From Nitratireductor arenosus (GTDB lineage: Bacteria > Pseudomonadota > Alphaproteobacteria > Rhizobiales > Rhizobiaceae), in assembly GCF_009742725.1 (NCBI RefSeq), contig NZ_WPHG01000002.1, positions 620,001 through 684,000 on the forward strand: 64,000 nucleotides of DNA, given 5' to 3'. Below the pieces are notes generated by a model. It was not told where the DNA came from and did no database searches. It saw nothing but the letters and a program-made list of their open reading frames with translations. The translations under genes and the position numbers were made by a program. Shown piece after piece: positions 1 to 64,000 of this stretch; the stretch's first letter is position 1, and each line of letters starts with the position of its first letter.

Positions 1-7
1 GTAAGCC

Positions 8-754
8 ATGTCTGAAAGCAGCCGGGCGGGCATCCTGTCCATACAGGACGACGATATCGCCCTCGACGACGACGCCCATAACGACAACCCGGCCGAGCGG
101 CTGCATCTGGTCGAAGCCATGCGCATGGCCGAGGCGATCGTGTTCGCCTCCACCGAGCCGGTGAGCGAAAAAGCGCTCGCCATGCGCATGCCGGACGGCG
201 CCGACATTCCCGCCATCATGACGTCGCTGCAGGAGTTTTACGAAAAGCGCGGCGTCAATCTGGTCAAAATCGAGAATGCGTGGGCGTTCCGCACCGCGGG
301 GGATCTGTCGTTCCTGATGAGCCGCGATGCCGTGCAGCAGAAAAAACTGTCGCGCGCCGCGCTCGAGGTGCTGGCCATCATTGCCTATCATCAGCCGGTC
401 ACGCGGGCCGAGATCGAGGAAATCCGCGGCGTGGAAACCTCCAAGGGCACGCTCGACACGCTGATGGAAACCGGCTGGGTGAAAATGCGCGGCCGACGGC
501 GCACGCCCGGTCGCCCGGTCACCTACGGCACGACCTTGAGCTTCCTCGACCATTTCGGGCTCGGCGAGCTGGGCGACCTGCCGGGTATCGACGAGTTGAA
601 GGGCGCGGGCCTGTTGTCGGCGCGCATGCCGGCCAATTTCTCTGTCCCGGTGCCGCCGTCCGATCCCGATGAACTTACCGAGGACGAAGACCCGCTGACC
701 GACATCGATCTGGAAGAACTCGGCCTGTTGACACCCCGCGGCGGGGATGATTGA
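8..754 (+). CDS. scpB: Segregation and condensation protein B
   Basis: ScpB is the winged-helix kleisin-associated subunit that joins ScpA and SMC in the condensin complex used for chromosome segregation. The 248-residue protein has an acidic N-terminal extension of about 30 residues, the two winged-helix units (LEVLAIIAYHQPVTRAEIEEIRG near residue 118 is the most typical stretch), and an acidic C-terminal tail. ATG at 8 follows a TAA at positions 2-4 that is probably the stop of scpA, which would lie just outside the window. Family call is firm; the scpA linkage is inferred. Confidence 0.95.
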   Translation: MSESSRAGILSIQDDDIALDDDAHNDNPAERLHLVEAMRMAEAIVFASTEPVSEKALAMRMPDGADIPAIMTSLQEFYEKRGVNLVKIENAWAFRTAGDLSFLMSRDAVQQKKLSRAALEVLAIIAYHQPVTRAEIEEIRGVETSKGTLDTLMETGWVKMRGRRRTPGRPVTYGTTLSFLDHFGLGELGDLPGIDELKGAGLLSARMPANFSVPVPPSDPDELTEDEDPLTDIDLEELGLLTPRGGDD

Positions 755-799
755 CGGAAGCGCCGCGTCTGGTTGCGGCGCGGATCCGTGACGGACACA

Positions 800-1924
800 A
801 TGGTGCAGGCTGAAAAGACAAGGCGGGAGCCGGGCGAGCGGGCAGGACGCCTTCCCGCAGGCGTTTCCTTCGCAGCGCGCCTGTCCTTCGACAATGTTTG
901 GCATTCCTTCGACAACCACGCCGAAACGCTGCGCGGTGTCTCGCTGAGCGCCGAGCCGGGCGAGGTACTTTGCCTGCTCGGACCGTCGGGTTCGGGCAAG
1001 ACGACGTTGCTCAGGATCGCCGCCGGCATCGAGACGCAGACGCGCGGGCGCGTGCTGCTCAACGATCGCGAGATTTCCGGGCCGTCGGTTTTCGTGCCGC
1101 CGGAAAGGCGTTCCATCGGGCTGGTGTTCCAGGATTTCGCCCTGTTCCCACATCTGTCGATCCTCGACAATGTACGCTTTGGTCTGACCGCGCTGTCATC
1201 GAGCGAAGCCAAGAGGGAGGCGATGGCGGCGCTGGTGCGTGTCGACCTTGAGCACCACGCCCATTCCTTTCCACATATCCTGTCGGGCGGCGAACAGCAG
1301 CGAGTGGCGCTGGCGCGAGCGCTCGCGCCACGCCCGGCGGTGTTGTTGCTGGACGAGCCGTTTTCCGGGCTCGATTCGCGCCTGAAGGACGCCGTGCGTG
1401 CCGAAACGCTGGCGATCCTGCGCCAGAGCCGGGCGACCGCGATCGTGGTGACCCATGACGCGGAGGAAGCGATGCGCATGGGCGACCGGATCGCGTTGCT
1501 GAAAGACGGGCGACTGGTGCAAATGGGGACGGCACAAACCCTGTTCCAGACCCCGATAGACCTTTTCGCGGCCGGTTTCTTTTCCGAGCTGAACCTGTTC
1601 GAGGCGACCGCGCGCGCCGGCCGGGTCGACACGCCGCTCGGCCAATTCTCCGCGCCGGGCACTGGCGATGGCGTCGCCGTCACGGTTGCCGTTCGGCTCT
1701 CCGGCATCGAGGCGTGCGAAAAGGATGGCGAGACGGAAGCAAGAGTGATATCCCGGCGCTTCCTGGGCGAGGCGGAAGCGCTGGAACTGGCGGTTCCGGG
1801 CGCCGAGACCCCGGTTCGGGCACGCATTCGATGCGGCGTTTTGCCTTCCGGCGCACGCGATATCTGGCTTACGGTGCGAAAGTCTGATGTGCTTGTGTTT
1901 GAAAGGCGGGCCGAAAACGCCTAA
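800..1924 (+). CDS. ABC transporter ATP-binding protein, FbpC/PotA-like
   Basis: An ABC ATPase of the iron/spermidine/thiamine importer type. Walker A (GPSGSGKTT), a Q-loop (LVFQDFALFPH), signature LSGGEQQ, Walker B (VLLLDEPF) and the switch histidine (VVTHD) are all present, and a C-terminal region of about 100 residues fits a TOBE regulatory domain. The open frame extends up to a TTG at 773, but ATG at 800 is a better start, leaving a non-conserved leader of about 25 residues before the domain. No permease or binding protein lies next to it, so the substrate cannot be assigned. It sits between scpB and tatA. Confidence 0.85.
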   Translation: MVQAEKTRREPGERAGRLPAGVSFAARLSFDNVWHSFDNHAETLRGVSLSAEPGEVLCLLGPSGSGKTTLLRIAAGIETQTRGRVLLNDREISGPSVFVPPERRSIGLVFQDFALFPHLSILDNVRFGLTALSSSEAKREAMAALVRVDLEHHAHSFPHILSGGEQQRVALARALAPRPAVLLLDEPFSGLDSRLKDAVRAETLAILRQSRATAIVVTHDAEEAMRMGDRIALLKDGRLVQMGTAQTLFQTPIDLFAAGFFSELNLFEATARAGRVDTPLGQFSAPGTGDGVAVTVAVRLSGIEACEKDGETEARVISRRFLGEAEALELAVPGAETPVRARIRCGVLPSGARDIWLTVRKSDVLVFERRAENA

Positions 1925-1960
1925 ATCTGGGAACGAAACACGTTCACAAAAGGGTTTATA

Positions 1961-2188
1961 ATGGGAACCTTCTCGATCTGGCACTGGCTTATCGTGCTCG
2001 TGGTCGTGCTGCTGCTGTTCGGGCGCGGCAAGATTCCGGAGCTGATGGGCGACATGGCCAAGGGTATCAAGAGCTTTAAAAAGGGCATGTCGGACGAGGA
2101 CGAGGCGGCCAACGCCAAGACCGTCGAGCATCGCGACGACGAGAGCGCGACTGCCTCCTCGACCAAGGAAAAGGCAACGAAGTCCTGA
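1961..2188 (+). CDS. tatA: Sec-independent translocase TatA
   Basis: TatA forms the size-variable pore of the twin-arginine translocation system in the inner membrane. The 75-residue protein has the expected single N-terminal membrane helix ([15 protein letters not shown]), the [12 protein letters not shown] hinge and amphipathic helix (GIKSFKKGM), and an acidic disordered tail. An AAAGGG ribosome site precedes the ATG. It is the first gene of tatABC. Confidence 0.96.
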
Positions 2189-2229
2189 CGGGGCACGAGC
2201 CCCTGTCGCAGGCTGCCGGAAGCTGAGAC

Positions 2230-2831
2230 ATGTTCGACATCGGTTGGCCGGAAATGCTCGTGGTCGCGGTCGTTCTGATCGTGGTCGTGGGGCCGAAAGA
2301 CTTGCCGCGAATGCTGCGCGCGTTCGGGCGTACGACGTCGAAGATGCGCTCGATGGCGGGCGATTTCCGCAAGCAGTTCGACGAGGCGCTGAAGGAGGCC
2401 GAGCTTGACGACGTCAAGTCGACCTTCGACAGCGCGCGTAAGCTCAATCCAGCCTCTGAGATCAAGAAAGCGCTGAATCCGATGGAAAAGGCGGCCGCCG
2501 ACGTGCGCGCCGGCCTCGACGATCTGATGAAGCCGAAACCGGCCAAGACCCTGGCGCCGGACGCGGACGCCAAACCGGCCGAGCCGCTGAAGGCAGGGCC
2601 GGCTGCGATGCCAAAGGCCGCCGCGGCGAAGCCGGCCGCCGCTGCGCCGGGCAAAAAGAAGACCACGGCCAAATCCGCTTCCGCCGTCGCGGCCAAGACC
2701 AAGCCGGCCAGCAAGGCCGCCGCGTCGGCGAAGAAGGCGACCGCGGTCGGGCAAGCTAAGCCGGCGACCGCACCGTCCAAACCCAAATCGGTCAAGCGCA
2801 AGGCGCCGGCCAAGAAGACCGGGGCATCCTC

Positions 2832-2835
<4 letters not shown>
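2230..2835 (+). CDS. tatB: Sec-independent translocase TatB
   Basis: TatB pairs with TatC to form the twin-arginine signal-peptide receptor. The N-terminus (MFDIGWPEMLVVAVV, then GPKDLPRMLR) is typical. Of 201 residues only about the first 110 look conserved; the rest is an Ala/Lys/Pro-rich low-complexity tail (repeated KPA, KKA and AKK units) like histone H1, which would be disordered and very basic in the cytoplasm. The last codons overlap the tatC start (GTGA). Confidence 0.95.
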
Positions 2836-5295
<2,460 letters not shown>

Positions 5296-5297
5296 GC

Positions 5298-6056
5298 ATG
5301 CGCATTCTTCTGACCAATGATGACGGCATCCACGCCGAGGGGCTGCAGGTGCTGGAGCGGATCGCGCGCACGCTGTCCGACGATGTCTGGGTGGTGGCGC
5401 CGGAAACCGACCAGTCGGGTTTTGCCCATTCGCTGTCTTTGTCCGAGCCGCTGAGGATGCGCAAGCTCGACGACCGCCATTTCGCCCTGCGCGGCACGCC
5501 GACGGACTGCGTCATCATGGGCGTGCGCAAAGTCATGCCGGAACCGCCGGACCTGGTGCTTTCGGGCGTGAATTCGGGCGGCAATGTCGCCGACGACGTC
5601 ACCTATTCAGGTACGGTCGCCGGGGCCATGGAAGGTACGCTGGTCGGCATACGCTCGATCGCGCTGTCGCAGGCCTACAGTTTCCGCGACGAAGAGCGCT
5701 TCGTGCCGTGGCATATCGCCGAGACGCTGGCGCCGGCGCTGTTGAAGAAGCTGGTCGCGATGGACCTGCCGGCGGGCGCGTTCCTCAACGTCAACTTTCC
5801 CAATTGCGAGCCCGAGCAGGTGCGGGGCACGAAAGTCACGGCACAAGGCAAGCTTCTGCACGGCCTGTGGATCGACGAGCGCCGCGACGGGCGCAATTTT
5901 CCCTATTACTGGCTGCGTTTCGGCCGCCAGCCCTCGGAAGTGCGCGAGGGCACCGATCTTGCCGCCATGCGCGACAATTTCGTCTCCGTCACGCCGCTTC
6001 AGCTCGACCTGACCGCGCACGAACTGAAAGACAGGGTGGCGAAGGGGCTCGCATGA
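5298..6056 (+). CDS. surE: 5'/3'-nucleotidase SurE
   Basis: SurE is a metal-dependent phosphatase of nucleoside 5'- and 3'-monophosphates linked to stationary-phase survival. The 252-residue protein opens with [16 protein letters not shown], where the paired Asp residues bind the divalent metal, and has the [22 protein letters not shown] core signature. Its TGA overlaps the ATG of pcm by four bases, so the two are likely translationally coupled, the common surE-pcm arrangement. Confidence 0.97.
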
Positions 6057-6706
6057 CCCGAGCCGCCGACGATCGCGAGGGTTTCGCCGCCTTCTTGTTG
6101 CGCGCCCGTGCCAAGGGCGTCGCCGACAAGCGGCTGATTGCTGCTATCGAAGCGGTGCCGCGGCGCGGGTTCGTGTCCGGCCAGTGGCAATCGGTGGTGT
6201 GGTGCGACCGGATGATCCCGATCGAATGCGGGGAAACGCTGGAAGGCATCGACCTGCAGGCGCAGATCGTGCATGCGCTCGGCCTTGAGCCGCAGCACCG
6301 CGTTCTGGAGATCGGCACCGGGTCTGGCTACACCGCAGCCTTGATGGCGCAGCTTGCCGGCCGCGTCGTCACCGTCGATCACTACAAAACCCTGGTCGAC
6401 CAAGCCCGCCACCGCCTCGACGCGCTCGGCATCGGCAATGTCGTCGTGCGGCAGGCGGATGCGGCCAACGGGCTCGCCGGCGAGGGCGCGTTCGACCGCA
6501 TCGTGTGCTGGGCCGCGTTTTCTGTGCTGCCGCGCAATTTCGTCGATCAATTGTCCACCAACGGGCTGATGATCGCGCCGATCGGGTCGGGTGAGGCTGA
6601 GCAGGCCCTGGTCCATCTGCAAAAAGTGGGCAGCCGTTTCGACCGAACCGATATCGGTGTCGTGCGCTTCCAGCCGCTTTTGGAAGGGGTGGCCGCGGCG
6701 CTCTGA
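6053..6706 (+). CDS. pcm: Protein-L-isoaspartate O-methyltransferase
   Basis: Pcm methylates L-isoaspartyl residues in damaged proteins using SAM. The open frame extends far upstream through surE, but the ATG at 6053 (ATGA overlap with surE) gives a normal 217-residue protein starting [14 protein letters not shown]-binding motif I is [20 protein letters not shown], and VSGQWQS / [20 protein letters not shown] matches the family substrate region. The function fits the surE neighbour in stationary-phase maintenance. Confidence 0.95.
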
Positions 6707-6757
6707 CGCGTGGTCCGAAAGCCTAATCCGCGAAATCGTGACGTCTGCCGCGCCGTC

Positions 6758-6790
6758 TTAACGCGACAGTAAGATTAACGCGCTTTAATT
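6758..6790 (+). promoter_or_regulatory. TTAA-rich region upstream of the LysM/M23 gene
   Basis: Two TTAACGCG direct repeats start at 6758 and 6775, and TTAA-N6-TTAA occurs at 6775-6788. This resembles, but does not match, the CtrA consensus TTAA-N7-TTAA. In Caulobacter, genes for division-linked LytM factors are cell-cycle controlled, so a link is possible but only suggested. Confidence 0.3.
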
Positions 6791-6833
6791 TTGGGTGAGT
6801 GACGTTCCGTAACCGGTGTTCGCGAGTAATGCG

Positions 6834-8405
6834 ATGCGTATCAAAGTCTTGGGCATAGACGGGCGCGATTTCGCCCGCATGACGGCCATTCTGGCGGCCG
6901 GCAGCTTTCTGGCCGGATGCAGTTCCGGCGCGATGCGCTTCGATGAAGAAATTTTCACCGCATCCACGGCCAATCAGCGCGCCATACTTGGCGCCGCCGT
7001 CGATCAGCCCTTTCCCGGCGACGTGAGCCCGAGGCCGGCTCCGGTCGACCGGACCTATACCGGTTCGGTCAATCGCCGCGCTGTCGAACCGGTCGCGGTC
7101 GGGACCGCCGGCGTCCAGCGCCAGACCCTGCCGCCGGCTGCTCGCGAGCCGATGCCCGCACGGCCGGTTGAGGTGGCGCGCGCCGAACCGGTTGCAAACG
7201 ATCGGATGGCGGTCCCCGCCGCGCCGCGCCAAGCGGCGGCCACACCGGCGCCGGTCGGCGCGGATGAAGGCGGCGAGGGCTGGACGCGTGCCGGCGGAAC
7301 CCAGGTGACGGTCCGTGAAGGCGAGACGCTCTACAATCTTTCGCGCCGCTTCGGCGTACCGGTCAAGGCGATCATGAAAGTCAACAACATGGCGTCGGCC
7401 GACGATCTGTCCGCGGGCCAGAAGGTCGTGATCCCGACCTATGTCTATTCCCGCAAGGCCCCGATCTCGGCGCCTGACGCCAATCCCGAGGTTATGGCGG
7501 CGAAGTCCTCGCGCGGCTCGCGCTACGACGTGCCGGCCGACAAGGTGCCGGTGCCGAGCCGGTCGCCGGACCGCAACGTGGCGATCCTGCCGCAGACGCC
7601 GAAGCCGAAACAACGCGTGGCCGCCGCCGAGACAAGCGACGTCACGGCGCAAAAATCATCCGCCACGCCATCGCCGGCAAAAGCCGGGCTCTACACGGTC
7701 GTGGCCGGCGATACGCTTTACGGCATCGCGCGCCAGCGCGGCACCACCGCCCAGGCCCTGAAACAGGCCAACGGCCTGGCGGACGGCCATTTGCGGATCG
7801 GTCAGAAATTGCGCATTCCCGCCCCGGGCGCCGTGGTTGTGGTGGCGGACGAGCCCGTCGACCCGGTCATGACCGCCAGCACAGGCGGAAAGCGCGCCGC
7901 GGACGCGACGAAAAGCCCGGTAACGGCCTATACGCCGCCCGAAGCGGCTAACTCCGCGCGGACCTCTTCCGACAAGGCGATCACCGATACCGTCACCAAA
8001 AGCGCGGCTATCGCGCCGGAAGCGACCGGCGTGGAGCGCATGCGCTGGCCGGTGCGCGGCCGGGTCATCGCTGGCTACGGCCGCAAGGCCGGCTCCAAGC
8101 CGAATGATGGTATCGACATCGCCGTGCCGGAAGGGACGCCGGTCAAGGCAGCCGAAAACGGCGTCGTGATCTATGCCGGCGACGGGCTGAAGGAATTCGG
8201 CAACACGGTCCTGGTGCGTCACGAGGACGGCCTGGTCACCGTTTACGGCCATGCCAGCCAGTTGACGGTGGCGCGCGGTGACAAGGTGCGGCGCGGCCAG
8301 GAGATCGCGCGCTCGGGCATGAGCGGCTCGGCCGATCTGCCGAAACTCCACTTCGAGGTGCGCAAGGATTCAGTGCCCGTCAACCCGACCGGCTATCTCG
8401 AATAG
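6834..8405 (+). CDS. LysM/M23 family lipoprotein, NlpD/DipM-like with degenerate active site
   Basis: A predicted outer-membrane lipoprotein (lipobox LAGC about 30 residues in) with two LysM peptidoglycan-binding repeats (VTVREGETLYNLSRRFGVP and YTVVAGDTLYGIARQRG) joined by Pro/Ala-rich linkers, and a C-terminal LytM/M23 domain. The LytM zinc ligands are lost: the HxxxD motif reads NDGID and the HxH motif reads KLH. This predicts an amidase activator of the NlpD/EnvC/DipM kind rather than an endopeptidase. ATG at 6834 is preferred over an in-frame GTG at 6816. The gene lies downstream of pcm, as nlpD does in many proteobacteria. Confidence 0.9.
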   Translation: MRIKVLGIDGRDFARMTAILAAGSFLAGCSSGAMRFDEEIFTASTANQRAILGAAVDQPFPGDVSPRPAPVDRTYTGSVNRRAVEPVAVGTAGVQRQTLPPAAREPMPARPVEVARAEPVANDRMAVPAAPRQAAATPAPVGADEGGEGWTRAGGTQVTVREGETLYNLSRRFGVPVKAIMKVNNMASADDLSAGQKVVIPTYVYSRKAPISAPDANPEVMAAKSSRGSRYDVPADKVPVPSRSPDRNVAILPQTPKPKQRVAAAETSDVTAQKSSATPSPAKAGLYTVVAGDTLYGIARQRGTTAQALKQANGLADGHLRIGQKLRIPAPGAVVVVADEPVDPVMTASTGGKRAADATKSPVTAYTPPEAANSARTSSDKAITDTVTKSAAIAPEATGVERMRWPVRGRVIAGYGRKAGSKPNDGIDIAVPEGTPVKAAENGVVIYAGDGLKEFGNTVLVRHEDGLVTVYGHASQLTVARGDKVRRGQEIARSGMSGSADLPKLHFEVRKDSVPVNPTGYLE

Positions 8406-8460
8406 GCCACCATACGAAGAGAAGGCAGCGGGTCATCGCCTCCAGTCGGGCCCGCCAGCT

Positions 8461-8490
8461 TCGCCCGTCCCGCAAGGGACGGGCGATTTC
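8461..8490 (+). terminator. Intrinsic terminator after the LysM/M23 gene
   Basis: A perfect 11-bp stem (TCGCCCGTCCC with GGGACGGGCGA) capped by a GCAA tetraloop and followed by TTTCGTT. It lies between two convergent genes and can end the plus-strand transcript. Confidence 0.75.
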
Positions 8491-8506
8491 GTTGGCGGCT
8501 GCGTGC

Positions 8507-9379
8507 TCATTCGAGCTTGTGGCCGAGCCGTCCGGCCAGATCCTGCACGAACTGCCAGGCGACGCGGCCCGAGCGCGAACCGCGTGTCGTCGCCCATTCC
8601 AGCGCCTGCGCGCGCAGGCTCTCAGCGTCGATCGCCAGGTGATAATGGGAGACATAACCGTCGACCATGGCGAGATAGTCGTCCTGGGAGCATTTGTGGA
8701 AACCGAGCCAAAGGCCGAAACGGTCCGACAGCGACACTTTTTCCTCGACCGCCTCCGAGGGGTTGATGGCGGTGGAGCGCTCGTTCTCGATCATGTCGCG
8801 CGGCAGCAGATGTCGGCGGTTCGAGGTGGCGTAGAAGATGACGTTTTCTGGTCGGCCCTCGACGCCGCCTTCGAGCGCGGCCTTCAGGGATTTGTAGGAC
8901 GTGTCGTCATGGTCGAAGGACAGGTCATCGCAAAACAGGATGAAGCGATGCGAGGCCCCCTTGAGCAAAGCGAGCAGGGCGGGAAGCGTGTCGATATCCT
9001 CGCGATGGATTTCGATCAGGCGCAGCCGGGTCGCGTGGGTCGCGTTGACAGCGGCGTGCGCGGCCTTGACCAGCGATGATTTTCCCATGCCGCGCGCGCC
9101 CCACAACAGCACGTTGTTGGCCGGGTAGCCGTCGGCGAAACGCTTTGTGTTGTCGACAAGGATGTCGCGGACACGGTCGACGCCCTTGATCAGGTCAATC
9201 TCGACCCGGTTGACCCGTTCGACGGGCGCCAGCACGCCGGTTTCGGCTTCCCATACGAAGCAGTCGGCCACCTCGAAATCGGGCTTGGGCGGCGGCGGCG
9301 GCGCCAGCCGCGACACCGCCGCGACGAGCCGGTCGAGTTTTTCACCAAGGGTTTCCCTGCGGTCGTTTATCATTTCCAT
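8507..9379 (-). CDS. P-loop ATP-binding protein of the DUF815 family
   Basis: An AAA-like ATPase of about 290 residues with Walker A (GARGMGKSS, about residue 92) and a Walker B-like stretch (RFILFCDDLSF). The family is widespread in alphaproteobacteria next to yajC-secDF, but its cellular role is not known. The open frame runs upstream well past the real start; MEMINDRRE (ATG at 9379, with AGGA just upstream) or MINDRRE (ATG at 9373) are the sensible starts. It is divergent from yajC. Confidence 0.88.
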   Translation of the reverse strand: MEMINDRRETLGEKLDRLVAAVSRLAPPPPPKPDFEVADCFVWEAETGVLAPVERVNRVEIDLIKGVDRVRDILVDNTKRFADGYPANNVLLWGARGMGKSSLVKAAHAAVNATHATRLRLIEIHREDIDTLPALLALLKGASHRFILFCDDLSFDHDDTSYKSLKAALEGGVEGRPENVIFYATSNRRHLLPRDMIENERSTAINPSEAVEEKVSLSDRFGLWLGFHKCSQDDYLAMVDGYVSHYHLAIDAESLRAQALEWATTRGSRSGRVAWQFVQDLAGRLGHKLE

Positions 9380-9538
9380 CCGTCCTAAATTCCGTCTGCG
9401 CGCTCTACCACGCGCGTGCTGCCGGCAAAAGCGGGCCGAAACCCGGTCGGTCCGGTTGCATTGGGGGCGCGAGAGACTATATTCCGCCCACCTTCGGCCG
9501 GGGCCTTTCGCGCACGGCGGCGTTCTCAGGAGAATTCG

Positions 9539-9880
9539 ATGTTCGTTACACCGGCTTATGCGCAAACAGGAGTTGCTGGCGGCTCCGACATGCTGATCAG
9601 CATCCTGCCGTTCGTTCTGATCTTCGTGATCATGTATTTCCTCATCATCCGGCCGCAGCGCCAGACGATGAAAAAGCGCCAGGAAATGCTGGCGGCGATC
9701 CGTAGGGGCGATTCGGTGATCACCGGCGGCGGCCTGGTCGGCAAGGTCACCAAGGTCATTAACGATCACGAATTGGAGGTCGATCTCGGCGGCGGCATGA
9801 AGGTGACGGCGATGCGCGCGACCATCGCGGAAGTGCGGGTCAAGGGTGAGCCGGTCGCCAACCAGAACGCCAAAAAATAA
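9539..9880 (+). CDS. yajC: Preprotein translocase subunit YajC
   Basis: YajC is a small inner-membrane partner of SecDF. The 113-residue protein has one membrane helix (LISILPFVLIFVIMYFLII) followed by the family signature RPQRQTMKKRQEML and GDSVITGGGLVGKV. ATG at 9539 has a clear AGGAGA ribosome site six bases upstream; the longer open frame is spurious. It is followed by secDF after 48 bases. Confidence 0.96.
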   Translation: MFVTPAYAQTGVAGGSDMLISILPFVLIFVIMYFLIIRPQRQTMKKRQEMLAAIRRGDSVITGGGLVGKVTKVINDHELEVDLGGGMKVTAMRATIAEVRVKGEPVANQNAKK

Positions 9881-9928
9881 ACCAGAACCGGGTGGATTGA
9901 TCTTGTTTTTGCCCCGACGGACAGGCTG

Positions 9929-12499
9929 ATGCTCTATTTCACCCGCTGGAAGACGACGCTGATCTGGTTGGCCGTTCTGGCCGGCATCGTATTCGCCGCG
10001 CCCAACCTCCTGCCTCAGGCGACGGTAGCGAGCCTGCCGGACTGGCTGCCCAAGCGCCAGATGACGCTCGGCCTCGACCTGCAGGGCGGTTCGCATATTC
10101 TGTTGCAGATCGAAAGGCGCGACCTGATCGAGGAACGGCTCGAATCGACTCGCGACGACGTGCGCCGCCTGCTGCGCGATGCCCGCATCGGCTATACCGG
10201 CCTTTCCGGTTCCAGCCGAACCGTCCAGGTGCGCATCCGCGATGCCGGTGATGTCGAACGCGCCAAGGAGGCGCTGGCGCAGTTGACCGAGCCGGTTTCG
10301 GCCGGCCTGTTCGCCGGCGGCACGGTTACCGAGCTCACGCGCGAAGAGCCGGAACCGGGCCTGTTGCGCTTCACCCTGACCGAGGAGGGCATCACCTATC
10401 GTCTCGCCTCGGCGCTGTCACAGTCGATCGAGGTCGTCGGCCGGCGGGTCAACGAACTCGGCACCACCGAGCCGATCATTCAAAGGCAGGGCGACGACCG
10501 CATCCTGGTTCAGGTGCCAGGCCTGCAGGACCCGCAGCGCCTGAAGGACATTCTCGGCCAGACCGCCAAGCTGACCTTCCAGATGGTCGACACGTCGGTG
10601 CCGGTGCAGGAGGCGATCGAGAGCCGGCCGCCGCCCGGCACGAGCGTGCTTTATTCCACCGACGATCCGCCGGTGCCCTATCTGATCGAAAACCGTGTCA
10701 TCGTATCTGGCGAAAACCTGGTCGACGCGCAGGCGACTTTCGATCAGCGCACCAACGAGCCGGTCGTGTCGTTCCGCTTCGACACCAAGGGCGCGACCCG
10801 GTTCGGGCAGGCGACCCAGGAAAATGTCGGCCGCCTTTTCGCCATCGTGCTCGACGAGCAGGTGATTTCCGCGCCGCAGATCCGCGAGCCGATCCTCGGC
10901 GGCACGGGCCAGATCTCGGGCAATTTCGACGTCCAGAGCGCCAACGATTTGGCGGTGCTCTTGCGTGCCGGCGCGCTGCCGGCAACCTTGACCATCATCG
11001 AGGAGCGCACGGTTGGACCGGGACTCGGCCAGGATTCCATCGACGCGGGCAAGCTTGCCGGCGTGATCGGCGCCGTGCTGGTGGTGGTGTTCATGATCGC
11101 CGCCTACGGCACGCTCGGCGCGCTCGCCAATCTGGCGCTGCTTGCCAACATCGCAATGATCGTGGCGATCCTGTCTGTGCTCGGGGCGACGCTGACCTTG
11201 CCGGGCATTGCCGGCATCGTGCTGACCATGGGCATGGCGGTCGATTCCAACGTGCTGATCTATGAACGCATCCGCGAGGAACGGCGCAACGGCCGCTCAC
11301 TGATCCAGGCGATCGACGCCGGCTTCTCGCGCGCCTTCGCCACCATCGTCGACGCCAATGTCACAACGCTGATCGCGGCCGTCGTGCTGTTTTATCTGGG
11401 CAGCGGTCCGGTGCGTGGTTTTGCCGTCACCCTGGCGATCGGCATCGTGACGACGGTCTTCACCGCCTTCACCTTCACCCGCTGGATGCTGGCCGAATGG
11501 GTCCGCCGCCGCCGGCCGAAGGAACTGCCGCGCTCCTTCGTGTCGCTGATCCGGCCGGGCACGAAGATCGCGTTCATGGGGTTCCGGCGCATCACGTTCG
11601 GATTCTCGGCCTTTCTGTCGGTGGTCTCCGTCGTGCTGTTTATCGGCGTCGGCATGAATTACGGCATCGACTTCAAGGGCGGGTCGCTGATCGAGGTGCA
11701 GACGCGCGACGGCCAGGCCGCCGATATCGGCGAGATTCGCGGCCGTCTTTCCGACCTCAATATCGGCGACATCCAGGTTCAGCAATTCGGCACCGAGAGC
11801 GATGTGCTGATCCGCGTCGCCTCGCAGGAGGCCGGCGACAACGCCGAACAGAGCGTCGTGGTCAAGGTGCGCGGCGAACTCGAGCAGGACTACGATATCC
11901 GGCGCGTGGAAACGGTCGGGCCGACGGTTTCCTCCGAACTTGCCACGCAAGGTACGATCGGCGTCCTGGTCGCCTTCGCTCTGATCATGGTCTATATCTG
12001 GCTGCGCTTCGAATGGCAGTTCGCCGTTGGCGCCATTATCGCCACAGTGCACGATATCGTCATCACGGTCGGGTTCTTCGTGATTTCGGGCATAGAGTTC
12101 AACCAGTCCTCGATCGCGGCCATCCTGACCATTGTCGGCTATTCGCTCAACGACACGGTGGTGGTCTACGACCGGGTGCGCGAGGAGTTGCGGCGCTACA
12201 AGAAGATGCCGTTGCCGCAGTTGCTCAACAACGCGATCAACCTGACCTTGTCGCGTACGTTGATGACCTCGCTCACCACATTGCTCGCCCTGGGCGCGCT
12301 GTTCCTGTTCGGCGGCGAGGTGATCCGCTCGTTCACGGCGGCGATGCTGTTCGGCGTGGTGTTCGGCACCTATTCGTCGATCTTCATCGCCGCGCCGATC
12401 CTGATCCTGTTCAAGCTGCGGCCGGGCGCTCTGTCGCCCGGCAAGGACGAGGGGCAGGTCGACGGTTCGGACGGTCCGGTCGAGACGTCGAAAGCGTAA
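9929..12499 (+). CDS. secDF: Fused protein translocase subunit SecDF
   Basis: SecD and SecF, which use the proton gradient to pull exported proteins through SecYEG, are fused in one 856-residue chain. The SecD half (about 1-520) has the N-terminal helix, the large periplasmic region beginning TLGLDLQGGSHILLQIE, and a six-helix block containing GMAVDSNVLIYERIREE. The SecF half starts near residue 540 (GTKIAFMGFRRITFGFSAF) and contains MNYGIDFKGGSLIEV and SLNDTVVVYDRVREE. The fused form is typical of many Hyphomicrobiales. Confidence 0.96.
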   Translation: MLYFTRWKTTLIWLAVLAGIVFAAPNLLPQATVASLPDWLPKRQMTLGLDLQGGSHILLQIERRDLIEERLESTRDDVRRLLRDARIGYTGLSGSSRTVQVRIRDAGDVERAKEALAQLTEPVSAGLFAGGTVTELTREEPEPGLLRFTLTEEGITYRLASALSQSIEVVGRRVNELGTTEPIIQRQGDDRILVQVPGLQDPQRLKDILGQTAKLTFQMVDTSVPVQEAIESRPPPGTSVLYSTDDPPVPYLIENRVIVSGENLVDAQATFDQRTNEPVVSFRFDTKGATRFGQATQENVGRLFAIVLDEQVISAPQIREPILGGTGQISGNFDVQSANDLAVLLRAGALPATLTIIEERTVGPGLGQDSIDAGKLAGVIGAVLVVVFMIAAYGTLGALANLALLANIAMIVAILSVLGATLTLPGIAGIVLTMGMAVDSNVLIYERIREERRNGRSLIQAIDAGFSRAFATIVDANVTTLIAAVVLFYLGSGPVRGFAVTLAIGIVTTVFTAFTFTRWMLAEWVRRRRPKELPRSFVSLIRPGTKIAFMGFRRITFGFSAFLSVVSVVLFIGVGMNYGIDFKGGSLIEVQTRDGQAADIGEIRGRLSDLNIGDIQVQQFGTESDVLIRVASQEAGDNAEQSVVVKVRGELEQDYDIRRVETVGPTVSSELATQGTIGVLVAFALIMVYIWLRFEWQFAVGAIIATVHDIVITVGFFVISGIEFNQSSIAAILTIVGYSLNDTVVVYDRVREELRRYKKMPLPQLLNNAINLTLSRTLMTSLTTLLALGALFLFGGEVIRSFTAAMLFGVVFGTYSSIFIAAPILILFKLRPGALSPGKDEGQVDGSDGPVETSKA

Positions 12500-12506
12500 G
12501 GCGGTC

Positions 12507-12896
12507 ATGGCCGGCGGCATCATCATGCGCGAGGCCCATTTCCCGGGCCGGGCGCCGATCGACGCCTACGGCAATGGCGGTTTCCGGTTTGCCGAAATGT
12601 CGCATCGCGGCTCGATCCTGTGCGTGCCGTCGGGCATTCATGGCTGGGAGCCGGCCGACGCCGCAGCGCTCGCCGAAGCCGATTTCGCCCGCGTTATCGA
12701 GGAGGCGGCCGGGATCGAGATTTTGCTGGTCGGCACCGGCAGGGAGCTGAAACCGCTGCCCAACGCGGTGCGCGAGGCCGTACGCGCTGCCGGGGTTGCC
12801 ACCGAGCCGATGTCGACGGGGGCGGCGGTGCGCACCTACAACGTGCTCTTGGCCGAGGATCGGGCCGTGGCAGCGGCCCTGGTCGCCGTGTCCTGA
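12507..12896 (+). CDS. Mth938-like domain protein (NDUFAF3-related)
   Basis: A 129-residue protein of the Mth938 family (former DUF498). The stretch GNGGFRFAEMSHRGSILCVPSGIHGW and the later GTGRELKPLP are typical. The mitochondrial member NDUFAF3 is a complex I assembly factor; the bacterial function is not established. The gene starts eight bases after secDF and ends one base before the next gene, whose mitochondrial relative NDUFAF6 is also a complex I assembly factor. Confidence 0.85.
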   Translation: MAGGIIMREAHFPGRAPIDAYGNGGFRFAEMSHRGSILCVPSGIHGWEPADAAALAEADFARVIEEAAGIEILLVGTGRELKPLPNAVREAVRAAGVATEPMSTGAAVRTYNVLLAEDRAVAAALVAVS

Positions 12897-12897
12897 G

Positions 12898-13713
12898 ATG
12901 ATGGGCGACGCGCAGGTGCGCGAGATCGTGCGCGCCGGCGATCCCGATCGCTATCTGGCTACGCTCTACGCGCCCGAAGACAAGCGGCCGGCGCTGTTTG
13001 CGCTCTACGCCTTCAATGTCGAGACGGCCAGGGTACGCGATCTCGTTCACGAACCGCTGCCCGGCGAAATCCGTCTGCAATGGTGGCGCGAGGCGATAGC
13101 GGCGGGCCAGCCGACCGGCAGTCCGGTCGCCGACGCGCTGATTGCGGCGATCGGCGACCATCGCCTGCCGGTTGCTGCGTTCGATGCCATGCTGGAGGCG
13201 CGCATCTTCGACCTTTATGACGACCCGATGCCCGACAGGGCCGCGCTCGAAGGCTATTGCGGGGAAACCGGCTCGGCGCTGATCCAACTCGCCGCGCTGG
13301 TGCTCGACGCCGAGGCGGCCGCCAAGCAGGCCGACCTGGCAGGCCACGCCGGCTGCGCGGAAACCGTAACACGGCTGTTGCAAAACCTGACGCGCCACCG
13401 TACGCGCGGACAATGCTACGTGCCGGCCGATCTGCTCGCGGCCGTGGGCACCGATCGCGACGGCTTTCTGGCCGCCGACGGCGAAGCGGCGGAGCGGGCG
13501 GTCGCGGCGATGGCGTCGCTCGCCCGCGATCATCTTGGCGCCTTTTTGCGCGGCGCGCCGGGGCTGCCAGAAAGCCTGCGCCCGGCCTTCCTACCGCTCG
13601 CGGTGACCGGGGCGAAGCTGGACAGGATCGAGAGGGACGGCGTCGACGCGCGCGCGCCGATGGCCCTGCGCCGACACTGGCTGATCTTGCGCCGCGCGAC
13701 CGGTGGCTGGTGA
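12898..13713 (+). CDS. Phytoene/squalene synthase family protein lacking Asp-rich motifs (NDUFAF6-like)
   Basis: A 271-residue member of the trans-prenyltransferase-like squalene/phytoene synthase family (LFALYAFNVETARVRDLV, GEIRLQWWREAI, GYCGETGSAL). Both Asp-rich motifs that bind the prenyl diphosphate-magnesium complex appear lost: the first region (residues 36-48) reads ALYAFNVETARVR, and the second (about 159-176) reads RLLQNLTRHRTRGQCYVP. It therefore looks like the catalytically inactive NDUFAF6 type. ATG at 12898 (MMGD) is one base after the upstream TGA, so the pair is coupled. Confidence 0.82.
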   Translation: MMGDAQVREIVRAGDPDRYLATLYAPEDKRPALFALYAFNVETARVRDLVHEPLPGEIRLQWWREAIAAGQPTGSPVADALIAAIGDHRLPVAAFDAMLEARIFDLYDDPMPDRAALEGYCGETGSALIQLAALVLDAEAAAKQADLAGHAGCAETVTRLLQNLTRHRTRGQCYVPADLLAAVGTDRDGFLAADGEAAERAVAAMASLARDHLGAFLRGAPGLPESLRPAFLPLAVTGAKLDRIERDGVDARAPMALRRHWLILRRATGGW

Positions 13714-13722
13714 CGGCGCCCT

Positions 13723-13738
13723 TTTACGTTTACGTCAA
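13723..13738 (+). promoter_or_regulatory. LiuR-like MerR-family operator candidate
   Basis: The 16-base near-palindrome TTTACGTTTACGTCAA has half-sites TTTACGT and TTGACGT. It resembles operators attributed to LiuR-type MerR regulators of branched-chain amino acid and acyl-CoA breakdown in proteobacteria. It stands 50 bases before the start of a three-gene unit. The match is from memory of the motif and has not been scored. Confidence 0.4.
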
Positions 13739-13788
13739 AAATGCTACATCGTGGCGGGCGCAAGAGGCGCCGACGGGGGAGAGCCGGC

Positions 13789-14220
13789 ATGAGCTTGACG
13801 GTCCTGGTCGCCATCGTTGTGATCGGCATAATGGCCGTGGTCGTGGCGGTGCATATGACCGGCGGAACGCGTGAAGCCGAACTGACGAGCGAGGCCGAGG
13901 CGCGCCGGCGTTTTGCCGAGGATTTTCCCAATGAGACGATTGTCGAAGTCGTTGTCACAAAGCCGCCTACGGCCGCGTTCCTGCTGCTCGAAAGCACCCG
14001 CACCGGGATCGTCCAGGCGGTGGGCATGCATTTTCTGACCCGCATCGTGCGGCCGGCCGATCTCACGGTTGTCGATGCGGACGGGGCCGCACTCTGTCTG
14101 CGCACGCGCGATTTCACCTGGTCGGGCGGGCGCTTCGTGTTTGCCGGCGCGCCGGAGGCTCAGCGCATTGCGCAGCGGCTCTCGCCGGCCAACCGCAACG
14201 AGCAACGAAAGAGCGCCTGA
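13789..14220 (+). CDS. Hypothetical membrane-anchored protein
   Basis: A 143-residue protein with one N-terminal membrane helix (LTVLVAIVVIGIMAVVVAVHM) and a mixed alpha/beta remainder that would lie outside or inside the membrane as a soluble domain. I do not recognise the family. ATG at 13789 follows a GGGGGAGAG ribosome site; the longer frame from 13741 is very basic and unlikely. The last base of its stop is the first base of the next gene's ATG, so it is coupled to the sterol-desaturase family gene. Confidence 0.75.
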   Translation: MSLTVLVAIVVIGIMAVVVAVHMTGGTREAELTSEAEARRRFAEDFPNETIVEVVVTKPPTAAFLLLESTRTGIVQAVGMHFLTRIVRPADLTVVDADGAALCLRTRDFTWSGGRFVFAGAPEAQRIAQRLSPANRNEQRKSA

Positions 14221-15200
14221 TGGACGGCTACGATTTTCCGAAAGTCACGGAACTGGCGATCCCGTTTTTCGTCGCCGCGATTCTGCTCGAGCTGTGGCTG
14301 GTGCGTTCAGGCCGCGCCAGAGGCGCGTTCGAGACCCGCGACACACTCACCAGCCTGATGATGGGCACGGGCAACGTGGTGGCCGGTATCCTGCTCGGTT
14401 TCGTCGCCTATTGGGCGCTGTCGTGGGTTTGGAAGTTCCGGCTGTTCGATCTCGGGCTGCACTGGTGGGTGTTCGTCGCCGCCTTCCTGGCCGATGACCT
14501 GCGTTATTACTGGTACCACCGCATCGCTCATCGCTGCCGCTGGGTATGGGCCGAGCACGTCAACCACCATTCCAGCCAGCACTACAATTTGTCGACGGCG
14601 CTCAGGCAGTCGTGGACGGGCACGTTTACCGGCATGTTCGCGCTGCAGGCGCCGATCGTGCTGCTTGGCGTCCATCCGGCGGTGATCGCCTTCGTCTTCG
14701 GCTTCAATCTGGTCTGGCAGTTCTGGATCCATACCGAGACGATCGGCAGGATGTGGGGCTGGTTCGAGGCGATCTTCAACACGCCGTCGCACCACCGTGT
14801 CCACCACGCTACCAATCCGCGCTATCTCGACGCCAATTATGCCGGCACGCTGATCATCTGGGATCGTATGTTCGGCACGTTCGTGGAGGAGCTGGAGGAG
14901 GAGCGGCCGCGCTACGGGATCGTGAAGAACCTGGGCACTTTCAACCCGTTCAAGGTCGCCTTCCACGAATGGATCGGCATGTTCAGGGATGCAGCCGCGC
15001 CCGGTCTGACGCTGCGCCAGCGTCTGGGCTATCTGTTCATGCCGCCGGGCTGGAGCCATGACGGCTCGCGCGAGACCTCGGAAAGCCTGAAGGCCGATTT
15101 CGTGCGACGCAATCCGGGCGAGGCCGGTAAGCCGGGCCTGCCGACGGCGGACAGTGCCGGCATGGCGTCGGCCAAGGAGACCGCATGGCGGGCAACATGA
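14220..15200 (+). CDS. Sterol desaturase / fatty acid hydroxylase family protein
   Basis: A 326-residue integral membrane di-iron enzyme family member. The eight-histidine signature is intact: HRIAH (in YYWYHRIAHRC), EHVNHHSSQH, and HHRVHHATN, with four to five hydrophobic segments before and between. Such enzymes hydroxylate or desaturate lipids, but the substrate cannot be read from the sequence. It overlaps the preceding gene by one base and the following one by 16 bases. Confidence 0.88.
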   Translation: MDGYDFPKVTELAIPFFVAAILLELWLVRSGRARGAFETRDTLTSLMMGTGNVVAGILLGFVAYWALSWVWKFRLFDLGLHWWVFVAAFLADDLRYYWYHRIAHRCRWVWAEHVNHHSSQHYNLSTALRQSWTGTFTGMFALQAPIVLLGVHPAVIAFVFGFNLVWQFWIHTETIGRMWGWFEAIFNTPSHHRVHHATNPRYLDANYAGTLIIWDRMFGTFVEELEEERPRYGIVKNLGTFNPFKVAFHEWIGMFRDAAAPGLTLRQRLGYLFMPPGWSHDGSRETSESLKADFVRRNPGEAGKPGLPTADSAGMASAKETAWRAT

Positions 15201-15616
15201 CGGTTCAGACCGGCGCGAGCGTCGAGGATTTTCTGAGTTCAGTGGAGCAGGACCGTCGCCGTCGCGAGGGTTTTGACATGCTCGATCTTATGGCGGAGGC
15301 GACCGGATTTGAACCGCGCATGTGGGGGCCGAGCATTGTCGGATACGGCCGCTATGCCTACCGCTACGAGTCCGGCCATTCCGGCCAGTCCTTCCTGACC
15401 GGCTTTTCGCCGCGCAAATCGGCGCTCACCGTCTACATCATGCCGGGGTTCGGACGCTATGGGGACGAACTCGCCCGCCTCGGCAGGCACCGGCACAGCG
15501 TTTCGTGCCTCTACCTCGCCAATCTCGCCAATAACGATCGGGCCGTTCTGGCCGATATGGTGCGGGATTCGGTCTCGCGGATGAAAGCGAAATACCCAGA
15601 CTGGTCGGCGGCTTAG
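15185..15616 (+). CDS. DUF1801 domain-containing protein
   Basis: A 143-residue DUF1801 (YdhG-like) protein, recognised by the MWGPSIVGYGRYAYRYESG and GFSPRKSALTVYIM stretches. The function is unknown; the fold is shared with small soluble bacterial and plant proteins. ATG at 15185 lies inside the upstream gene (16-base overlap); an ATG at 15197 is an alternative. It closes the three-gene unit that begins at 13789. Confidence 0.85.
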   Translation: MAGNMTVQTGASVEDFLSSVEQDRRRREGFDMLDLMAEATGFEPRMWGPSIVGYGRYAYRYESGHSGQSFLTGFSPRKSALTVYIMPGFGRYGDELARLGRHRHSVSCLYLANLANNDRAVLADMVRDSVSRMKAKYPDWSAA

Positions 15617-15630
15617 ACCGTGCCGGGCCT

Positions 15631-15973
15631 TTAGAGCCGCGCCTCTTTAAATGGAGCCGGTTTGATGGAACGGATTTTTCGCGCCAGCAACGGGAAGCCC
15701 GTAGCGCGATATGACTATCGGGCGGGGGCTTCGACGGTGAGGTCTGGTTTATCGGGCTCGCCCGAAGGGCCGGGGCGAAAAAGCCGTCCAAGCCGGAAAA
15801 TACCTACGGTTTTGATATCGCCCGTCAAACCGCAATCGCCTGACCTTGGTCTTTCACGCGCCTCACGGCGTCGCGCGCTTCTCGCGGTGCTAACACCGCA
15901 TCGCCGCGCGCTCCTGGCCAGACCGCGAAATCCCGACGGTCAAACGATTCCATTTAAGAAGGAACGGATCTAG
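15631..15973. repeat. Palindromic-ended dispersed repeat, copy 1 (MITE-like)
   Basis: A 343-bp non-coding element that fills the gap between two convergent genes. The left end (TTAGAGCCGCGCCTCTTTAA) and the reverse complement of the right end (CTAGATCCGTTCCTTCTTAA) form imperfect terminal inverted repeats. The interior matches copy 2 at 24843-25155 in the same orientation, including a shared block around 15811-15845 (GTTTTGATATCGCCCGTCAA) and CGCGCTCCTGGCC near the right end. About 30 extra bases lie in the left-centre relative to copy 2. Short open frames inside are not credible genes. Confidence 0.85.
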
Positions 15974-16806
15974 GCTTCGCCCTTCAAAAGATCGGCGAAC
16001 TGGGCGTCCTGCTTGGCCATTTTCGCCTGAACTGCCGCCATCAGGTCCTGCGACCGCAGCATGCCGCCGTTCCAGGTCGCTATATAGTCGAGCCCGTCGG
16101 CCACAGAATGGTCGCGCGCATAGGTGAGGTTGCGCTTGATGCCGGTGATCGCCAGGGGCGATTTGCGGGCGATCGCGTGGGCCTGTTCGAGCGCGCCCGC
16201 CACCAGCGCCTCGCGGTCGTCGAACACGTGGGAAACCAGACCGAAGCCTTTCGCCTCAGCGGCCGAGAACCGGCGCCCGGTATAGGCGAGTTCGGCGGCT
16301 GTGGCCGGCGCGATCAGCTTGGGCAACCTTTGCAGCGTGCCGACATCGGCGGCCATGCCGATATGGATCTCCTCGATGGCGAACGAGGCGTCGGCGGCGG
16401 CGAACCGCATGTCGCAGGCGGTGATCAGGTCGACGCCGGCGCCGATGCAGGCGCCGTGCGCGGCCGCGATCACCGGGAACCGCGCACGCTCCAAGGCGCT
16501 GAAAGCCTCCTGCAGCCTCAGGATCAGATCGCGCATGGCCAGCGCCGCGCGCCCCGGCTCGGCCTCAAACAGCCTGGCGATGTCGGCGAAGGCGGCAAGG
16601 TCCATGCCGCCGGTGAAATTCCTGCCGGCGCCCGAGATCACGGCGCAGCGTACCGTCTCGTCGCGCCCGAGGGCGGCGATCAGGCGCGGCAGGTCGGTCC
16701 AGAAATCGGGCGTCATGGCATTGGCCCGGTCGGGTCGGTTCATCACCAAGTGGACGACGGCGCCGTGGCGTTCGACGTGGAAGAAGGTGCTTTCGAGCGC
16801 GGTCAT
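15970..16806 (-). CDS. Crotonase family protein, dienoyl-CoA isomerase-like
   Basis: A 278-residue enoyl-CoA hydratase/isomerase fold protein. The CoA-binding oxyanion loop (HGACIGAGVDLITACD) and the later EEIHIGMAADVGTLQRLP are present; the latter closely matches the acidic active-site segment of delta3,5-delta2,4-dienoyl-CoA isomerases (ECH1). A role in unsaturated fatty acid oxidation is therefore more likely than simple hydration. ATG at 16806 is preferred to the long upstream frame, which enters trmFO. The stop codon falls inside the end of repeat copy 1. Confidence 0.85.
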   Translation of the reverse strand: MTALESTFFHVERHGAVVHLVMNRPDRANAMTPDFWTDLPRLIAALGRDETVRCAVISGAGRNFTGGMDLAAFADIARLFEAEPGRAALAMRDLILRLQEAFSALERARFPVIAAAHGACIGAGVDLITACDMRFAAADASFAIEEIHIGMAADVGTLQRLPKLIAPATAAELAYTGRRFSAAEAKGFGLVSHVFDDREALVAGALEQAHAIARKSPLAITGIKRNLTYARDHSVADGLDYIATWNGGMLRSQDLMAAVQAKMAKQDAQFADLLKGEA

Positions 16807-16855
16807 GGCGGTGTGTCTCCCGGTTGCGGCCGGCGTTGCCGCCGCCAGGGTGCGA

Positions 16856-18274
16856 CTATTCCGCGGCTTCGGCACGGGGCGCAAGCCCGAGCCAGTCCCG
16901 GCAATCGGCAAGCGCGCGGCCGGTCAGCGCCTTTTTTCGGGCGATCGCCTTTTCCTTGCCGCGGAAGCGCCGGCCTTCCGGCTTTTCGATAGCGCCCGGG
17001 TCGAGTGGCGGAAACAGGCCGAAATTGACGTTCATCGGCTGGAAGGAGCGTTTGCCCGCTTCATCGTCGGAGACGATGTGGCCGCCGGTGATGTGGGCGA
17101 GCAGGGCGCCAAAGGCGGTGGTCGCGGGCGGTGTCGCCGGAACGCGGCCGAGCCGCTCGGCGGCAGCGAAACGCCCGGCGAGCAGGCCGATCGCGGCACT
17201 TTCCACATAACCCTCGCAGCCGGTGATCTGGCCGGCAAAGCGCAGGCCGGGCCGCGCCTTCAGTTGCAAAGCGCGGTCCAGCAGGACGGGGGAGTTGATA
17301 TAGGTGTTGCGGTGCAGGCCGCCGAGCCGGGCGAACTCGGCCCGTTCCAGGCCGGGGATCATGCGCAGCACGCGCGCTTGTTCGCCATATTTCAGCTTGG
17401 TCTGGAAGCCGACCATGTTGTAGAGCGTGCCCAGCGCATTGTCCTGACGCAATTGAACGATGGCGTAAGGCTTGATGTCGGGGGCATGCGCGTTGGTCAG
17501 GCCCATCGGCTTCATCGGCCCATGCCGCAGCGTTTCCGGCCCGCGCTCGGCCATTACCTCGATCGGCAGGCAGCCGTCGAAATAGGGGGTGCCTTCCCAC
17601 TGCTTGAACTCGGTCTTCTCGCCGTCGACCAGGGCCTGGATGAAGGCTTCGTATTGCGCCTTGTCCATCGGGCAATTGATGTAATCCTTGCCGGTGCCGC
17701 CAGGGCCGACCTTGTCGTAGCGCGACTGAAACCAGCAAATATCCAGGTCGATCGTATCGAAATGCACGATCGGGGCGATCGCATCGAAAAAAGCTAGCGC
17801 GTCGGCGCCGGTTTCGGCACGGATGGCGTCCGCCAGCGACGGCGCGGTCAGCGGGCCGGTGGCGATGATCGCCTGATCCCAGTCCGCCGGCGGTAGGCCG
17901 CAGACTTCCTCGCGCACCACCGTGATCAGCTCGTGCGTCTCGATTTTCTCCGTCACGGCGGCCGAAAAACCGTCGCGATCGACGGCCAGCGCACCGCCGG
18001 CCGGAACCTGGTGGGCGTCGCCGCACGCCATGATCAGCGAACCGGCAAGCCGCATCTCCGCATGCAGCAGGCCGACCGCGTTGGTTTCGGCATCGTCGGA
18101 GCGGAAGGAATTGGAGCAGACAAGCTCGGCGAGCCCGACGGTCTTGTGGGCGTCGGTGCCGCGCACACCGCGCATTTCATGCAGGATGACGGGAACGCCG
18201 GCCTTTGCGGCCTGCCAGGCAGCTTCGGAACCGGCAAGGCCGCCACCGATGACGTGAATGGGTTTTGTGCTCAT
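16856..18274 (-). CDS. trmFO: Methylenetetrahydrofolate--tRNA-(uracil-5-)-methyltransferase
   Basis: TrmFO uses 5,10-methylene-THF and FAD to make m5U54 in the tRNA T-loop. The 472-residue protein has an N-terminal FAD dinucleotide motif ([12 protein letters not shown], residues 9-20), the Cys53 region ([11 protein letters not shown]), GPLTAPSL, and a second cysteine segment ([15 protein letters not shown]). It lies 49 bases upstream of the crotonase in the same direction and is divergent from the 18384 lipoprotein. Confidence 0.96.
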
Positions 18275-18383
18275 CCCGTCGAAATAGTCCCGGCGCGGGC
18301 CGAATGCAATCGGTCGGTGGACGGCACCGGGCGGAGGGCTTTTTCTGATTGCCGGGCGACCCCTCGTTTCCTATGGTCGCGCG

Positions 18384-18992
18384 ATGAAGGGTGGCAGATA
18401 TGTCGGGCGCATCATCGCGGGCTTCGGGCTGGTTCTCGTGGCCGGTTGTACCTCGGTGTCGAGCAACTATACCGGCGAGATCACCAAGACCACCACGAAG
18501 CGACTTTACGTCTGCCACGGCTACAATTGTTCCTACAAGACCAGACTGACCCTCACCGAACGCGACGGCGAAACCTTCGGCAAGATGTTCTCCTATGCCG
18601 AAACGGCGGCGGATGAACGCGGCGCGATCTCGCAGGCGGTGCAGTATTTCGAGGATCGGGCCGGTGGCGTTATCGGCGTGCGCGACAGGGCGAAATCGAA
18701 TCTCGCCGGCTCCCGGGTCAGGGGCCAGATGGATTGCATCGACGAATCGACCAATACCCGTTCGCTGCTGCTTTATCTGCAGGAGCGCGGCCTGTTGAAG
18801 CATCATACAGTCGAGTGGAATCGCTCGCGCGGGCTTTTCGTCGATGGTCGCTATCCGCATTCGACCGCCATGCTCCGCGAGCGTGGCGGGACGTTGTGGG
18901 CCGTCGACAGCTGGTTCGAGCCGATGGGTGGTGCACCCGACATCATGCTTTACAGCGAATGGCGCTCGCGCGGAGTGATGGGCGAGCGTTGA
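18384..18992 (+). CDS. Hypothetical lipoprotein
   Basis: A 202-residue protein with a basic N-terminus, hydrophobic stretch and lipobox VAGC, so probably a lipoprotein. The mature part has paired cysteines (VCHGYNC and MDCIDES), and the C-terminal half (HHTVEWNRSRG, TLWAVDSWFEPMGGAPDI) resembles conserved hypothetical proteins of Hyphomicrobiales. I do not assign a function. It is divergent from trmFO and ends about 90 bases before a strong hairpin. Confidence 0.75.
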   Translation: MKGGRYVGRIIAGFGLVLVAGCTSVSSNYTGEITKTTTKRLYVCHGYNCSYKTRLTLTERDGETFGKMFSYAETAADERGAISQAVQYFEDRAGGVIGVRDRAKSNLAGSRVRGQMDCIDESTNTRSLLLYLQERGLLKHHTVEWNRSRGLFVDGRYPHSTAMLRERGGTLWAVDSWFEPMGGAPDIMLYSEWRSRGVMGER

Positions 18993-19080
18993 TCGCGCGT
19001 TTGCGCTGCGAAACCACGTCGAACCGGATCTGGATATTTGGGAAGTGGGGCGCGGGCGGACATGCGGGCGCAAAAAAACA

Positions 19081-19187
19081 ACACCCGCCGGGGGAGGAGG
19101 TCCGGCGGGTGTCGTTTTGGCGGCCGGCATCCGGGAGGAGGTGAATGCCGGCCTTATCCGACAGGACCTGGGAGGAGGATGGTCCTG
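19081..19187 (-). ncRNA. Triple-hairpin array with CCUCCUCCC loops, Cuckoo/CcsR-like
   Basis: Three perfect hairpins lie just downstream of the DUF1127 gene on the minus strand. In transcript order they are 19162-19187 (7 bp), 19122-19153 (9 bp) and 19081-19112 (11 bp). All loops carry CCTCCTCCC on the minus strand, an anti-Shine-Dalgarno motif. The last hairpin is followed on the minus strand by TGTTTTTTTG and so also ends the transcript. The same organisation, a DUF1127 gene (CcaF1) followed by tandem small RNAs (CcsR1-4) with C/U-rich loops, is known in Rhodobacter sphaeroides and defines the Cuckoo RNA family. Expression here is inferred. Confidence 0.8.
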
Positions 19188-19206
19188 GCGAAATTCGTGT
19201 TAGGTG

Positions 19207-19347
19207 CTAGATCGAGCGGCGGGCGACGAACGGGATGTCGCCGCGGCTGATGCCCAGATCGTTGAGTTCGCGGTTCGAAAGGCGGCTCAGCTCGTTGACG
19301 GTTTCCCGGTAGCGGCGCCAGTTGCGGTAGTTGCGGATCAGGTTCAT
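19207..19347 (-). CDS. DUF1127 small protein, CcaF1-like
   Basis: A 46-residue basic protein, MNLIRNYRNWRRYRETVNEL then LSRLSNRELNDLGISRGDIP, which is the DUF1127 signature (YjiS-like). Small DUF1127 proteins of alphaproteobacteria act in RNA binding, phosphate and carbon metabolism and stress responses; CcaF1 of Rhodobacter is an RNA-binding protein that helps small-RNA maturation. The in-frame extension to 19452 is dropped because the family starts at this Met. The stop is 20 bases before the first CCUCCUCCC hairpin. Confidence 0.9.
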   Translation of the reverse strand: MNLIRNYRNWRRYRETVNELSRLSNRELNDLGISRGDIPFVARRSI

Positions 19348-19635
19348 GGTCGTGTCTCTTTTCGTAAATCTTCGTTTCGGCTGTTCTCGTTGACAATTGG
19401 AAGATAGGTGTGTCTCCGGCGGATTTGAAGCGCATATATTGCATAGCAGCAATGCGTTTTGTGCAGCGCAACATCAGCAGGCTGTCACATAAAGATCGCA
19501 ATCCGGTTCGCGCCATGTCGGGGGGCGGCCGGGGTCGTATATTGCGGCGCAGCGATCTGGGGAAACCGGCTTCTATTCCCTGTCGCCAAAACCGCTAGGA
19601 TAAGAGCGATTCCGGCCGACACATCGCGAGCAACC

Positions 19636-20745
19636 ATGGCTTCATACGCGGCGAAACTGAAAACCGATATCGAGCGCTGGCGCGCCGAGGGCCTGGTCGA
19701 CGCGGCGACGGCGCGTCGCTTGCTCGACGACGTGACCCTCACCAGCCGCGACGGCATTTCGTTCGGCGCGGTCGTGGCGATGTTGGCGGCGCTGCTGCTC
19801 GGCGCGGCGATCCTGATCTTCGTCGCGGCGAACTGGGAGGCGCTGCCGCGGCTCGCCCGGGTCGGCATGCTGTTCGCGGTTATCCTCGCCGGCTATCTCG
19901 GTGGCGCGGGGCTTCACGCGCGTGGCCAGAACGGGGCCGGCGAGGCCGCCTATATGGTGGCCGCGGCTGCCTTCGGCGGGTCGATCGCGCTGATCGGACA
20001 GATGTATCACCTTTCCGGTGACGAGGCGGCCGCGCTGCTGACCTGGTGCGTAGGCGTAGGGCTGGCCGCCATCTTGCTGCGCTCGCCCGCCTTGACGGCG
20101 GCGGCGGTCGCGTTGTCGGTGGCCTGGTTGTGGACGGATAGCTGGGACTTTTGGCGCGATTCCCCCTTGCCGTGGCAATGGCTGGTGCTGGCGACTGCCT
20201 TGTGGGTAGTGTCATTGTGGACGGCCAGCCGCCCGGCCAGGCATCTGCTACTGCTCGCGCTTGTCGGTTACGTCTGCCTGATCTACCTGCGTACCGAGCT
20301 TCTTGCGGTTCCGGTCGTGCTTGCCGTTGTCTCGGCCATGTTTCTGGCGGCAACGGGAGCGCGCGAGGCGGCGAGCGAACGGATGCTGCGTCTGGGCGGC
20401 GGCGCCGCCGTACACGGGTTGATCGGCTTCGCGACCGCAATGATGCTGATCCAGGCCGAGATATTCGACGAACCAGCCTTCATGCTGGCGGCACTGGCGA
20501 CCTTTGGCGGCAGCGTTGCCGCGCTGATGGTGGCCGGACGCGAAAGCCGCGTGCTGCGCTGGTGCGCCTACGCGCTGTTTACGCTCGAACTGGGCGTGGT
20601 TTATGTCGCCACGGTCGGCACCATGCTTGGCACGGCCGGTTTCCTGCTTGCCGCCGGGCTGATCCTGGCGGCTATGGCGGCCGTCATCATTCGCCTCGAG
20701 AAGCGATTGCTCGCATCGGCGAGCGGTCGGGGAGCGCCGTCATGA
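19636..20745 (+). CDS. DUF2157 domain-containing membrane protein
   Basis: A 369-residue protein: a short cytoplasmic N-terminal domain (KLKTDIERWRAEGLVDAATA, a typical DUF2157 start) followed by about ten to twelve hydrophobic segments. The function is unknown. ATG at 19636 is chosen because the family begins there; the upstream frame covers the DUF1127 promoter region. It is coupled to the next gene by an ATGA overlap, an arrangement seen elsewhere for DUF2157 and GDYXXLXY proteins. Confidence 0.85.
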   Translation: MASYAAKLKTDIERWRAEGLVDAATARRLLDDVTLTSRDGISFGAVVAMLAALLLGAAILIFVAANWEALPRLARVGMLFAVILAGYLGGAGLHARGQNGAGEAAYMVAAAAFGGSIALIGQMYHLSGDEAAALLTWCVGVGLAAILLRSPALTAAAVALSVAWLWTDSWDFWRDSPLPWQWLVLATALWVVSLWTASRPARHLLLLALVGYVCLIYLRTELLAVPVVLAVVSAMFLAATGAREAASERMLRLGGGAAVHGLIGFATAMMLIQAEIFDEPAFMLAALATFGGSVAALMVAGRESRVLRWCAYALFTLELGVVYVATVGTMLGTAGFLLAAGLILAAMAAVIIRLEKRLLASASGRGAPS

Positions 20746-21317
20746 AGGCCAGGACCGGACTTTTCGCCGCCGCTCTTGTCGCGGCACTGCTCCAGATCGG
20801 CTTTTTGGCATGGATGATCCAAGCCCGCGCCGACATTTTGCGTAACGGGCGCGAGGTGCGGCTCAAGGTCGAGCCGGTCGATCCGCGCGATCTCCTGCGC
20901 GGCGATTATGTACGGCTTGGCTATGCCATCTCGGTTATTCCCAAAACGCTGTTTTCGACGCCGCCCGCGGGGGCGCTGGCCGAGGGCGCGATCGTTCTGG
21001 TCGATGTCTTGGCCGACGAAAAAGGGCTTTTCCAGCCCGTGGCGGCACATCTGTCCGAGAACGCACCGCCGCAGCGCGTGGCAAGCGTGCGCCTGCGCGG
21101 CACGCTTGCGTCCTCCTCGCCGCTGTCGGCCGACACTGTCAGGCTGCGCTACGGCATCGAGCGCTTCTACCTGCCGGAGGGCGAGGGCAGGGCGATCGAG
21201 GCCGACATGCGCGAGCGCAGCTTCCACGTGATCGCCGCCGTCAGCGACGCCGGCCAGGCGCAGATCAAGGCGTTTCTCGACGGCGACACAATCCTTTATG
21301 AAGAGCCGTTTTATTAG
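20742..21317 (+). CDS. GDYXXLXY domain-containing protein
   Basis: A 191-residue protein with one N-terminal membrane helix and the family-naming motif GDYVRLGY at about residue 54, preceded by VDPRDLLR. The rest is predicted periplasmic. Its function is unknown; it commonly follows a DUF2157 gene, as here, suggesting the two act together in the membrane. Confidence 0.85.
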   Translation: MKARTGLFAAALVAALLQIGFLAWMIQARADILRNGREVRLKVEPVDPRDLLRGDYVRLGYAISVIPKTLFSTPPAGALAEGAIVLVDVLADEKGLFQPVAAHLSENAPPQRVASVRLRGTLASSSPLSADTVRLRYGIERFYLPEGEGRAIEADMRERSFHVIAAVSDAGQAQIKAFLDGDTILYEEPFY

Positions 21318-21376
21318 CCGCGCAGCCATTCGGGCGGAGGCCCCGGGGCCGCTTGGTCGGAAAAACCCGGTATGGC

Positions 21377-21409
21377 GGAAAAAAAGCCGCATTTTTACGG
21401 CCTTTTTCC
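21377..21409 (+). terminator. Terminator-like hairpin after the GDYXXLXY gene
   Basis: An A-rich arm ending GCCG (to 21389) pairs imperfectly with CGGCCTTTTTCC (21398-21409), giving a GC stem of four pairs extended by A-T pairs and a run of five T. Moderate quality. Confidence 0.5.
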
Positions 21410-21410
21410 T

Positions 21411-21438
21411 TTGAAGCCGCAAAGGCTGATGATATAGA
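21411..21438 (+). promoter_or_regulatory. Sigma-70 type promoter for tRNA-Leu
   Basis: TTGAAG at 21411-21416 and TATAGA at 21433-21438 are separated by 16 bases, with the tRNA starting 34 bases further on. The boxes fit a strong vegetative promoter. Confidence 0.6.
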
Positions 21439-21472
21439 ACGCCGCGCTTTCGGGGGCTAAATAGCCTCCGGA

Positions 21473-21557
21473 GCGGGTGTGGTGGAACTGGTAGACACGC
21501 AGGATTTAGGTTCCTGTGGCGCAAGCCGTGGGGGTTCAAGTCCCTCCACCCGCACCA
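21473..21557 (+). tRNA. tRNA-Leu (UAG)
   Basis: An 85-base class II tRNA including an encoded CCA. Acceptor arms GCGGGTG and CACCCGC pair; the anticodon stem CAGGA/TCCTG encloses loop TTTAGGT with anticodon TAG; a long variable arm (TGGCGCAAGCCG) identifies Leu, and the T-loop is TTCAAGT. It lies 83 bases before trigger factor on the same strand and could share its transcript. Confidence 0.97.
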
Positions 21558-21640
21558 CAAAGCCACTCCCGGCAAGAGAATCCGGTTCACGAAACGGCAG
21601 GCGCCGGATCGCCGGCATTCGCGAAGACAAAGGTTTGATG

Positions 21641-23077
21641 ATGCAGGTAACCGAAACGCTGAATGAAGGGCTGAAGCGGGAAATCCAGGTAGTGGTTCCG
21701 GCCAAGGACCTGGAAACCCGGCTGGTGGAGCGGCTCGAGGACGCCAAAGGCAAAGTGCGCATCAACGGCTTCCGGCCGGGCAAGGTGCCGATGCAGCACA
21801 TGCGCAAGATGTATGGCAAGGCGATGATGGCGGAGGTCGTCAACGACATCCTATCCAAGTCGACCGGCTCGATCATTTCCGAGCGTGGCGAAAAGGCCGC
21901 CATGCAGCCGGAGGTCACGATGACCGAGGACGAGAAGGAAGCCGAGAAGGTGTTGGCCGGCCAGGCCGATTTCAGCTTCCAGATCGCCTATGAGGTGATT
22001 CCGCCGATCGAGATCAAGACCGTCGACGACATCAAGGTGAGCCGCGAGGTCTACGACGTCGAGGACGCAGAGATCGAGGAGCAGATGCTGCGGATAGCCG
22101 AATCGGCGCGCAGCTTCACGCCGAAGAAGGGCAAGGCCGAGGACGGCGATCGGGTCACGCTCGACTATGTCGGCAAGATCGACGGCGAACCCTTCGAGGG
22201 CGGCGCCGATGACGGCGCCAATCTCGTGATCGGCTCCAAACAGTTCATTCCTGGGTTCGAGGAACAACTCGTCGGCACCAAGGCGGGCGACGAAAAGACC
22301 ATCACGGTCACGTTTCCGGCCGAATACCAGGCGGCTCACCTGGCCGGCAAAGAGGCGACGTTTGACGTCAAGGTTTCAGAAGTTTCCAAGCCGGACACGC
22401 TGGAGCTCAACGACGATCTGGCCAAGAATCTCGGACTCGATTCGATCGACAAGTTGCGTGAAATCGTCAAGGGTCAGATCGAAAGCCAGTACGGCGCGCT
22501 GACGCGCCAGAAGGTCAAGCGCCAGCTTCTCGACGCGCTCGACGCTGCCTATTCGTTCGAGGCGCCGTCCAAGCTGGTCGAGGCGGAGTTCCAGAATATC
22601 TGGAACCAGGTGACGAACGATCTCGAAAAGGCCGGCCGCAGCTTCGAGGACGAGGACACGACCGAGGACGAGGCGCGGGCGGAATATCAGCGCCTCGCCG
22701 AGCGCCGTGTGCGGCTCGGTCTGGTTCTGGCCGAAATCGGCGAACAGGCCAGCGTCCAGATTACGGACGAGGAAATGCAACGCGCGCTGATCGAGACGGT
22801 GCGGCATTATCCCGGCCAGGAAAAGGAAATCTACGATTATTACCGCAGCAACCCGCAGGCGCTCGCCACCTTGCGCGCGCCGCTGTTCGAGGAGAAGGTC
22901 GTCGACCATCTGCTCGGTCAGGTCCAGGTGACCGACAAGAAGGTCTCCAAGGAAGAGTTGCTGGCCGACGACGAGGACGAGGCGGCCGAAAAGCCGGCCA
23001 AGAAGGCGCCGGCGAAGAAAAAGGCTGCGCCGAAAAAGAAGGCCGCGGCCAAGGACAAGGAGGAGGGCGCCGAATAG
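21641..23077 (+). CDS. tig: Trigger factor
   Basis: Trigger factor is the ribosome-bound chaperone and peptidyl-prolyl isomerase. The 478-residue protein has the N-terminal ribosome-binding domain (signature NGFRPGKVP, usually GFRxGKxP), the FKBP-type PPIase domain at about 160-245 ([20 protein letters not shown]) and the C-terminal chaperone domain. Residues after about 445 form an extra Lys/Ala-rich tail ([14 protein letters not shown]). ATG at 21641 (MQVTETL) is the family start; an ATG at 21638 adds one residue. Confidence 0.96.
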
Positions 23078-23110
23078 CGGCCGCTTTCCTTCCTAAATTC
23101 CCATCATGTG

Positions 23111-23141
23111 AAAACGGCCGCCCAACCCGGGCGGCCGTTTT
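23111..23141. terminator. Bidirectional intrinsic terminator
   Basis: AAAACGGCCGCCC, a five-base loop, then GGGCGGCCGTTTT: a 9-bp GC stem flanked by A4 and T4, able to stop both tig (plus) and the convergent methyltransferase gene (minus). Confidence 0.88.
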
Positions 23142-23167
23142 GCGTTTTGCCGGCCGCGTGGCGGTGT

Positions 23168-23893
23168 TCACGTACCGTCGCGGATCGCGATCACCGATTT
23201 GTTCAGACCGAACACCTTCTCGTGCACGATCGCCGCGTCGGGGAACAGCCCTGCCATCTCGCGCGTCGACAGGAGCCGGTGATGGTGGATGATGTCGAGC
23301 GCCTCCTCCAGCGAATCGATGCGCTGGAAGAAGCCGAGCGCGAAGCGCATGATCAAGGTGGCGCGCATGCGCCTGGGCAGGTACTGGAAGCCCGGAAAGC
23401 GGAAATGCGGCTCGTAAGCGAACCAGTAGTTCGGCGTTTGGATGTAATAACGCGGCGCCAGCCGTCGCGCATTGGCGGCGAACGCTTCCATGTTCGACCA
23501 GTCACCGACATGTTCGATCACCGAATTGGAATGGACGAGATCGAACCGGCGGCCGGAAAACAGGGTGGGGTCCGAGGCGCTCTCGGCGACGAAGGTGAAC
23601 AGCGCCGGATCATCGACCTCCTGGTCCTCGGTGTTGACCATCGTGAAGGAAAGCCGGTTGCGATTTTCCCGGATGAAGTCTGCGCCGATATGCCAATAGG
23701 TCTCCGTCCCGCCCAGATCGAGGATCTCGGCGCTGCCGCGTTCGGCGATGATCGCTTCGATCAGCCTGCGAATATGGACGAAACGGCGGGCCCGGAAACC
23801 GAACTCCAGGCTCTTTGAATTCTCATATGGATTGGCCCGGCGCGGGCCGAGCATATCGAGGCCGCCAGTATCGGCAGCTTGACGAATAAGCAT
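23168..23893 (-). CDS. Class I SAM-dependent methyltransferase
   Basis: A 241-residue Rossmann-type methyltransferase. Motif I is ILDLGGTETYWHIG and the post-motif region FDLVHSNSVIEHVGDW is typical of methyltransferase type 11/23 proteins. The C-terminal half (YYIQTPNYWFAYEPHFRFPG) occurs in a subgroup found with polysaccharide genes, but no such cluster is adjacent, so the substrate is unknown. GGGAG lies upstream of the ATG. The promoter region is AT-rich and has several TTAA boxes. Confidence 0.82.
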   Translation of the reverse strand: MLIRQAADTGGLDMLGPRRANPYENSKSLEFGFRARRFVHIRRLIEAIIAERGSAEILDLGGTETYWHIGADFIRENRNRLSFTMVNTEDQEVDDPALFTFVAESASDPTLFSGRRFDLVHSNSVIEHVGDWSNMEAFAANARRLAPRYYIQTPNYWFAYEPHFRFPGFQYLPRRMRATLIMRFALGFFQRIDSLEEALDIIHHHRLLSTREMAGLFPDAAIVHEKVFGLNKSVIAIRDGT

Positions 23894-23924
23894 GACAATC
23901 TCCCACGGTCACCCGGAGAGAGTG

Positions 23925-23972
23925 TTAAACGAAAGTTAATTGGAATGCTTAACAAACCGTGAATTTGGTTAA
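23925..23972 (-). promoter_or_regulatory. Candidate CtrA sites upstream of the methyltransferase gene
   Basis: On the minus strand TTAACTTTCGTTTAAC (23924-23939) matches the alphaproteobacterial CtrA consensus TTAA-N7-TTAA with the extra C after each half. Two further TTAAC-type half-sites at 23949 and 23969 form an imperfect inverted repeat. The full match lies 32-46 bases before the start codon. Binding is inferred from the motif only. Confidence 0.45.
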
Positions 23973-23998
23973 CAGTGCTTTTTTTTGCCAAGACCTTT

Positions 23999-24027
23999 CG
24001 TATTTCAGGAATATACAACGTATTTCA
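23999..24027. repeat. Direct repeat CGTATTTCA in an AT-rich gap
   Basis: CGTATTTCA occurs at 23999-24007 and again at 24019-24027, 20 bp apart from start to start, close to two helical turns. The surrounding 23935-24056 is strikingly AT-rich compared with the rest of the window. It could be an operator or simply relaxed intergenic DNA. Confidence 0.4.
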
Positions 24028-24053
24028 AACAAACATAAAATATAAATAAAATT

Positions 24054-24791
24054 TTAGATAAGTTGAAGGCCTTTTAGACTGGCGTGACCGTTCTTGCCGA
24101 CGATGATGTGGTCGTGGACGGCGATGCCGAGAGGCTTGGCCGACTCGACGACCAGCCGCGTCATCTCGATGTCGGCGCGCGAGGGCGTCGGATCGCCCGA
24201 GGGATGGTTGTGAACCAGGATCAGGGCGGTCGCCGACAATTCGAGCGCACGTTTGACGACCTCTCGCGGATAAACCGGCGTATGGTCGATGGTTCCCCGC
24301 TGCTGGACTTCGTCGGCAATCAGCGCGTTCTTCTTATCCAGGAACAGGATACGGAACTGCTCGCGCGGTTCGAACGCCATGGCGGCGCGGCAATAATCGA
24401 TGACATCGCTCCACGAGGTCAGGACCTGGCGCCCGCGAATCCGGCCCTTGAGCATCCGTTCGGCCGCGGCCGCGGCCAGTTTCAGGTCGAAGGCGACCGC
24501 CGGGCCGACACCCTTGACCTCGCGAAGCAGATGTTCGGGCGCGCCCAGGACCTCGGCGAACGATCCGAAACGCGCGATCAGGGCCTTGGCGACCGGTTTG
24601 GTGTCGGCGCGGGGGATCGAACGAAACAGCAGCGTTTCCAGAAGCTCGTATTCGGCAAGCGCGGCCTGTCCACCCTCGCGCAACCGCTCGCGCAGCCGTT
24701 CGCGATGGCCCGAATAATGCGGCTTGCCGGGGCGGGCCACCGGTTTTTCGGCAAAAAAGCCGCGTTCGTCGTCGTCATCCTCCGGCGCCAT
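24054..24791 (-). CDS. radC: RadC family protein (JAB/MPN domain)
   Basis: A 245-residue RadC/UPF0758 protein. The N-terminal helix-hairpin-helix region ([27 protein letters not shown]) leads to the JAMM metalloprotease-like motif [14 protein letters not shown] near the C-terminus. Historic naming as a DNA-repair protein is weakly supported; the family's enzymatic role remains unsettled. The N-terminal 25 residues are acidic and variable. Confidence 0.9.
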
Positions 24792-24842
24792 CCACCCTCC
24801 CGCTTGCAGGACGCACAGTCCACGACTTGTCCGGCGGCAAGC

Positions 24843-25155
24843 CTAGAGCCGTTCCTCTTTAACTGGAAGCGGTTTGATGGAATGGATTTTTCGGTCCGGC
24901 AAGGAGAAGCCCGCAGCGCGATATCAATATCGGGCAAGGGCTTCGACGCCGCAGGGGCGGAAAATCCGTCCACGCCGGGGAGCGCCAATGGTTTTGATAT
25001 CGCCCGTCAAACCGCAATCGCCCGACCTTGGTCTCTCGCGCATCTTACGGCGTTGCGCACGGCTCATGGTGCCTGCACCACATCGCCACGCGCTCCTGGC
25101 CGGACCGCGAAATCCCGGCAGTCAAACGGTTCCAGTTAAAGAGGAACGGCTCTAG
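24843..25155. repeat. Palindromic-ended dispersed repeat, copy 2 (MITE-like)
   Basis: A 313-bp element between radC and map. Its first 26 bases (CTAGAGCCGTTCCTCTTTAA, then CTGGAA) are an exact reverse complement of its last 26, and imperfect complementarity continues for about 63 bases from each end (GGTCCGGCAAGGAG against GGTCCGGCCAGGAG). The interior is the counterpart of copy 1 at 15631-15973. No transposase is encoded, so a non-autonomous element or a mobile palindromic unit is the best description. It accounts for most of the 24792-25209 gap; the remaining flanks show nothing recognisable. Confidence 0.87.
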
Positions 25156-25209
25156 ACCGTTTCGCGGCCGCAGGGAATCGCCGTGCGGGCGACGTGGGGC
25201 GCTTGGCTT

Positions 25210-26037
25210 TCAGTCGCGCAGGCCCGGCCGGTCGAGCCCCGCCGGCGACAGGGTGAAAATCTCGCAGCCCGTGTCGGTGACGCCTATACTGTGTTCGTAC
25301 TGCGCCGAAAGCGACCGGTCGCGCGTTACCGCGGTCCACCCATCCGACAATACCTTCACGTGCGGTCGTCCGAGATTGATCATCGGTTCGACCGTGAAGA
25401 TCATGCCGGGTTTCAGTTCCACGCCTTCATTGGGGCTGCCATAATGCAGGATGTTGGGCGCGTCGTGAAACAGAAGCCCGACGCCGTGGCCGCAGAAATC
25501 GCGCACCACCGAGCAGCGCTCGGCCTCGGCATAAGTTTGGATCGCCGCGCCGATCGCGCCGGTGCGCGCGCCCGGGCGGATCGCCGCGATGCCGCGCATC
25601 AGGCTTTCGTGGGTCACTTCCAGCAGCCTTTCGGCCGCGCGCTTGATCTGTCCGACCGGGTACATGCGCGAGGAATCACCGTGCCAGCCGTCGACGATGT
25701 AGGTGACGTCGATATTGACGATATCGCCCTCGCGCAAAGGCTTGCGGTCGGGAATGCCGTGACAGACCACGTGGTTGATCGAGGTGCAGGACGATTTGGT
25801 GTAGCCGCGATAGTTGAGCGTCGCCGGGATGGCGTCGTGATCCATGCCGAATTCGAAGATGAAACGATCGAGTGCCTCGGTGGTCACGCCGGGCTCTATC
25901 ATGGCGACCAACTCGTCGAGGCAGCGCGCGGTCAGCGCGCAGGCGCGGCGCATACCTTCGAAGCCGGCTTCGTCGTAGAGCCGGATCTGGCCGGTGTTTT
26001 TGAGCGGCGCGGTCGCCGCGTCCTGATAGGTGACCAT
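25210..26037 (-). CDS. map: Methionine aminopeptidase, type I
   Basis: Removes the N-terminal Met from nascent proteins. The 275-residue protein has the five metal ligands in order: Asp in NIDVTYIVDGWHGDSSRM (two), His in CGHGVGLLFHD, Glu in FTVEPMINLG, and Glu in SAQYEHSIGVT. The substrate His lies in NHVVCHGIPD. The length is normal for type I enzymes. Repeat copy 2 lies 55 bases downstream of the stop. Confidence 0.96.
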   Translation of the reverse strand: MVTYQDAATAPLKNTGQIRLYDEAGFEGMRRACALTARCLDELVAMIEPGVTTEALDRFIFEFGMDHDAIPATLNYRGYTKSSCTSINHVVCHGIPDRKPLREGDIVNIDVTYIVDGWHGDSSRMYPVGQIKRAAERLLEVTHESLMRGIAAIRPGARTGAIGAAIQTYAEAERCSVVRDFCGHGVGLLFHDAPNILHYGSPNEGVELKPGMIFTVEPMINLGRPHVKVLSDGWTAVTRDRSLSAQYEHSIGVTDTGCEIFTLSPAGLDRPGLRD

Positions 26038-26205
26038 GGGCTCATCTTCCGGGCGTTTGTTGACAACGGGCGCGGATGCCTAGCTTGACGACGACACCCT
26101 CACGCGCAGATTTGGCATCGAAGCGCGTCGGCATCAAGCCCGCAGCGTCTTCATGGCCGACAAAGGAGCCGCGAAAGGGCGCATTTCCGGCGCGATCGGC
26201 ATGGC

Positions 26206-26232
26206 TGAAAAACCCCGCCTCGATATGACGGG
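26206..26232 (-). terminator. Terminator after tRNA-Glu
   Basis: On the minus strand CCCCG and CGGGG enclose an 11-base loop and are followed by TTTTTC, about 35 bases after the end of tRNA-Glu. Confidence 0.6.
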
Positions 26233-26265
26233 GGCTGCGGCACGCGGTGAAACGATTGGAAAAAC

Positions 26266-26341
26266 TGGCACGCCCAACGGGACTCGAACCCGTGTTTCCG
26301 CCGTGAAAGGGCGGCGTCCTAGACCGCTAGACGATGGGCGC
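26266..26341 (-). tRNA. tRNA-Glu (UUC)
   Basis: A 76-base tRNA with encoded CCA on the minus strand. Acceptor GCGCCCA pairs with TGGGCGT (one G-T end pair); anticodon stem CCGCC/GGCGG holds loop CTTTCAC with anticodon TTC; T-loop TTCGAGT. Confidence 0.97.
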
Positions 26342-26445
26342 GCGGGGAACGTGCGGCCTTATAGTCAGCTTCCCTGTGGGCGACAACCCGCAAAACCGAT
26401 CGATGAAAAGATTTTTTGCCGCGCGCCGCAAATACCGCCGCCGGA

Positions 26446-27828
26446 TCAGCGCCGACGCCGGCAACGCCAATTCCAGTCCCGCTCGGGGCCGACATCGATA
26501 TGGACCGATTTGGTGTGGCAATAAGTGCCGACGCCGCCGCGGCCGGGCATGGCGCGGACAAAGCTGGCCAATTGGCGTGTGGACACGCCGGGCACCTGAA
26601 CGTCGGCTGCCGCGCAATACATGTGCAGCGAGTTGCGAGCGCCACGCGCTCGTCGGTTGCGCGCCGGACTGCGGTAGCCGGAGGTGACGACGATCTTTTT
26701 GCCAAAATGCTGCTCGACCCGGCGCAGGACGCGCACGAGCGACGGTTTCAGGCAGCCGACATCGACCCGGTCGGTCTGTTTGATCAATCCGTTGGGGGCC
26801 AGCCGGGCCAGACCGGCGGCCGAAGCCACGCGCACCGGTTCGCCCGCTTCGTGGACGTCGATGTCGTCGTCCTCGTCGAGCCCGGACTTGCGGTTGATCT
26901 CGAACAGGGCCGACTGGCGTACGCCGGGCAGGGCGTCTCCGGAGCCGGACAGGGAGACCGGATTGACGATCGGTTTGGCCGGCCCGGTCGAGGCGAGCGC
27001 CACCACCGGATCGCGCCGGGGCTTGACCTTGACCGCCGGCCGGTCGGCGGCAGTGGCCGAAGGCGCGGTGTTGGAAAACAGGTTGGCCAGAAAGCCGCGC
27101 TTTTGGACCGGAGCGGGGGCCGGCCCCGGACCGCTCTCGATGAAGGCAGTCGGCTTCGGTTCGCTGGACGCTGTGGCGTCGCCGGTCGATGCGGCCGTCT
27201 CCTCGGGGGTGGCGTCCGCCGGCGCGGGCAGGGGCGGTGTTGCGGTTTCGGGCTTGTCGCGCGGTATTGCGAGCGCAACGGTCGTTTCGGGCAATGCGAC
27301 GGGATTTTGGCGCGGTGCCCGGCCGCGCTCGGTATCGGTGGCCGGTGGCGCCGGATTGGCGAACAGGCTGGCGAAGAAGCCACGTTTTTTCGGTGGCTCG
27401 GCGGGCACCGCCGGCGCGGGTTGCGGCTCTGCCGTAGCAGTTTGCGCTGCAATGTCATCCGCTGTTGCCCCGGGCAGATTTTCCCCGTCGGGCGCGGTGA
27501 CCACGGCTTCGCTGCCATCCTCGCCGGGCATCGGCGCGCCCGAATCGGGCTTGTCGGCGGGCAGATAGGCAACCTCGGCGGGCAGAACCGTGTCACCTTC
27601 CTCAATGACGGAGGGCGAAGGCGTCTGGTCGACGGAGGCGAGGTCGCTTTCCTCGATCGTGTCAAGGACGACCGGGCCGGTCGTGGTGCCGCTGGTGCCG
27701 TTAAAGGACGGGGACGCGACGTCGAACATCGATCCACCCGTCGTGCAGGCGCCGAGCAGCACAGACAACATCGCTGCAGCGAATGCGCGGCGGTTTCTGC
27801 TGCCAACGAGCGCTTGCGCTGTTTTCAA
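26446..27828 (-). CDS. Lipoprotein with C-terminal M15-type peptidase domain (YcbK-like)
   Basis: A 460-residue protein with signal sequence and lipobox LLGAC (Cys28), a long Pro/Ala/Thr-rich middle, and a C-terminal Peptidase_M15_3-like domain (about 350-455) carrying SGYRSPARN, SLHMYCAAADVQ and KSVHIDVG, which supply the His/Asp/His zinc-site pattern. A cell-wall carboxypeptidase-like role is likely. The middle has an internal repeat: KKRGFFASLFAN at about 147 and QKRGFLANLFSN at about 242. The start appears to be TTG at 27828 with GAGGGGA upstream; the next Met is inside the signal sequence. Confidence 0.85.
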   Translation of the reverse strand: MKTAQALVGSRNRRAFAAAMLSVLLGACTTGGSMFDVASPSFNGTSGTTTGPVVLDTIEESDLASVDQTPSPSVIEEGDTVLPAEVAYLPADKPDSGAPMPGEDGSEAVVTAPDGENLPGATADDIAAQTATAEPQPAPAVPAEPPKKRGFFASLFANPAPPATDTERGRAPRQNPVALPETTVALAIPRDKPETATPPLPAPADATPEETAASTGDATASSEPKPTAFIESGPGPAPAPVQKRGFLANLFSNTAPSATAADRPAVKVKPRRDPVVALASTGPAKPIVNPVSLSGSGDALPGVRQSALFEINRKSGLDEDDDIDVHEAGEPVRVASAAGLARLAPNGLIKQTDRVDVGCLKPSLVRVLRRVEQHFGKKIVVTSGYRSPARNRRARGARNSLHMYCAAADVQVPGVSTRQLASFVRAMPGRGGVGTYCHTKSVHIDVGPERDWNWRCRRRR

Positions 27829-28098
27829 CGGATTCCCCTCTTATCGTTCCAAGTCGGAACGCGGCCCTTCCAACCCCATGCCCACCGGAGCCGGACAATC
27901 GCGGAATCGATCATTCGAGCCCTAACGAAGTCACGGTCAAAGTGCAATCCCGACCGCCTCCCGCGCTAGGGGCGAAATGCGGCAGCACCGTGTTGAACGG
28001 ACAGTTCCCCGGCGTTGGCACCGCCGCGTTCCATCACAGAGCATTTCAGCCTGTAACCTGGCTTGTTCGACGCGCTGTATGGCGCCCGTGACCAAGGG

Positions 28099-29931
28099 CT
28101 ACACTTTAACCGTGACGTAGTCGCCGGGCGCGTCCCCCAGAATCGGTACTTTTTCGTCTTCCGGCCGGCGGGCGGGAACGCGTTTTCTGTCCTGTTTTTC
28201 GATCCATTTTTGCCAATGCGGCCACCAGGAGCCGGGATTTTCCTTGGCCGATTTAACCCATTCGTCGAACTCGCCAAGCGGCGGCCCGCCGGTCCAATGC
28301 TGGTATTTGTTCGACTGCGGCGGATTGACGACGCCGGCGATATGTCCCGAACCCGCCATCACATAATCCACCTTGCCGCCGAAGAACTGGCAGCCGACGA
28401 AGACGGAACGCGCTGGCGCGATGTGATCCTCGCGGGCGGCGAGATTATAGACGGGAATGGTGACGTCCTTCAGCGAGAGCGTCTCGCCGCCGAGCATCAT
28501 CTGCCCGCGCGACAGGCTGTTTTCCATGTAGCAGTTGCGCAGATAGAACGAGTGGTTGGCCGCCGCCATACGTGTGGAATCGGAATTCCAATACAGGAGG
28601 TCGAACGGCATCGGCTCCTTGCCGCGCATATAGTTGTTGACGACGTAGGGCCAGATCAGGTCGCCGGCGCGCAGCATGTTGAAGGCGGTGGCCATCTTGG
28701 TGCCGTCGAGATAGCCCTTTTCGCTCATCGCCCGTTCGAGCGCGGCGACCTGGTCCTCGTCGACGAACACCTTTAGGTCGCCGGCATGGATGAAGTCGAC
28801 CTGGGTGGTGAAGAAGGTGACGGACCCGATCCGGTCGTCGCCCCGTTTGGCCATCAGGGCGAGGGCGGCCGCCAGCAGCGTGCCGCCGACGCAATAGCCG
28901 ATCGCGTTGACCGCGCGTTCGCCGGTCGCTTTGTCGATCGTGTCCAGACAGAAGGTGATGCCTTCGTCGATATAGGCCTCCCAGCCTTTCCTGCCGTGAC
29001 GCTCGTCGGGATTGACCCAGGAAATCACAAAGACGGTGTGGCCCTGCTCGACGGCCCAGCGGATGAAGGATTTTTCCGGATTCAGGTCGAGAATGTAGAA
29101 TTTGTTGATCCAGGGCGGGCAGATCATCAGCGGCCGTTTCAGCACCTTCGGCGTCGTCGGCTCGTACTGGATGATCTCCGCCAGTTCGCTGCGCGCCACG
29201 ACCTTACCCGGTGTGGTGGCGATGTTCTTGCCGACCGCGAATCTGGAATAGTCCGCCTGCCGCAACTTCAAATCGCCTTTGCCGGCGGTGATGTCCTCGG
29301 CAAGCATCTTCATGCCGCGCACCAGATTTTCGCCATTGGTTGACACTGTTTCGCGGAACAGTTCGGGATTGGTAAGGATGAAGTTGGACGGCGAAATCGC
29401 CTGGGTGATCTGGCGGACGTAGAAATTGGCCTTGTGGCGGGTGTGTTCGTCCAGGCCGTCGGCATGTTCGACAAGTTCGCCCGCCCAGCGCGAGGTCACC
29501 AGATAAGCTTGCTTGAGGAAATCGAAAAACGCGTTGCGGCCCCATTCGGGATCCTGGAAACGCTTGTCGCCGCGCTCGGGCTCGACGTCGCCCTCCTCGC
29601 GCTGCTCGCCCGACATTTTGCCGACCGCGTTCGACCATACGCTCATATAGCCGGCGAACAGCTTGGTCTGGGCCTCGAGCGCGCGCGCGGGGTCCGACAG
29701 CCAGTATTCAGACAGCTTGGAAAAGGTCTTGACCATGTCGGCCATCGGTTCGGCCACGCTATCGCGTATCTCGCCGCGTTCGCGCGGTGTGACCCAGGCC
29801 GAAGCCGCCTTGCCGGCCTGCTCGATCATATGGGCGAGGTTGCGGGCGAACTGCTCCGGGTCTTTGACGATATACTGTTCGACCGACGAGGCGCTGGCGT
29901 CGTTATTCGTTTTATCGTCCTGCCTGGCCAT
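28099..29931 (-). CDS. phaC: Class I poly(3-hydroxyalkanoate) synthase
   Basis: PhaC polymerises 3-hydroxyacyl-CoA into PHA granules. The 610-residue length and sequence fit class I. The lipase-like box GYCVGG places the nucleophile at Cys347; the catalytic Asp lies in AREDHIAP and the His in GSGHIAGVV. The N-terminal 90 residues are variable as in the family. phaA and phaB are not in the window. It is divergent from the small lipoprotein at 30042. Confidence 0.95.
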   Translation of the reverse strand: MARQDDKTNNDASASSVEQYIVKDPEQFARNLAHMIEQAGKAASAWVTPRERGEIRDSVAEPMADMVKTFSKLSEYWLSDPARALEAQTKLFAGYMSVWSNAVGKMSGEQREEGDVEPERGDKRFQDPEWGRNAFFDFLKQAYLVTSRWAGELVEHADGLDEHTRHKANFYVRQITQAISPSNFILTNPELFRETVSTNGENLVRGMKMLAEDITAGKGDLKLRQADYSRFAVGKNIATTPGKVVARSELAEIIQYEPTTPKVLKRPLMICPPWINKFYILDLNPEKSFIRWAVEQGHTVFVISWVNPDERHGRKGWEAYIDEGITFCLDTIDKATGERAVNAIGYCVGGTLLAAALALMAKRGDDRIGSVTFFTTQVDFIHAGDLKVFVDEDQVAALERAMSEKGYLDGTKMATAFNMLRAGDLIWPYVVNNYMRGKEPMPFDLLYWNSDSTRMAAANHSFYLRNCYMENSLSRGQMMLGGETLSLKDVTIPVYNLAAREDHIAPARSVFVGCQFFGGKVDYVMAGSGHIAGVVNPPQSNKYQHWTGGPPLGEFDEWVKSAKENPGSWWPHWQKWIEKQDRKRVPARRPEDEKVPILGDAPGDYVTVKV

Positions 29932-30041
29932 TGCGGCTGTGGTCCTCCCGGGCCTTTTGTTGACACAATATCATGTGACGGCCATAGCGGTCCATTGAAC
30001 CGGCGGCCTGGATTTGCCTAGCCGACGTTCGGGAACGCAAT

Positions 30042-30440
30042 ATGTCGAAATCGTCTCGACCGCTCTTTTGTCGCGCCGTCTTGCACGGACTCATCGTCGC
30101 AGCGGGCGCCGCCTTGAGCGCCTGCGCCGGCGTGCCGATCGAGGATGCGGTTCCGGCCGGCGCGCTCGACGGCGGCCCGACCGCCCCCATCGACGGGGTG
30201 TCGCCGCCGGTGTTGCGCAATACCGGGCGCTACCCGAACCTGAACGTGCCACGCCAAGGCGCTGCCAATCAGTTCAGCGCCGGCGAGACCAATGCCAAGA
30301 AGGGCGAATTGCGCCGGTCGGCCAGCGGCCAGGCCCAAATCGCCAAGGAGCCGGGCATCGCCCCGTCGGAACTGGAAAGGCTGCGCGAGCTCGGCGAGAC
30401 GCACGGCAAGGACACGCTCAAGAAGATCGAGGGCGAGTGA
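30042..30440 (+). CDS. Small hypothetical lipoprotein
   Basis: A 132-residue protein with a signal sequence ending in a lipobox-like SACAG, then a Pro/Gly-rich segment and a charged helical end (SELERLRELGETHGKDTLKKI). It resembles short uncharacterised lipoproteins of Hyphomicrobiales. No function is assigned. It runs in the same direction as the aminotransferase 70 bases downstream. Confidence 0.7.
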   Translation: MSKSSRPLFCRAVLHGLIVAAGAALSACAGVPIEDAVPAGALDGGPTAPIDGVSPPVLRNTGRYPNLNVPRQGAANQFSAGETNAKKGELRRSASGQAQIAKEPGIAPSELERLRELGETHGKDTLKKIEGE

Positions 30441-30509
30441 CGCTATCGACCGAGTGCCGGATTGGGTGTATAGGCGCGCCCAGATCGCTCCATTCCCGTC
30501 GGAACCGCC

Positions 30510-31733
30510 ATGGAAGAGTTTCACAAGACCCGCCGGCTGCCGCCTTACGTGTTCGAACAGGTCAACCGCCTGAAGGCCAGCGCGCGGTCCAAGGGCGCTG
30601 ACATCGTCGATCTCGGCATGGGCAACCCCGACCTACCCACCCCCAAATCGATCGTCGACAAATTATGCGACGTGGTGCGCGATCCGCGCACCCACCGCTA
30701 TTCCGCCTCGCGCGGCATTCCCGGACTGCGGCGCGCCCAGGCCGCCTATTACGCGCGCCGTTTCGGCGTCAAGCTCGATCCCGAAAGCCAGGTCGTCGCC
30801 ACGCTCGGCTCCAAGGAGGGGTTTGCCAACATGGCCCAGGCGATCACCGCGCCGGGCGACGTGGTGTTGTGCCCCAATCCGACCTATCCGATCCACGCCT
30901 TCGGCTTCATCATGTCGGGCGGCGTCATCCGCTCGATTCCCGCCGAGCCGGATTCAGGTTTCATTCCGGCGCTGGAACGCGCCGTGAAGCATTCGATACC
31001 GCGGCCGCTGGCGCTGATCCTCAACTATCCGTCCAATCCGACGGCCTATGTCGCCACGCTCGATTTCTACAAGGACGTCGTCGCCTTCGCCAAGCGGCAC
31101 GACCTCATCATCCTGTCCGATCTTGCCTATGCCGAGATCTATTTCGACGACAATCCGCCGCCGTCGGTGTTGCAGGTGCCCGGCGCGGTCGACGTCACGG
31201 TAGAATTCACCTCGATGTCGAAGACCTTTTCCATGCCGGGCTGGCGCATGGGCTTCGCCGTCGGCAATGAAAGGCTGATCGCGGCGCTGGCGCGGGTCAA
31301 ATCCTATCTCGATTACGGCGCTTTCACGCCAATCCAGGTGGCCGCGGCCGCGGCCCTCAACAGTGACGGAGCGGATATCGAGGAGGTGCGTGAGACTTAT
31401 CGCCGACGCCGCGACGTGCTGGTCGAAGCCTTCGATCGTGCCGGCTGGTGCGTACCCGCGCCGGCCGCGACGATGTTTGCCTGGGCGCCGATTCCAGAGC
31501 CGTTCCGCCATGCCGGGTCGCTGGAATTTTCCAAACTGCTGGTGGAAAAAGCCCATGTCGCGGTGGCGCCGGGCATCGGTTTCGGCGAACATGGCGACGA
31601 GTTCGTGCGTATAGCCTTGGTCGAGAACGAACACCGCATCCGCCAGGCCGCGCGTTCCATCAAGCGTTTTCTCGCCGCCAGCGTCCGGCCGGACGGCGAG
31701 ACAAATGTGGTTCCGCTCAGCGCGCGGCGCTGA
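30510..31733 (+). CDS. Class I/II PLP-dependent aminotransferase, AlaC-like
   Basis: A 407-residue fold-type I aminotransferase. The PLP lysine lies in SMSKTFSMPGWRMGF, the Asn/Asp/Tyr contacts in NYPSNPTAY and LSDLAYAEIYF, and the phosphate Arg follows the Lys segment. It is closest to the alanine/LL-diaminopimelate-type aminotransferases that precede hom in Hyphomicrobiales. The exact amino donor cannot be decided; an alanine-forming or aspartate-family role is suggested by homoserine dehydrogenase 38 bases downstream. Confidence 0.88.
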   Translation: MEEFHKTRRLPPYVFEQVNRLKASARSKGADIVDLGMGNPDLPTPKSIVDKLCDVVRDPRTHRYSASRGIPGLRRAQAAYYARRFGVKLDPESQVVATLGSKEGFANMAQAITAPGDVVLCPNPTYPIHAFGFIMSGGVIRSIPAEPDSGFIPALERAVKHSIPRPLALILNYPSNPTAYVATLDFYKDVVAFAKRHDLIILSDLAYAEIYFDDNPPPSVLQVPGAVDVTVEFTSMSKTFSMPGWRMGFAVGNERLIAALARVKSYLDYGAFTPIQVAAAAALNSDGADIEEVRETYRRRRDVLVEAFDRAGWCVPAPAATMFAWAPIPEPFRHAGSLEFSKLLVEKAHVAVAPGIGFGEHGDEFVRIALVENEHRIRQAARSIKRFLAASVRPDGETNVVPLSARR

Positions 31734-31770
31734 ATCAGCAAGAGATTTTTCCGGGAAAGGGCTGTCGGCC

Positions 31771-33084
31771 ATGGGCGAAGCATTGCGTGTCGGAATTGCC
31801 GGTCTGGGTACGGTCGGCGCCTCCGTCGTGCGCGTGCTGACCGACAAGGCCGCCGAACTGACGCGCCAATGCGGTCGCGAGGTCGTCGTGGTCGCGGTCT
31901 CGGCGCGCGATCGCAACAAGGATCGTGGTATCGCGCTTGCCGATGCCGCATGGTTCGACGATCCGGTCGCACTTGCCAAAAAGGCCGAGATCGACGTCTT
32001 CGTCGAACTGATCGGCGGCGAGACGGGGATCGCCAAGGATTGCGTCGAGGCCGCGCTGGCGGCCGGCCGTCACGTTGTGACCGCCAACAAGGCGCTTTTG
32101 GCGGCAAACGGCGTCGCGCTGGCGGAAAAAGCCGAAAAACGCGGCGTTCTCCTCAACTACGAGGCGGCGGTAGCCGGCGGCATCCCGGTCATCAAGACGA
32201 TGCGCGAGGCGATGGCCGGCAACACGATCAGCCGCGTCTTCGGCATTCTCAACGGCACCTGCAATTATATTCTGACCCGCATGGAGGAGGACGGGCTGTC
32301 GTTCGCCGACTGTCTGGCCGACGCCCAGCGTCTCGGTTATGCGGAAGCCGACCCGACCTTCGACATCGAGGGCCACGACACCGCCCACAAGTTGTCGCTT
32401 TTGACCAGCCTGGCCTTCGGCACGCGCATTTCGGCCGGCGACATCTACATGGAAGGCATCTCCAACATCACCCAGGCCGACATTCGCGCGGCCGGCGAAC
32501 TGGGTTACCGGATCAAGCTCTTGGGTGTTGCCCAGCGCACCGAAAGCGGCATCGAGCAGCGTGTGCACCCGACCATGGTGCCGACGGCTTCGGTGATCGC
32601 GCAGGTCGACGGCGTCACCAATGCGGTGGCGATCGAGACCGACATTTTAGGCGAATTGCTGCTTTCGGGCCCGGGTGCGGGCGGCAACGCGACCGCCTCG
32701 GCCGTCGTCGGCGACATCGCCGACATCGCCAAGGCTAGCCCGGGCTTCCAGCACGGGCCGGTGTTCGGCCGGCCGGCGCGCGAACTCGCGCCCTACAAGC
32801 GCGCCCGCATGCGGGCCCACGCCGGCGGCTATTTCATCCGGCTGACCGTCATCGACCGCGCGGGCGCCTTCGCCGCGATCGCCAAGCGCATGGCCGCAAA
32901 CGATATTTCGCTGGAATCGATCGTCCAGCACGCCAATGGCGAAAACGGCGCCGATCGCAAGACCGTCATCCTGGTCACGCATGAGACGACCGAGGCCGCC
33001 GTGCGCAAGGCCGTCGACGGCATCACCAGGGACGGCCATGTCGTCGACACGCCGCAGGTGATCCGCATCGAGCGCGCCGAATAG
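31771..33084 (+). CDS. hom: Homoserine dehydrogenase
   Basis: Reduces aspartate semialdehyde to homoserine for threonine and methionine synthesis. The 437-residue protein starts with the nucleotide fold GIAGLGTVGASVV, has the signature NGTCNYILTRMEEDGLSFADCLADAQ and the AEADPTFDIEGHDTAHKL catalytic region, and ends with an ACT domain (about 350-430) for feedback control. ATG at 31771 is preferred over an upstream in-frame start inside the aminotransferase. Confidence 0.96.
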   Translation: MGEALRVGIAGLGTVGASVVRVLTDKAAELTRQCGREVVVVAVSARDRNKDRGIALADAAWFDDPVALAKKAEIDVFVELIGGETGIAKDCVEAALAAGRHVVTANKALLAANGVALAEKAEKRGVLLNYEAAVAGGIPVIKTMREAMAGNTISRVFGILNGTCNYILTRMEEDGLSFADCLADAQRLGYAEADPTFDIEGHDTAHKLSLLTSLAFGTRISAGDIYMEGISNITQADIRAAGELGYRIKLLGVAQRTESGIEQRVHPTMVPTASVIAQVDGVTNAVAIETDILGELLLSGPGAGGNATASAVVGDIADIAKASPGFQHGPVFGRPARELAPYKRARMRAHAGGYFIRLTVIDRAGAFAAIAKRMAANDISLESIVQHANGENGADRKTVILVTHETTEAAVRKAVDGITRDGHVVDTPQVIRIERAE

Positions 33085-33230
33085 GCCGGATGGTCTTTTT
33101 TAATCGATTGTTATGATTGGCGATTAGGGGAAAGGCCTCTGCCGTCTCTTGCCGTTGCCGGGCCCGTTTGACAAAAGGGGCGACCGACTATCCGCCCCGG
33201 CTTGCCGGAGCCCTTTCTCAGGATACAAAA

Positions 33231-34208
33231 ATGGCCAAACTCGCTTCCGACGGTCTCGATCGCATTCTCACCCTCGAGTTGGTCCGCGTGACCGAGCGCG
33301 CCGCCGTGGCAGCGGCCAGGCTGCGCGGGCGCGGCGACGAAAAGGCCGCCGACCAGGTGGCCGTGGACGCGATGCGCTCGGAGCTCAACCGCCTGCCGAT
33401 CGACGGTACCGTGGTGATCGGCGAGGGCGAGCGCGACGAGGCGCCGATGCTTTATATCGGCGAGGAGGTGGGAACCAAGGACGGGCCGGAAGTCGATATC
33501 GCGCTCGACCCGCTCGAAGGCACGACGATCTGTGCCAAGAACCTGCCCAACTCGCTCGCCGTTATCGCGATCGCCGAAAAGGGCAGTCTGCTTTACGCGC
33601 CGGACGTTTATATGGACAAGATCGCCATCGGACCCGGCTATCCGGCCGGCATCATCGACATCGACGCGCCGGCGGCCGACAATCTCGACAGGCTCGCCAA
33701 GGCCAAGGGCGTGCCGGTCGGCGAGATTACCGCCTGCATCCTAGACCGTCCGCGCCATGCCCGGCTGATTGAGGAAGTGCGCGCGACCGGCGCTGCGATC
33801 CGCCTGATCGGCGATGGGGACGTGGCCGGCGTCATCCACACCACCGATCCCGACGAGACCGGCATCGACATCTATATCGGTATCGGCGGGGCGCCGGAGG
33901 GCGTGCTGGCGGCGGCGGCGCTGCGCTGCATCGGCGGCCAGATGCAGGGACGTCTGCAGCTCAACACCGACGACAAGGTCGCGCGCGCCAAGAAGATGGG
34001 CATCGACGATCCCGACAAGATCTACCAGATGGACGAGATGGCGCGGGGCGACGTCCTGTTCGCAGCCACCGGCGTCACCGACGGCAATCTGCTCTCTGGC
34101 GTCAGATTCGCGCGCGATTTCGTCCAGACCCATACGATCGTCATGCGTTCGTCCTCGCGCACCGTGCGCGAGATCAAGGCCAAGCATCAGGATCTGGAAA
34201 AGTTTTGA
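33231..34208 (+). CDS. glpX: Class II fructose-1,6-bisphosphatase
   Basis: GlpX hydrolyses fructose 1,6-bisphosphate in gluconeogenesis. The 325-residue protein shows VVIGEGERDEAPMLYIGE and DIALDPLEGTT, the acidic metal-binding motifs, and GIGGAPEGVLAAAAL. ATG at 33231 has a GGA ribosome site and matches the family start; the longer frame is not credible. The hom-glpX-recJ order is common in this order. Confidence 0.96.
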   Translation: MAKLASDGLDRILTLELVRVTERAAVAAARLRGRGDEKAADQVAVDAMRSELNRLPIDGTVVIGEGERDEAPMLYIGEEVGTKDGPEVDIALDPLEGTTICAKNLPNSLAVIAIAEKGSLLYAPDVYMDKIAIGPGYPAGIIDIDAPAADNLDRLAKAKGVPVGEITACILDRPRHARLIEEVRATGAAIRLIGDGDVAGVIHTTDPDETGIDIYIGIGGAPEGVLAAAALRCIGGQMQGRLQLNTDDKVARAKKMGIDDPDKIYQMDEMARGDVLFAATGVTDGNLLSGVRFARDFVQTHTIVMRSSSRTVREIKAKHQDLEKF

Positions 34209-34262
34209 GGCGGTTCGCCGCCGCACGACGCGCCGGTCCCGTCCCAAGAGTGGGACGACGGC

Positions 34263-36047
34263 ATGGGTGAGGCGCGCATTTTCCTGGACGTCAAGAGGTC
34301 GGCGACCGGGCAGGCCTGGATCCATCGCCTGTCCGCGCGCGGCGAGAATGACGCGCTGACGATCGCCCAGACGCATGGCCTGCCGGATATCATCGCCCGC
34401 GTTCTGGCCGGGCGCGGCATCGATGCTGCTGCCACGGAACGGTTTCTCGACCCGACGATCCGCGATTTGTTGCCTGATCCGGCCTCGCTGACCGACATGG
34501 ACAAGGCCGCCGCACGGCTGGCAGCCGCCGTACTGAAGCGCGAGCGCGTGGCGATCTTCGGCGACTACGACGTCGACGGCGCCGCGTCCTCGGCGCTGAT
34601 GAAGCGCTTTCTGCGCCATTTCGGCATCGAGGCGGAGATCTATATTCCCGACCGGATCTTCGAAGGCTACGGGCCCAATCCCGATGCGATGCGCGACCTC
34701 GTCAAACGGGGCGCCACGCTGATCGTCACCGTCGATTGCGGCGCCAACAGCGGCCCCTCGGTCGCGGCGGCCAACGAGGCCGGCGCCGACGTAGTCGTGC
34801 TCGACCATCACCAGGTCGGCGGCGCGTTGCCCGACGCGCTCGCCGTCGTCAATCCCAATCGCGAGGACGATCTGTCCGGGCAGGGGCATTTGTGTGCCGC
34901 CGGCGTCACCTTCCTGGCTCTGGTGCAGACCGTCAAGCATCTGCGCGCCAGCGGCAAGTCCGGCCCGTTGCCCGACCTGCTGGAACTGCTCGATCTGGTC
35001 GCGTTGGCGACGGTGTGCGATGTCGTGCCGCTCGTCGGCGTCAACCGCGCCTTCGTGGTCAAGGGACTGGTCGCGGCTCGGCATCAGAACAATCCCGGTC
35101 TGGCCGCCCTGCAGCGCGTCGCGCGCATCGGCGAGCCGACCAACACATTTCATCTCGGCTATCTGATCGGTCCGCGCATCAATGCCGGCGGACGGATCGG
35201 CGACGCGGCGCTGGGCGCGCGGCTTCTGGCCGAGACCGATCCGGTCGCGGCGCGCGAGATCGCCGAACAGCTCGACCGGCTCAATCAGGAGCGCCAGGCG
35301 ATGGAGCGCTCAATGCTGGAGGAGGCGCGGGCCGAGGCCGAAGCCGAACTCGCAAACGGCCGGGGCCCGGCGGTGTTCGTCACCGAGAGCACGACATGGC
35401 ATCCGGGGATCGTCGGGCTGATCGCGTCGCGGCTGAAGGAGCAATTACGCCGTCCGGTGTTCGCGATTGCCTTCAACGCCAATGGCGAGGGTACCGGCTC
35501 GGGCCGCTCGATCGCCGGTTTCAATCTCGGCCGGCTCGTGCGCGATGCCGCGGACCGGGGTCTGATCGTCAAGGGCGGCGGACACGCCATGGCGGCCGGC
35601 ATCACGGTGGAGCGCGGTAAACTGGGCGCCTTGCGGGCGTTTTTCGAGGAACAGGCGGCCGAGGCGGTGTTTCGCCTGCGCGAGGAACAGGCCTTGAAGA
35701 TCGACGCCGCGCTCGCGGCGGAAGGGGCCAATCTCGATCTTCTCGACGTGCTGGAACGGGCTGGACCTTATGGCACGGGCCATCCGCAGCCGGTTTTCGT
35801 TTTGCCGCGTCATCAGGTCTCGGACGTACGCACGGTCGGGCAGGGCCATTTGCGGATCGATCTGCGCTCCGGCGCCGGCGGTCGCTTGCAGGCGATGGCC
35901 TTTCGCAGCGTCGATACCGATCTCGGCCGCTTTCTGCTGGCCAGCCGCGGCCGCCTGATCAACGCCGCCGGCTCGCTGTCGGCCAATTTCTGGAATGGAA
36001 CGAAATCGGTGCAGTTCCGGCTGAGCGATGCGGCGGCCGCGGATTGA
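34263..36047 (+). CDS. recJ: Single-stranded-DNA-specific exonuclease RecJ
   Basis: RecJ degrades single-stranded DNA 5' to 3' in recombination and mismatch repair. The 594-residue protein has the DHH-family motifs GDYDVDGAAS (101-109) and DHHQ (181-184), an invariant Asp in VTVDCG, and the DHHA1 segment with GRSIAGFNLG and KGGGHAMAAG, followed by the C-terminal OB-like domain. It follows glpX by about 54 bases. Confidence 0.95.
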   Translation: MGEARIFLDVKRSATGQAWIHRLSARGENDALTIAQTHGLPDIIARVLAGRGIDAAATERFLDPTIRDLLPDPASLTDMDKAAARLAAAVLKRERVAIFGDYDVDGAASSALMKRFLRHFGIEAEIYIPDRIFEGYGPNPDAMRDLVKRGATLIVTVDCGANSGPSVAAANEAGADVVVLDHHQVGGALPDALAVVNPNREDDLSGQGHLCAAGVTFLALVQTVKHLRASGKSGPLPDLLELLDLVALATVCDVVPLVGVNRAFVVKGLVAARHQNNPGLAALQRVARIGEPTNTFHLGYLIGPRINAGGRIGDAALGARLLAETDPVAAREIAEQLDRLNQERQAMERSMLEEARAEAEAELANGRGPAVFVTESTTWHPGIVGLIASRLKEQLRRPVFAIAFNANGEGTGSGRSIAGFNLGRLVRDAADRGLIVKGGGHAMAAGITVERGKLGALRAFFEEQAAEAVFRLREEQALKIDAALAAEGANLDLLDVLERAGPYGTGHPQPVFVLPRHQVSDVRTVGQGHLRIDLRSGAGGRLQAMAFRSVDTDLGRFLLASRGRLINAAGSLSANFWNGTKSVQFRLSDAAAAD

Positions 36048-36071
36048 GCGTCAGCAGGCAAGCGGTTTCGG

Positions 36072-37049
36072 TCAGGCCAGCACGGTCTGCAAGCGCTTGA
36101 GTTCGTTGATATTGGCGACCGTGGCATCGTAGCCGAGGCGGATCGCCTCGTCGGCGCGATGAAACTCGGTGAGCCCGATCTGGCCGAGCTTGGGCTGCAA
36201 CGACATGTCGGGCGGATCGCCGGCCAGCCGCGCCCGCGAAATCCGGTCCTGGATGATGTTGAAGGCTTCGACCATGACGCCGGTGATGCCGAGACGCGCT
36301 TCGGCGTCGCGGTGAGTATGGCCGGTAACATCGGCGGACCGTTTCGGCTTTTCGACCACCAGTTCGCCGGCATTGTGTTTGATGACGGCGGCGCGGCCGA
36401 ACAGGTCGTAGTGGAGATTGACCGCCACCACCAGCGGCTGCTCGTAGGCGCGACACACCGAGACCGGCACCGGATTGACCAGCGCGCCGTCGACCAGCAC
36501 GCGATTGTTGGCGCTGACCGGCTCGAACACTCCGGGAAGCGCGTAGGAGGCGCGCATGGCGGTGATCAGATTGCCGCTGGACAGCCAGATTTCGTGTCCG
36601 GTGCGGATTTCGGCGGCGACGCAGACGAAGGGTTTTTCGAGATCCTCGAAAGTGAGCCCGCGCATATGCTGCTGCATGCGGGCCGTCAGCCGCATGCCGC
36701 CGAACAGGCCGCTGCCGCCCAGATGCAGGTCGAGCAGCCCGAAGATCCGGCGTCGGGTGAGGCTGCGGGCGAATTCCTCCAGCTCGTCCAGCTTGCCGGC
36801 CAGATAACACCCGCCGACCAGTGCGCCGATCGAGGTGCCGGCGATCATGTTGATCTTGATGCCGGCCTCGTCGAGCGCGCGCAGCACGCCGATATGGGCC
36901 CAGCCGCGGGCCGCGCCGCCACCGAGCGCCAGCGCGATGCCGGTCCTGGGTTGGGGCTGGAATTCGGGCGCGTCGACGTTCGGAGGCGCCTCACGGTCGT
37001 CCCCGGCTTCCTGTCTCGTGCGAAGGGATGCCCATTCGAGCATCGTCAT
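36072..37049 (-). CDS. Patatin-like phospholipase family protein
   Basis: A 325-residue RssA-like patatin-domain protein. The oxyanion loop GGGAARGWAHIGVL, nucleophile elbow GTSIGALVG and catalytic Asp in DGALVNP are intact, so hydrolase activity on lipid esters is likely. The C-terminal 100 residues include a helical region common in bacterial homologues. ATG at 37049 (MTMLEW) or 37043. It is convergent with recJ. Confidence 0.9.
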   Translation of the reverse strand: MTMLEWASLRTRQEAGDDREAPPNVDAPEFQPQPRTGIALALGGGAARGWAHIGVLRALDEAGIKINMIAGTSIGALVGGCYLAGKLDELEEFARSLTRRRIFGLLDLHLGGSGLFGGMRLTARMQQHMRGLTFEDLEKPFVCVAAEIRTGHEIWLSSGNLITAMRASYALPGVFEPVSANNRVLVDGALVNPVPVSVCRAYEQPLVVAVNLHYDLFGRAAVIKHNAGELVVEKPKRSADVTGHTHRDAEARLGITGVMVEAFNIIQDRISRARLAGDPPDMSLQPKLGQIGLTEFHRADEAIRLGYDATVANINELKRLQTVLA

Positions 37050-37121
37050 CTCCCTTGCGTCCCTGTCTTCACCTTACCCACAATGGGTATCAAAACCGTG
37101 AATCGGCGGTTCAGTCCCCGT

Positions 37122-37586
37122 TCATGGCCGATTTTGGTCTCCGTACATGGAATCGGCGTCGAATTTCGGTGCCTCGTCGTCCTTGGCGAGCCGGGCAGCG
37201 CCTTCCGCGGCGAAGACCGCGCGGTAGAAGCAGGAACGCCGCCCGGTGTGACAGGTTGCATCGTGACCGGCCACGCGTACGCGCAGCCACACCGCATCCT
37301 GATCGCAATCGGTGCGCATTTCGATGACGTGCTGGAGATTGCCGGAGGTTTCCCCCTTTTTCCAAAGCCTGTCGCGCGAGCGCGACCAGTAATGTGCGAT
37401 CCCGGTTTGCAGCGTCATGGCAAGCGCTTCGGCGTTCATATGCGCCAGCATCAGCACCGTGCCGTCCTCGGCATCGGTGACCACGGCCGTCACCAGCCCG
37501 CTGGCGTCGAAACGCGGCGTGAAGGCTGCGCCTTCCTCCAGTTCGCTCTTGGAAGTCGGCGGGGCGGGAAAATCGGATCGAGTCAT
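37122..37586 (-). CDS. hisI: Phosphoribosyl-AMP cyclohydrolase
   Basis: Catalyses the third step of histidine biosynthesis. The 154-residue single-domain enzyme contains [19 protein letters not shown] and the metal-binding [11 protein letters not shown] with cysteines in [11 protein letters not shown]. No HisE domain is fused, as is usual in alphaproteobacteria. Confidence 0.95.
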
Positions 37587-37624
37587 GCCGGGTCCTGTGT
37601 TGAGCCATGCGTCTTTGACATAAA

Positions 37625-37656
37625 GCCGCCCGCGCCGTGCGATGCTCGCGGGCGGC
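37625..37656 (-). terminator. Hairpin between folE and hisI
   Basis: A 10-bp stem (GCCGCCCGCG with CGCGGGCGGC, plus-strand reading) and 12-base loop. On the minus strand it is followed by TTTATG, a weak T-run, so it may end or attenuate folE transcripts. Confidence 0.5.
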
Positions 37657-37707
37657 CGGGCCCGTCTTGCGACGAAGGACTGCGGACCGCCGTCAGCCGG
37701 CGCAAGG

Positions 37708-38331
37708 TCAGGCTCTCGCGCCCGCCCGCAACAGCGTGAAGAAGCGCGCCTGCTCGTCTGGGCTGTCCTTGAAGATACCGGTGAAGGTGGAGGTCAGTGT
37801 GGTCGCGCCCTGTTTGCGGATGCCGCGCATGGCCATGCACATGTGCTCGGCCTCCACGATGACGGCGACGCCGCGCGGATTAAGTATGTCCTGGATGGTG
37901 GAGGCGATCTGCGCCGTCATCGCCTCCTGCGTCTGCAGGCGCTGGGCGAAGATATCGACCACGCGGGCAAGCTTGGACAGGCCGACCACGCGGCCGTCCG
38001 GCAGATAGCCGATATGCGCCTTGCCGATGATCGGCACCATGTGATGCTCGCAATGGGAATGGAAATAGACGTCGCGCTCGATGACCATATCGTCGAAGCC
38101 GGCGACCTCCTCGAAGGTGCGGCCGAGTTCGTCGGCAGGGTCGCGCTCGTAGCCGGAAAACATCTCCCGGTAGGCCTTGGCGACGCGCTGGGGGGTGTCG
38201 AGCAGGCCTTCCCGGTCCGGGTTCTCGCCGATCCAGCGCAAAAGCGTGCGTACGGCATCTTCGGCCTCGGCCTGGCTGGGCCTGTCGGCGGTCATGACGG
38301 ATTTGGCGAACGATTTGACGATTGCGTCCAT
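37708..38331 (-). CDS. folE: GTP cyclohydrolase I
   Basis: First enzyme of tetrahydrofolate and queuosine precursor synthesis. The 207-residue protein has the zinc-binding [10 protein letters not shown] (Cys94, His97) and [11 protein letters not shown] (second Cys), and [20 protein letters not shown], the family signature. It is divergent from the IscU-like gene and likely transcribed toward hisI. Confidence 0.96.
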
Positions 38332-38468
38332 GAAAAGCGTCTCCCGTAGTTCCCCTCCACGGAGGAACGAGTTGAACGGACCACGGCCTTTTCAGGGATT
38401 GCGGGAACGAAATTCCGAAACTGCCCGAAAATGGCATCGTGTTTTCCGTTGCGCCAAGACCGTTCGTC

Positions 38469-38497
38469 TTGCTGCAACGGTAACCCAGGCATTATAT
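38469..38497 (+). promoter_or_regulatory. Sigma-70 type promoter for the IscU-like gene
   Basis: TTGCTG at 38469-38474 and TTATAT at 38492-38497 with a 17-base spacer, about 75 bases before the ATG at 38572. Confidence 0.55.
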
Positions 38498-38571
38498 ATG
38501 AGCGGATACAACAATTGGAAGGCGGCAGACGGAAACGGATTGTCGCAAATTCGACGGACGTGTGAAAAATC

Positions 38572-39018
38572 ATGATCAACGACGTCTACAACGCGAAAAT
38601 TCTCGGCTTTGCCGGTAATATTGCGCGCATCGGGCGGCTCGACGACGCCGATGCCACCGCCAAGGCGCATTCCAAGCTGTGCGGGTCCACCGTTGTCGTC
38701 GACCTGAAGATGAAGGATGGCATCGTCACCGATTTCGCGCATGAGGTGAAGGCGTGCGCGCTCGGCCAGGCCTCGTCCTCGATCATGGCCAGCCATGTCG
38801 TGGGCGCCTCGGCGGAGGAATTGCGGGCCGTGCGCGAGACCATGCGCAGGATGCTGAAGGAAGAGGGGGCGCCACCGGAAGGCCGCTTCGCGGACCTGAA
38901 ATATCTGGAGCCGGTGCGCGACTACAAGGCCCGCCATGCCTCGACGCTTTTGACCTTCGACGCGGTTGTCGACGCGATCGGCCAGATCGAGAAAAAGCGC
39001 GCCGAACAAGCGGCTTGA
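38572..39018 (+). CDS. IscU/NifU-N-like scaffold protein with missing ligands
   Basis: A 148-residue protein of the iron-sulfur scaffold fold (Cys37 in KLCGST, Cys62 in VKACALGQASSSIM). The Asp that normally follows the first Cys-Gly is Ser here, and the third conserved Cys is absent: the region reads RHASTLLTF at 121-129. Only two of three cluster-binding cysteines remain. This variant is commonly encoded between folE and yidD in Hyphomicrobiales; whether it binds a cluster is uncertain. Confidence 0.82.
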   Translation: MINDVYNAKILGFAGNIARIGRLDDADATAKAHSKLCGSTVVVDLKMKDGIVTDFAHEVKACALGQASSSIMASHVVGASAEELRAVRETMRRMLKEEGAPPEGRFADLKYLEPVRDYKARHASTLLTFDAVVDAIGQIEKKRAEQAA

Positions 39019-39118
39019 CGAGCGGGAGCGGACGGGATGCGCTCCTGTGAGGCCCTCGCCAACCATCGCGAGGCGGTGTCGGTGATCGTCGGCGTCGCGC
39101 CGGTTCGATGACACGACG

Positions 39119-39451
39119 ATGACCGGTCGCTCGCGCAATTTTGGCGGAGCCTGGGCGAAGACGCCGGGACGGCTGTTCGGCACCGGCTTCGTGAGGCTTT
39201 ACCAGCTCACCCTGTCGGGCTTCATCGGCAATTCCTGCCGGCATTTTCCGACCTGTTCGGAATATGCCTATGAGGCGATCGCCCGCCACGGGCTGTGGCC
39301 GGGGGGGTGGCTAGCCCTTTTCAGGGTGATGCGCTGCGGTCCGGGCGGCACGCATGGCATCGACAACGTGCCCGAGAGGCTCGATGCGCGGCTTCGTTGG
39401 TATATGCCGTGGCGATACTGGAGCGTGGGGCGCGGTTCGCCCGCCGGGTGA
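39119..39451 (+). CDS. yidD: Membrane protein insertion efficiency factor
   Basis: YidD is a small protein that assists YidC-dependent membrane insertion. The 110-residue sequence has the family core YQLTLSGFIGNSCRHFPTCS, EYAYEAIARHG and LFRVMRCGPGGTHGID with its conserved cysteines. It stands alone from rpmH-rnpA-yidC here, as is common in this group. Confidence 0.93.
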   Translation: MTGRSRNFGGAWAKTPGRLFGTGFVRLYQLTLSGFIGNSCRHFPTCSEYAYEAIARHGLWPGGWLALFRVMRCGPGGTHGIDNVPERLDARLRWYMPWRYWSVGRGSPAG

Positions 39452-39601
39452 GCCAATCGCGTTAGGATGCCGTTCGAGGCGCCGGGTGGCCACAGATTGG
39501 GGCATAACCGCGTCTGCAGCGTCAACCAGCGCTTGTTCCGAAGCGCGGGCGCTGGCAGTTTGCGAATCGTATTGTTCCCAAATCGGAGAGGGAGGCCGCA
39601 C

Positions 39602-39778
39602 ATGGCTCATAAGTTCGAGATCTACAAGGACAAGAAGGGCGAGTTCCGCGTTCGCTTCAAATATAACAGCGAGATCATGTTCTCGACCGAGGGTTACACC
39701 TCGAAATCGAGCGCCCAGAATGCGATCGATTCTATCAAGAAGAACGGACCGGACGCTCCGGTCGAAGACAACAGCTAA
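39602..39778 (+). CDS. DUF1508 (YegP-like) protein
   Basis: A 58-residue protein, MAHKFEIYKDKKGEFRVRF then SEGYTSKSSAQNAI-like (here TEGYTSKSSAQNAI), matching the YegP/DUF1508 single-repeat fold. The function is unknown. The true ATG is at 39602 with GGGAGG upstream; the longer frame is not coding. Confidence 0.9.
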   Translation: MAHKFEIYKDKKGEFRVRFKYNSEIMFSTEGYTSKSSAQNAIDSIKKNGPDAPVEDNS

Positions 39779-39977
39779 CGGGCGGCGGGGCCTGCCACCC
39801 CCGCCTTCACCCCTATCGCGGTTCGCGACGGGCTTCGCCCGCTTCGCGCAGGCTTTACGCGCGTCGGAACGGTGCCTATGTAGCGTGCCGTCCGGTGCGC
39901 TTTGCCTTGGCGTGTGCGCCGGTTGATCAAATACGACACCACCCGCGTTCGTGTGCGGGACTGGATAGGAGACGACG

Positions 39978-41954
39978 ATGTCGCAGATTTCCCTAAAATT
40001 TCCCGATGGATCCGTGCGCGAGCACGACGCGACGACGACCGGCGCGCAGCTTGCCGAATCGATCTCGAAATCGCTGGCCAAGAAGGCGGTCGCCTATGCG
40101 CTCGACGGCACGGTGCGCGACCTGGCCGATCCGATCGGCACCTCCGGCGCGGTCGAGATCATCACCCGCGACGATCCGCGCGCGCTGGAACTGATCCGCC
40201 ACGACGCCGCCCATGTGCTGGCCGAGGCGGTGCAGGAATTGTGGCCCGGCACCCAGGTTACCATCGGACCGGTGATCGAAAACGGGTTTTATTACGATTT
40301 CGCGCGCAACGAGCCGTTCACTCCGGAGGATTTTCCCGCCATCGAGAAAAAGATGCGCGAGATCATCGGCCGCAACAACGCGTTCACCAGACAGGTTTGG
40401 GATCGCGAGAAGGCCAGGCAGGTTTTTCGCGACAAGGGCGAGGCCTACAAGGTTGAACTGATCGACGCGATCCCGGAAGACCAGGAACTCAAGATCTATT
40501 TCCAGGGCGATTGGTTCGACCTGTGCCGAGGCCCGCATATGGCCTCGACCGGACAGATTGGCAACGCCTTCAAGCTGATGAAGGTGGCAGGCGCCTATTG
40601 GCGCGGTGACGCCAACAATCCCATGCTGACGCGTATCTACGGTACGGCCTGGGCCGACCAGAAGCAGCTTGACGGCTATCTCCACATGCTCGCGGAAGCC
40701 GAGAAGCGCGACCACCGCCGCCTCGGCCGCGAGATGGATTTGTTTCATTTCCAGGAGGAGGGGCCGGGCGTCGTCTTCTGGCATTCCAAGGGCTGGAGGA
40801 TGTTCCAGAACCTGGTCGCCTATATGCGCCGGCGCCTCGACCAGGAAGATTACGAGGAGGTCAACGCCCCGCAGGTGCTCGACAAGGGCCTGTGGGAGAC
40901 GTCCGGCCACTGGGGCTGGTATCGAGAAAACATGTTCAAGGTGCAGGTCGCCGGAGACGACGCGGAGGACGACCGCGTCTTCGCGTTGAAGCCGATGAAC
41001 TGTCCCGGCCACGTGCAGATCTTCAAGCACGGCCTGAAATCCTATCGCGACCTGCCGATCCGGCTGGCCGAATTCGGCAATGTCCACCGCTACGAGCCGT
41101 CGGGCGCCCTGCACGGTCTGATGCGCGTGCGCGGCTTCACACAGGACGACGCGCATATCTTCTGCACCGAGGACCAGCTTGCGGCCGAATGTCTGAAGAT
41201 CAACGACCTGATCCTGTCGACCTATGCCGATTTCGGCTTCGAGGAGATCACGGTATTTTTCTCCACGAGGCCGGAAAAGCGCGTCGGCTCGGACGCGCTC
41301 TGGGACCATGCCGAGGAAATCATGGGCCGCGTGCTGACGCAGATCCAGCAGTCGGACAACCGCATCAAGACGGCGATCAATCCCGGCGACGGCGCGTTCT
41401 ACGGTCCGAAATTCGACTATGTGCTGAAGGACGCGATCGGCCGCGAATGGCAATGCGGCACCACCCAGGTCGATTTCAACCTGCCGGAGCGGTTCGGCGC
41501 CTTCTATATCGGCGCGGATTCGGAAAAAAAGCAGCCGGTGATGATCCATCGCGCAATTTGCGGGTCGATGGAGCGTTTCCTGGGCATTCTGATCGAGAAT
41601 TACGCCGGTCATTTCCCGCTCTGGTTCGCGCCGTTGCAGGTCGTGGTCGCCACCATTACCTCGGATGCCGACGACTACGCGCAAGACGTGGCGCGCACGC
41701 TGAAGGATCGCGGACTGATCGTGGAAACCGATCTGCGCAACGAAAAGATCAATTACAAGGTGCGCGAACATTCCCTGACCAAGGTGCCGGTGCTTCTGGT
41801 ATGCGGCCGGCGCGAGGCGGAGGAGGGCACGGTCAATCTGCGCCGGCTCGGTTCGCGCGACCAGCAGTCGCTGGCGTTTGCCGACGCGGTCGCCATGCTC
41901 GCCGAGGAGGCGACGCCGCCCGATCTGCGCCGGCGGCGCGCCAAGGCGGGCTGA
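39978..41954 (+). CDS. thrS: Threonine--tRNA ligase
   Basis: Class II threonyl-tRNA synthetase. The 658-residue protein has the N-terminal TGS domain ([14 protein letters not shown]), the editing/SAD domain ([14 protein letters not shown] and the HxxxH/Cys region [12 protein letters not shown]), catalytic motif 2 ([28 protein letters not shown]), zinc ligands in MNCPGH, and the anticodon-binding domain from about 540. ATG has GGAGA upstream. No T-box leader is seen. Confidence 0.97.
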
Positions 41955-42943
41955 CCAGCCCACCTGTCAGGTGGAAGAGCGCGCGCGGCGGTGGCGCCGC
42001 GCGCTCGATGCGTGTCTTCGCCTGCGAGCAGCCAGGCGATGACCCGCGGCCACAAGGCGGCGGCGTTTTTCTGGCGGAAAAAGCCGAGATGGCCGAGACG
42101 GGCCGCGCCAGCATCGCCGGGCGAAAAATCCAGTATCGTCCAGCGAGCGGCGGAAAATTGTTCGATCAGCGCTGCCGTGGCGCGCCCGGTCGACCAGCGG
42201 TCGTCGCTGGCGCGTACCGATAGAAGCGGGATGTCGATCGACGCGAAGCCGGCATGGTCGGCCAATCGCGGATCGTCGAACAGGAAGCCGGGCCGCCGGC
42301 ACCAGCGCGCCCAGTCGCGGAAGATCGTTCCCGGCAGCGTCTCGCCGATTCCGAGCCATGCCGGCGCGACGCCGAGCAGCCGGCTTACCGGCACCCCGAT
42401 CAGGTTCATCGCCAGGAAAAGCCGCAGCTTCTCGTCGGTGAAGCCGAGATAGCCGTTCGCCGACGCGACCATCGCGTAGCGGGAAAATTCCGTCCGGTAT
42501 CGGCACAAACCCAGCATTGTGCCGCCGATCGACTGGCCGATGCCGACCAGCGGGCGGCCCGGGAAAAGACGCCTGAGAAGCAGGGCGCCGCCCGCCATGT
42601 CGTTGACGCCCCAATCCTTCATCGCGACGCTGCCGCGCCAGTCCCGCGGCACGGCCGAGCCGCCCACGCCGCGATAGTCGTAGGTTAGGACCGCGGCCGC
42701 TCCGGCCGCGACGGCGGCCTCGGCGAAGCGGCCGTAATGGTCGCGGCGTATCGCGGCGGCGCTCGACAGAAGCACCGCGGGACCGGTGTTGGCGCTGTTT
42801 GAATAAAGCGTGCCGCGCAAGGGAAATCCGTCGGCGGCCTGGAACATGACGGTGGCGATATCCACGGTTCTGTCCGGGGCGGGAGGAGGCGGCGACGAGG
42901 TCGTGGCGTCGCGCCGGGGCACTTTGGGGGAAGCCGCAATCAT
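41753..42943 (-). CDS. Alpha/beta hydrolase
   Basis: An alpha/beta-hydrolase with the strand [11 protein letters not shown] and nucleophile elbow GIGQSIGG; the catalytic acid lies near RASDDRWST and the His probably in LGHLGFF. ATG at 42943 (MIAASPKV) gives 396 residues. The hydrolase domain ends near residue 325; the remaining 65-70 residues are Arg/Ala-rich and antisense to the thrS 3' end, because the first in-frame stop is at 41753. A frameshift near the end, giving a stop at 41967, would produce a more normal length. Start and end are therefore tentative. Confidence 0.72.
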
Positions 42944-43072
42944 GCCTTTCGGTAAGCGGAGCCGGCGGGCCTGTCGGTAGGTTATTTCACATAGAGGCCA
43001 CGCAAACCGATCGTGCCGAGCGGTTGGCGCCTGGGCTTGCGACGCCTGTGCGCAGCGCCTATCCCAAGGACG

Positions 43073-43684
43073 ATGCCACAAGAGACCTCATCGATCGACG
43101 ATCCGACGGACGGGGACGGAGCCCTGATCGCCTATTTCGGCTATGGCTCGCTAGTCAACCGCGCAACCCACCGCACCACGATCGTCGACGCGATGCCGGC
43201 ACGCCTCGCGGGTTGGCGCCGGTTATGGCGCCCTCGGCCGGACATGCCCGGCTTTCCCGCCGCCCTTTTGACCGTGCGGCGGGAAGCTGGCGCGGCCTGC
43301 GACGGGTTGTTGGTGGTGGACAAGGCCGAAAACCTCGCGGCCGTCGACGCGCGCGAGGCGCGCTACCGCCGGGTCCGGCTTTCGCCCGCCGCGCTTGAGC
43401 CAAGGGGCATTCTGCCACGCGATTGCCCGCTCTACGTCTACGAGGCCGTGCCCGACCTGCCGCTTCACCGCGAGCCGCCCAAAATCCTGCGGTCCTATCT
43501 CGACGCCGTCATGCAGGGATTCTTCGTCGAGCATGGCGAGGACGGCCTTCGGCGTCTGGTTGCGGAAACGGAAGGGTTCGACACGCCGATTCACGACGAT
43601 CGGCATGAGCCGGTCTATCCGCGCGCCATCGCGCTGAGCCCGGCCGAGCGGGATTTGTTCGACCGTCTCCTGGGCCGATCGTAG
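43073..43684 (+). CDS. Gamma-glutamylcyclotransferase-like family protein
   Basis: A 203-residue GGCT/AIG2-like fold protein. The substrate-binding signature YFGYGSLVN occurs near residue 24, and VDAREARYRRVRLSP supplies the conserved Glu region. Members include gamma-glutamylcyclotransferases and several unknowns; substrate not assignable. ATG at 43073 is preferred over an upstream in-frame start. It is divergent from the alpha/beta hydrolase. Confidence 0.8.
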   Translation: MPQETSSIDDPTDGDGALIAYFGYGSLVNRATHRTTIVDAMPARLAGWRRLWRPRPDMPGFPAALLTVRREAGAACDGLLVVDKAENLAAVDAREARYRRVRLSPAALEPRGILPRDCPLYVYEAVPDLPLHREPPKILRSYLDAVMQGFFVEHGEDGLRRLVAETEGFDTPIHDDRHEPVYPRAIALSPAERDLFDRLLGRS

Positions 43685-43820
43685 CAGGCGACGGCCCGAT
43701 CAGGCGCGGTCCGAACCGGGCTGGGTGGGGTGGAAGAGCCCGAAACCTTCCTGTATAGGGCTGCATCTCCTAGAATGGAGCCTACGGACCGTGGGTCCGC
43801 CTTGACGATTGGGTGCTGTG

Positions 43821-45200
43821 ATGACGAACAAATGGTCGCCGAACTCCTGGCGTGAAAAACCGATCAGCCAGGTTCCGGCCTATCCGAATGCCGATATCCT
43901 GGCCGAAACCGAACAGCAACTGTCGACCTATCCGCCGCTGGTTTTTGCAGGCGAAGCGCGCAAGCTGAAAAAACAGCTCGCCGCGGTAGCCGACGGGCAG
44001 GCGTTCCTGCTGCAGGGCGGGGATTGCGCCGAAAGCTTCGCCGAGCACGGCGCCGACAATATTCGCGACTTTTTCCGCGTTTTCTTGCAGATGGCGGTGG
44101 TGCTCACCTTCGCCGGCTCGCAACCGGTGGTCAAGATCGGGCGGATCGCCGGCCAGTTCGCCAAGCCGCGCTCGTCCGACAACGAAACCAAAGGCGATGT
44201 GACGCTGCCGAGCTATCGCGGCGACATCATCAACGGCATCGAGTTCGACGAGAAGTCGCGCGTGCCCGACCCGGCGCGCCAGAAAATGGCCTACCGCCAG
44301 TCCGCGGCGACGCTCAACCTTCTGCGCGCTTTCGCCCAGGGCGGCTTCGCCAGCCTGGAAAACACTCATAAATGGATGCTCGGCTTCGTGTCCGACAGCC
44401 CGCAGGGGGAACGTTACCAGGCGCTCGCCGACCGGATTACCGAGACGGTCGACTTCATGCGCGCCGTAGGCATTACGTCGGAAACCAACCACGCGCTGCG
44501 CGAGACGGATTTCTACACCAGCCACGAGGCCCTGCTGTTGGGTTACGAGGAGGCGCTGACCCGGGTCGATTCCACCTCGGGCGACTGGTATGCGACCTCC
44601 GGCCACCTGATCTGGATCGGCGACCGGACGCGCCAGCCCGATCACGCCCATGTGGAATATTGCCGGGGAATCAAGAATCCGCTCGGTCTGAAATGCGGTC
44701 CCTCGACGACGCCGGACGGCCTGATCGAGCTTATCGATCTACTCAATCCGCATAACGAACCCGGCCGACTGACGCTGATTTCGCGCTTCGGCGCGGAAAA
44801 GGTGGGCGACCATCTGCCCAAGCTGATCCGCGCGGTGGAAAAGGAAGGCCGCAAGGTGGTGTGGTCGTGCGATCCCATGCACGGCAACACGATCACCCTG
44901 AACAGCTACAAGACCAGGCCGTTCGACCGGGTGTTGAAGGAAGTGGAGACCTTTTTCGAGGTTCACCGCGCCGAGGGCACCCATCCGGGTGGCATCCATG
45001 TCGAGATGACGGGCAAGAACGTCACCGAATGCACCGGCGGCGCGCGGGCGATCTCGGCGGAGGATCTGCATGACCGCTATCACACCCATTGCGATCCGCG
45101 CCTCAACGCAGATCAGGCGATCGAACTTGCCTTCCTGGTTTCGGAACTGCTGAAAAAGGGTCGCGGCGGTATCCCCGACCGCCAAGTGGTCAATCTTTGA
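43821..45200 (+). CDS. Class II 3-deoxy-7-phosphoheptulonate synthase
   Basis: DAHP synthase commits phosphoenolpyruvate and erythrose 4-phosphate to aromatic amino acid synthesis. The 459-residue protein is the plant/AroA-II type: [18 protein letters not shown] at the N-terminus, [11 protein letters not shown] with the metal Cys, [12 protein letters not shown] and [15 protein letters not shown] at 43821 is chosen over an in-frame TTG at 43809. Confidence 0.95.
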
Positions 45201-45208
45201 TGCTTTTG

Positions 45209-45240
45209 GCGCGGCCGGGACATCGGTCCCGGCCGCGCCG
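45209..45240. terminator. Strong hairpin after DAHP synthase
   Basis: A perfect 14-bp stem (GGCGCGGCCGGGAC with GTCCCGGCCGCGCC) and ATCG loop begin nine bases after the stop codon. There is no T-run, so it may act as a rho-assisted terminator or an mRNA 3' stabiliser. Confidence 0.55.
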
Positions 45241-45318
45241 GTCCTGCAACAGGCGCCCGCGCAGGCAAGATAGAGTGATAAAGGCGGTTCGGGCGTCACC
45301 GAAGCACGGGACGGTTTG

Positions 45319-47004
45319 GTGGAGCGCAGCGCGATAGGCGGGCCCGCGCAAGCCCGGGCGGAGCCCCTCGCGAGCCGATCGGCCGGCCGCGTGTGGGGCT
45401 GGGCGCTGGCGCATCCCTACCTTGCGGTAACCGCGCTTATAGTGGTCCAGACCGTTCCCACCCTTTGGGCGCGCGAGCTGTGGTGGCTCGACGAACTGCG
45501 CCATGCCGCGGTTTTGAGCGAGCTGCTCGACCATGGCCATTGGCTGGCGCTGTTTCTCAATGGCGAATTCTATCCTGACAAGCCGGCCGGCTATTTCTGG
45601 CTGCTGGCGTCGCTGAGCCTCGTCACAGGCACGCAAGCGCCGTGGATCCATTTTCTCGCCGTCGCGATCGGCGCGGTGATGATGGCTGCTGCGACGGTCT
45701 GGCTCGCGCGCATCGTGGCGCCGCAAGACCGAGGGCTGGCGCTCACCGCGGCGGTCGTGCTCGTGACAGGCCTGTTTTTCGTCGAGCGCATGCACTATCC
45801 GCGCATGGACCCGCATTTCGGTGCATTCATCGCCTGGAGCCTGGGTGCTTTCTTTCTGGCGCTGTCGCGGCCGCGCGCCGTCGGGTGGATGGTCGCAGCC
45901 TTTGTTTTTTCGGCCTGCGCCGTGCTTGTCAAAGGGCCGATCGGCATCGTGTTTCCGCTGCTCACGGCGTTTGCCTGGCTGTTGTGGCGAGGGCGGCTGT
46001 CGCGGCTGTTTGGCGTCGACGTCGCATATGGAATCGCCGTTTTCGTCGCCATCCTGGGGCTTTACGCCTTCGGGCTCTATCGCGTGCAGGGGCAGGCCTA
46101 TCTGCAGGCGCTGGCCGGCGATGTCGGCACCCGGGCGGTGGCCGACGGCTTCAGGCTCTATTTCCACCTGCCGCACTACCTGTTCATGCTCGCCTATCGC
46201 TGGCTGCCATGGACATTGTTGCTGCTGGTGCTGCCGTGGCCGGGACTGCTGTCGGCCCTCCGGCCCGCCCGCCTCGGCGCGGCGCGCGCGGCCGGCGATG
46301 GCGGTTATGCCTTTTTGGTGTTGTCGGTCGCTGCCCCGCTCGTCGTTTTGACCTTCCTGCGCTATGTGAGCATGAATTTCCTGCTCTGCTTCTATCCTGC
46401 CCTCGCGGTTCTGACCGGCCGCGTCGTACTCGATCTGGTGCCGAGGCGGGCCCTTTTGTTCCGCTCGTTGGTCGCCGGCCTGTTGTTGCTCGGAGTTCCC
46501 GTTCTGATCGCTGTCGCCTGGCGGAACTATTACGGCTTCTTCCTCGCCGGCAATCTGGTCGCCGGCCTGGTTCTGGCTCCGTTCGCGCTCAGCCTGTGGT
46601 TGCGGCGTGCGGCCGAGTGGTGTCGATGGCTGCCGCTGTTGGCGCTGTCCGTCGCGGCTGTGTCGCTGCCGCATTTCCTACTCACCCTGCCGGCTCTCGA
46701 CATCCGCAAGAGCACGCGGCCCGCCTGCGAGGCCGCCAGACCCTATTTGGAGGCGGGGTGGAAGCCGCTGGTGCTGCGGCCGGGGCGCTGGAGCGGCGTG
46801 TTCCAGTATTATTGCGGGCGCCGTATTCCCGAAATCGTCGGTTGGGAGGCGCTCCTTGGCGAGATCGCCCGACGGGACAAGGTTGTGGTGTTCATGCAGG
46901 AGGGAGGCTGGGCGCAGCTTGCGCCCAATCCGGGCGGATTTCGGTTGATCGGCCCTCAAGGCGCGCGTTTCGTCGCCGTCGCCTGTGAAGGCTGCGGCCG
47001 CTGA
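45319..47004 (+). CDS. GT39-like membrane glycosyltransferase (ArnT family)
   Basis: A 561-residue polytopic protein with about eleven to twelve hydrophobic segments. The first periplasmic loop (ELWWLDELRHAAVLSELLDHGHW) carries the acidic pair expected in dolichyl/undecaprenyl-phosphate-sugar dependent transferases, and FYPDKPAGYFWL matches the ArnT family. The acceptor is unknown; no lipid A modification genes are adjacent. The start is GTG at 45319, or TTG at 45316; no in-frame ATG is near. Confidence 0.82.
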   Translation: MERSAIGGPAQARAEPLASRSAGRVWGWALAHPYLAVTALIVVQTVPTLWARELWWLDELRHAAVLSELLDHGHWLALFLNGEFYPDKPAGYFWLLASLSLVTGTQAPWIHFLAVAIGAVMMAAATVWLARIVAPQDRGLALTAAVVLVTGLFFVERMHYPRMDPHFGAFIAWSLGAFFLALSRPRAVGWMVAAFVFSACAVLVKGPIGIVFPLLTAFAWLLWRGRLSRLFGVDVAYGIAVFVAILGLYAFGLYRVQGQAYLQALAGDVGTRAVADGFRLYFHLPHYLFMLAYRWLPWTLLLLVLPWPGLLSALRPARLGAARAAGDGGYAFLVLSVAAPLVVLTFLRYVSMNFLLCFYPALAVLTGRVVLDLVPRRALLFRSLVAGLLLLGVPVLIAVAWRNYYGFFLAGNLVAGLVLAPFALSLWLRRAAEWCRWLPLLALSVAAVSLPHFLLTLPALDIRKSTRPACEAARPYLEAGWKPLVLRPGRWSGVFQYYCGRRIPEIVGWEALLGEIARRDKVVVFMQEGGWAQLAPNPGGFRLIGPQGARFVAVACEGCGR

Positions 47005-47131
47005 TGCCCGTCGTGGGAACGGCTATAGGCCAGGCTATGAACGGTGTTTCACCGATCGTTTCATCCCAGTGAACGCTCAGTCGTCGGCGGGCGGATTGCA
47101 CCGATGACCGGTTCCTTCCTATATCGGCGTC

Positions 47132-47950
47132 ATGAGCACAATCCCCAGCCTTTTCATCTCGCATGGCGGGCCCAACATCGTGACCGACGACACGCCGGCC
47201 CGCGATTTTCTCAAAAGCCTGTCCGGTCTGATTCCACGCCCGAAGGCGATCGTGATCGTGTCGGCCCATTTCGAGACCGGCGGTGTTTCGGTGGTCACCG
47301 ACCCAAAGCCGGGCATGATCTACGATTTCGGCGGCTTTGCGCCGGAACTTTACCAAATGGTCTATCCGGCGCCGGGCAGTCCGGAACTCGCCGGACGCGT
47401 GGTCGAGCTGTTGGCGAAGGCCGGCCTGGCGCCCACCCACACGGTCCAGCGCGGCTTCGATCACGGCACCTGGACGCCGCTTTTGCTGGCCTATCCGCAG
47501 GCCGACATTCCCGTCGTTCAGGTCTCGGTCGATCCCGACCGTGACGCGCGCTGGCATTACGCGGTCGGCTGCGCCCTGGCGCCGCTGGCCAAGGAAGGTG
47601 TGCTGATGATCGGCTCCGGTCACATCACCCACAATCTGCGCGCGGTAATTCCGGTCATGCGCGGCGGCGCGTCTGTCGACCAGGCGATGGTCGACAAGGT
47701 CGAGGCTTTTACCGGCTGGTTGGCTGAACATCTCGCCGTCGGAGATATCGAGGCGCTGCTCGACTGGAAGACCCGCGCGCCTTATCCGGTCGAAAACCAT
47801 CCGAGCGACGAACATTTGATGCCGCTATTCTTTGCCGTCGGGGCCGCCGGCGAGGCAGCGACCGGTACACGCGTTCACGCCTCGCGGCAGTTCGGCCTTT
47901 TCGCTTTCGACGCTTATCTTTTCAGCCGATCGGTGGCGGACGACGTGTAA
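47132..47950 (+). CDS. DODA-type extradiol ring-cleavage dioxygenase
   Basis: A 272-residue class III (LigB-fold) dioxygenase. Metal ligands are visible in FISHGGPN, VSAHFE and the later GSGHITHNLR and NHPSDEHLMPL. Bacterial members (YgiD-like) open aromatic catechols such as DOPA or unknown substrates with Fe or Zn. No aromatic catabolic genes surround it. Confidence 0.88.
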   Translation: MSTIPSLFISHGGPNIVTDDTPARDFLKSLSGLIPRPKAIVIVSAHFETGGVSVVTDPKPGMIYDFGGFAPELYQMVYPAPGSPELAGRVVELLAKAGLAPTHTVQRGFDHGTWTPLLLAYPQADIPVVQVSVDPDRDARWHYAVGCALAPLAKEGVLMIGSGHITHNLRAVIPVMRGGASVDQAMVDKVEAFTGWLAEHLAVGDIEALLDWKTRAPYPVENHPSDEHLMPLFFAVGAAGEAATGTRVHASRQFGLFAFDAYLFSRSVADDV

Positions 47951-48022
47951 AGTCGTGGTCGGTCGCGCCAACGCGCTTTCAGGCCGCGTCCGCGGCGGAG
48001 TTGGGTGAATGGACAGGTTTGA

Positions 48023-48610
48023 ATGAGCGAACTCCAAACTCCCGATCTCCTGGAGCGGTCAGGTCTGCCCGACGATCTGCGCTTTCTGGTCGAGAAATAT
48101 CCGCGCTCCGACTGGGCCGCGCATCGCAATATTGGCGGTATGGCGCAGTTCTGGCTGCAACGTCACGCCATGTTCCGCGACCTCGGCGGCCTGTTGACGA
48201 CCGGTATTGCCGACTATCGCGAGGGCGTGCGGTCGGCAGCCGATTTCGCGCAATGGTTCGCGCCGCGCCTCAACTATTTTCTCGGCCATCTCGACGGGCA
48301 CCACAATATTGAGGACCAGCATTATTTTCCGGTCTTCGCGCGGGCGGAAAAACGGCTCGCCCGCGGTTTCGAAATTCTCGACGGCGATCATCACGCCATC
48401 CACGACGTCCTCGAGCGCAATGCGGCGACGGCGAACGACTTTTTGCGCGCTCTTAACGCCGACGAGGACGCAAGGCGTTTTGCCGCCGACGCCTATGCCG
48501 ACGCCAATCAGCGGCTCGTCGCCATGCTGACGCGGCATCTCGACGACGAGGAGGATTTGATCATTCCGCTGATCCTCGATCGCGGCGAAATGGCTCTCGG
48601 CGTGGCGTGA
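48023..48610 (+). CDS. Hemerythrin domain-containing protein
   Basis: A 195-residue four-helix protein with His/Glu residues spaced as in hemerythrin HHE domains (HLDGHHNIEDQHYFP, DGDHHAIHDVL, TRHLDDEEDLIIPLIL). It probably binds a di-iron or mononuclear iron site for oxygen or nitric oxide sensing or storage. Its immediate neighbour encodes a Tag-like protein. Confidence 0.87.
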   Translation: MSELQTPDLLERSGLPDDLRFLVEKYPRSDWAAHRNIGGMAQFWLQRHAMFRDLGGLLTTGIADYREGVRSAADFAQWFAPRLNYFLGHLDGHHNIEDQHYFPVFARAEKRLARGFEILDGDHHAIHDVLERNAATANDFLRALNADEDARRFAADAYADANQRLVAMLTRHLDDEEDLIIPLILDRGEMALGVA

Positions 48611-48735
48611 GCCTGTCAGCATCAGCGAGGTTGCGGTCTGGAGAGCGCTTGCGCGTCACGGCCAGGTGCCGCATTTTCTGCCTGCGTTGCGCACCGTGTC
48701 GGGCCTGATGCGGCCGCGACGCGCGGGAGGATCGT

Positions 48736-49449
48736 ATGAAGACCATCGCCCAAATCCGCGAGCGCGCCGCCGAACGCAAGGGCGGCGAGGCCGCTCTTGC
48801 CACGCTGTTGCCGTCCGTGCCCGAGAATGCCGCCGTGGCGGCTATCCCCGACGACCGCGTGCTTTCGACCATGGCCAACAGGGTGTTTTGCGCCGGCTTC
48901 GTGTGGCGCGTGATCGAGCAGAAATGGCCCGGTTTCGAAGAAGCGTTTCTGGGTTTCAATCCCAAGCAGCTCCTGTTCCAGCCGGACGAGTTCTGGCACG
49001 ATCTGGCCGGTGACGCGCGCATCGTGCGCAACCCGCAAAAGATCAAATCGGTGCGCGACAACGCCGCCTTTGTCGATAGGATTTCGCGCGAGCATGGTGG
49101 GTTTGGCCGGTTTCTCGCCGACTGGCCGGCCGACGACCAGGTCGGGTTGATGGCTTTCCTGGCCAAAAACGGCAGCCGGCTCGGCGGCAATACCGGACAA
49201 TATCTGCTGCGCTGGCTGGGCTGGGACTGTTTTATCGTTTCGCGCGACATGGCGGCCGCCTTGCGCGATGCCGGGCTCGATATCGCAGAAAGCCCGAGTT
49301 CTAAGAAGGACCTTCACGCCATCCAGGCACAGCTCAATGCCTGGCGCACCGAAACCGGCCTGGCTTACGTTCACCTTTCGCGCATCCTGGCGATGTCGAT
49401 CGGCGAGAACCATTCGCCAGAGGCATTGCGCGAGTATATGGGCGAATAG
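48736..49449 (+). CDS. DNA-3-methyladenine glycosylase I-like protein
   Basis: A 237-residue member of the Tag superfamily: FVWRVIEQKWPGFEEAFLGFNP matches the substrate-pocket helix of Tag, and VRNPQKIKSVRDNAAFV the helix-hairpin-helix region. The zinc-snap Cys/His residues found at the ends of E. coli Tag are not visible (the N-terminus is MKTIAQIRERAAERKG). Glycosylase activity is possible but not certain. Confidence 0.8.
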   Translation: MKTIAQIRERAAERKGGEAALATLLPSVPENAAVAAIPDDRVLSTMANRVFCAGFVWRVIEQKWPGFEEAFLGFNPKQLLFQPDEFWHDLAGDARIVRNPQKIKSVRDNAAFVDRISREHGGFGRFLADWPADDQVGLMAFLAKNGSRLGGNTGQYLLRWLGWDCFIVSRDMAAALRDAGLDIAESPSSKKDLHAIQAQLNAWRTETGLAYVHLSRILAMSIGENHSPEALREYMGE

Positions 49450-49501
49450 GCCTGCAGCGCGGCCATTGCCGCGTCGGCGCGGTCGCGCTACAGGCAGTGG
49501 C

Positions 49502-51175
49502 ATGAGCATGCCTTCGACCCTTCGTATCGCCACCGCGCAACTGAACCCGATCGTCGGCGACGTCGTCGGCAATCTCGAAAAGGCGCGGGCAGCGCGTGCC
49601 GACGCGGCGCGCCACGGCGCCGAGCTGGTGCTGTTCACCGAATTGTTCATTGCCGGCTACCCGCCCGAGGATCTGGTTCTCAAGCCGGCCTTCGTGGCGG
49701 CCTGCGAACGCGCCGCGCTCGACCTCGCCGCCGAGACCGCCGATGGCGGGCCTGGGATCGTGATCGGCACACCGCTCGCGCGTTCGTCGGGCCTGCACAA
49801 TGCGGTCATTGTCGCCGACGGCGGCAAGGTGCTCGGTGAACGCTACAAGCTCGACCTGCCGAATTATGGCGAATTCGACGAAAAGCGGGTTTTCGAGCCG
49901 GGACCGTCGATGCCCGGGCCGGTCGATTTTCGCGGCGTGCGCGTCGGTGTGCCGGTCTGCGAGGATATTTGGGGCGATCTCGGCGTGTGCGAGACGCTCG
50001 CCGAAAGCGGAGCCGAGCTTCTGCTGGTGCCCAACGGTTCGCCTTATTACCGCGGCAAGGTCGACATGCGCCAGCAGGTCGTGATCCGGCAGGTGATCGA
50101 GAGCGGTCTGCCGATTTTGTACGCCAACCAGCTCGGCGGCCAGGACGAACTCGTCTTCGACGGCGCCTCCTTCGCCATTGGTGCCGACAAGTCGCTCGCT
50201 TTCCAGATGAGCCAGTTCGAGGAGGCGGTCTCGGTTTCGACCTGGAAACGCGCGCCGGATGGCTGGGTCTGCGATGGCGGACCGATGTCGCAAATCCCCG
50301 AGGCGGAGGAGGCCGATTACCGCGCCTGCCTGCTGGGCCTGCGCGACTACGTCAACAAGAACGGTTTCAAGAACGTCGTCCTGGGACTGTCGGGCGGCAT
50401 CGATTCGGCGATCTGCGCGGCGCTTGCCGTCGACGCGCTCGGCGAGGACCGGGTGAGGGCGGTGATGATGCCCTACACCTATACCACCAAGGACTCGCTC
50501 AAAGATGCCGAGGATTGCGCCCGCGCGCTCGGCTGTCGCTACGACACCGTGCCGATCTTCGAGCCCGTCCAGGGCTTTTCGCATGCCCTGACGCAGCTTT
50601 TCGAGGGCACCGAGGACGGCATCACCGAGGAAAACCTGCAGAGCCGGACGCGCGGCACCATTCTGATGGCGATCTCCAACAAGTTCGGCTCGATGGTAAT
50701 CACCACCGGCAACAAGTCGGAAATGTCGGTAGGCTACGCGACGCTTTACGGCGACATGAATGGTGGCTTCAATCCGATCAAGGATCTTTACAAGATGCAG
50801 GTCTACGCCCTGTCGCGCTGGCGCAACGCCCATACCCCGCCGGGCGCGCTTGGCCCCACCGGCGAGGTCATTCCGAAAAACATCATCGACAAGGCGCCGT
50901 CGGCCGAATTGAAGCCCGACCAGACCGACCAGGATTCGCTGCCGCCCTATCCGGTACTTGACGATATCCTGGAATGTCTGGTGGAAAACGAGATGGGCGT
51001 CGACGCCATCGTCGCGCGCGGCCACGACCGCGAGACGGTGCACCGGATCGAACATCTGCTCTATATCGCCGAGTACAAGCGCCGCCAGGCGGCGCCGGGC
51101 GTCAAGATCACCCGCAAGAACTTTGGCCGCGACCGGCGCTATCCGATCACCAACCGGTTTCGGGATCGTTCGTAA
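49502..51175 (+). CDS. nadE: Glutamine-dependent NAD+ synthase
   Basis: NadE makes NAD from nicotinic acid adenine dinucleotide. The 557-residue protein combines an N-terminal carbon-nitrogen hydrolase domain (Glu in LFTELFIAGYPPEDL, Lys in YKLDLPNYGEFDEKR, Cys in VPVCEDIWGD) that releases ammonia from glutamine, and a C-terminal ATP-dependent synthetase domain (LGLSGGIDSAICAA, TTGNKSEMSVGYAT). ATG at 49502 or 49508; the longer frame overlaps the upstream gene. Its final codons are nearly repeated at 52767-52794. Confidence 0.96.
   Translation: MSMPSTLRIATAQLNPIVGDVVGNLEKARAARADAARHGAELVLFTELFIAGYPPEDLVLKPAFVAACERAALDLAAETADGGPGIVIGTPLARSSGLHNAVIVADGGKVLGERYKLDLPNYGEFDEKRVFEPGPSMPGPVDFRGVRVGVPVCEDIWGDLGVCETLAESGAELLLVPNGSPYYRGKVDMRQQVVIRQVIESGLPILYANQLGGQDELVFDGASFAIGADKSLAFQMSQFEEAVSVSTWKRAPDGWVCDGGPMSQIPEAEEADYRACLLGLRDYVNKNGFKNVVLGLSGGIDSAICAALAVDALGEDRVRAVMMPYTYTTKDSLKDAEDCARALGCRYDTVPIFEPVQGFSHALTQLFEGTEDGITEENLQSRTRGTILMAISNKFGSMVITTGNKSEMSVGYATLYGDMNGGFNPIKDLYKMQVYALSRWRNAHTPPGALGPTGEVIPKNIIDKAPSAELKPDQTDQDSLPPYPVLDDILECLVENEMGVDAIVARGHDRETVHRIEHLLYIAEYKRRQAAPGVKITRKNFGRDRRYPITNRFRDRS
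51141..51168 (+). repeat. 28-base direct repeat, left copy (end of nadE)
   Basis: This stretch inside the last codons of nadE matches 52767-52794 at 25 of 28 positions, same strand; the first 16 bases (ATCCGATCACCAACCG) are identical. The two copies flank clpP, the SRPBCC gene and arsR. Confidence 0.6.
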
Positions 51176-51221
51176 GATTCCATTTAGCCGCGTTGTCCGT
51201 GATTTGTCGGCGCGTTGGCGA

Positions 51222-51842
51222 CTATGGCGCTTTCGGTTTTTCCAGTTCCTTTCGCGTTGAATAGACCCGGTCGACTATCCCCCAGTCGCGGGCTTCCTGT
51301 GCAGTCATGAAGAAGTCGCGGTCGAGCGTGCGCTCGACCTCTTCTTCCGTGCGCCCGCAATGTTGTGAATAGAGCCGGATCATGCGCCGTTTCAGCTTCA
51401 ATATGTCTTCCGCATGGCGTTGCACGTCGGATGCCTGACCGCGAAAGCCACCTGAGGGTTGGTGCAACACGATGCTCGCATTCGCGAGGGCGGCGCGTCG
51501 GCCGGGCTCGCCCGCCATCAACAGAAACGATCCCATCGAGCCGGCCGTTCCCATGCACACCGTGGCGACCGGGCTGTTGATGAAGCGCATTGTGTCATAG
51601 ATCGCAAAGCCGCTGGACACCACGCCGCCCGGCGAGTTGATATAGAAGGAAATCTCGCGTTCGGGATTCTCCGATTCCAGAAACAGAAGTTGTGCGCAGA
51701 TGAGCGCCGCCGAATCGTCGTTCACTTCGCCGTTGAGGAAAATGATCCGCTCGCGAAGCAGCCTAGAAAAGATATCGAAGGAGCGTTCGCCTTTGGGCGA
51801 TTGCTCCACGACCATGGGGACGAGCGCCATCGTGTCGCGCAT
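51222..51842 (-). CDS. clpP: ATP-dependent Clp protease proteolytic subunit (ClpP paralogue)
   Basis: A 206-residue ClpP with the Ser-His-Asp triad: Ser102 ([10 protein letters not shown]), His127 (VLHQPSGG) and Asp176 (LDRDFFM). ClpP rings degrade proteins delivered by ClpA or ClpX. The sequence GTAGSMGS instead of the usual GQAASMGA suggests a paralogue rather than the main clpX-linked gene, which is not in this window. ATG at 51842 has a strong AAAGGAGAT ribosome site; the longer frame is discarded. Confidence 0.93.
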
Positions 51843-51882
51843 CGGCGATCTCCTTTGTTGTCGAGGTCGATTTGAGTTGGCG

Positions 51883-52257
51883 TCAGGCGGCGCGCGCGCG
51901 CGTGCCGGCGTTCTGGTTGGCAGCGCGCGGCACCAAGCGCATCGGTGGCTGGTGGACAAGCCGCAGCCGGGTTGCGACTGGCCCTTCCGACGCGATGTCT
52001 ACCGTGACGCGGGAGGAGATGTTGTCGTCATCTGCCTCGCGCCAGCGGTATACGACGCGCGTTTTCGGCACGACATCGATGATCTGGAAGCTGTTTTCGG
52101 CCCTGGGTGCGCCGTTCGTATCGGCTTGTTCGGGCCGTGCGCCAAGCCACTCGGCAGCGAGAATGCTGTTCGTCAGAGCGCGCCAGACGGTATCAAGCGG
52201 CGCCTGGATCAACGTTTCCACAGCGATGTCAGGGATGCGGGTTTTGCCGGGCATCAT
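51883..52257 (-). CDS. SRPBCC (AHSA1-like) domain protein
   Basis: A 124-residue SRPBCC/START-fold protein ([20 protein letters not shown] at the start, [18 protein letters not shown]). Such proteins often bind hydrophobic ligands and are encoded with ArsR-type regulators. Its ATG at 52257 overlaps the stop of arsR, so the two are cotranslated. An alternative Met is at 52254. Confidence 0.83.
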
Positions 52258-52568
52258 TGGTCGAGCTCCTTCAAAAGTGTTTTCAGCCGCTCGATCCGCG
52301 CCGGCCAATAAACGCGATAGCGGTCGAACCAGTCGAGCAAAGGGGTAAGACCGTTTGGATCGACGACGTAATTGACGTGGCGACCGATGCGCCGCTCTCG
52401 CACGAGTCCGGCCTTGCGCAGGACCGTGAGGTGTTGCGAGATGGCAGGCTGCGACACGTCGAGCCCCTCTCTGACCTGTGTGGCGTTTTTCTCGCCCTCG
52501 ACGAGCCGCTCGAACACGGCTCGGCGTGTCGGATCTGCCAGCGCCTTGAAAATTTCCGTTTCATTCAT
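52254..52568 (-). CDS. ArsR-family winged-helix transcriptional regulator
   Basis: A 104-residue ArsR/SmtB-like repressor. MNETEIFKALADPTRRAVFERL and the recognition helix SQPAISQHLTVLRKAGLV are typical. No cysteine metal-binding motif is present in the DNA-binding helix, so it belongs to the non-metal group that accompanies SRPBCC proteins. ATG at 52568. It probably controls its own two-gene operon. Confidence 0.9.
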   Translation of the reverse strand: MNETEIFKALADPTRRAVFERLVEGEKNATQVREGLDVSQPAISQHLTVLRKAGLVRERRIGRHVNYVVDPNGLTPLLDWFDRYRVYWPARIERLKTLLKELDQ

Positions 52569-52766
52569 GCCAACAGATAAGCATACACTTATTTGATTCT
52601 CAAGAGCGGAGCCATTTTTCCCGAAAGGCCACCGGTTGCTGGAAACGGCTCGATGCCGGGAGGTGGCGGCCACAGAACCGGCGTCTGGTTTATGTCGCCG
52701 CGTATAGATGTTGCCGGGCTGCACCTGGTGCCGGATTGGCCGCAAGAAGTCGATGGCGGCAGGGTA

Positions 52767-52794
52767 ATCCGATCACCAACCGATTCAGGGATCG
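52767..52794 (+). repeat. 28-base direct repeat, right copy
   Basis: A near copy of the nadE 3' end (25 of 28 bases, same strand) located at the stop of the small 52785 gene. It may be the far edge of an inserted block or a chance match; no integrase is present. Confidence 0.5.
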
Positions 52795-53012
52795 GGCGCG
52801 ACAAAGGGCATATGCCGGGCGAAAGCCGTCCACAGCCGGCGGATGCCGGCCAGAATCCGGGAGGTTTGCGGGCTTCGACCGCTGCGCGCGTTGCGGACGC
52901 GCTCGCCGAGCGCGTCGAGTTCGCGGATGCGGGTGACATGCTCGGCGCAGCCGCAACCCTCCCCGAGCGCGATCTTTTCCAGGTAGAACCGTTCGAAACT
53001 CTGTCGTTTCAT
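52785..53012 (-). CDS. Small hypothetical protein with Cys pair
   Basis: A 75-residue protein, MKRQSFERFYLEKIALGEGC then GCAEHVTRIREL, basic and probably helical. A very good GGGAGG ribosome site lies five bases before the ATG and the gene follows the alpha/beta hydrolase by 17 bases on the same strand, which supports it being real. I do not recognise the family. The GEGCGC segment could bind a metal or form a disulfide. Confidence 0.6.
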   Translation of the reverse strand: MKRQSFERFYLEKIALGEGCGCAEHVTRIRELDALGERVRNARSGRSPQTSRILAGIRRLWTAFARHMPFVAPDP

Positions 53013-53029
53013 CGGCGCCTCCCGCAGGT

Positions 53030-53836
53030 TCAGGTATCGTGTCCGACCAGAAAAGCCTCAAGCGCGGCATTGACCGCTTCCGGCGCCTCGATGGTCGAGG
53101 AATGGCCGGCTTTGGGGATGCGGACGAGTTTTGATCCAGGGATCAGGCGGTGCATGGTCTCCGATTTTTCAGGCGGGGTCGCGACATCCTCCTCGCCGAC
53201 CAGGATGAGGGTTGGCGTCTTGATGGCCGCGATCGTCTCGCCAAGGCCCTGGCGGTCGATTACGCCGGCAACGGCACGGGTAATGCCGGTTCGGTCTGCC
53301 GAAACGATGCGTTTGCGCCACATCTCGCGCTCGGCCGCGCGCGTCGGATTGTCGAGATAGGTCTTGCCGAACATGATCGGCATGATCCTGCCGGAAACGA
53401 TTCCCAGTCCGAACCAGCGCGCGATGAAATTGAGGGTCCGGTAGCGCGGGAGGTTTTTCGCCGGCTCCGCGCCCGCGGACGTATCCAGCAGCGTGAGCGA
53501 GCGCAGAAGTTCGGGCCGGCGCAGGGCAAGCCGCATGCCCACGAACCCGCCCATTGAAAGCCCGACAAAATGGCACGGGCCGACGTCGAGCGCCACAATC
53601 AGGGCGGCCGCGTCCTCCGTCAGCGTATCCATGTCGTAGCCGTCGCTTGCAATCGCGCTGTCGCCCTGGCCGCGATGATCGTAGGCGATGCAGCGGTAAT
53701 GCTGTTTCAAACGGTCGATCTGGGCGCGAAACATTTCGCCGCGAAACAGCAGCCCATGCGAAAAAACGACGGTGTGCGGACCTGACCCCTCGTCCAGATA
53801 ATGCAGTCTTGCCCCGTTCGCCTCGACATATGGCAT
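53030..53836 (-). CDS. Alpha/beta fold hydrolase
   Basis: A 268-residue alpha/beta hydrolase. The oxyanion strand is VVFSHGLLF, the nucleophile elbow GLSMGGFVG (Ser), the acid in LVGEEDVATPP and the His in PKAGHSSTIE. YDHRGQGDS is also typical. It resembles 3-oxoadipate enol-lactonase or haloperoxidase-like esterases; no aromatic pathway genes are nearby to decide. ATG at 53836 with GGAG upstream. Confidence 0.88.
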   Translation of the reverse strand: MPYVEANGARLHYLDEGSGPHTVVFSHGLLFRGEMFRAQIDRLKQHYRCIAYDHRGQGDSAIASDGYDMDTLTEDAAALIVALDVGPCHFVGLSMGGFVGMRLALRRPELLRSLTLLDTSAGAEPAKNLPRYRTLNFIARWFGLGIVSGRIMPIMFGKTYLDNPTRAAEREMWRKRIVSADRTGITRAVAGVIDRQGLGETIAAIKTPTLILVGEEDVATPPEKSETMHRLIPGSKLVRIPKAGHSSTIEAPEAVNAALEAFLVGHDT

Positions 53837-54120
53837 GGTCTCGCTCCAGCTTGACCGGTGCGAAACAGTGTCGGGCATGATGCCGGGCTTGGCAAGGCGG
53901 CGCATACGGTGCCTTGCATGCCCCGCTTGCGACGCCGAAACTGGCGGTCGCGCGGGCCGAACGTGGAAACCGCGTTCCGGATTTGCCTTGGTCCCAGTCC
54001 GGTTCGGCCTATCAATTCGCCCGTGCCGACCCTATAGACTTGGCGCGATCAGTCGAACCCAACCGGGCCGGCGCGTGAGCGTGCCGTCGCCCATTTCGTC
54101 ACCCTTCGTCACCTGCGCCC

Positions 54121-55365
54121 ATGATGTTTTTCACCTTCCTGCGCGACAATGCCCGCTGGCTCGCCGGCGGTTTTCTGCTGACCTTGTTCTCTTCGTTCGG
54201 CCAGACCTTCTTCATCTCGCTGTCGGCGGGCCAGATCCGCGCCGAATACGGGCTCAGCCATGGCGGCTTCGGCACGCTCTACATGGTCGCCACGCTCGCA
54301 AGCGCGTTGACGCTGCCCAAATTCGGCCAGATCGTCGACCGCTATTCCGCGCGGACGGTGGCGCTCATCATCATGCCCCTGCTCGCCGCGGCGGCGCTGC
54401 TGATGGCGGTGTCGAGCCACATCGTCGTGCTTGCCGTTTCGATCTATATGCTGCGCCTGTTCGGCCAGGGCATGATGACCCACAACGCATTCACCGCCAT
54501 GGCGCGCTGGTTTTCGGCCCAGCGCGGCCGCGCGGTCTCGGTCGTCACCCTCGGCCACAATGTCGGCGAGGCGGTGTTTCCGCTGCTGTTCGTCTTGGTG
54601 GCAGGGCTGGTGGGCTGGCGCGGCTCGTGGGTCGTGGCGGCGCTGGCGTTGGCTCTCGTGGCGCTGCCGGCGGTCGGCGCGCTGATTGCCGTCGAGCGCG
54701 CGCCGCGCGCTAACGATCCGGTCGCCAGGAAGGTCGACGCGCCCGACTGGACGCGCGGCCAGGTTATCCGCGATCCGATGTTTTATCTGCTGTTGATGGG
54801 GGTGATGGCGCCGGGCTTCATCGGCACCACGATCTTTTTCCACCAGGTCTATCTGGTCGAGCTGCGCGGCTGGTCGATCGAGATTTTCGCCGTTTCCTTC
54901 ACCTTCATGGCCGCGATGACGGTTACTTTCGCGCTGGTGTCGGGACAGTTGATCGACCGGTTTTCCGCGGTTGCCATCCTGCCGGGCTTCCTCGTTCCGC
55001 TGGGGGCCGCCTGCCTGGTGCTGGGTTCGTTCGACGGCCAGTGGAGCGCTTTTGCCTTCATGGGCCTGCTCGGTATTTCCTATGGCTTTTCCTCCACGCT
55101 TTTCGGCGCTTTGTGGCCGGAAGTCTACGGGCTCAAACATCTCGGCTCGATCCGCGCGCTGACGGTCGCCATCATGGTGTTTGCGACCGCGATGGGACCG
55201 GGCCTGACCGGATTCCTGATCGACCGGGGCGTTTCCTACCCGGCGCAGATCGTGGCGATGGGGCTCTATTGCTTCGTGACATCATTTTTGATGACCTATG
55301 TGGCGGCCAGGGTGCGGGTCCGCGCCTTGAAAGCGGCGGGCCTTTCGGCTACGCCGCGCGCATGA
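54121..55365 (+). CDS. Major facilitator superfamily transporter
   Basis: A 414-residue MFS protein with twelve predicted membrane helices. The cytoplasmic loop [15 protein letters not shown] after helix two is the family motif A, repeated in degenerate form in the second half ([14 protein letters not shown]). The substrate is unknown. The stop overlaps the ATG of gltX by four bases, so a housekeeping gene is translationally coupled to a transporter. Confidence 0.88.
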
Positions 55366-56735
55366 CAGTCACAGTCCGTTTTGCGCCGTCGCCCACCGGC
55401 AACATCCATATCGGCAACGCGCGCACGGCGCTGTTCAACTGGTTGTTCGCGCGCAAGAACGGCGGCCGGTTCGTGCAGCGCTTCGACGATACCGACCAGG
55501 CGCGCTCGAAACAGGAATTCGCCGACCAGATCCTCTACGATCTGCATTGGCTGGGCATCTTTCCCGACAAGGTCGACCATCAGTCCCGGCGCTTCGAGCG
55601 CTACCAGGCCGCCGTCGAAAGACTGAAGGCCGCAGGGCTGCTCTACCCGTGTTACGAAACGCCCGACGAGCTTGAGCTGAAGCGCAAGATCCGGCTGTCG
55701 CGCAAACTGCCGCCGATCTACGGTCGCGAGGCGCTGGCGCTCGGCGACGAAGACCGAGCCGCGCTCGAGGCCGAGGGCCGCAAGCCGCATTGGCGCTTCC
55801 TGCTGCCCAATTACCAGCGCGACCCGTCCGAAACGCAGCGCACCGACATATCCTGGAACGACATCGTGCGCGGCGAGGAAACGGTCGATCTGGCCTCGCT
55901 GTCCGATCCGGTGTTGATACGGGCCGACGGCACCTATCTCTACACGCTGCCGTCGGTGGTCGACGATATCGAGATGGGGATCACCCATGTCATCCGCGGC
56001 GACGATCACGTCACCAATACCGGCGTGCAGATCGCGCTGTTCAAGGCGCTGGGCGCGGACGCACCCGCCTTCGGCCATCACAATTTGCTGACGGCGGCAA
56101 GCGGCGAGGGGCTTTCCAAGCGTAGCGGCGCGCTGTCGATCGCCAGCCTGCGCGAGGACGGCATCGAGCCGATGGCGATCGCTTCGCTCGCGGTTCTGAC
56201 CGGTACGTCGGAAAACATCGAGCCGGTGCCGTCGATGGGCGACCTGGCGGAAAAGTTCGACCCCGCCGCCGCCTCGCGTTCGGCGGCCAAGTTCGATCCC
56301 GCCGACCTTGTCCATCTCAACCGGGCGCTGCTTCAGACGATGCCGTTTACCGCCGTGCGCGACCGGTTGGTCGCCTTCGGCGTCGGCGGCGAGCGGGCCG
56401 AGGCGTTCTGGCTGGCGGTGCGCGGCAATCTGGACCGGCTCAGCGACGCCGCGCGCTGGTGGGAGGTGGTGTCGAAGGACTATCGCCCCGATGTGCCTTT
56501 CGCCGAAGCCGACGCGGCCTTTCTTGCCGATGCGTTCGCACTCCTGCCCGACGAGCCGTGGAACGGCGAGACCTGGAAGGCCTGGACGAGCGCGGTCAAG
56601 GATAAGACCGGGCGCAAGGGCAAGGCCTTGTTTCGGCCCTTGCGGCTTGCCCTTACCGGGCTTGAGTCCGGGCCGGAGCTGTCAGATCTATTGCCGCTTC
56701 TGGGTCGGGAAGAAACACTGGCCCGACGACCCTGA
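55362..56735 (+). CDS. gltX: Glutamate--tRNA ligase
   Basis: Class I synthetase of 457 residues. The HIGH-like motif is HIGN in [18 protein letters not shown] and the KMSKS-like motif is LSKRSG (251-256). RFDDTD replaces the common EDTD form. Alphaproteobacteria often carry two gltX genes, one charging tRNA-Gln for the amidotransferase route; the sequence does not say which this is. The 3' end overlaps the convergent DUF2865 gene by 83 bases. Confidence 0.93.
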
Positions 56736-57891
56736 CCTTGCGGTCGTCATCGTCTTGGACGTCACCGGGAAGCGAGCCGGCCGGCTCGGGCGCCGGTTCG
56801 GCCGGTGTCAGCAATGACTTGATCATGTCCTCGTCGAGGCCGCCTGCCTGGTTTGCCAGCGTTTCAGGATCGGCCGCCGGATCGGGGCGCGACAGCGGCA
56901 CCGGCAGTACCGGTTCGGCGGCCGCCGGCGCGTCCTTGTCGGGTTTTTCCGCCTCGCCGGCGATGACGGAAAAGCCACGCGCCGGGTTACAGCCGCAACT
57001 TGCCGGCCGCTCGTAGTCGGGGCGCCGGTAAAGGAACGCGGCGGGAAGCTCGGTATAGGGTGCACCGGCCAGAGAGACCATCTGGTCGGTCTCCTGGTCG
57101 GGAACGCGATGCAGGTAGAGCGCGACCTCCGTACCCGGGCACATCGCCTTACACGCCGCCTCGTCGCGGTCGAGAGCGCTTGCCGGGGTCGAAAACGACA
57201 CCGGAAAATAATAGCCGTCGCATGTGCGCACGCACAATGTCCGGAAGCGGCCGGTTACGCCGGGCGCGATCTGGATCGGGCCGTCGCGATTGATGACGGC
57301 GCGCACCCGGTCGTCGTCGTCGAGGGGAGAGCGCCGGCGCGACTTGTCCTTGTCGGCGTCGACCGGACCGCCGAAAAGCTGCTCAAACAGCGGCCGGCCG
57401 CGCTGGTCCTCGCGCGCGCGCCGCGTCGCCACGGTCTGGTCGCGGCAGTCGTTCGCTGCGATCGAGGCCATCAGACGCCGCCGTTCGCGCCTCGTATCGC
57501 CGCCGCTGCGAGATAGACCGGCATGTTTGCGCTCCAGCGTGGCGAGGTTGTCGTGCATGCGCTTCAGCGTGTTGTCGAGCGATTGGCAGACATTGCCGGT
57601 GTCGCGGCGGAAAAAGCCGCCGGAACAGCCGGCGCGACGTTGCTGGCGCTCAGCCTTGGCGATCTGTCCCCTTTGGTCGCGGATCGCCTTTTCATAACGA
57701 CGCGCTGCGGGCGAAGCGACAATGCGCGTCTGGCCGAGCGTGGCCAGGCGCGCCTCCAGGTCGCGGCAAAGACGCGAGGCGGCCTCGACGGAGCCAGGTG
57801 ACAAAATACCGAAAGAGACGGCGACAAGCAGCACGGCACAACGTATCGGGCCGAGCCAGCCCCCTGTCATCGATGTTCGCGTAGTCGCCAT
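56653..57891 (-). CDS. DUF2865 domain-containing secreted protein
   Basis: A 412-residue protein with an N-terminal signal sequence ([20 protein letters not shown]) and a DUF2865 core with many cysteines ([36 protein letters not shown]), probably disulfide-bonded in the periplasm. The N-terminal half is predicted coiled coil and very basic. The C-terminal 110 residues are Pro/Asp-rich. The function is unknown; the domain is common in Hyphomicrobiales. Confidence 0.87.
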
Positions 57892-57977
57892 GTCGGTCCC
57901 GGTCTCGCAGTCGCGGACCGATGCAACCTAGCCGAAACCGGTTAACCCGGTCTTTAGCATATGCGCGGTTGGCGGCT

Positions 57978-60281
57978 TCAGCCGTCGGCCGTCTGCGAGG
58001 CCTCGACCACAGAAAGCGCGGTCATGTTGACCACGCCGCGCGAGGTGACCGATGGTGTCAGAATATGGGCAGGGCGGGCCGCGCCAAGCAGGATCGGGCC
58101 GACATGCAGCGCATCAGTCAATTGCTTGATCGTGGTCAGCGCGATATTGGCGGCATCGAGGTCAGGGAAGACCAGCAGATTGGCTTCTCCCTTCAGCCTG
58201 GAATGCGGATAGACGCGTTGGCGCAGCATTTCCGAAAGCGCCGAATCGCCGTGCATCTCGCCATCGGCCTCCAACTCCGGCGCCAACGCCGCGATCAGGC
58301 TCGCCGCCTTGCGCATTTTCAGCGTGCTGGCCGTGTCGCGCGAGCCGAAATTCGACAGCGACAGCAAGGCCGCCTTGGGCTCAATGCCGAAGCGGCGGAT
58401 TTCGGCCGCTGCGAGCACGGTCATCTCGGCGATTTCCTCCGCGCTCGGCTCGACGCTGACATAAGTGTCGGTGAAGAAGGTGACGCCGCGCTGCATGATC
58501 AGCATCGACAGGGCGGATAGGTCGCGTACGCCGGGCTTGTGGCCGACGATCAGGTCAACATTGCGCAGATGGCGCTCGAAACGGCCTTCCAGGCCGCAGA
58601 TCATCGCATCCGCCTCACCGCGGATCAGCGCGAGGGCTGCGATCACCGTGGTGTTGGTACGCACCATGGTGCGCGCGGCCTCCTGGGTGATGCCGCGACG
58701 GCCGGCGACGCCGATCAGCATCTCGACATAGTCACGGTAGCGCGGATCGTCCTCGGGATTGACCAGATCGAAATCGGCGCCCGGTCGGATTCTGAGCCCG
58801 TGGCGCCGCAAACGGACCTCGATCACATGCGGGCGTCCGATCAGAATCGGTTCGGCGATGCCTTCCTCGACAACCACCTGGGCGGCGCGCAATACGCGCT
58901 CGTCCTCGCCGTCGGCATAGATGACACGTTTGGCCGTGGCCCGGCGCGCGGCCGAAAAGACCGGCTTCATGACCAGGCCGGAGCGGAACACGAAGCGGTT
59001 CAGCCGGTCGATATAGGCATCCAAATCGGCGATCGGCCGCGCGGCGACTCCGGTCTCGCAGGCCGCCTTGGCGACGGCGGGCGCGATCCTGAGGATCAGG
59101 CGTGGATCGAACGGCGAGGGGATCAGGAAATCCGGGCCGAAAGTCGGGGTTTCGCCCGAATAGGCGCGGGCGGCGACATCGGATGGCTCCTCGCGGGCGA
59201 GAGCGGCGATTGCCTGGACCGCCGCCATCTTCATATCCTCGTTGATCGCGGTCGCGCCGACATCGAGCGCGCCGCGGAAGATGTAAGGAAAGCACAGCAC
59301 GTTGTTGACCTGGTTGGGAAAGTCCGAGCGCCCGGTGCAGATCATCGCGTCGGGCCGCGCCTCGCGCGCGACCTGGGGCATGATTTCCGGCACCGGATTG
59401 GCGAGCGCCAGGATCAGCGGCCGCTCGGCCATTTCCGCCAACAGCTCCGGCTTCAGAACGCCTGCAGCCGACAGGCCCAGAAAAACGTCGGCGCCGCCGA
59501 TGACGTCGGCAAGCGCGCGTGCGTCGGTGTCCTTGAGATACGGCTCCTTCCACCGGTCCATTTCCTCCACGCGGCCTATATAGGCGACGCCGTGGCGGTC
59601 GGTGATCCAGATGTTGTCGGGTTTGGCGCCGAGCGAGACGAGCAGGTTGAGGCAGGCGATTGCGGCCGCGCCGGCGCCCGAGGTGACGATCTTGACGGCG
59701 GCGATGTCCTTTTCGGCCAGTTCGAGCGCGTTGAGCACCGCCGCCGCGACGATGATCGCCGTACCGTGCTGGTCGTCGTGGAAGACCGGGATCGCCATGC
59801 GTTTCTTCAGCCGTTCCTCGACCTCGAAACATTCCGGCGCCTTGATGTCTTCGAGATTGATGCCGCCGAAGGTGGGCTCGAGGGCGGCGATGGTTTCGAC
59901 CATGCGTTCGATTTCGGGCGCGTCGATCTCGATGTCGAACACGTCGATACCGGCGAATTTCTTGAACAGCACCGCCTTGCCTTCCATCACCGGCTTGGAC
60001 GCGAGCGGGCCGATATTGCCGAGGCCGAGAACGGCCGTGCCGTTTGAGACGACGCCGACCAGATTGGCGCGTGCGGTGTAGTCGGCCGCGCTGGCAGGAT
60101 CGTCGTGGATGGCCAGGCACGGCACCGCCACGCCCGGCGAATAGGCCAGCGCCAGGTCGCGCTGGTTGCCGAGCGGCTTGGTCGCCTGGATCTCGAGTTT
60201 CCCGGGCGAGGGGTAACGGTGGAAGAACAGCGCCGCCTCGTCGAACTCGCTGCGCTCGGTCTTGTCCTGCTTCTTCGTCAT
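57978..60281 (-). CDS. NADP-dependent malic enzyme with phosphotransacetylase-like domain
   Basis: A 767-residue malic enzyme of the MaeB type. The N-terminal half has [25 protein letters not shown], the catalytic Lys region [22 protein letters not shown] and metal site HDDQHGTA with the nucleotide-binding GAGAAAIA. From about residue 440 a phosphotransacetylase-like domain follows ([15 protein letters not shown]), which is usually regulatory in this family. It decarboxylates malate to pyruvate; NAD or NADP preference cannot be settled from sequence. Confidence 0.93.
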
Positions 60282-60466
60282 GTCGCGATGTCCAATGCCT
60301 GAACGGCCAAATTAGCACGCCGCATCCCGTCATGGGGAGCGGTCGGCTTGAAGCTGTTTCGCAGCCGGCGGCGCTAGCGGCCGGATGCGGTTCCGGTGTC
60401 CGAGCCCGTCCGTTCGATTCGCACTTGGGGCCTTAGCGCGCGCGGGTCGTGGGGGCAGGCCGCGGG

Positions 60467-61309
60467 TCAGCGCGCCACGACCGTCTGGCGCTGTTCGCCG
60501 AGGCCGGCGATGCCCAGATGCATGGTGTCGCCGTCGCGGAGGAATACCGGCGGCTTGAAGCCGAGGCCGACGCCGGGCGGCGTGCCGGTGGTGATGACGT
60601 CGCCCGGTTCCAGCACCATGAACTGCGACAGGTAGGAGACGATTTCGGCCACCGAAAAGATCATCGTCGCCGTGTTGCCGGTCTGGCGTCTTTGGCCGTT
60701 GACGTCGAGAAACATGTCGAGAGCCTGCGGATCGGCGATCTCGTCGGCCGTCACCAGAAACGGGCCGAGCGGCCCGAAGGTCGGCGCGCTCTTGCCCTTG
60801 ATCCACTGACCGCCGCGCTCGGCCTGATAGGCGCGTTCCGACACGTCGTTGCATACGGCATAACCGAAGACGTGCGACAGGGCGTCGTTCTTGCCGACAT
60901 AGTCGCAGCGCTTGCCGATCACCACCGCAAGCTCGACCTCCCAATCGAGTTTTTGCGCCCCGCGCGGGATCAGCACGTCGTCATTGGGCCCCGACACGGA
61001 ACTCGGCGCCTTGGAAAACACGATCGGCTCCTTGGGGATCGGCGCGCCGGTCTCAGCGGCATGATCGGCATAGTTGAGGCCGATCGCGATGAAATGGCCG
61101 ATACGGCATAGCGGCGCGCCGATGCGTGCGCCGGCCGGCGCGGCCGGGCGCGAGGACAGGTCGGCGCCGGCGAGTTTTTCGTAAAGCGCCGGCGAGACCG
61201 ATTCAGGTCCGTAATCGGGGACGATGCCGGACATGTCGCGGATCGTACCGTCGGCCTCGACCAGGCCTGGCCGTTCGTTCCCCATTTCACCAAAGCGAAC
61301 CAGTTTCAA
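60467..61309 (-). CDS. Fumarylacetoacetate hydrolase family protein
   Basis: A 280-residue FAH-family enzyme. The metal-binding ExE...D pattern is visible (DWEVELAVVIG and later QWIKGKSAPTFGPLGP), as is VITTGTPPGVGLGFKPP. Likely substrates are 2-keto-acid or acylpyruvate-type compounds. The start is TTG at 61309 with GAGGAAC upstream, supported by the family N-terminus MKLVRFG. It lies downstream of an SDR gene with a 40-base gap, suggesting a small catabolic operon. Confidence 0.88.
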   Translation of the reverse strand: MKLVRFGEMGNERPGLVEADGTIRDMSGIVPDYGPESVSPALYEKLAGADLSSRPAAPAGARIGAPLCRIGHFIAIGLNYADHAAETGAPIPKEPIVFSKAPSSVSGPNDDVLIPRGAQKLDWEVELAVVIGKRCDYVGKNDALSHVFGYAVCNDVSERAYQAERGGQWIKGKSAPTFGPLGPFLVTADEIADPQALDMFLDVNGQRRQTGNTATMIFSVAEIVSYLSQFMVLEPGDVITTGTPPGVGLGFKPPVFLRDGDTMHLGIAGLGEQRQTVVAR

Positions 61310-61349
61310 AGGCTTGTTCCTCGTTCTTTGAGAGTGGATTCAACGGCGT

Positions 61350-62129
61350 TCAAAAGGCGCTCGGATAAAGCCCGCCGTCGAGGATCAGGTTCTGACCAGT
61401 GATATAGCCGGCATGCGCCGAACACAAAAACGCGCACGCCTTGCCGAATTCCTCCGCCGTGCCGAGGCGGCCTGCGGGAATGTCGGCGGCGACCTTTTTT
61501 GCCTGCTCCTCCACGCTGACGCCGGCCTTTTCGGCGGCAAACACCAACGTGCTGCGGATGCGGTCGGTGTCGAATTTGCCGGGCAGGATATTGTTGATGG
61601 TGACGTTGCTGCCGGCGACCGTGCGGGCGATGCCGGCGAGAAAGGCGGTCAGTCCGGCGCGCGCGCCCGACGACAGGTCGAGCCCGGGAATCGGCTGGTA
61701 GACCGACAGCGAGGTGATGTTGACGATGCGTCCGAATCCGCGTTCGGCCATGCCGTCGATGACGGAGCGGATCAGTTCGATCGGCGTCACCATGTTCTGC
61801 GTCACGCCGTCAAGCAGCGCCTCGCGGTCGAGCTGGCGAAAATCGCGCAAGGGCGGGCCGCCATTGTTGTTGACGAGAATGTCCGGCGCCGGACAGGCGG
61901 CCAGCAGCGCCTCCTGGACCTCAGCCTTCGACACGTCGCCGGCGACTTCCGTCACCGTAACCCCGTAGCGTGTGCGCAGGCCGGCCGCAGTCTCAGCGAG
62001 CGTGTCGGCGTCGCGGCCGTTGATCACCAACGCACAGCCGGCTTCGGCCAGGGCGCTGGCGCAACCAAGGCCGAGACCCCGGCTCGACGCGCACATGATC
62101 GCCGACTTGCCCCGAATTCCCAGATCCAT
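61350..62129 (-). CDS. Divergent SDR-family oxidoreductase
   Basis: A 259-residue Rossmann protein of the short-chain dehydrogenase family. The nucleotide loop is CASSRGLGLG (13-22) and the structural NNNGG (87-91) and catalytic Ser140 (NITSLSVY) are present, but the YxxxK catalytic pair is replaced: the aligned segment is DLSSGARAGL, putting Ser153 and Arg157 at those positions. A recognised subgroup of SDRs shares this change, so the catalysis may differ or be lost. It sits just upstream of the FAH-family gene. Confidence 0.87.
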   Translation of the reverse strand: MDLGIRGKSAIMCASSRGLGLGCASALAEAGCALVINGRDADTLAETAAGLRTRYGVTVTEVAGDVSKAEVQEALLAACPAPDILVNNNGGPPLRDFRQLDREALLDGVTQNMVTPIELIRSVIDGMAERGFGRIVNITSLSVYQPIPGLDLSSGARAGLTAFLAGIARTVAGSNVTINNILPGKFDTDRIRSTLVFAAEKAGVSVEEQAKKVAADIPAGRLGTAEEFGKACAFLCSAHAGYITGQNLILDGGLYPSAF

Positions 62130-62279
62130 TTTCGTTTCCTCCCGCTTGTCGGCCGCACACTAGTGTCAGAAGGCTCTTGAGAAAACTCCCCCAAAAGCCG
62201 CAGCGGCCATGCAGGCGTCGTCACATGGCTGTGACATGAATCGTGTTTTGGAAGGCCGGCAACAAGAGGTGGGCGCTTC

Positions 62280-63098
62280 ATGGCCGGTGAACGGATCCGC
62301 ACCTTCCGGACGCTTTTCGTCTCGGACATCCATCTGGGCTCGAAACCGGCCAAGGCCGAGCTGCTGATCGACTTTCTGCGCCATCACGATGCCGCAACGA
62401 TCTATTTGGTCGGCGACATCGTCGACGGCTGGCGCCTGCGGCGCTCGTGGCACTGGCCCCAGGCCCATAACGACGTGGTGCAAAAATTGCTGCGCAAGGC
62501 GCGCAAGGGCACGAAGATCGTCTATATCGCCGGCAATCACGACGAATTCCTGCGCGCCTTTCAAGGCGTGCATTTCGGCGGGATCGTGGTCGCCGACCGT
62601 GCGATCCACGAGGCGGCCGACGGGCGGCGGTTTCTCGTCATTCATGGCGACCAGTTCGACGCGGTCGTCCACAATGCGCGCTGGCTCGCCTATCTGGGCG
62701 ATAAGGCCTACGATATCGCCATTGTCGTCAATCGCGGGGTCGGGGTCTTCCGGCGGCTGTTCGGTATGCCCTACTGGTCGTTTTCGTCCTGGGCCAAGAT
62801 ACGCGTGAAACAGGCGGTCAACTTCATCGGCGCCTTCCAGGAGGTGGTGACCCAGGAAGCGCGCCGCTCGGGCGTGGAGGGGGTGGTGTGCGGGCATATC
62901 CACCACGCGACCATCACAAGGATGGGCGACATCGACTACATCAACACCGGCGACTGGGTGGAAAGCTGCACGGCGGTGGGCGAGAACGAGGACGGCTCGT
63001 TCGAGATCATCACCTGGACGCAAGCGCGCGGCGCCGAACGCGACAGGTCCGATACGATCGTGCCGTTCAAGGGCAAGAAGACCGCCGAAGCCGCCTGA
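62280..63098 (+). CDS. UDP-2,3-diacylglucosamine diphosphatase-like metallophosphatase
   Basis: A 272-residue calcineurin-type phosphoesterase. Metal motifs are in order: SDIHLGS, GDIVDGW, GNHDE, IHGDQFD and CGHIHHA. The family includes LpxH/LpxH2-like enzymes of lipid A synthesis; this subtype with a longer insert is widespread in alphaproteobacteria, where LpxI usually does the main step, so the substrate stays open. It is divergent from the SDR gene. Confidence 0.88.
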   Translation: MAGERIRTFRTLFVSDIHLGSKPAKAELLIDFLRHHDAATIYLVGDIVDGWRLRRSWHWPQAHNDVVQKLLRKARKGTKIVYIAGNHDEFLRAFQGVHFGGIVVADRAIHEAADGRRFLVIHGDQFDAVVHNARWLAYLGDKAYDIAIVVNRGVGVFRRLFGMPYWSFSSWAKIRVKQAVNFIGAFQEVVTQEARRSGVEGVVCGHIHHATITRMGDIDYINTGDWVESCTAVGENEDGSFEIITWTQARGAERDRSDTIVPFKGKKTAEAA

Positions 63099-63164
63099 CG
63101 CCGATCAATCAGCAACCCTCGTCGGCAAAAGCGCCGGGCGCGGTCGCCGCGGTCGGCCGGACGC

Positions 63165-64000
63165 TTACCCCCACAAAGCCGGTTCCGGCGGCGACACCAG
63201 CGAGCCGGAATAGCGCAGGCCGGGCGAGCGGTCGCGGGCCAAAAGCAGCGGTCCGTCGAGATCGACATAATCGGCGTCCTGGGCAAGCAGCACCGCCGGT
63301 GCCATCGCCAGCGAGCTTCCCACCATGCAGCCCACCATGACACCGAAACCACGCTTGCGCGCCTGATCGCGCAGGTCGAGCGCGGCGGTCAGGCCGCCGG
63401 TCTTGTCGAGCTTGATGTTGACGGCATCGTAGAGACCGGCAAGCGCGTCCAGGCTGTCGGCAGTGTGGACGCTTTCGTCGGCGCAGATCGGCACGGGATG
63501 GGGAATGTCGCGCAGGATCTCGTCCTGGCCGGCCGGCAGCGGCTGCTCTACCAGGGCGACATGGAACTGCGCGGCGGCGAGCAGGTGGTCGCGGATATTG
63601 TCTTTCGTCCAGCCCTCGTTGGCGTCGAGTATGATGCGGCTGTTGGGCGCTACGCTGGCGACGGCATGGATGCGTGCATAATCATCGTCGGTGCCAACCT
63701 TGACCTTCAGAAGCGGCCGGTGGGAGGCTTGGCGCGCCTGGGCGGCCATGTCTTCGGGTGAGCCGAGCGAGATCGTGTAGGCGGTCACCACCGGCCGCGG
63801 CAGGATGCGGCATACGGCGTGGTGGGCGCGCTGGCTCGCCATTTTCGCCTCCAGATCCCACAGGGCGCAGTCGACCGCGTTGCGCGCCGCACCGGCCGGA
63901 AGCGCCGATTGCAGATCCTTTCGGGTCAGGCCGTTCTCGATGTCGGCCGCGATCCCTTCAAGCACCGCGCTCACGCTTTGCTGACTTTCATCATAGCGCG
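63165..64000 (-). CDS. Dipeptide epimerase (enolase superfamily), 5' end outside window
   Basis: The C-terminal 278 residues of an enolase-superfamily muconate-lactonizing subgroup enzyme. Catalytic Lys pair and metal ligands: LLKVKVG, LDANEGW, VEQPL, CADES and NIKLDKTGG. The PRPVVTAYTISLGSPE and DKTGGLTAALDL stretches fit L-Ala-D/L-Glu epimerases of murein peptide recycling. The reading frame continues past 63974 (ARYDESQQSV before VSAVLEG), so the gene is truncated by the window end and its start is not visible. Confidence 0.87.
   Translation of the reverse strand, partial: RYDESQQSVSAVLEGIAADIENGLTRKDLQSALPAGAARNAVDCALWDLEAKMASQRAHHAVCRILPRPVVTAYTISLGSPEDMAAQARQASHRPLLKVKVGTDDDYARIHAVASVAPNSRIILDANEGWTKDNIRDHLLAAAQFHVALVEQPLPAGQDEILRDIPHPVPICADESVHTADSLDALAGLYDAVNIKLDKTGGLTAALDLRDQARKRGFGVMVGCMVGSSLAMAPAVLLAQDADYVDLDGPLLLARDRSPGLRYSGSLVSPPEPALWG

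What the first reader, a model, noticed from the sequence alone, without database searches (positions are those of the whole stretch)
19081..19347. DUF1127 gene followed by three tandem CCUCCUCCC-loop hairpins (Cuckoo/CcsR-like RNA array)
Directly seen: three perfect stems of 7, 9 and 11 bp in a row downstream of a 46-residue DUF1127 gene on the minus strand. Every loop shows CCTCCTCCC, complementary to Shine-Dalgarno sequences, and the last stem ends in a T7 run. The stems have unrelated sequences while the loops are conserved, which argues for selection on the loop. Rhodobacter sphaeroides CcaF1-CcsR1-4 has the same architecture and is stress-induced; here three hairpins lie in one compact 107-bp block in a different order. 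It could be one multi-hairpin sponge or three processed RNAs.
Basis: partly seen in the sequence, partly recalled or inferred. Interest (0 to 1): 0.85.

Follow-up and report, generated by a model that had tools for sequence, protein, structure and literature searches.

The report
DUF1127 gene with ar14 small RNA
A tiny protein gene is followed by a three-hairpin small RNA that very likely blocks translation of nutrient-uptake genes; it belongs to an RNA family already known in rhizobia and their relatives, and its promoter suggests which stress regulator switches it on.

Summary
The three CCUCCUCCC-loop hairpins behind a 46-aa DUF1127 gene are a full-length member of Rfam RF02344 (ar14, the family of S. 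meliloti NfeR1): 102.2 bits, cut-off 58.8. CcsR1 stays below its cut-off (39.7 against 65.3). DUF1127 plus CcsR-like RNA is already named (CIN1 locus, cuckoo RNAs): a new member of a known kind. Added here: (1) an LsrB/VtlR-type box upstream, present in relaxed form in 31 of 37 DUF1127-array operons (expected 0.9%), though also before 37 of 94 DUF1127 genes without an array; (2) a trxB–LysR–AbcR locus in the same genome; (3) 12 chosen stand-alone arrays have the box 85–91 nt before their first loop with no room for a DUF1127 gene, suggesting NfeR1-type RNAs arose by loss of that gene; (4) genes whose ribosome-binding site complements the loop are rich in transporter binding proteins (6 of 13, against 0 of 20 scanned controls). 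One RNA that silences many mRNAs is likelier than a sponge or three RNAs. Expression, binding and processing are untested; RpoH control is not excluded.

The parts
19443..19465 (-). Composite LsrB/VtlR-type operator TGCACAAAACGCATTGCTGCTAT: TGCA-N6-GCAT (19465-19452) overlapping GCAT-N3-TG-N3-T (19455-19443)
   Evidence: 2 exact matches in the 4.8-Mb genome, this one and one inside a long open frame; relaxed box in 31 of 37 DUF1127-array operons; composite in 21 of 37 and 0 in 783 kb of background (the same 112 loci less the stretches upstream of DUF1127 stops and loops). Consensus forms from PMC10746234, PMC8844928, PMC7486931 (passages). Binding untested.
19402..19430 (-). Putative core promoter CTTCAA-N16-CCTATCT (also readable as CTTCAA-N17-CTATCT); predicted start about 19395
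   Evidence: RpoH1 consensus 11 of 13; sigma70 9 of 12; box to TAT of the -10 is 58-59 nt in 27 of 28 readable operons. Start site inferred, not mapped.
19207..19347 (-). DUF1127 small protein gene, 46 aa, Arg-rich (10 R, 0 K)
   Evidence: Pfam PF06568 E 1e-18; R and K counted; against 3 congeners 23 synonymous and 6 non-synonymous codon differences in all
19188..19206 (-). 19-nt linker between the DUF1127 stop and hairpin 1 with conserved AATTTCG; candidate RNase E processing site
   Evidence: Seen in alignment A1; cleavage is inference from R. sphaeroides (PMC8625941, passages)
19076..19196 (-). ar14 small RNA (Rfam RF02344), full length, model positions 1-123
   Evidence: 102.2 bits, gathering score 58.8, E 8e-20
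19162..19187 (-). Hairpin 1, loop CCUCCUCCC at 19178-19170
   Evidence: 7 of 7 pairs show changes on both sides in 32 aligned units, 80.3% of cells paired
19122..19153 (-). Hairpin 2, loop CCUCCUCCC at 19141-19133
   Evidence: only 50-60% of cells paired in the loose alignment and not called by RNAalifold
19075..19118 (-). Hairpin 3 plus U7 (19078-19072): aSD loop (19100-19092) and intrinsic terminator in one
   Evidence: 98.3% of cells paired, 9 of 11 pairs with changes on both sides

Best explanation
This is a dicistronic stress/metabolism operon: a 46-aa DUF1127 protein and, in the same transcript, an ar14-family (NfeR1-type) trans-acting small RNA. Transcription starts near 19395, activated by the LysR-type regulator LsrB/VtlR bound at 19443-19465 (inferred from sequence). 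The transcript is cut in the short linker after the DUF1127 stop, probably by RNase E (inferred), releasing one RNA of about 120 nt that ends at the third hairpin, which also serves as terminator. Its three identical CCUCCUCCC loops pair with GGGAGGAGG-type ribosome-binding sites and block translation of a set of mRNAs, above all those of periplasmic substrate-binding proteins of transporters (shown for NfeR1 in print; predicted here). The DUF1127 protein may help processing, as CcaF1 does in R. sphaeroides (inferred).
For: ar14 full-length match. ar14 in 4 of 4 genomes of the genus, in 116 of 121 sampled genomes of the family, 108 above the cut-off, and in 0 of 14 control genomes. Covariation 0.410 against 0.177 in shuffles, 0 of 500 as high. 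Relaxed box in 31 of 37 operons against an expected 0.9%. Box to -10 spacing 58-59 nt in 27 of 28 readable operons. A LysR gene directly after trxB and followed by AbcR (ar15) in the same genome, PDB 9hh1 E 2e-137. RBS-complement genes: 6 of 13 substrate-binding proteins against 0 of 20 scanned controls, p 0.0015; in congeners 8 of 18 scanned. Literature (passages): LsrB activates NfeR1 (PMC10746234); VtlR directly activates atu1667, orthologous to BAB1_0914 and BAB2_0512 (PMC7486931; DUF1127 per PMC12595884); DUF1127-CcsR association called the CIN1 locus (PMC10253847).
Against: No transcript data. The core promoter also matches the S. meliloti RpoH1 consensus (11 of 13; 2 of about 64,000 positions on this strand score that high), so RpoH control is not excluded. 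6 of 37 operons lack the relaxed box, among them the genome's own second copy, and 16 of 37 lack the composite; in a congener whose LsrB is 98% identical the TGCA half has one mismatch (L142). The box is not special to arrays: 37 of 94 DUF1127 genes with no array behind them have it too, and only 27 of 70 array clusters without DUF1127 do. Target prediction is by complementarity only, and the control RBS was picked after the target list had been seen and gave shorter genes. For DUF1127 proteins a protein-binding role (PhoR) is in print (PMC12501420, passages).
Confidence: 0.75

Rival explanations
1. Same RNA, but driven mainly by a heat-shock-type sigma factor (RpoH), as ccaF1-CcsR1-4 in R. 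sphaeroides; the LTTR box is secondary or inactive.
For: CTTCAA-N16-CCTATCT matches the S. meliloti RpoH1 consensus at 11 of 13 positions, tied best on this strand of the window; of 31 promoters (this one included) 4 reach 11 and 7 reach 10. R. sphaeroides precedent (PMC10253847, passages).
Against: Across relatives the -35 is weakly conserved while the LsrB-type box and its distance to the -10 are strongly conserved, the pattern expected of an activator-dependent promoter.
Confidence: 0.2
2. The hairpins are only the 3' end of the DUF1127 mRNA: a strong terminator and stability element, with no action in trans.
For: Hairpin 3 plus U7 is a good intrinsic terminator, and the array follows the stop codon by 19 nt.
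Against: A terminator needs neither three hairpins nor identical 9-nt loops. In relatives such units also occur without DUF1127, with a promoter-like sequence of their own, and NfeR1 acts in trans with redundant aSD loops (PMC10746234, introduction).
Confidence: 0.05
3. Protein or RNA sponge: the C-rich loops titrate a regulator (an RNA-binding protein, Rho or free RNA ends) instead of silencing particular mRNAs.
For: Several identical loops per unit and up to nine per locus in Mesorhizobium jarvisii and Pseudaminobacter.
Against: Genes with a complementary RBS are not random but rich in transporter binding proteins, as published NfeR1 targets are.
Confidence: 0.06
4. A negative feedback loop in which the RNA silences lsrB, its own activator (compatible with the best explanation, as an addition to it).
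For: lsrB has GGGAGGAGG at its RBS, a 9 of 9 complement of the loop, in this genome and two congeners.
Against: Not in the third congener nor in the 23 other lsrB genes of the family whose start my script could read, out of 29 others fetched; at most a trait of this lineage.
Confidence: 0.2

Closest known systems
ar14 sRNA family (Rfam RF02344), founding member NfeR1 of Sinorhizobium meliloti
   Same: Full-length covariance match; three hairpins, each with CCUCCUCCC; LsrB-type box TGCA-N6-GCAT upstream; family present in 116 of 121 sampled genomes of the taxonomic family
   Different: NfeR1 is described with its own sigma70 promoter as a stand-alone RNA; here the RNA follows a DUF1127 gene and most likely shares its promoter
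ccaF1-CcsR1-4 of Rhodobacter sphaeroides (Rfam RF02791 CcsR1)
   Same: DUF1127 gene first, CCUCCUCCC-loop RNAs after it, terminator at the end; likely processing from one transcript
   Different: CcsR1 model 39.7 bits, below its 65.3 cut-off; four RNAs there, one three-hairpin unit here; RpoHI/RpoHII promoter there, LsrB/VtlR-type box here
Cuckoo RNA family / CIN1 locus (Reinkensmeier and Giegerich 2015; paper not held, known through a passage of PMC10253847)
   Same: Association of a short DUF1127 protein with CcsR-like RNAs, often found in alphaproteobacteria
   Different: Nothing found that sets it apart
VtlR/LsrB-activated DUF1127 genes (Brucella BAB1_0914 and others; Agrobacterium atu1667)
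   Same: DUF1127 gene with a GCAT-N3-TG-N3-T box upstream
   Different: The passages I read treat the product as a small protein and do not mention a hairpin RNA downstream; whether those very genes have one was not tested

Membership tests
ar14 (RF02344) | Covariance score above the curated gathering score, full model | tested here: met
   102.2 against 58.8 bits, positions 1-123
ar14 (RF02344) | Three hairpins with CCUCCUCCC unpaired in each loop and variable stems | tested here: met
   stem 3 is less variable than stems 1 and 2
ar14 (RF02344) | Expressed as an independent small RNA that silences mRNAs through its aSD loops | not testable with these tools
   No expression data; complementary targets predicted only
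CcsR1 (RF02791) | Covariance score above the curated gathering score | tested here: not met
   39.7 against 65.3 bits
CIN1 locus / cuckoo RNA | Short DUF1127 gene associated with CCUCCUCCC-hairpin RNA(s) | tested here: met
   definition taken from PMC10253847 (passage)
LsrB/VtlR regulon | GCAT-N3-TG-N3-T and TGCA-N6-GCAT box upstream, with a conserved place relative to the promoter | tested here: met
LsrB/VtlR regulon | Regulator present in the genome (LysR gene in an operon with trxB) | tested here: met
   trxB-lsrB operon from PMC11975290 (passage). No reference LsrB was compared other than PDB 9hh1, which the call names only 'LysR family'.
LsrB/VtlR regulon | Direct binding and activation | not testable with these tools
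   needs EMSA and reporter assays
NtrC-repressed NfeR1 promoter | TGC-N11-GCA upstream of the LsrB box | tested here: not met
   no match in the 304 nt upstream of the DUF1127 start

The most novel reading that the evidence does not exclude
The DUF1127-ar14 operon is the older form, and stand-alone NfeR1-type RNAs of Rhizobium/Sinorhizobium arose when the protein gene between a conserved LsrB promoter and the RNA was lost, so that the transcription start came to lie where the operon's RNA is now cut out by processing. If so, published phenotypes of LsrB/VtlR-controlled DUF1127 genes may partly be those of an unnoticed small RNA in the same transcript.
Probability: 0.45. Interest if true: 0.6.

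Novelty: new member of a known kind. Interest (0 to 1): 0.35.

Why it matters
It joins two literatures that hardly meet in the searches made: LsrB/VtlR-activated DUF1127 small proteins and CCUCCUCCC small RNAs (LsrB with CcsR: 0 papers; DUF1127 with trmFO: 0 papers; of the 4 papers one, PMC8844928, holds both VtlR and NfeR1). It gives a concrete case of how an mRNA 3'-end RNA may become an independent regulator, and a simple caution for knock-outs of such DUF1127 genes: the RNA behind the gene may be removed with it.

Tried and rejected
Conserved feedback on lsrB: the perfect RBS complement is in 3 of 4 genomes of the genus but in none of the 23 other lsrB genes that the script could read among the 30 loci fetched (24 read, own included); kept only as a lineage-specific idea.

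CcsR membership: rejected on the Rfam score. 6C RNA, ar7 and the other matches are below their gathering scores and overlap the ar14 match; rejected.

NtrC control as in S. meliloti: no TGC-N11-GCA in the 304 nt upstream of the gene.

Number of CCTCCTCCC sites: the motif is not enriched in the whole genome (27 sites against 49 for the reversed control pattern).

First counting of the box used each DUF1127 stop on its own and gave 22 of 37; one search takes the first gene of tandem DUF1127 pairs (Mesorhizobium and kin) and gives 31 of 37. Both are told. The 37 operons come from 112 loci, are not independent of each other, and include the window, its second copy, one locus counted twice (L076), one with a single loop (L108) and one mixed arrangement (L064, two loops before and one after the DUF1127 frame). 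DUF1127 frames in these loci were called with a profile built here from a regular expression, not with Pfam. One search also shows the box before 37 of 94 DUF1127 frames without an array behind them (some of these are the first genes of the tandem pairs) and in 27 of 70 array clusters without DUF1127 before them.

Loci were found through the exact loop motif, TrmFO or the Rfam model, so loop invariance in alignment A1 (32 units chosen by me, mostly with three exact loops) is partly by selection. A look with less of that selection, the third hairpin of the 29 of 117 units with only two exact loops, shows TCCTCCC or CTCCTCC kept in 24 of 29 by my reading.

Dropped rows: of the 16 target rows, L130 (same site as L129), L127 (28 codons) and L134 (opposite strand of the array itself) were left out, leaving 13, of which 12 were scanned against Pfam (lsrB was examined). 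Of 28 control sites 20 were scanned; 8 with frames of 2-80 aa were not. Of 100 congener sites 30 were fetched and 18 scanned.

Full report
What is there. On the minus strand, a 46-aa DUF1127 gene (19347-19207; Pfam E 1e-18) is followed after 19 nt by three hairpins whose loops all hold CCUCCUCCC, the last running into U7. The fold is far stronger than shuffles (z -7.9, 0 of 200). The DUF1127 frame behaves as a gene: compared with three congeners, 23 codon differences are silent and 6 change a residue. The genome has 6 DUF1127 matches; the two best stand right before its two ar14 copies.

What family. Rfam names it: ar14, RF02344, 102.2 bits over the full model, cut-off 58.8. CcsR1 scores 39.7, under its cut-off of 65.3. 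ar14 is found in 116 of 121 sampled genomes of the same family, 108 above the cut-off, and in 0 of 14 control genomes, and in 4 of 4 genomes of the genus. The second copy of this genome (C12; 69.6 bits) has a changed third loop.

Is the structure under selection? In 32 aligned units 27 of 29 pairs show changes on both sides, covariation 0.410 against 0.177 for shuffles (0 of 500 as high) and 0.04-0.23 for slid versions. Hairpins 1 and 3 carry this (80% and 98% of cells paired); hairpin 2 is paired in only 50-60% of cells, as its stem aligns loosely. RNAalifold on the same alignment keeps hairpins 1 and 3, with 17 of 22 pairs changed on both sides, and does not call hairpin 2, although single genomes form it well. 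Stem 3 is conserved in sequence, stems 1 and 2 are not. The best-scoring unit of each of the 4 genomes of the genus keeps 3 of 3 loops.

Neighbourhood. In named genomes, arrays of this kind lie upstream of trmFO. Of 81 TrmFO rows (window included), 28 have DUF1127 followed by at least one loop, 14 an array with no DUF1127 directly before it, 24 DUF1127 only, 13 neither, 2 are cut by contig ends. DUF1127-first is seen among others in Mesorhizobium, Aminobacter, Phyllobacterium, Brucella, Aurantimonas and Oricola. All 14 array-alone rows lie within one fork of 24 rows (Rhizobium, Sinorhizobium, Shinella and kin; support 98/82). Beside that fork stand Pararhizobium haloflavum (L064, a mixed arrangement; its fork has support 83/36 only) and then two Oricola, which are DUF1127-first (fork 90/95). 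The DUF1127-first label is strongly clustered (5 changes against 23.5 in shuffles). The bootstrap had not fully settled and the root is for drawing only, so the direction of change is inference. Units are also multiplied: two or three in a row (6-9 loops) in Mesorhizobium and Pseudaminobacter.

Promoter. Upstream of the DUF1127 gene lies TGCACAAAACGCATTGCTGCTAT (19465-19443). It fits both the LsrB box reported at NfeR1 (TGCA-N6-GCAT; PMC10746234, passages and introduction) and the VtlR/LsrB box GCAT-N3-TG-N3-T (PMC7486931 and PMC8844928, passages). In the 4.8-Mb genome this composite occurs twice, here and once within a long open frame that looks by eye like an ABC-transporter ATPase. In 37 DUF1127-array operons drawn from 112 loci the relaxed box (TGCA-N6-GCA) stands at the expected place in 31 (expected 0.9%), the strict one in 23, the VtlR form in 22, the composite in 21, the last with none in 783 kb of background. 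From box to -10 the distance is 58-59 nt in 27 of the 28 where a -10 could be read (3 of 31 could not). The box is not confined to operons with arrays: 37 of 94 DUF1127 genes with no array behind them have it (some are first genes of tandem pairs). The core promoter here also fits the S. meliloti RpoH1 consensus at 11 of 13 positions, tied best on this strand; across relatives the -35 is only weakly kept. I therefore favour LsrB/VtlR and keep RpoH as a rival.

The regulator is present: an Lrp-type gene, trxB, then a LysR gene that matches PDB 9hh1 at E 2e-137, then AbcR (ar15, 41.9 bits, cut-off 40). That lsrB forms an operon with trxB in Rhizobiales is in PMC11975290 (passage). The call names 9hh1 only as 'LysR family'. 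A LysR of this kind is in 59 of 61 sampled genomes of the family.

Stand-alone arrays show a like promoter. From the array clusters without DUF1127 (27 of 70 have a box somewhere 60-320 nt before the first loop, many of the rest being second or third units of a tandem) I took the 12 loci with a box 85-91 nt before a first loop, too near for a DUF1127 gene between. In 9 of the 12 the script read a -10 at 58-59 nt after the box; L003 was read at 53, L005 and L014 gave none. The start would then fall at the foot of hairpin 1, just where in the window the conserved AATTTCG linker sits. Hence the proposal that the same RNA end is made by transcription in one group and by processing in the other. 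Other stand-alone arrays have the box 115-234 nt before the loop, which this does not explain.

Targets. GGGAGGAG-N4-10-ATG occurs at 15 distinct places (16 rows; 4 for the reversed control). Of the 13 usable genes 6 encode substrate-binding proteins and 8 transport parts; in a control set with another strong RBS (AAAGGAGA) 0 of 20 scanned do (Fisher p 0.0015 and 0.00009). The control RBS was chosen after the first list had been seen, and its genes are shorter. In congeners 8 of 18 scanned are substrate-binding proteins. This fits published NfeR1 targets (periplasmic ABC components; PMC10746234). One of the 13 is lsrB itself, but the site is not conserved outside the genus.

Known or new. The association of DUF1127 with CcsR-like RNAs is in print as the CIN1 locus (PMC10253847, passage; the 2015 cuckoo paper is not held). 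ar14 hairpins, aSD loops and LsrB control of NfeR1 are in print (PMC10746234). VtlR control of DUF1127 genes is in print (PMC7486931, PMC12595884, passages). What I did not find in the searches (listings, with passages of some of the papers) is a paper that puts LsrB/VtlR, DUF1127 and the hairpin RNA together as one operon; absence from this open-access library is weak evidence. Overall: a new member of a known kind, with a testable link between two known regulons.

Noticed in passing
L002 1355-1616 (G000:C12, beside an xseA-like frame, named by eye): Second ar14 copy of the genome, also directly behind a DUF1127 gene; third loop TCCCTCCC, no LsrB-type box, though two congeners have a relaxed box at a like place (L145, L146).
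   Followed up: partly
L121 2482-3645: trxB, an LsrB-type LysR gene and AbcR (ar15) in a row, with GCATGGGTGCGTT before AbcR.
   Followed up: partly
L070 3606-4294 (Aurantimonas): Seven exact CCTCCTCCC loops: six recur every 137-140 nt and one more lies 36 nt after the fourth, a tandem array with a long period.
   Followed up: no
L037 3956-4389 and L043 3321-3714: Three ar14-like units in tandem (nine loops) behind two DUF1127 frames, before trmFO.
   Followed up: no
window 38341-38379 (-): THF-II riboswitch match, 59.4 bits, cut-off 41.
   Followed up: no
window 18384-18989 (+): 202-aa frame with a lipoprotein-like start (LVAGC, judged by eye), between array and trmFO on the other strand; no Pfam or NCBIfam match at E 0.001.
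   Followed up: no
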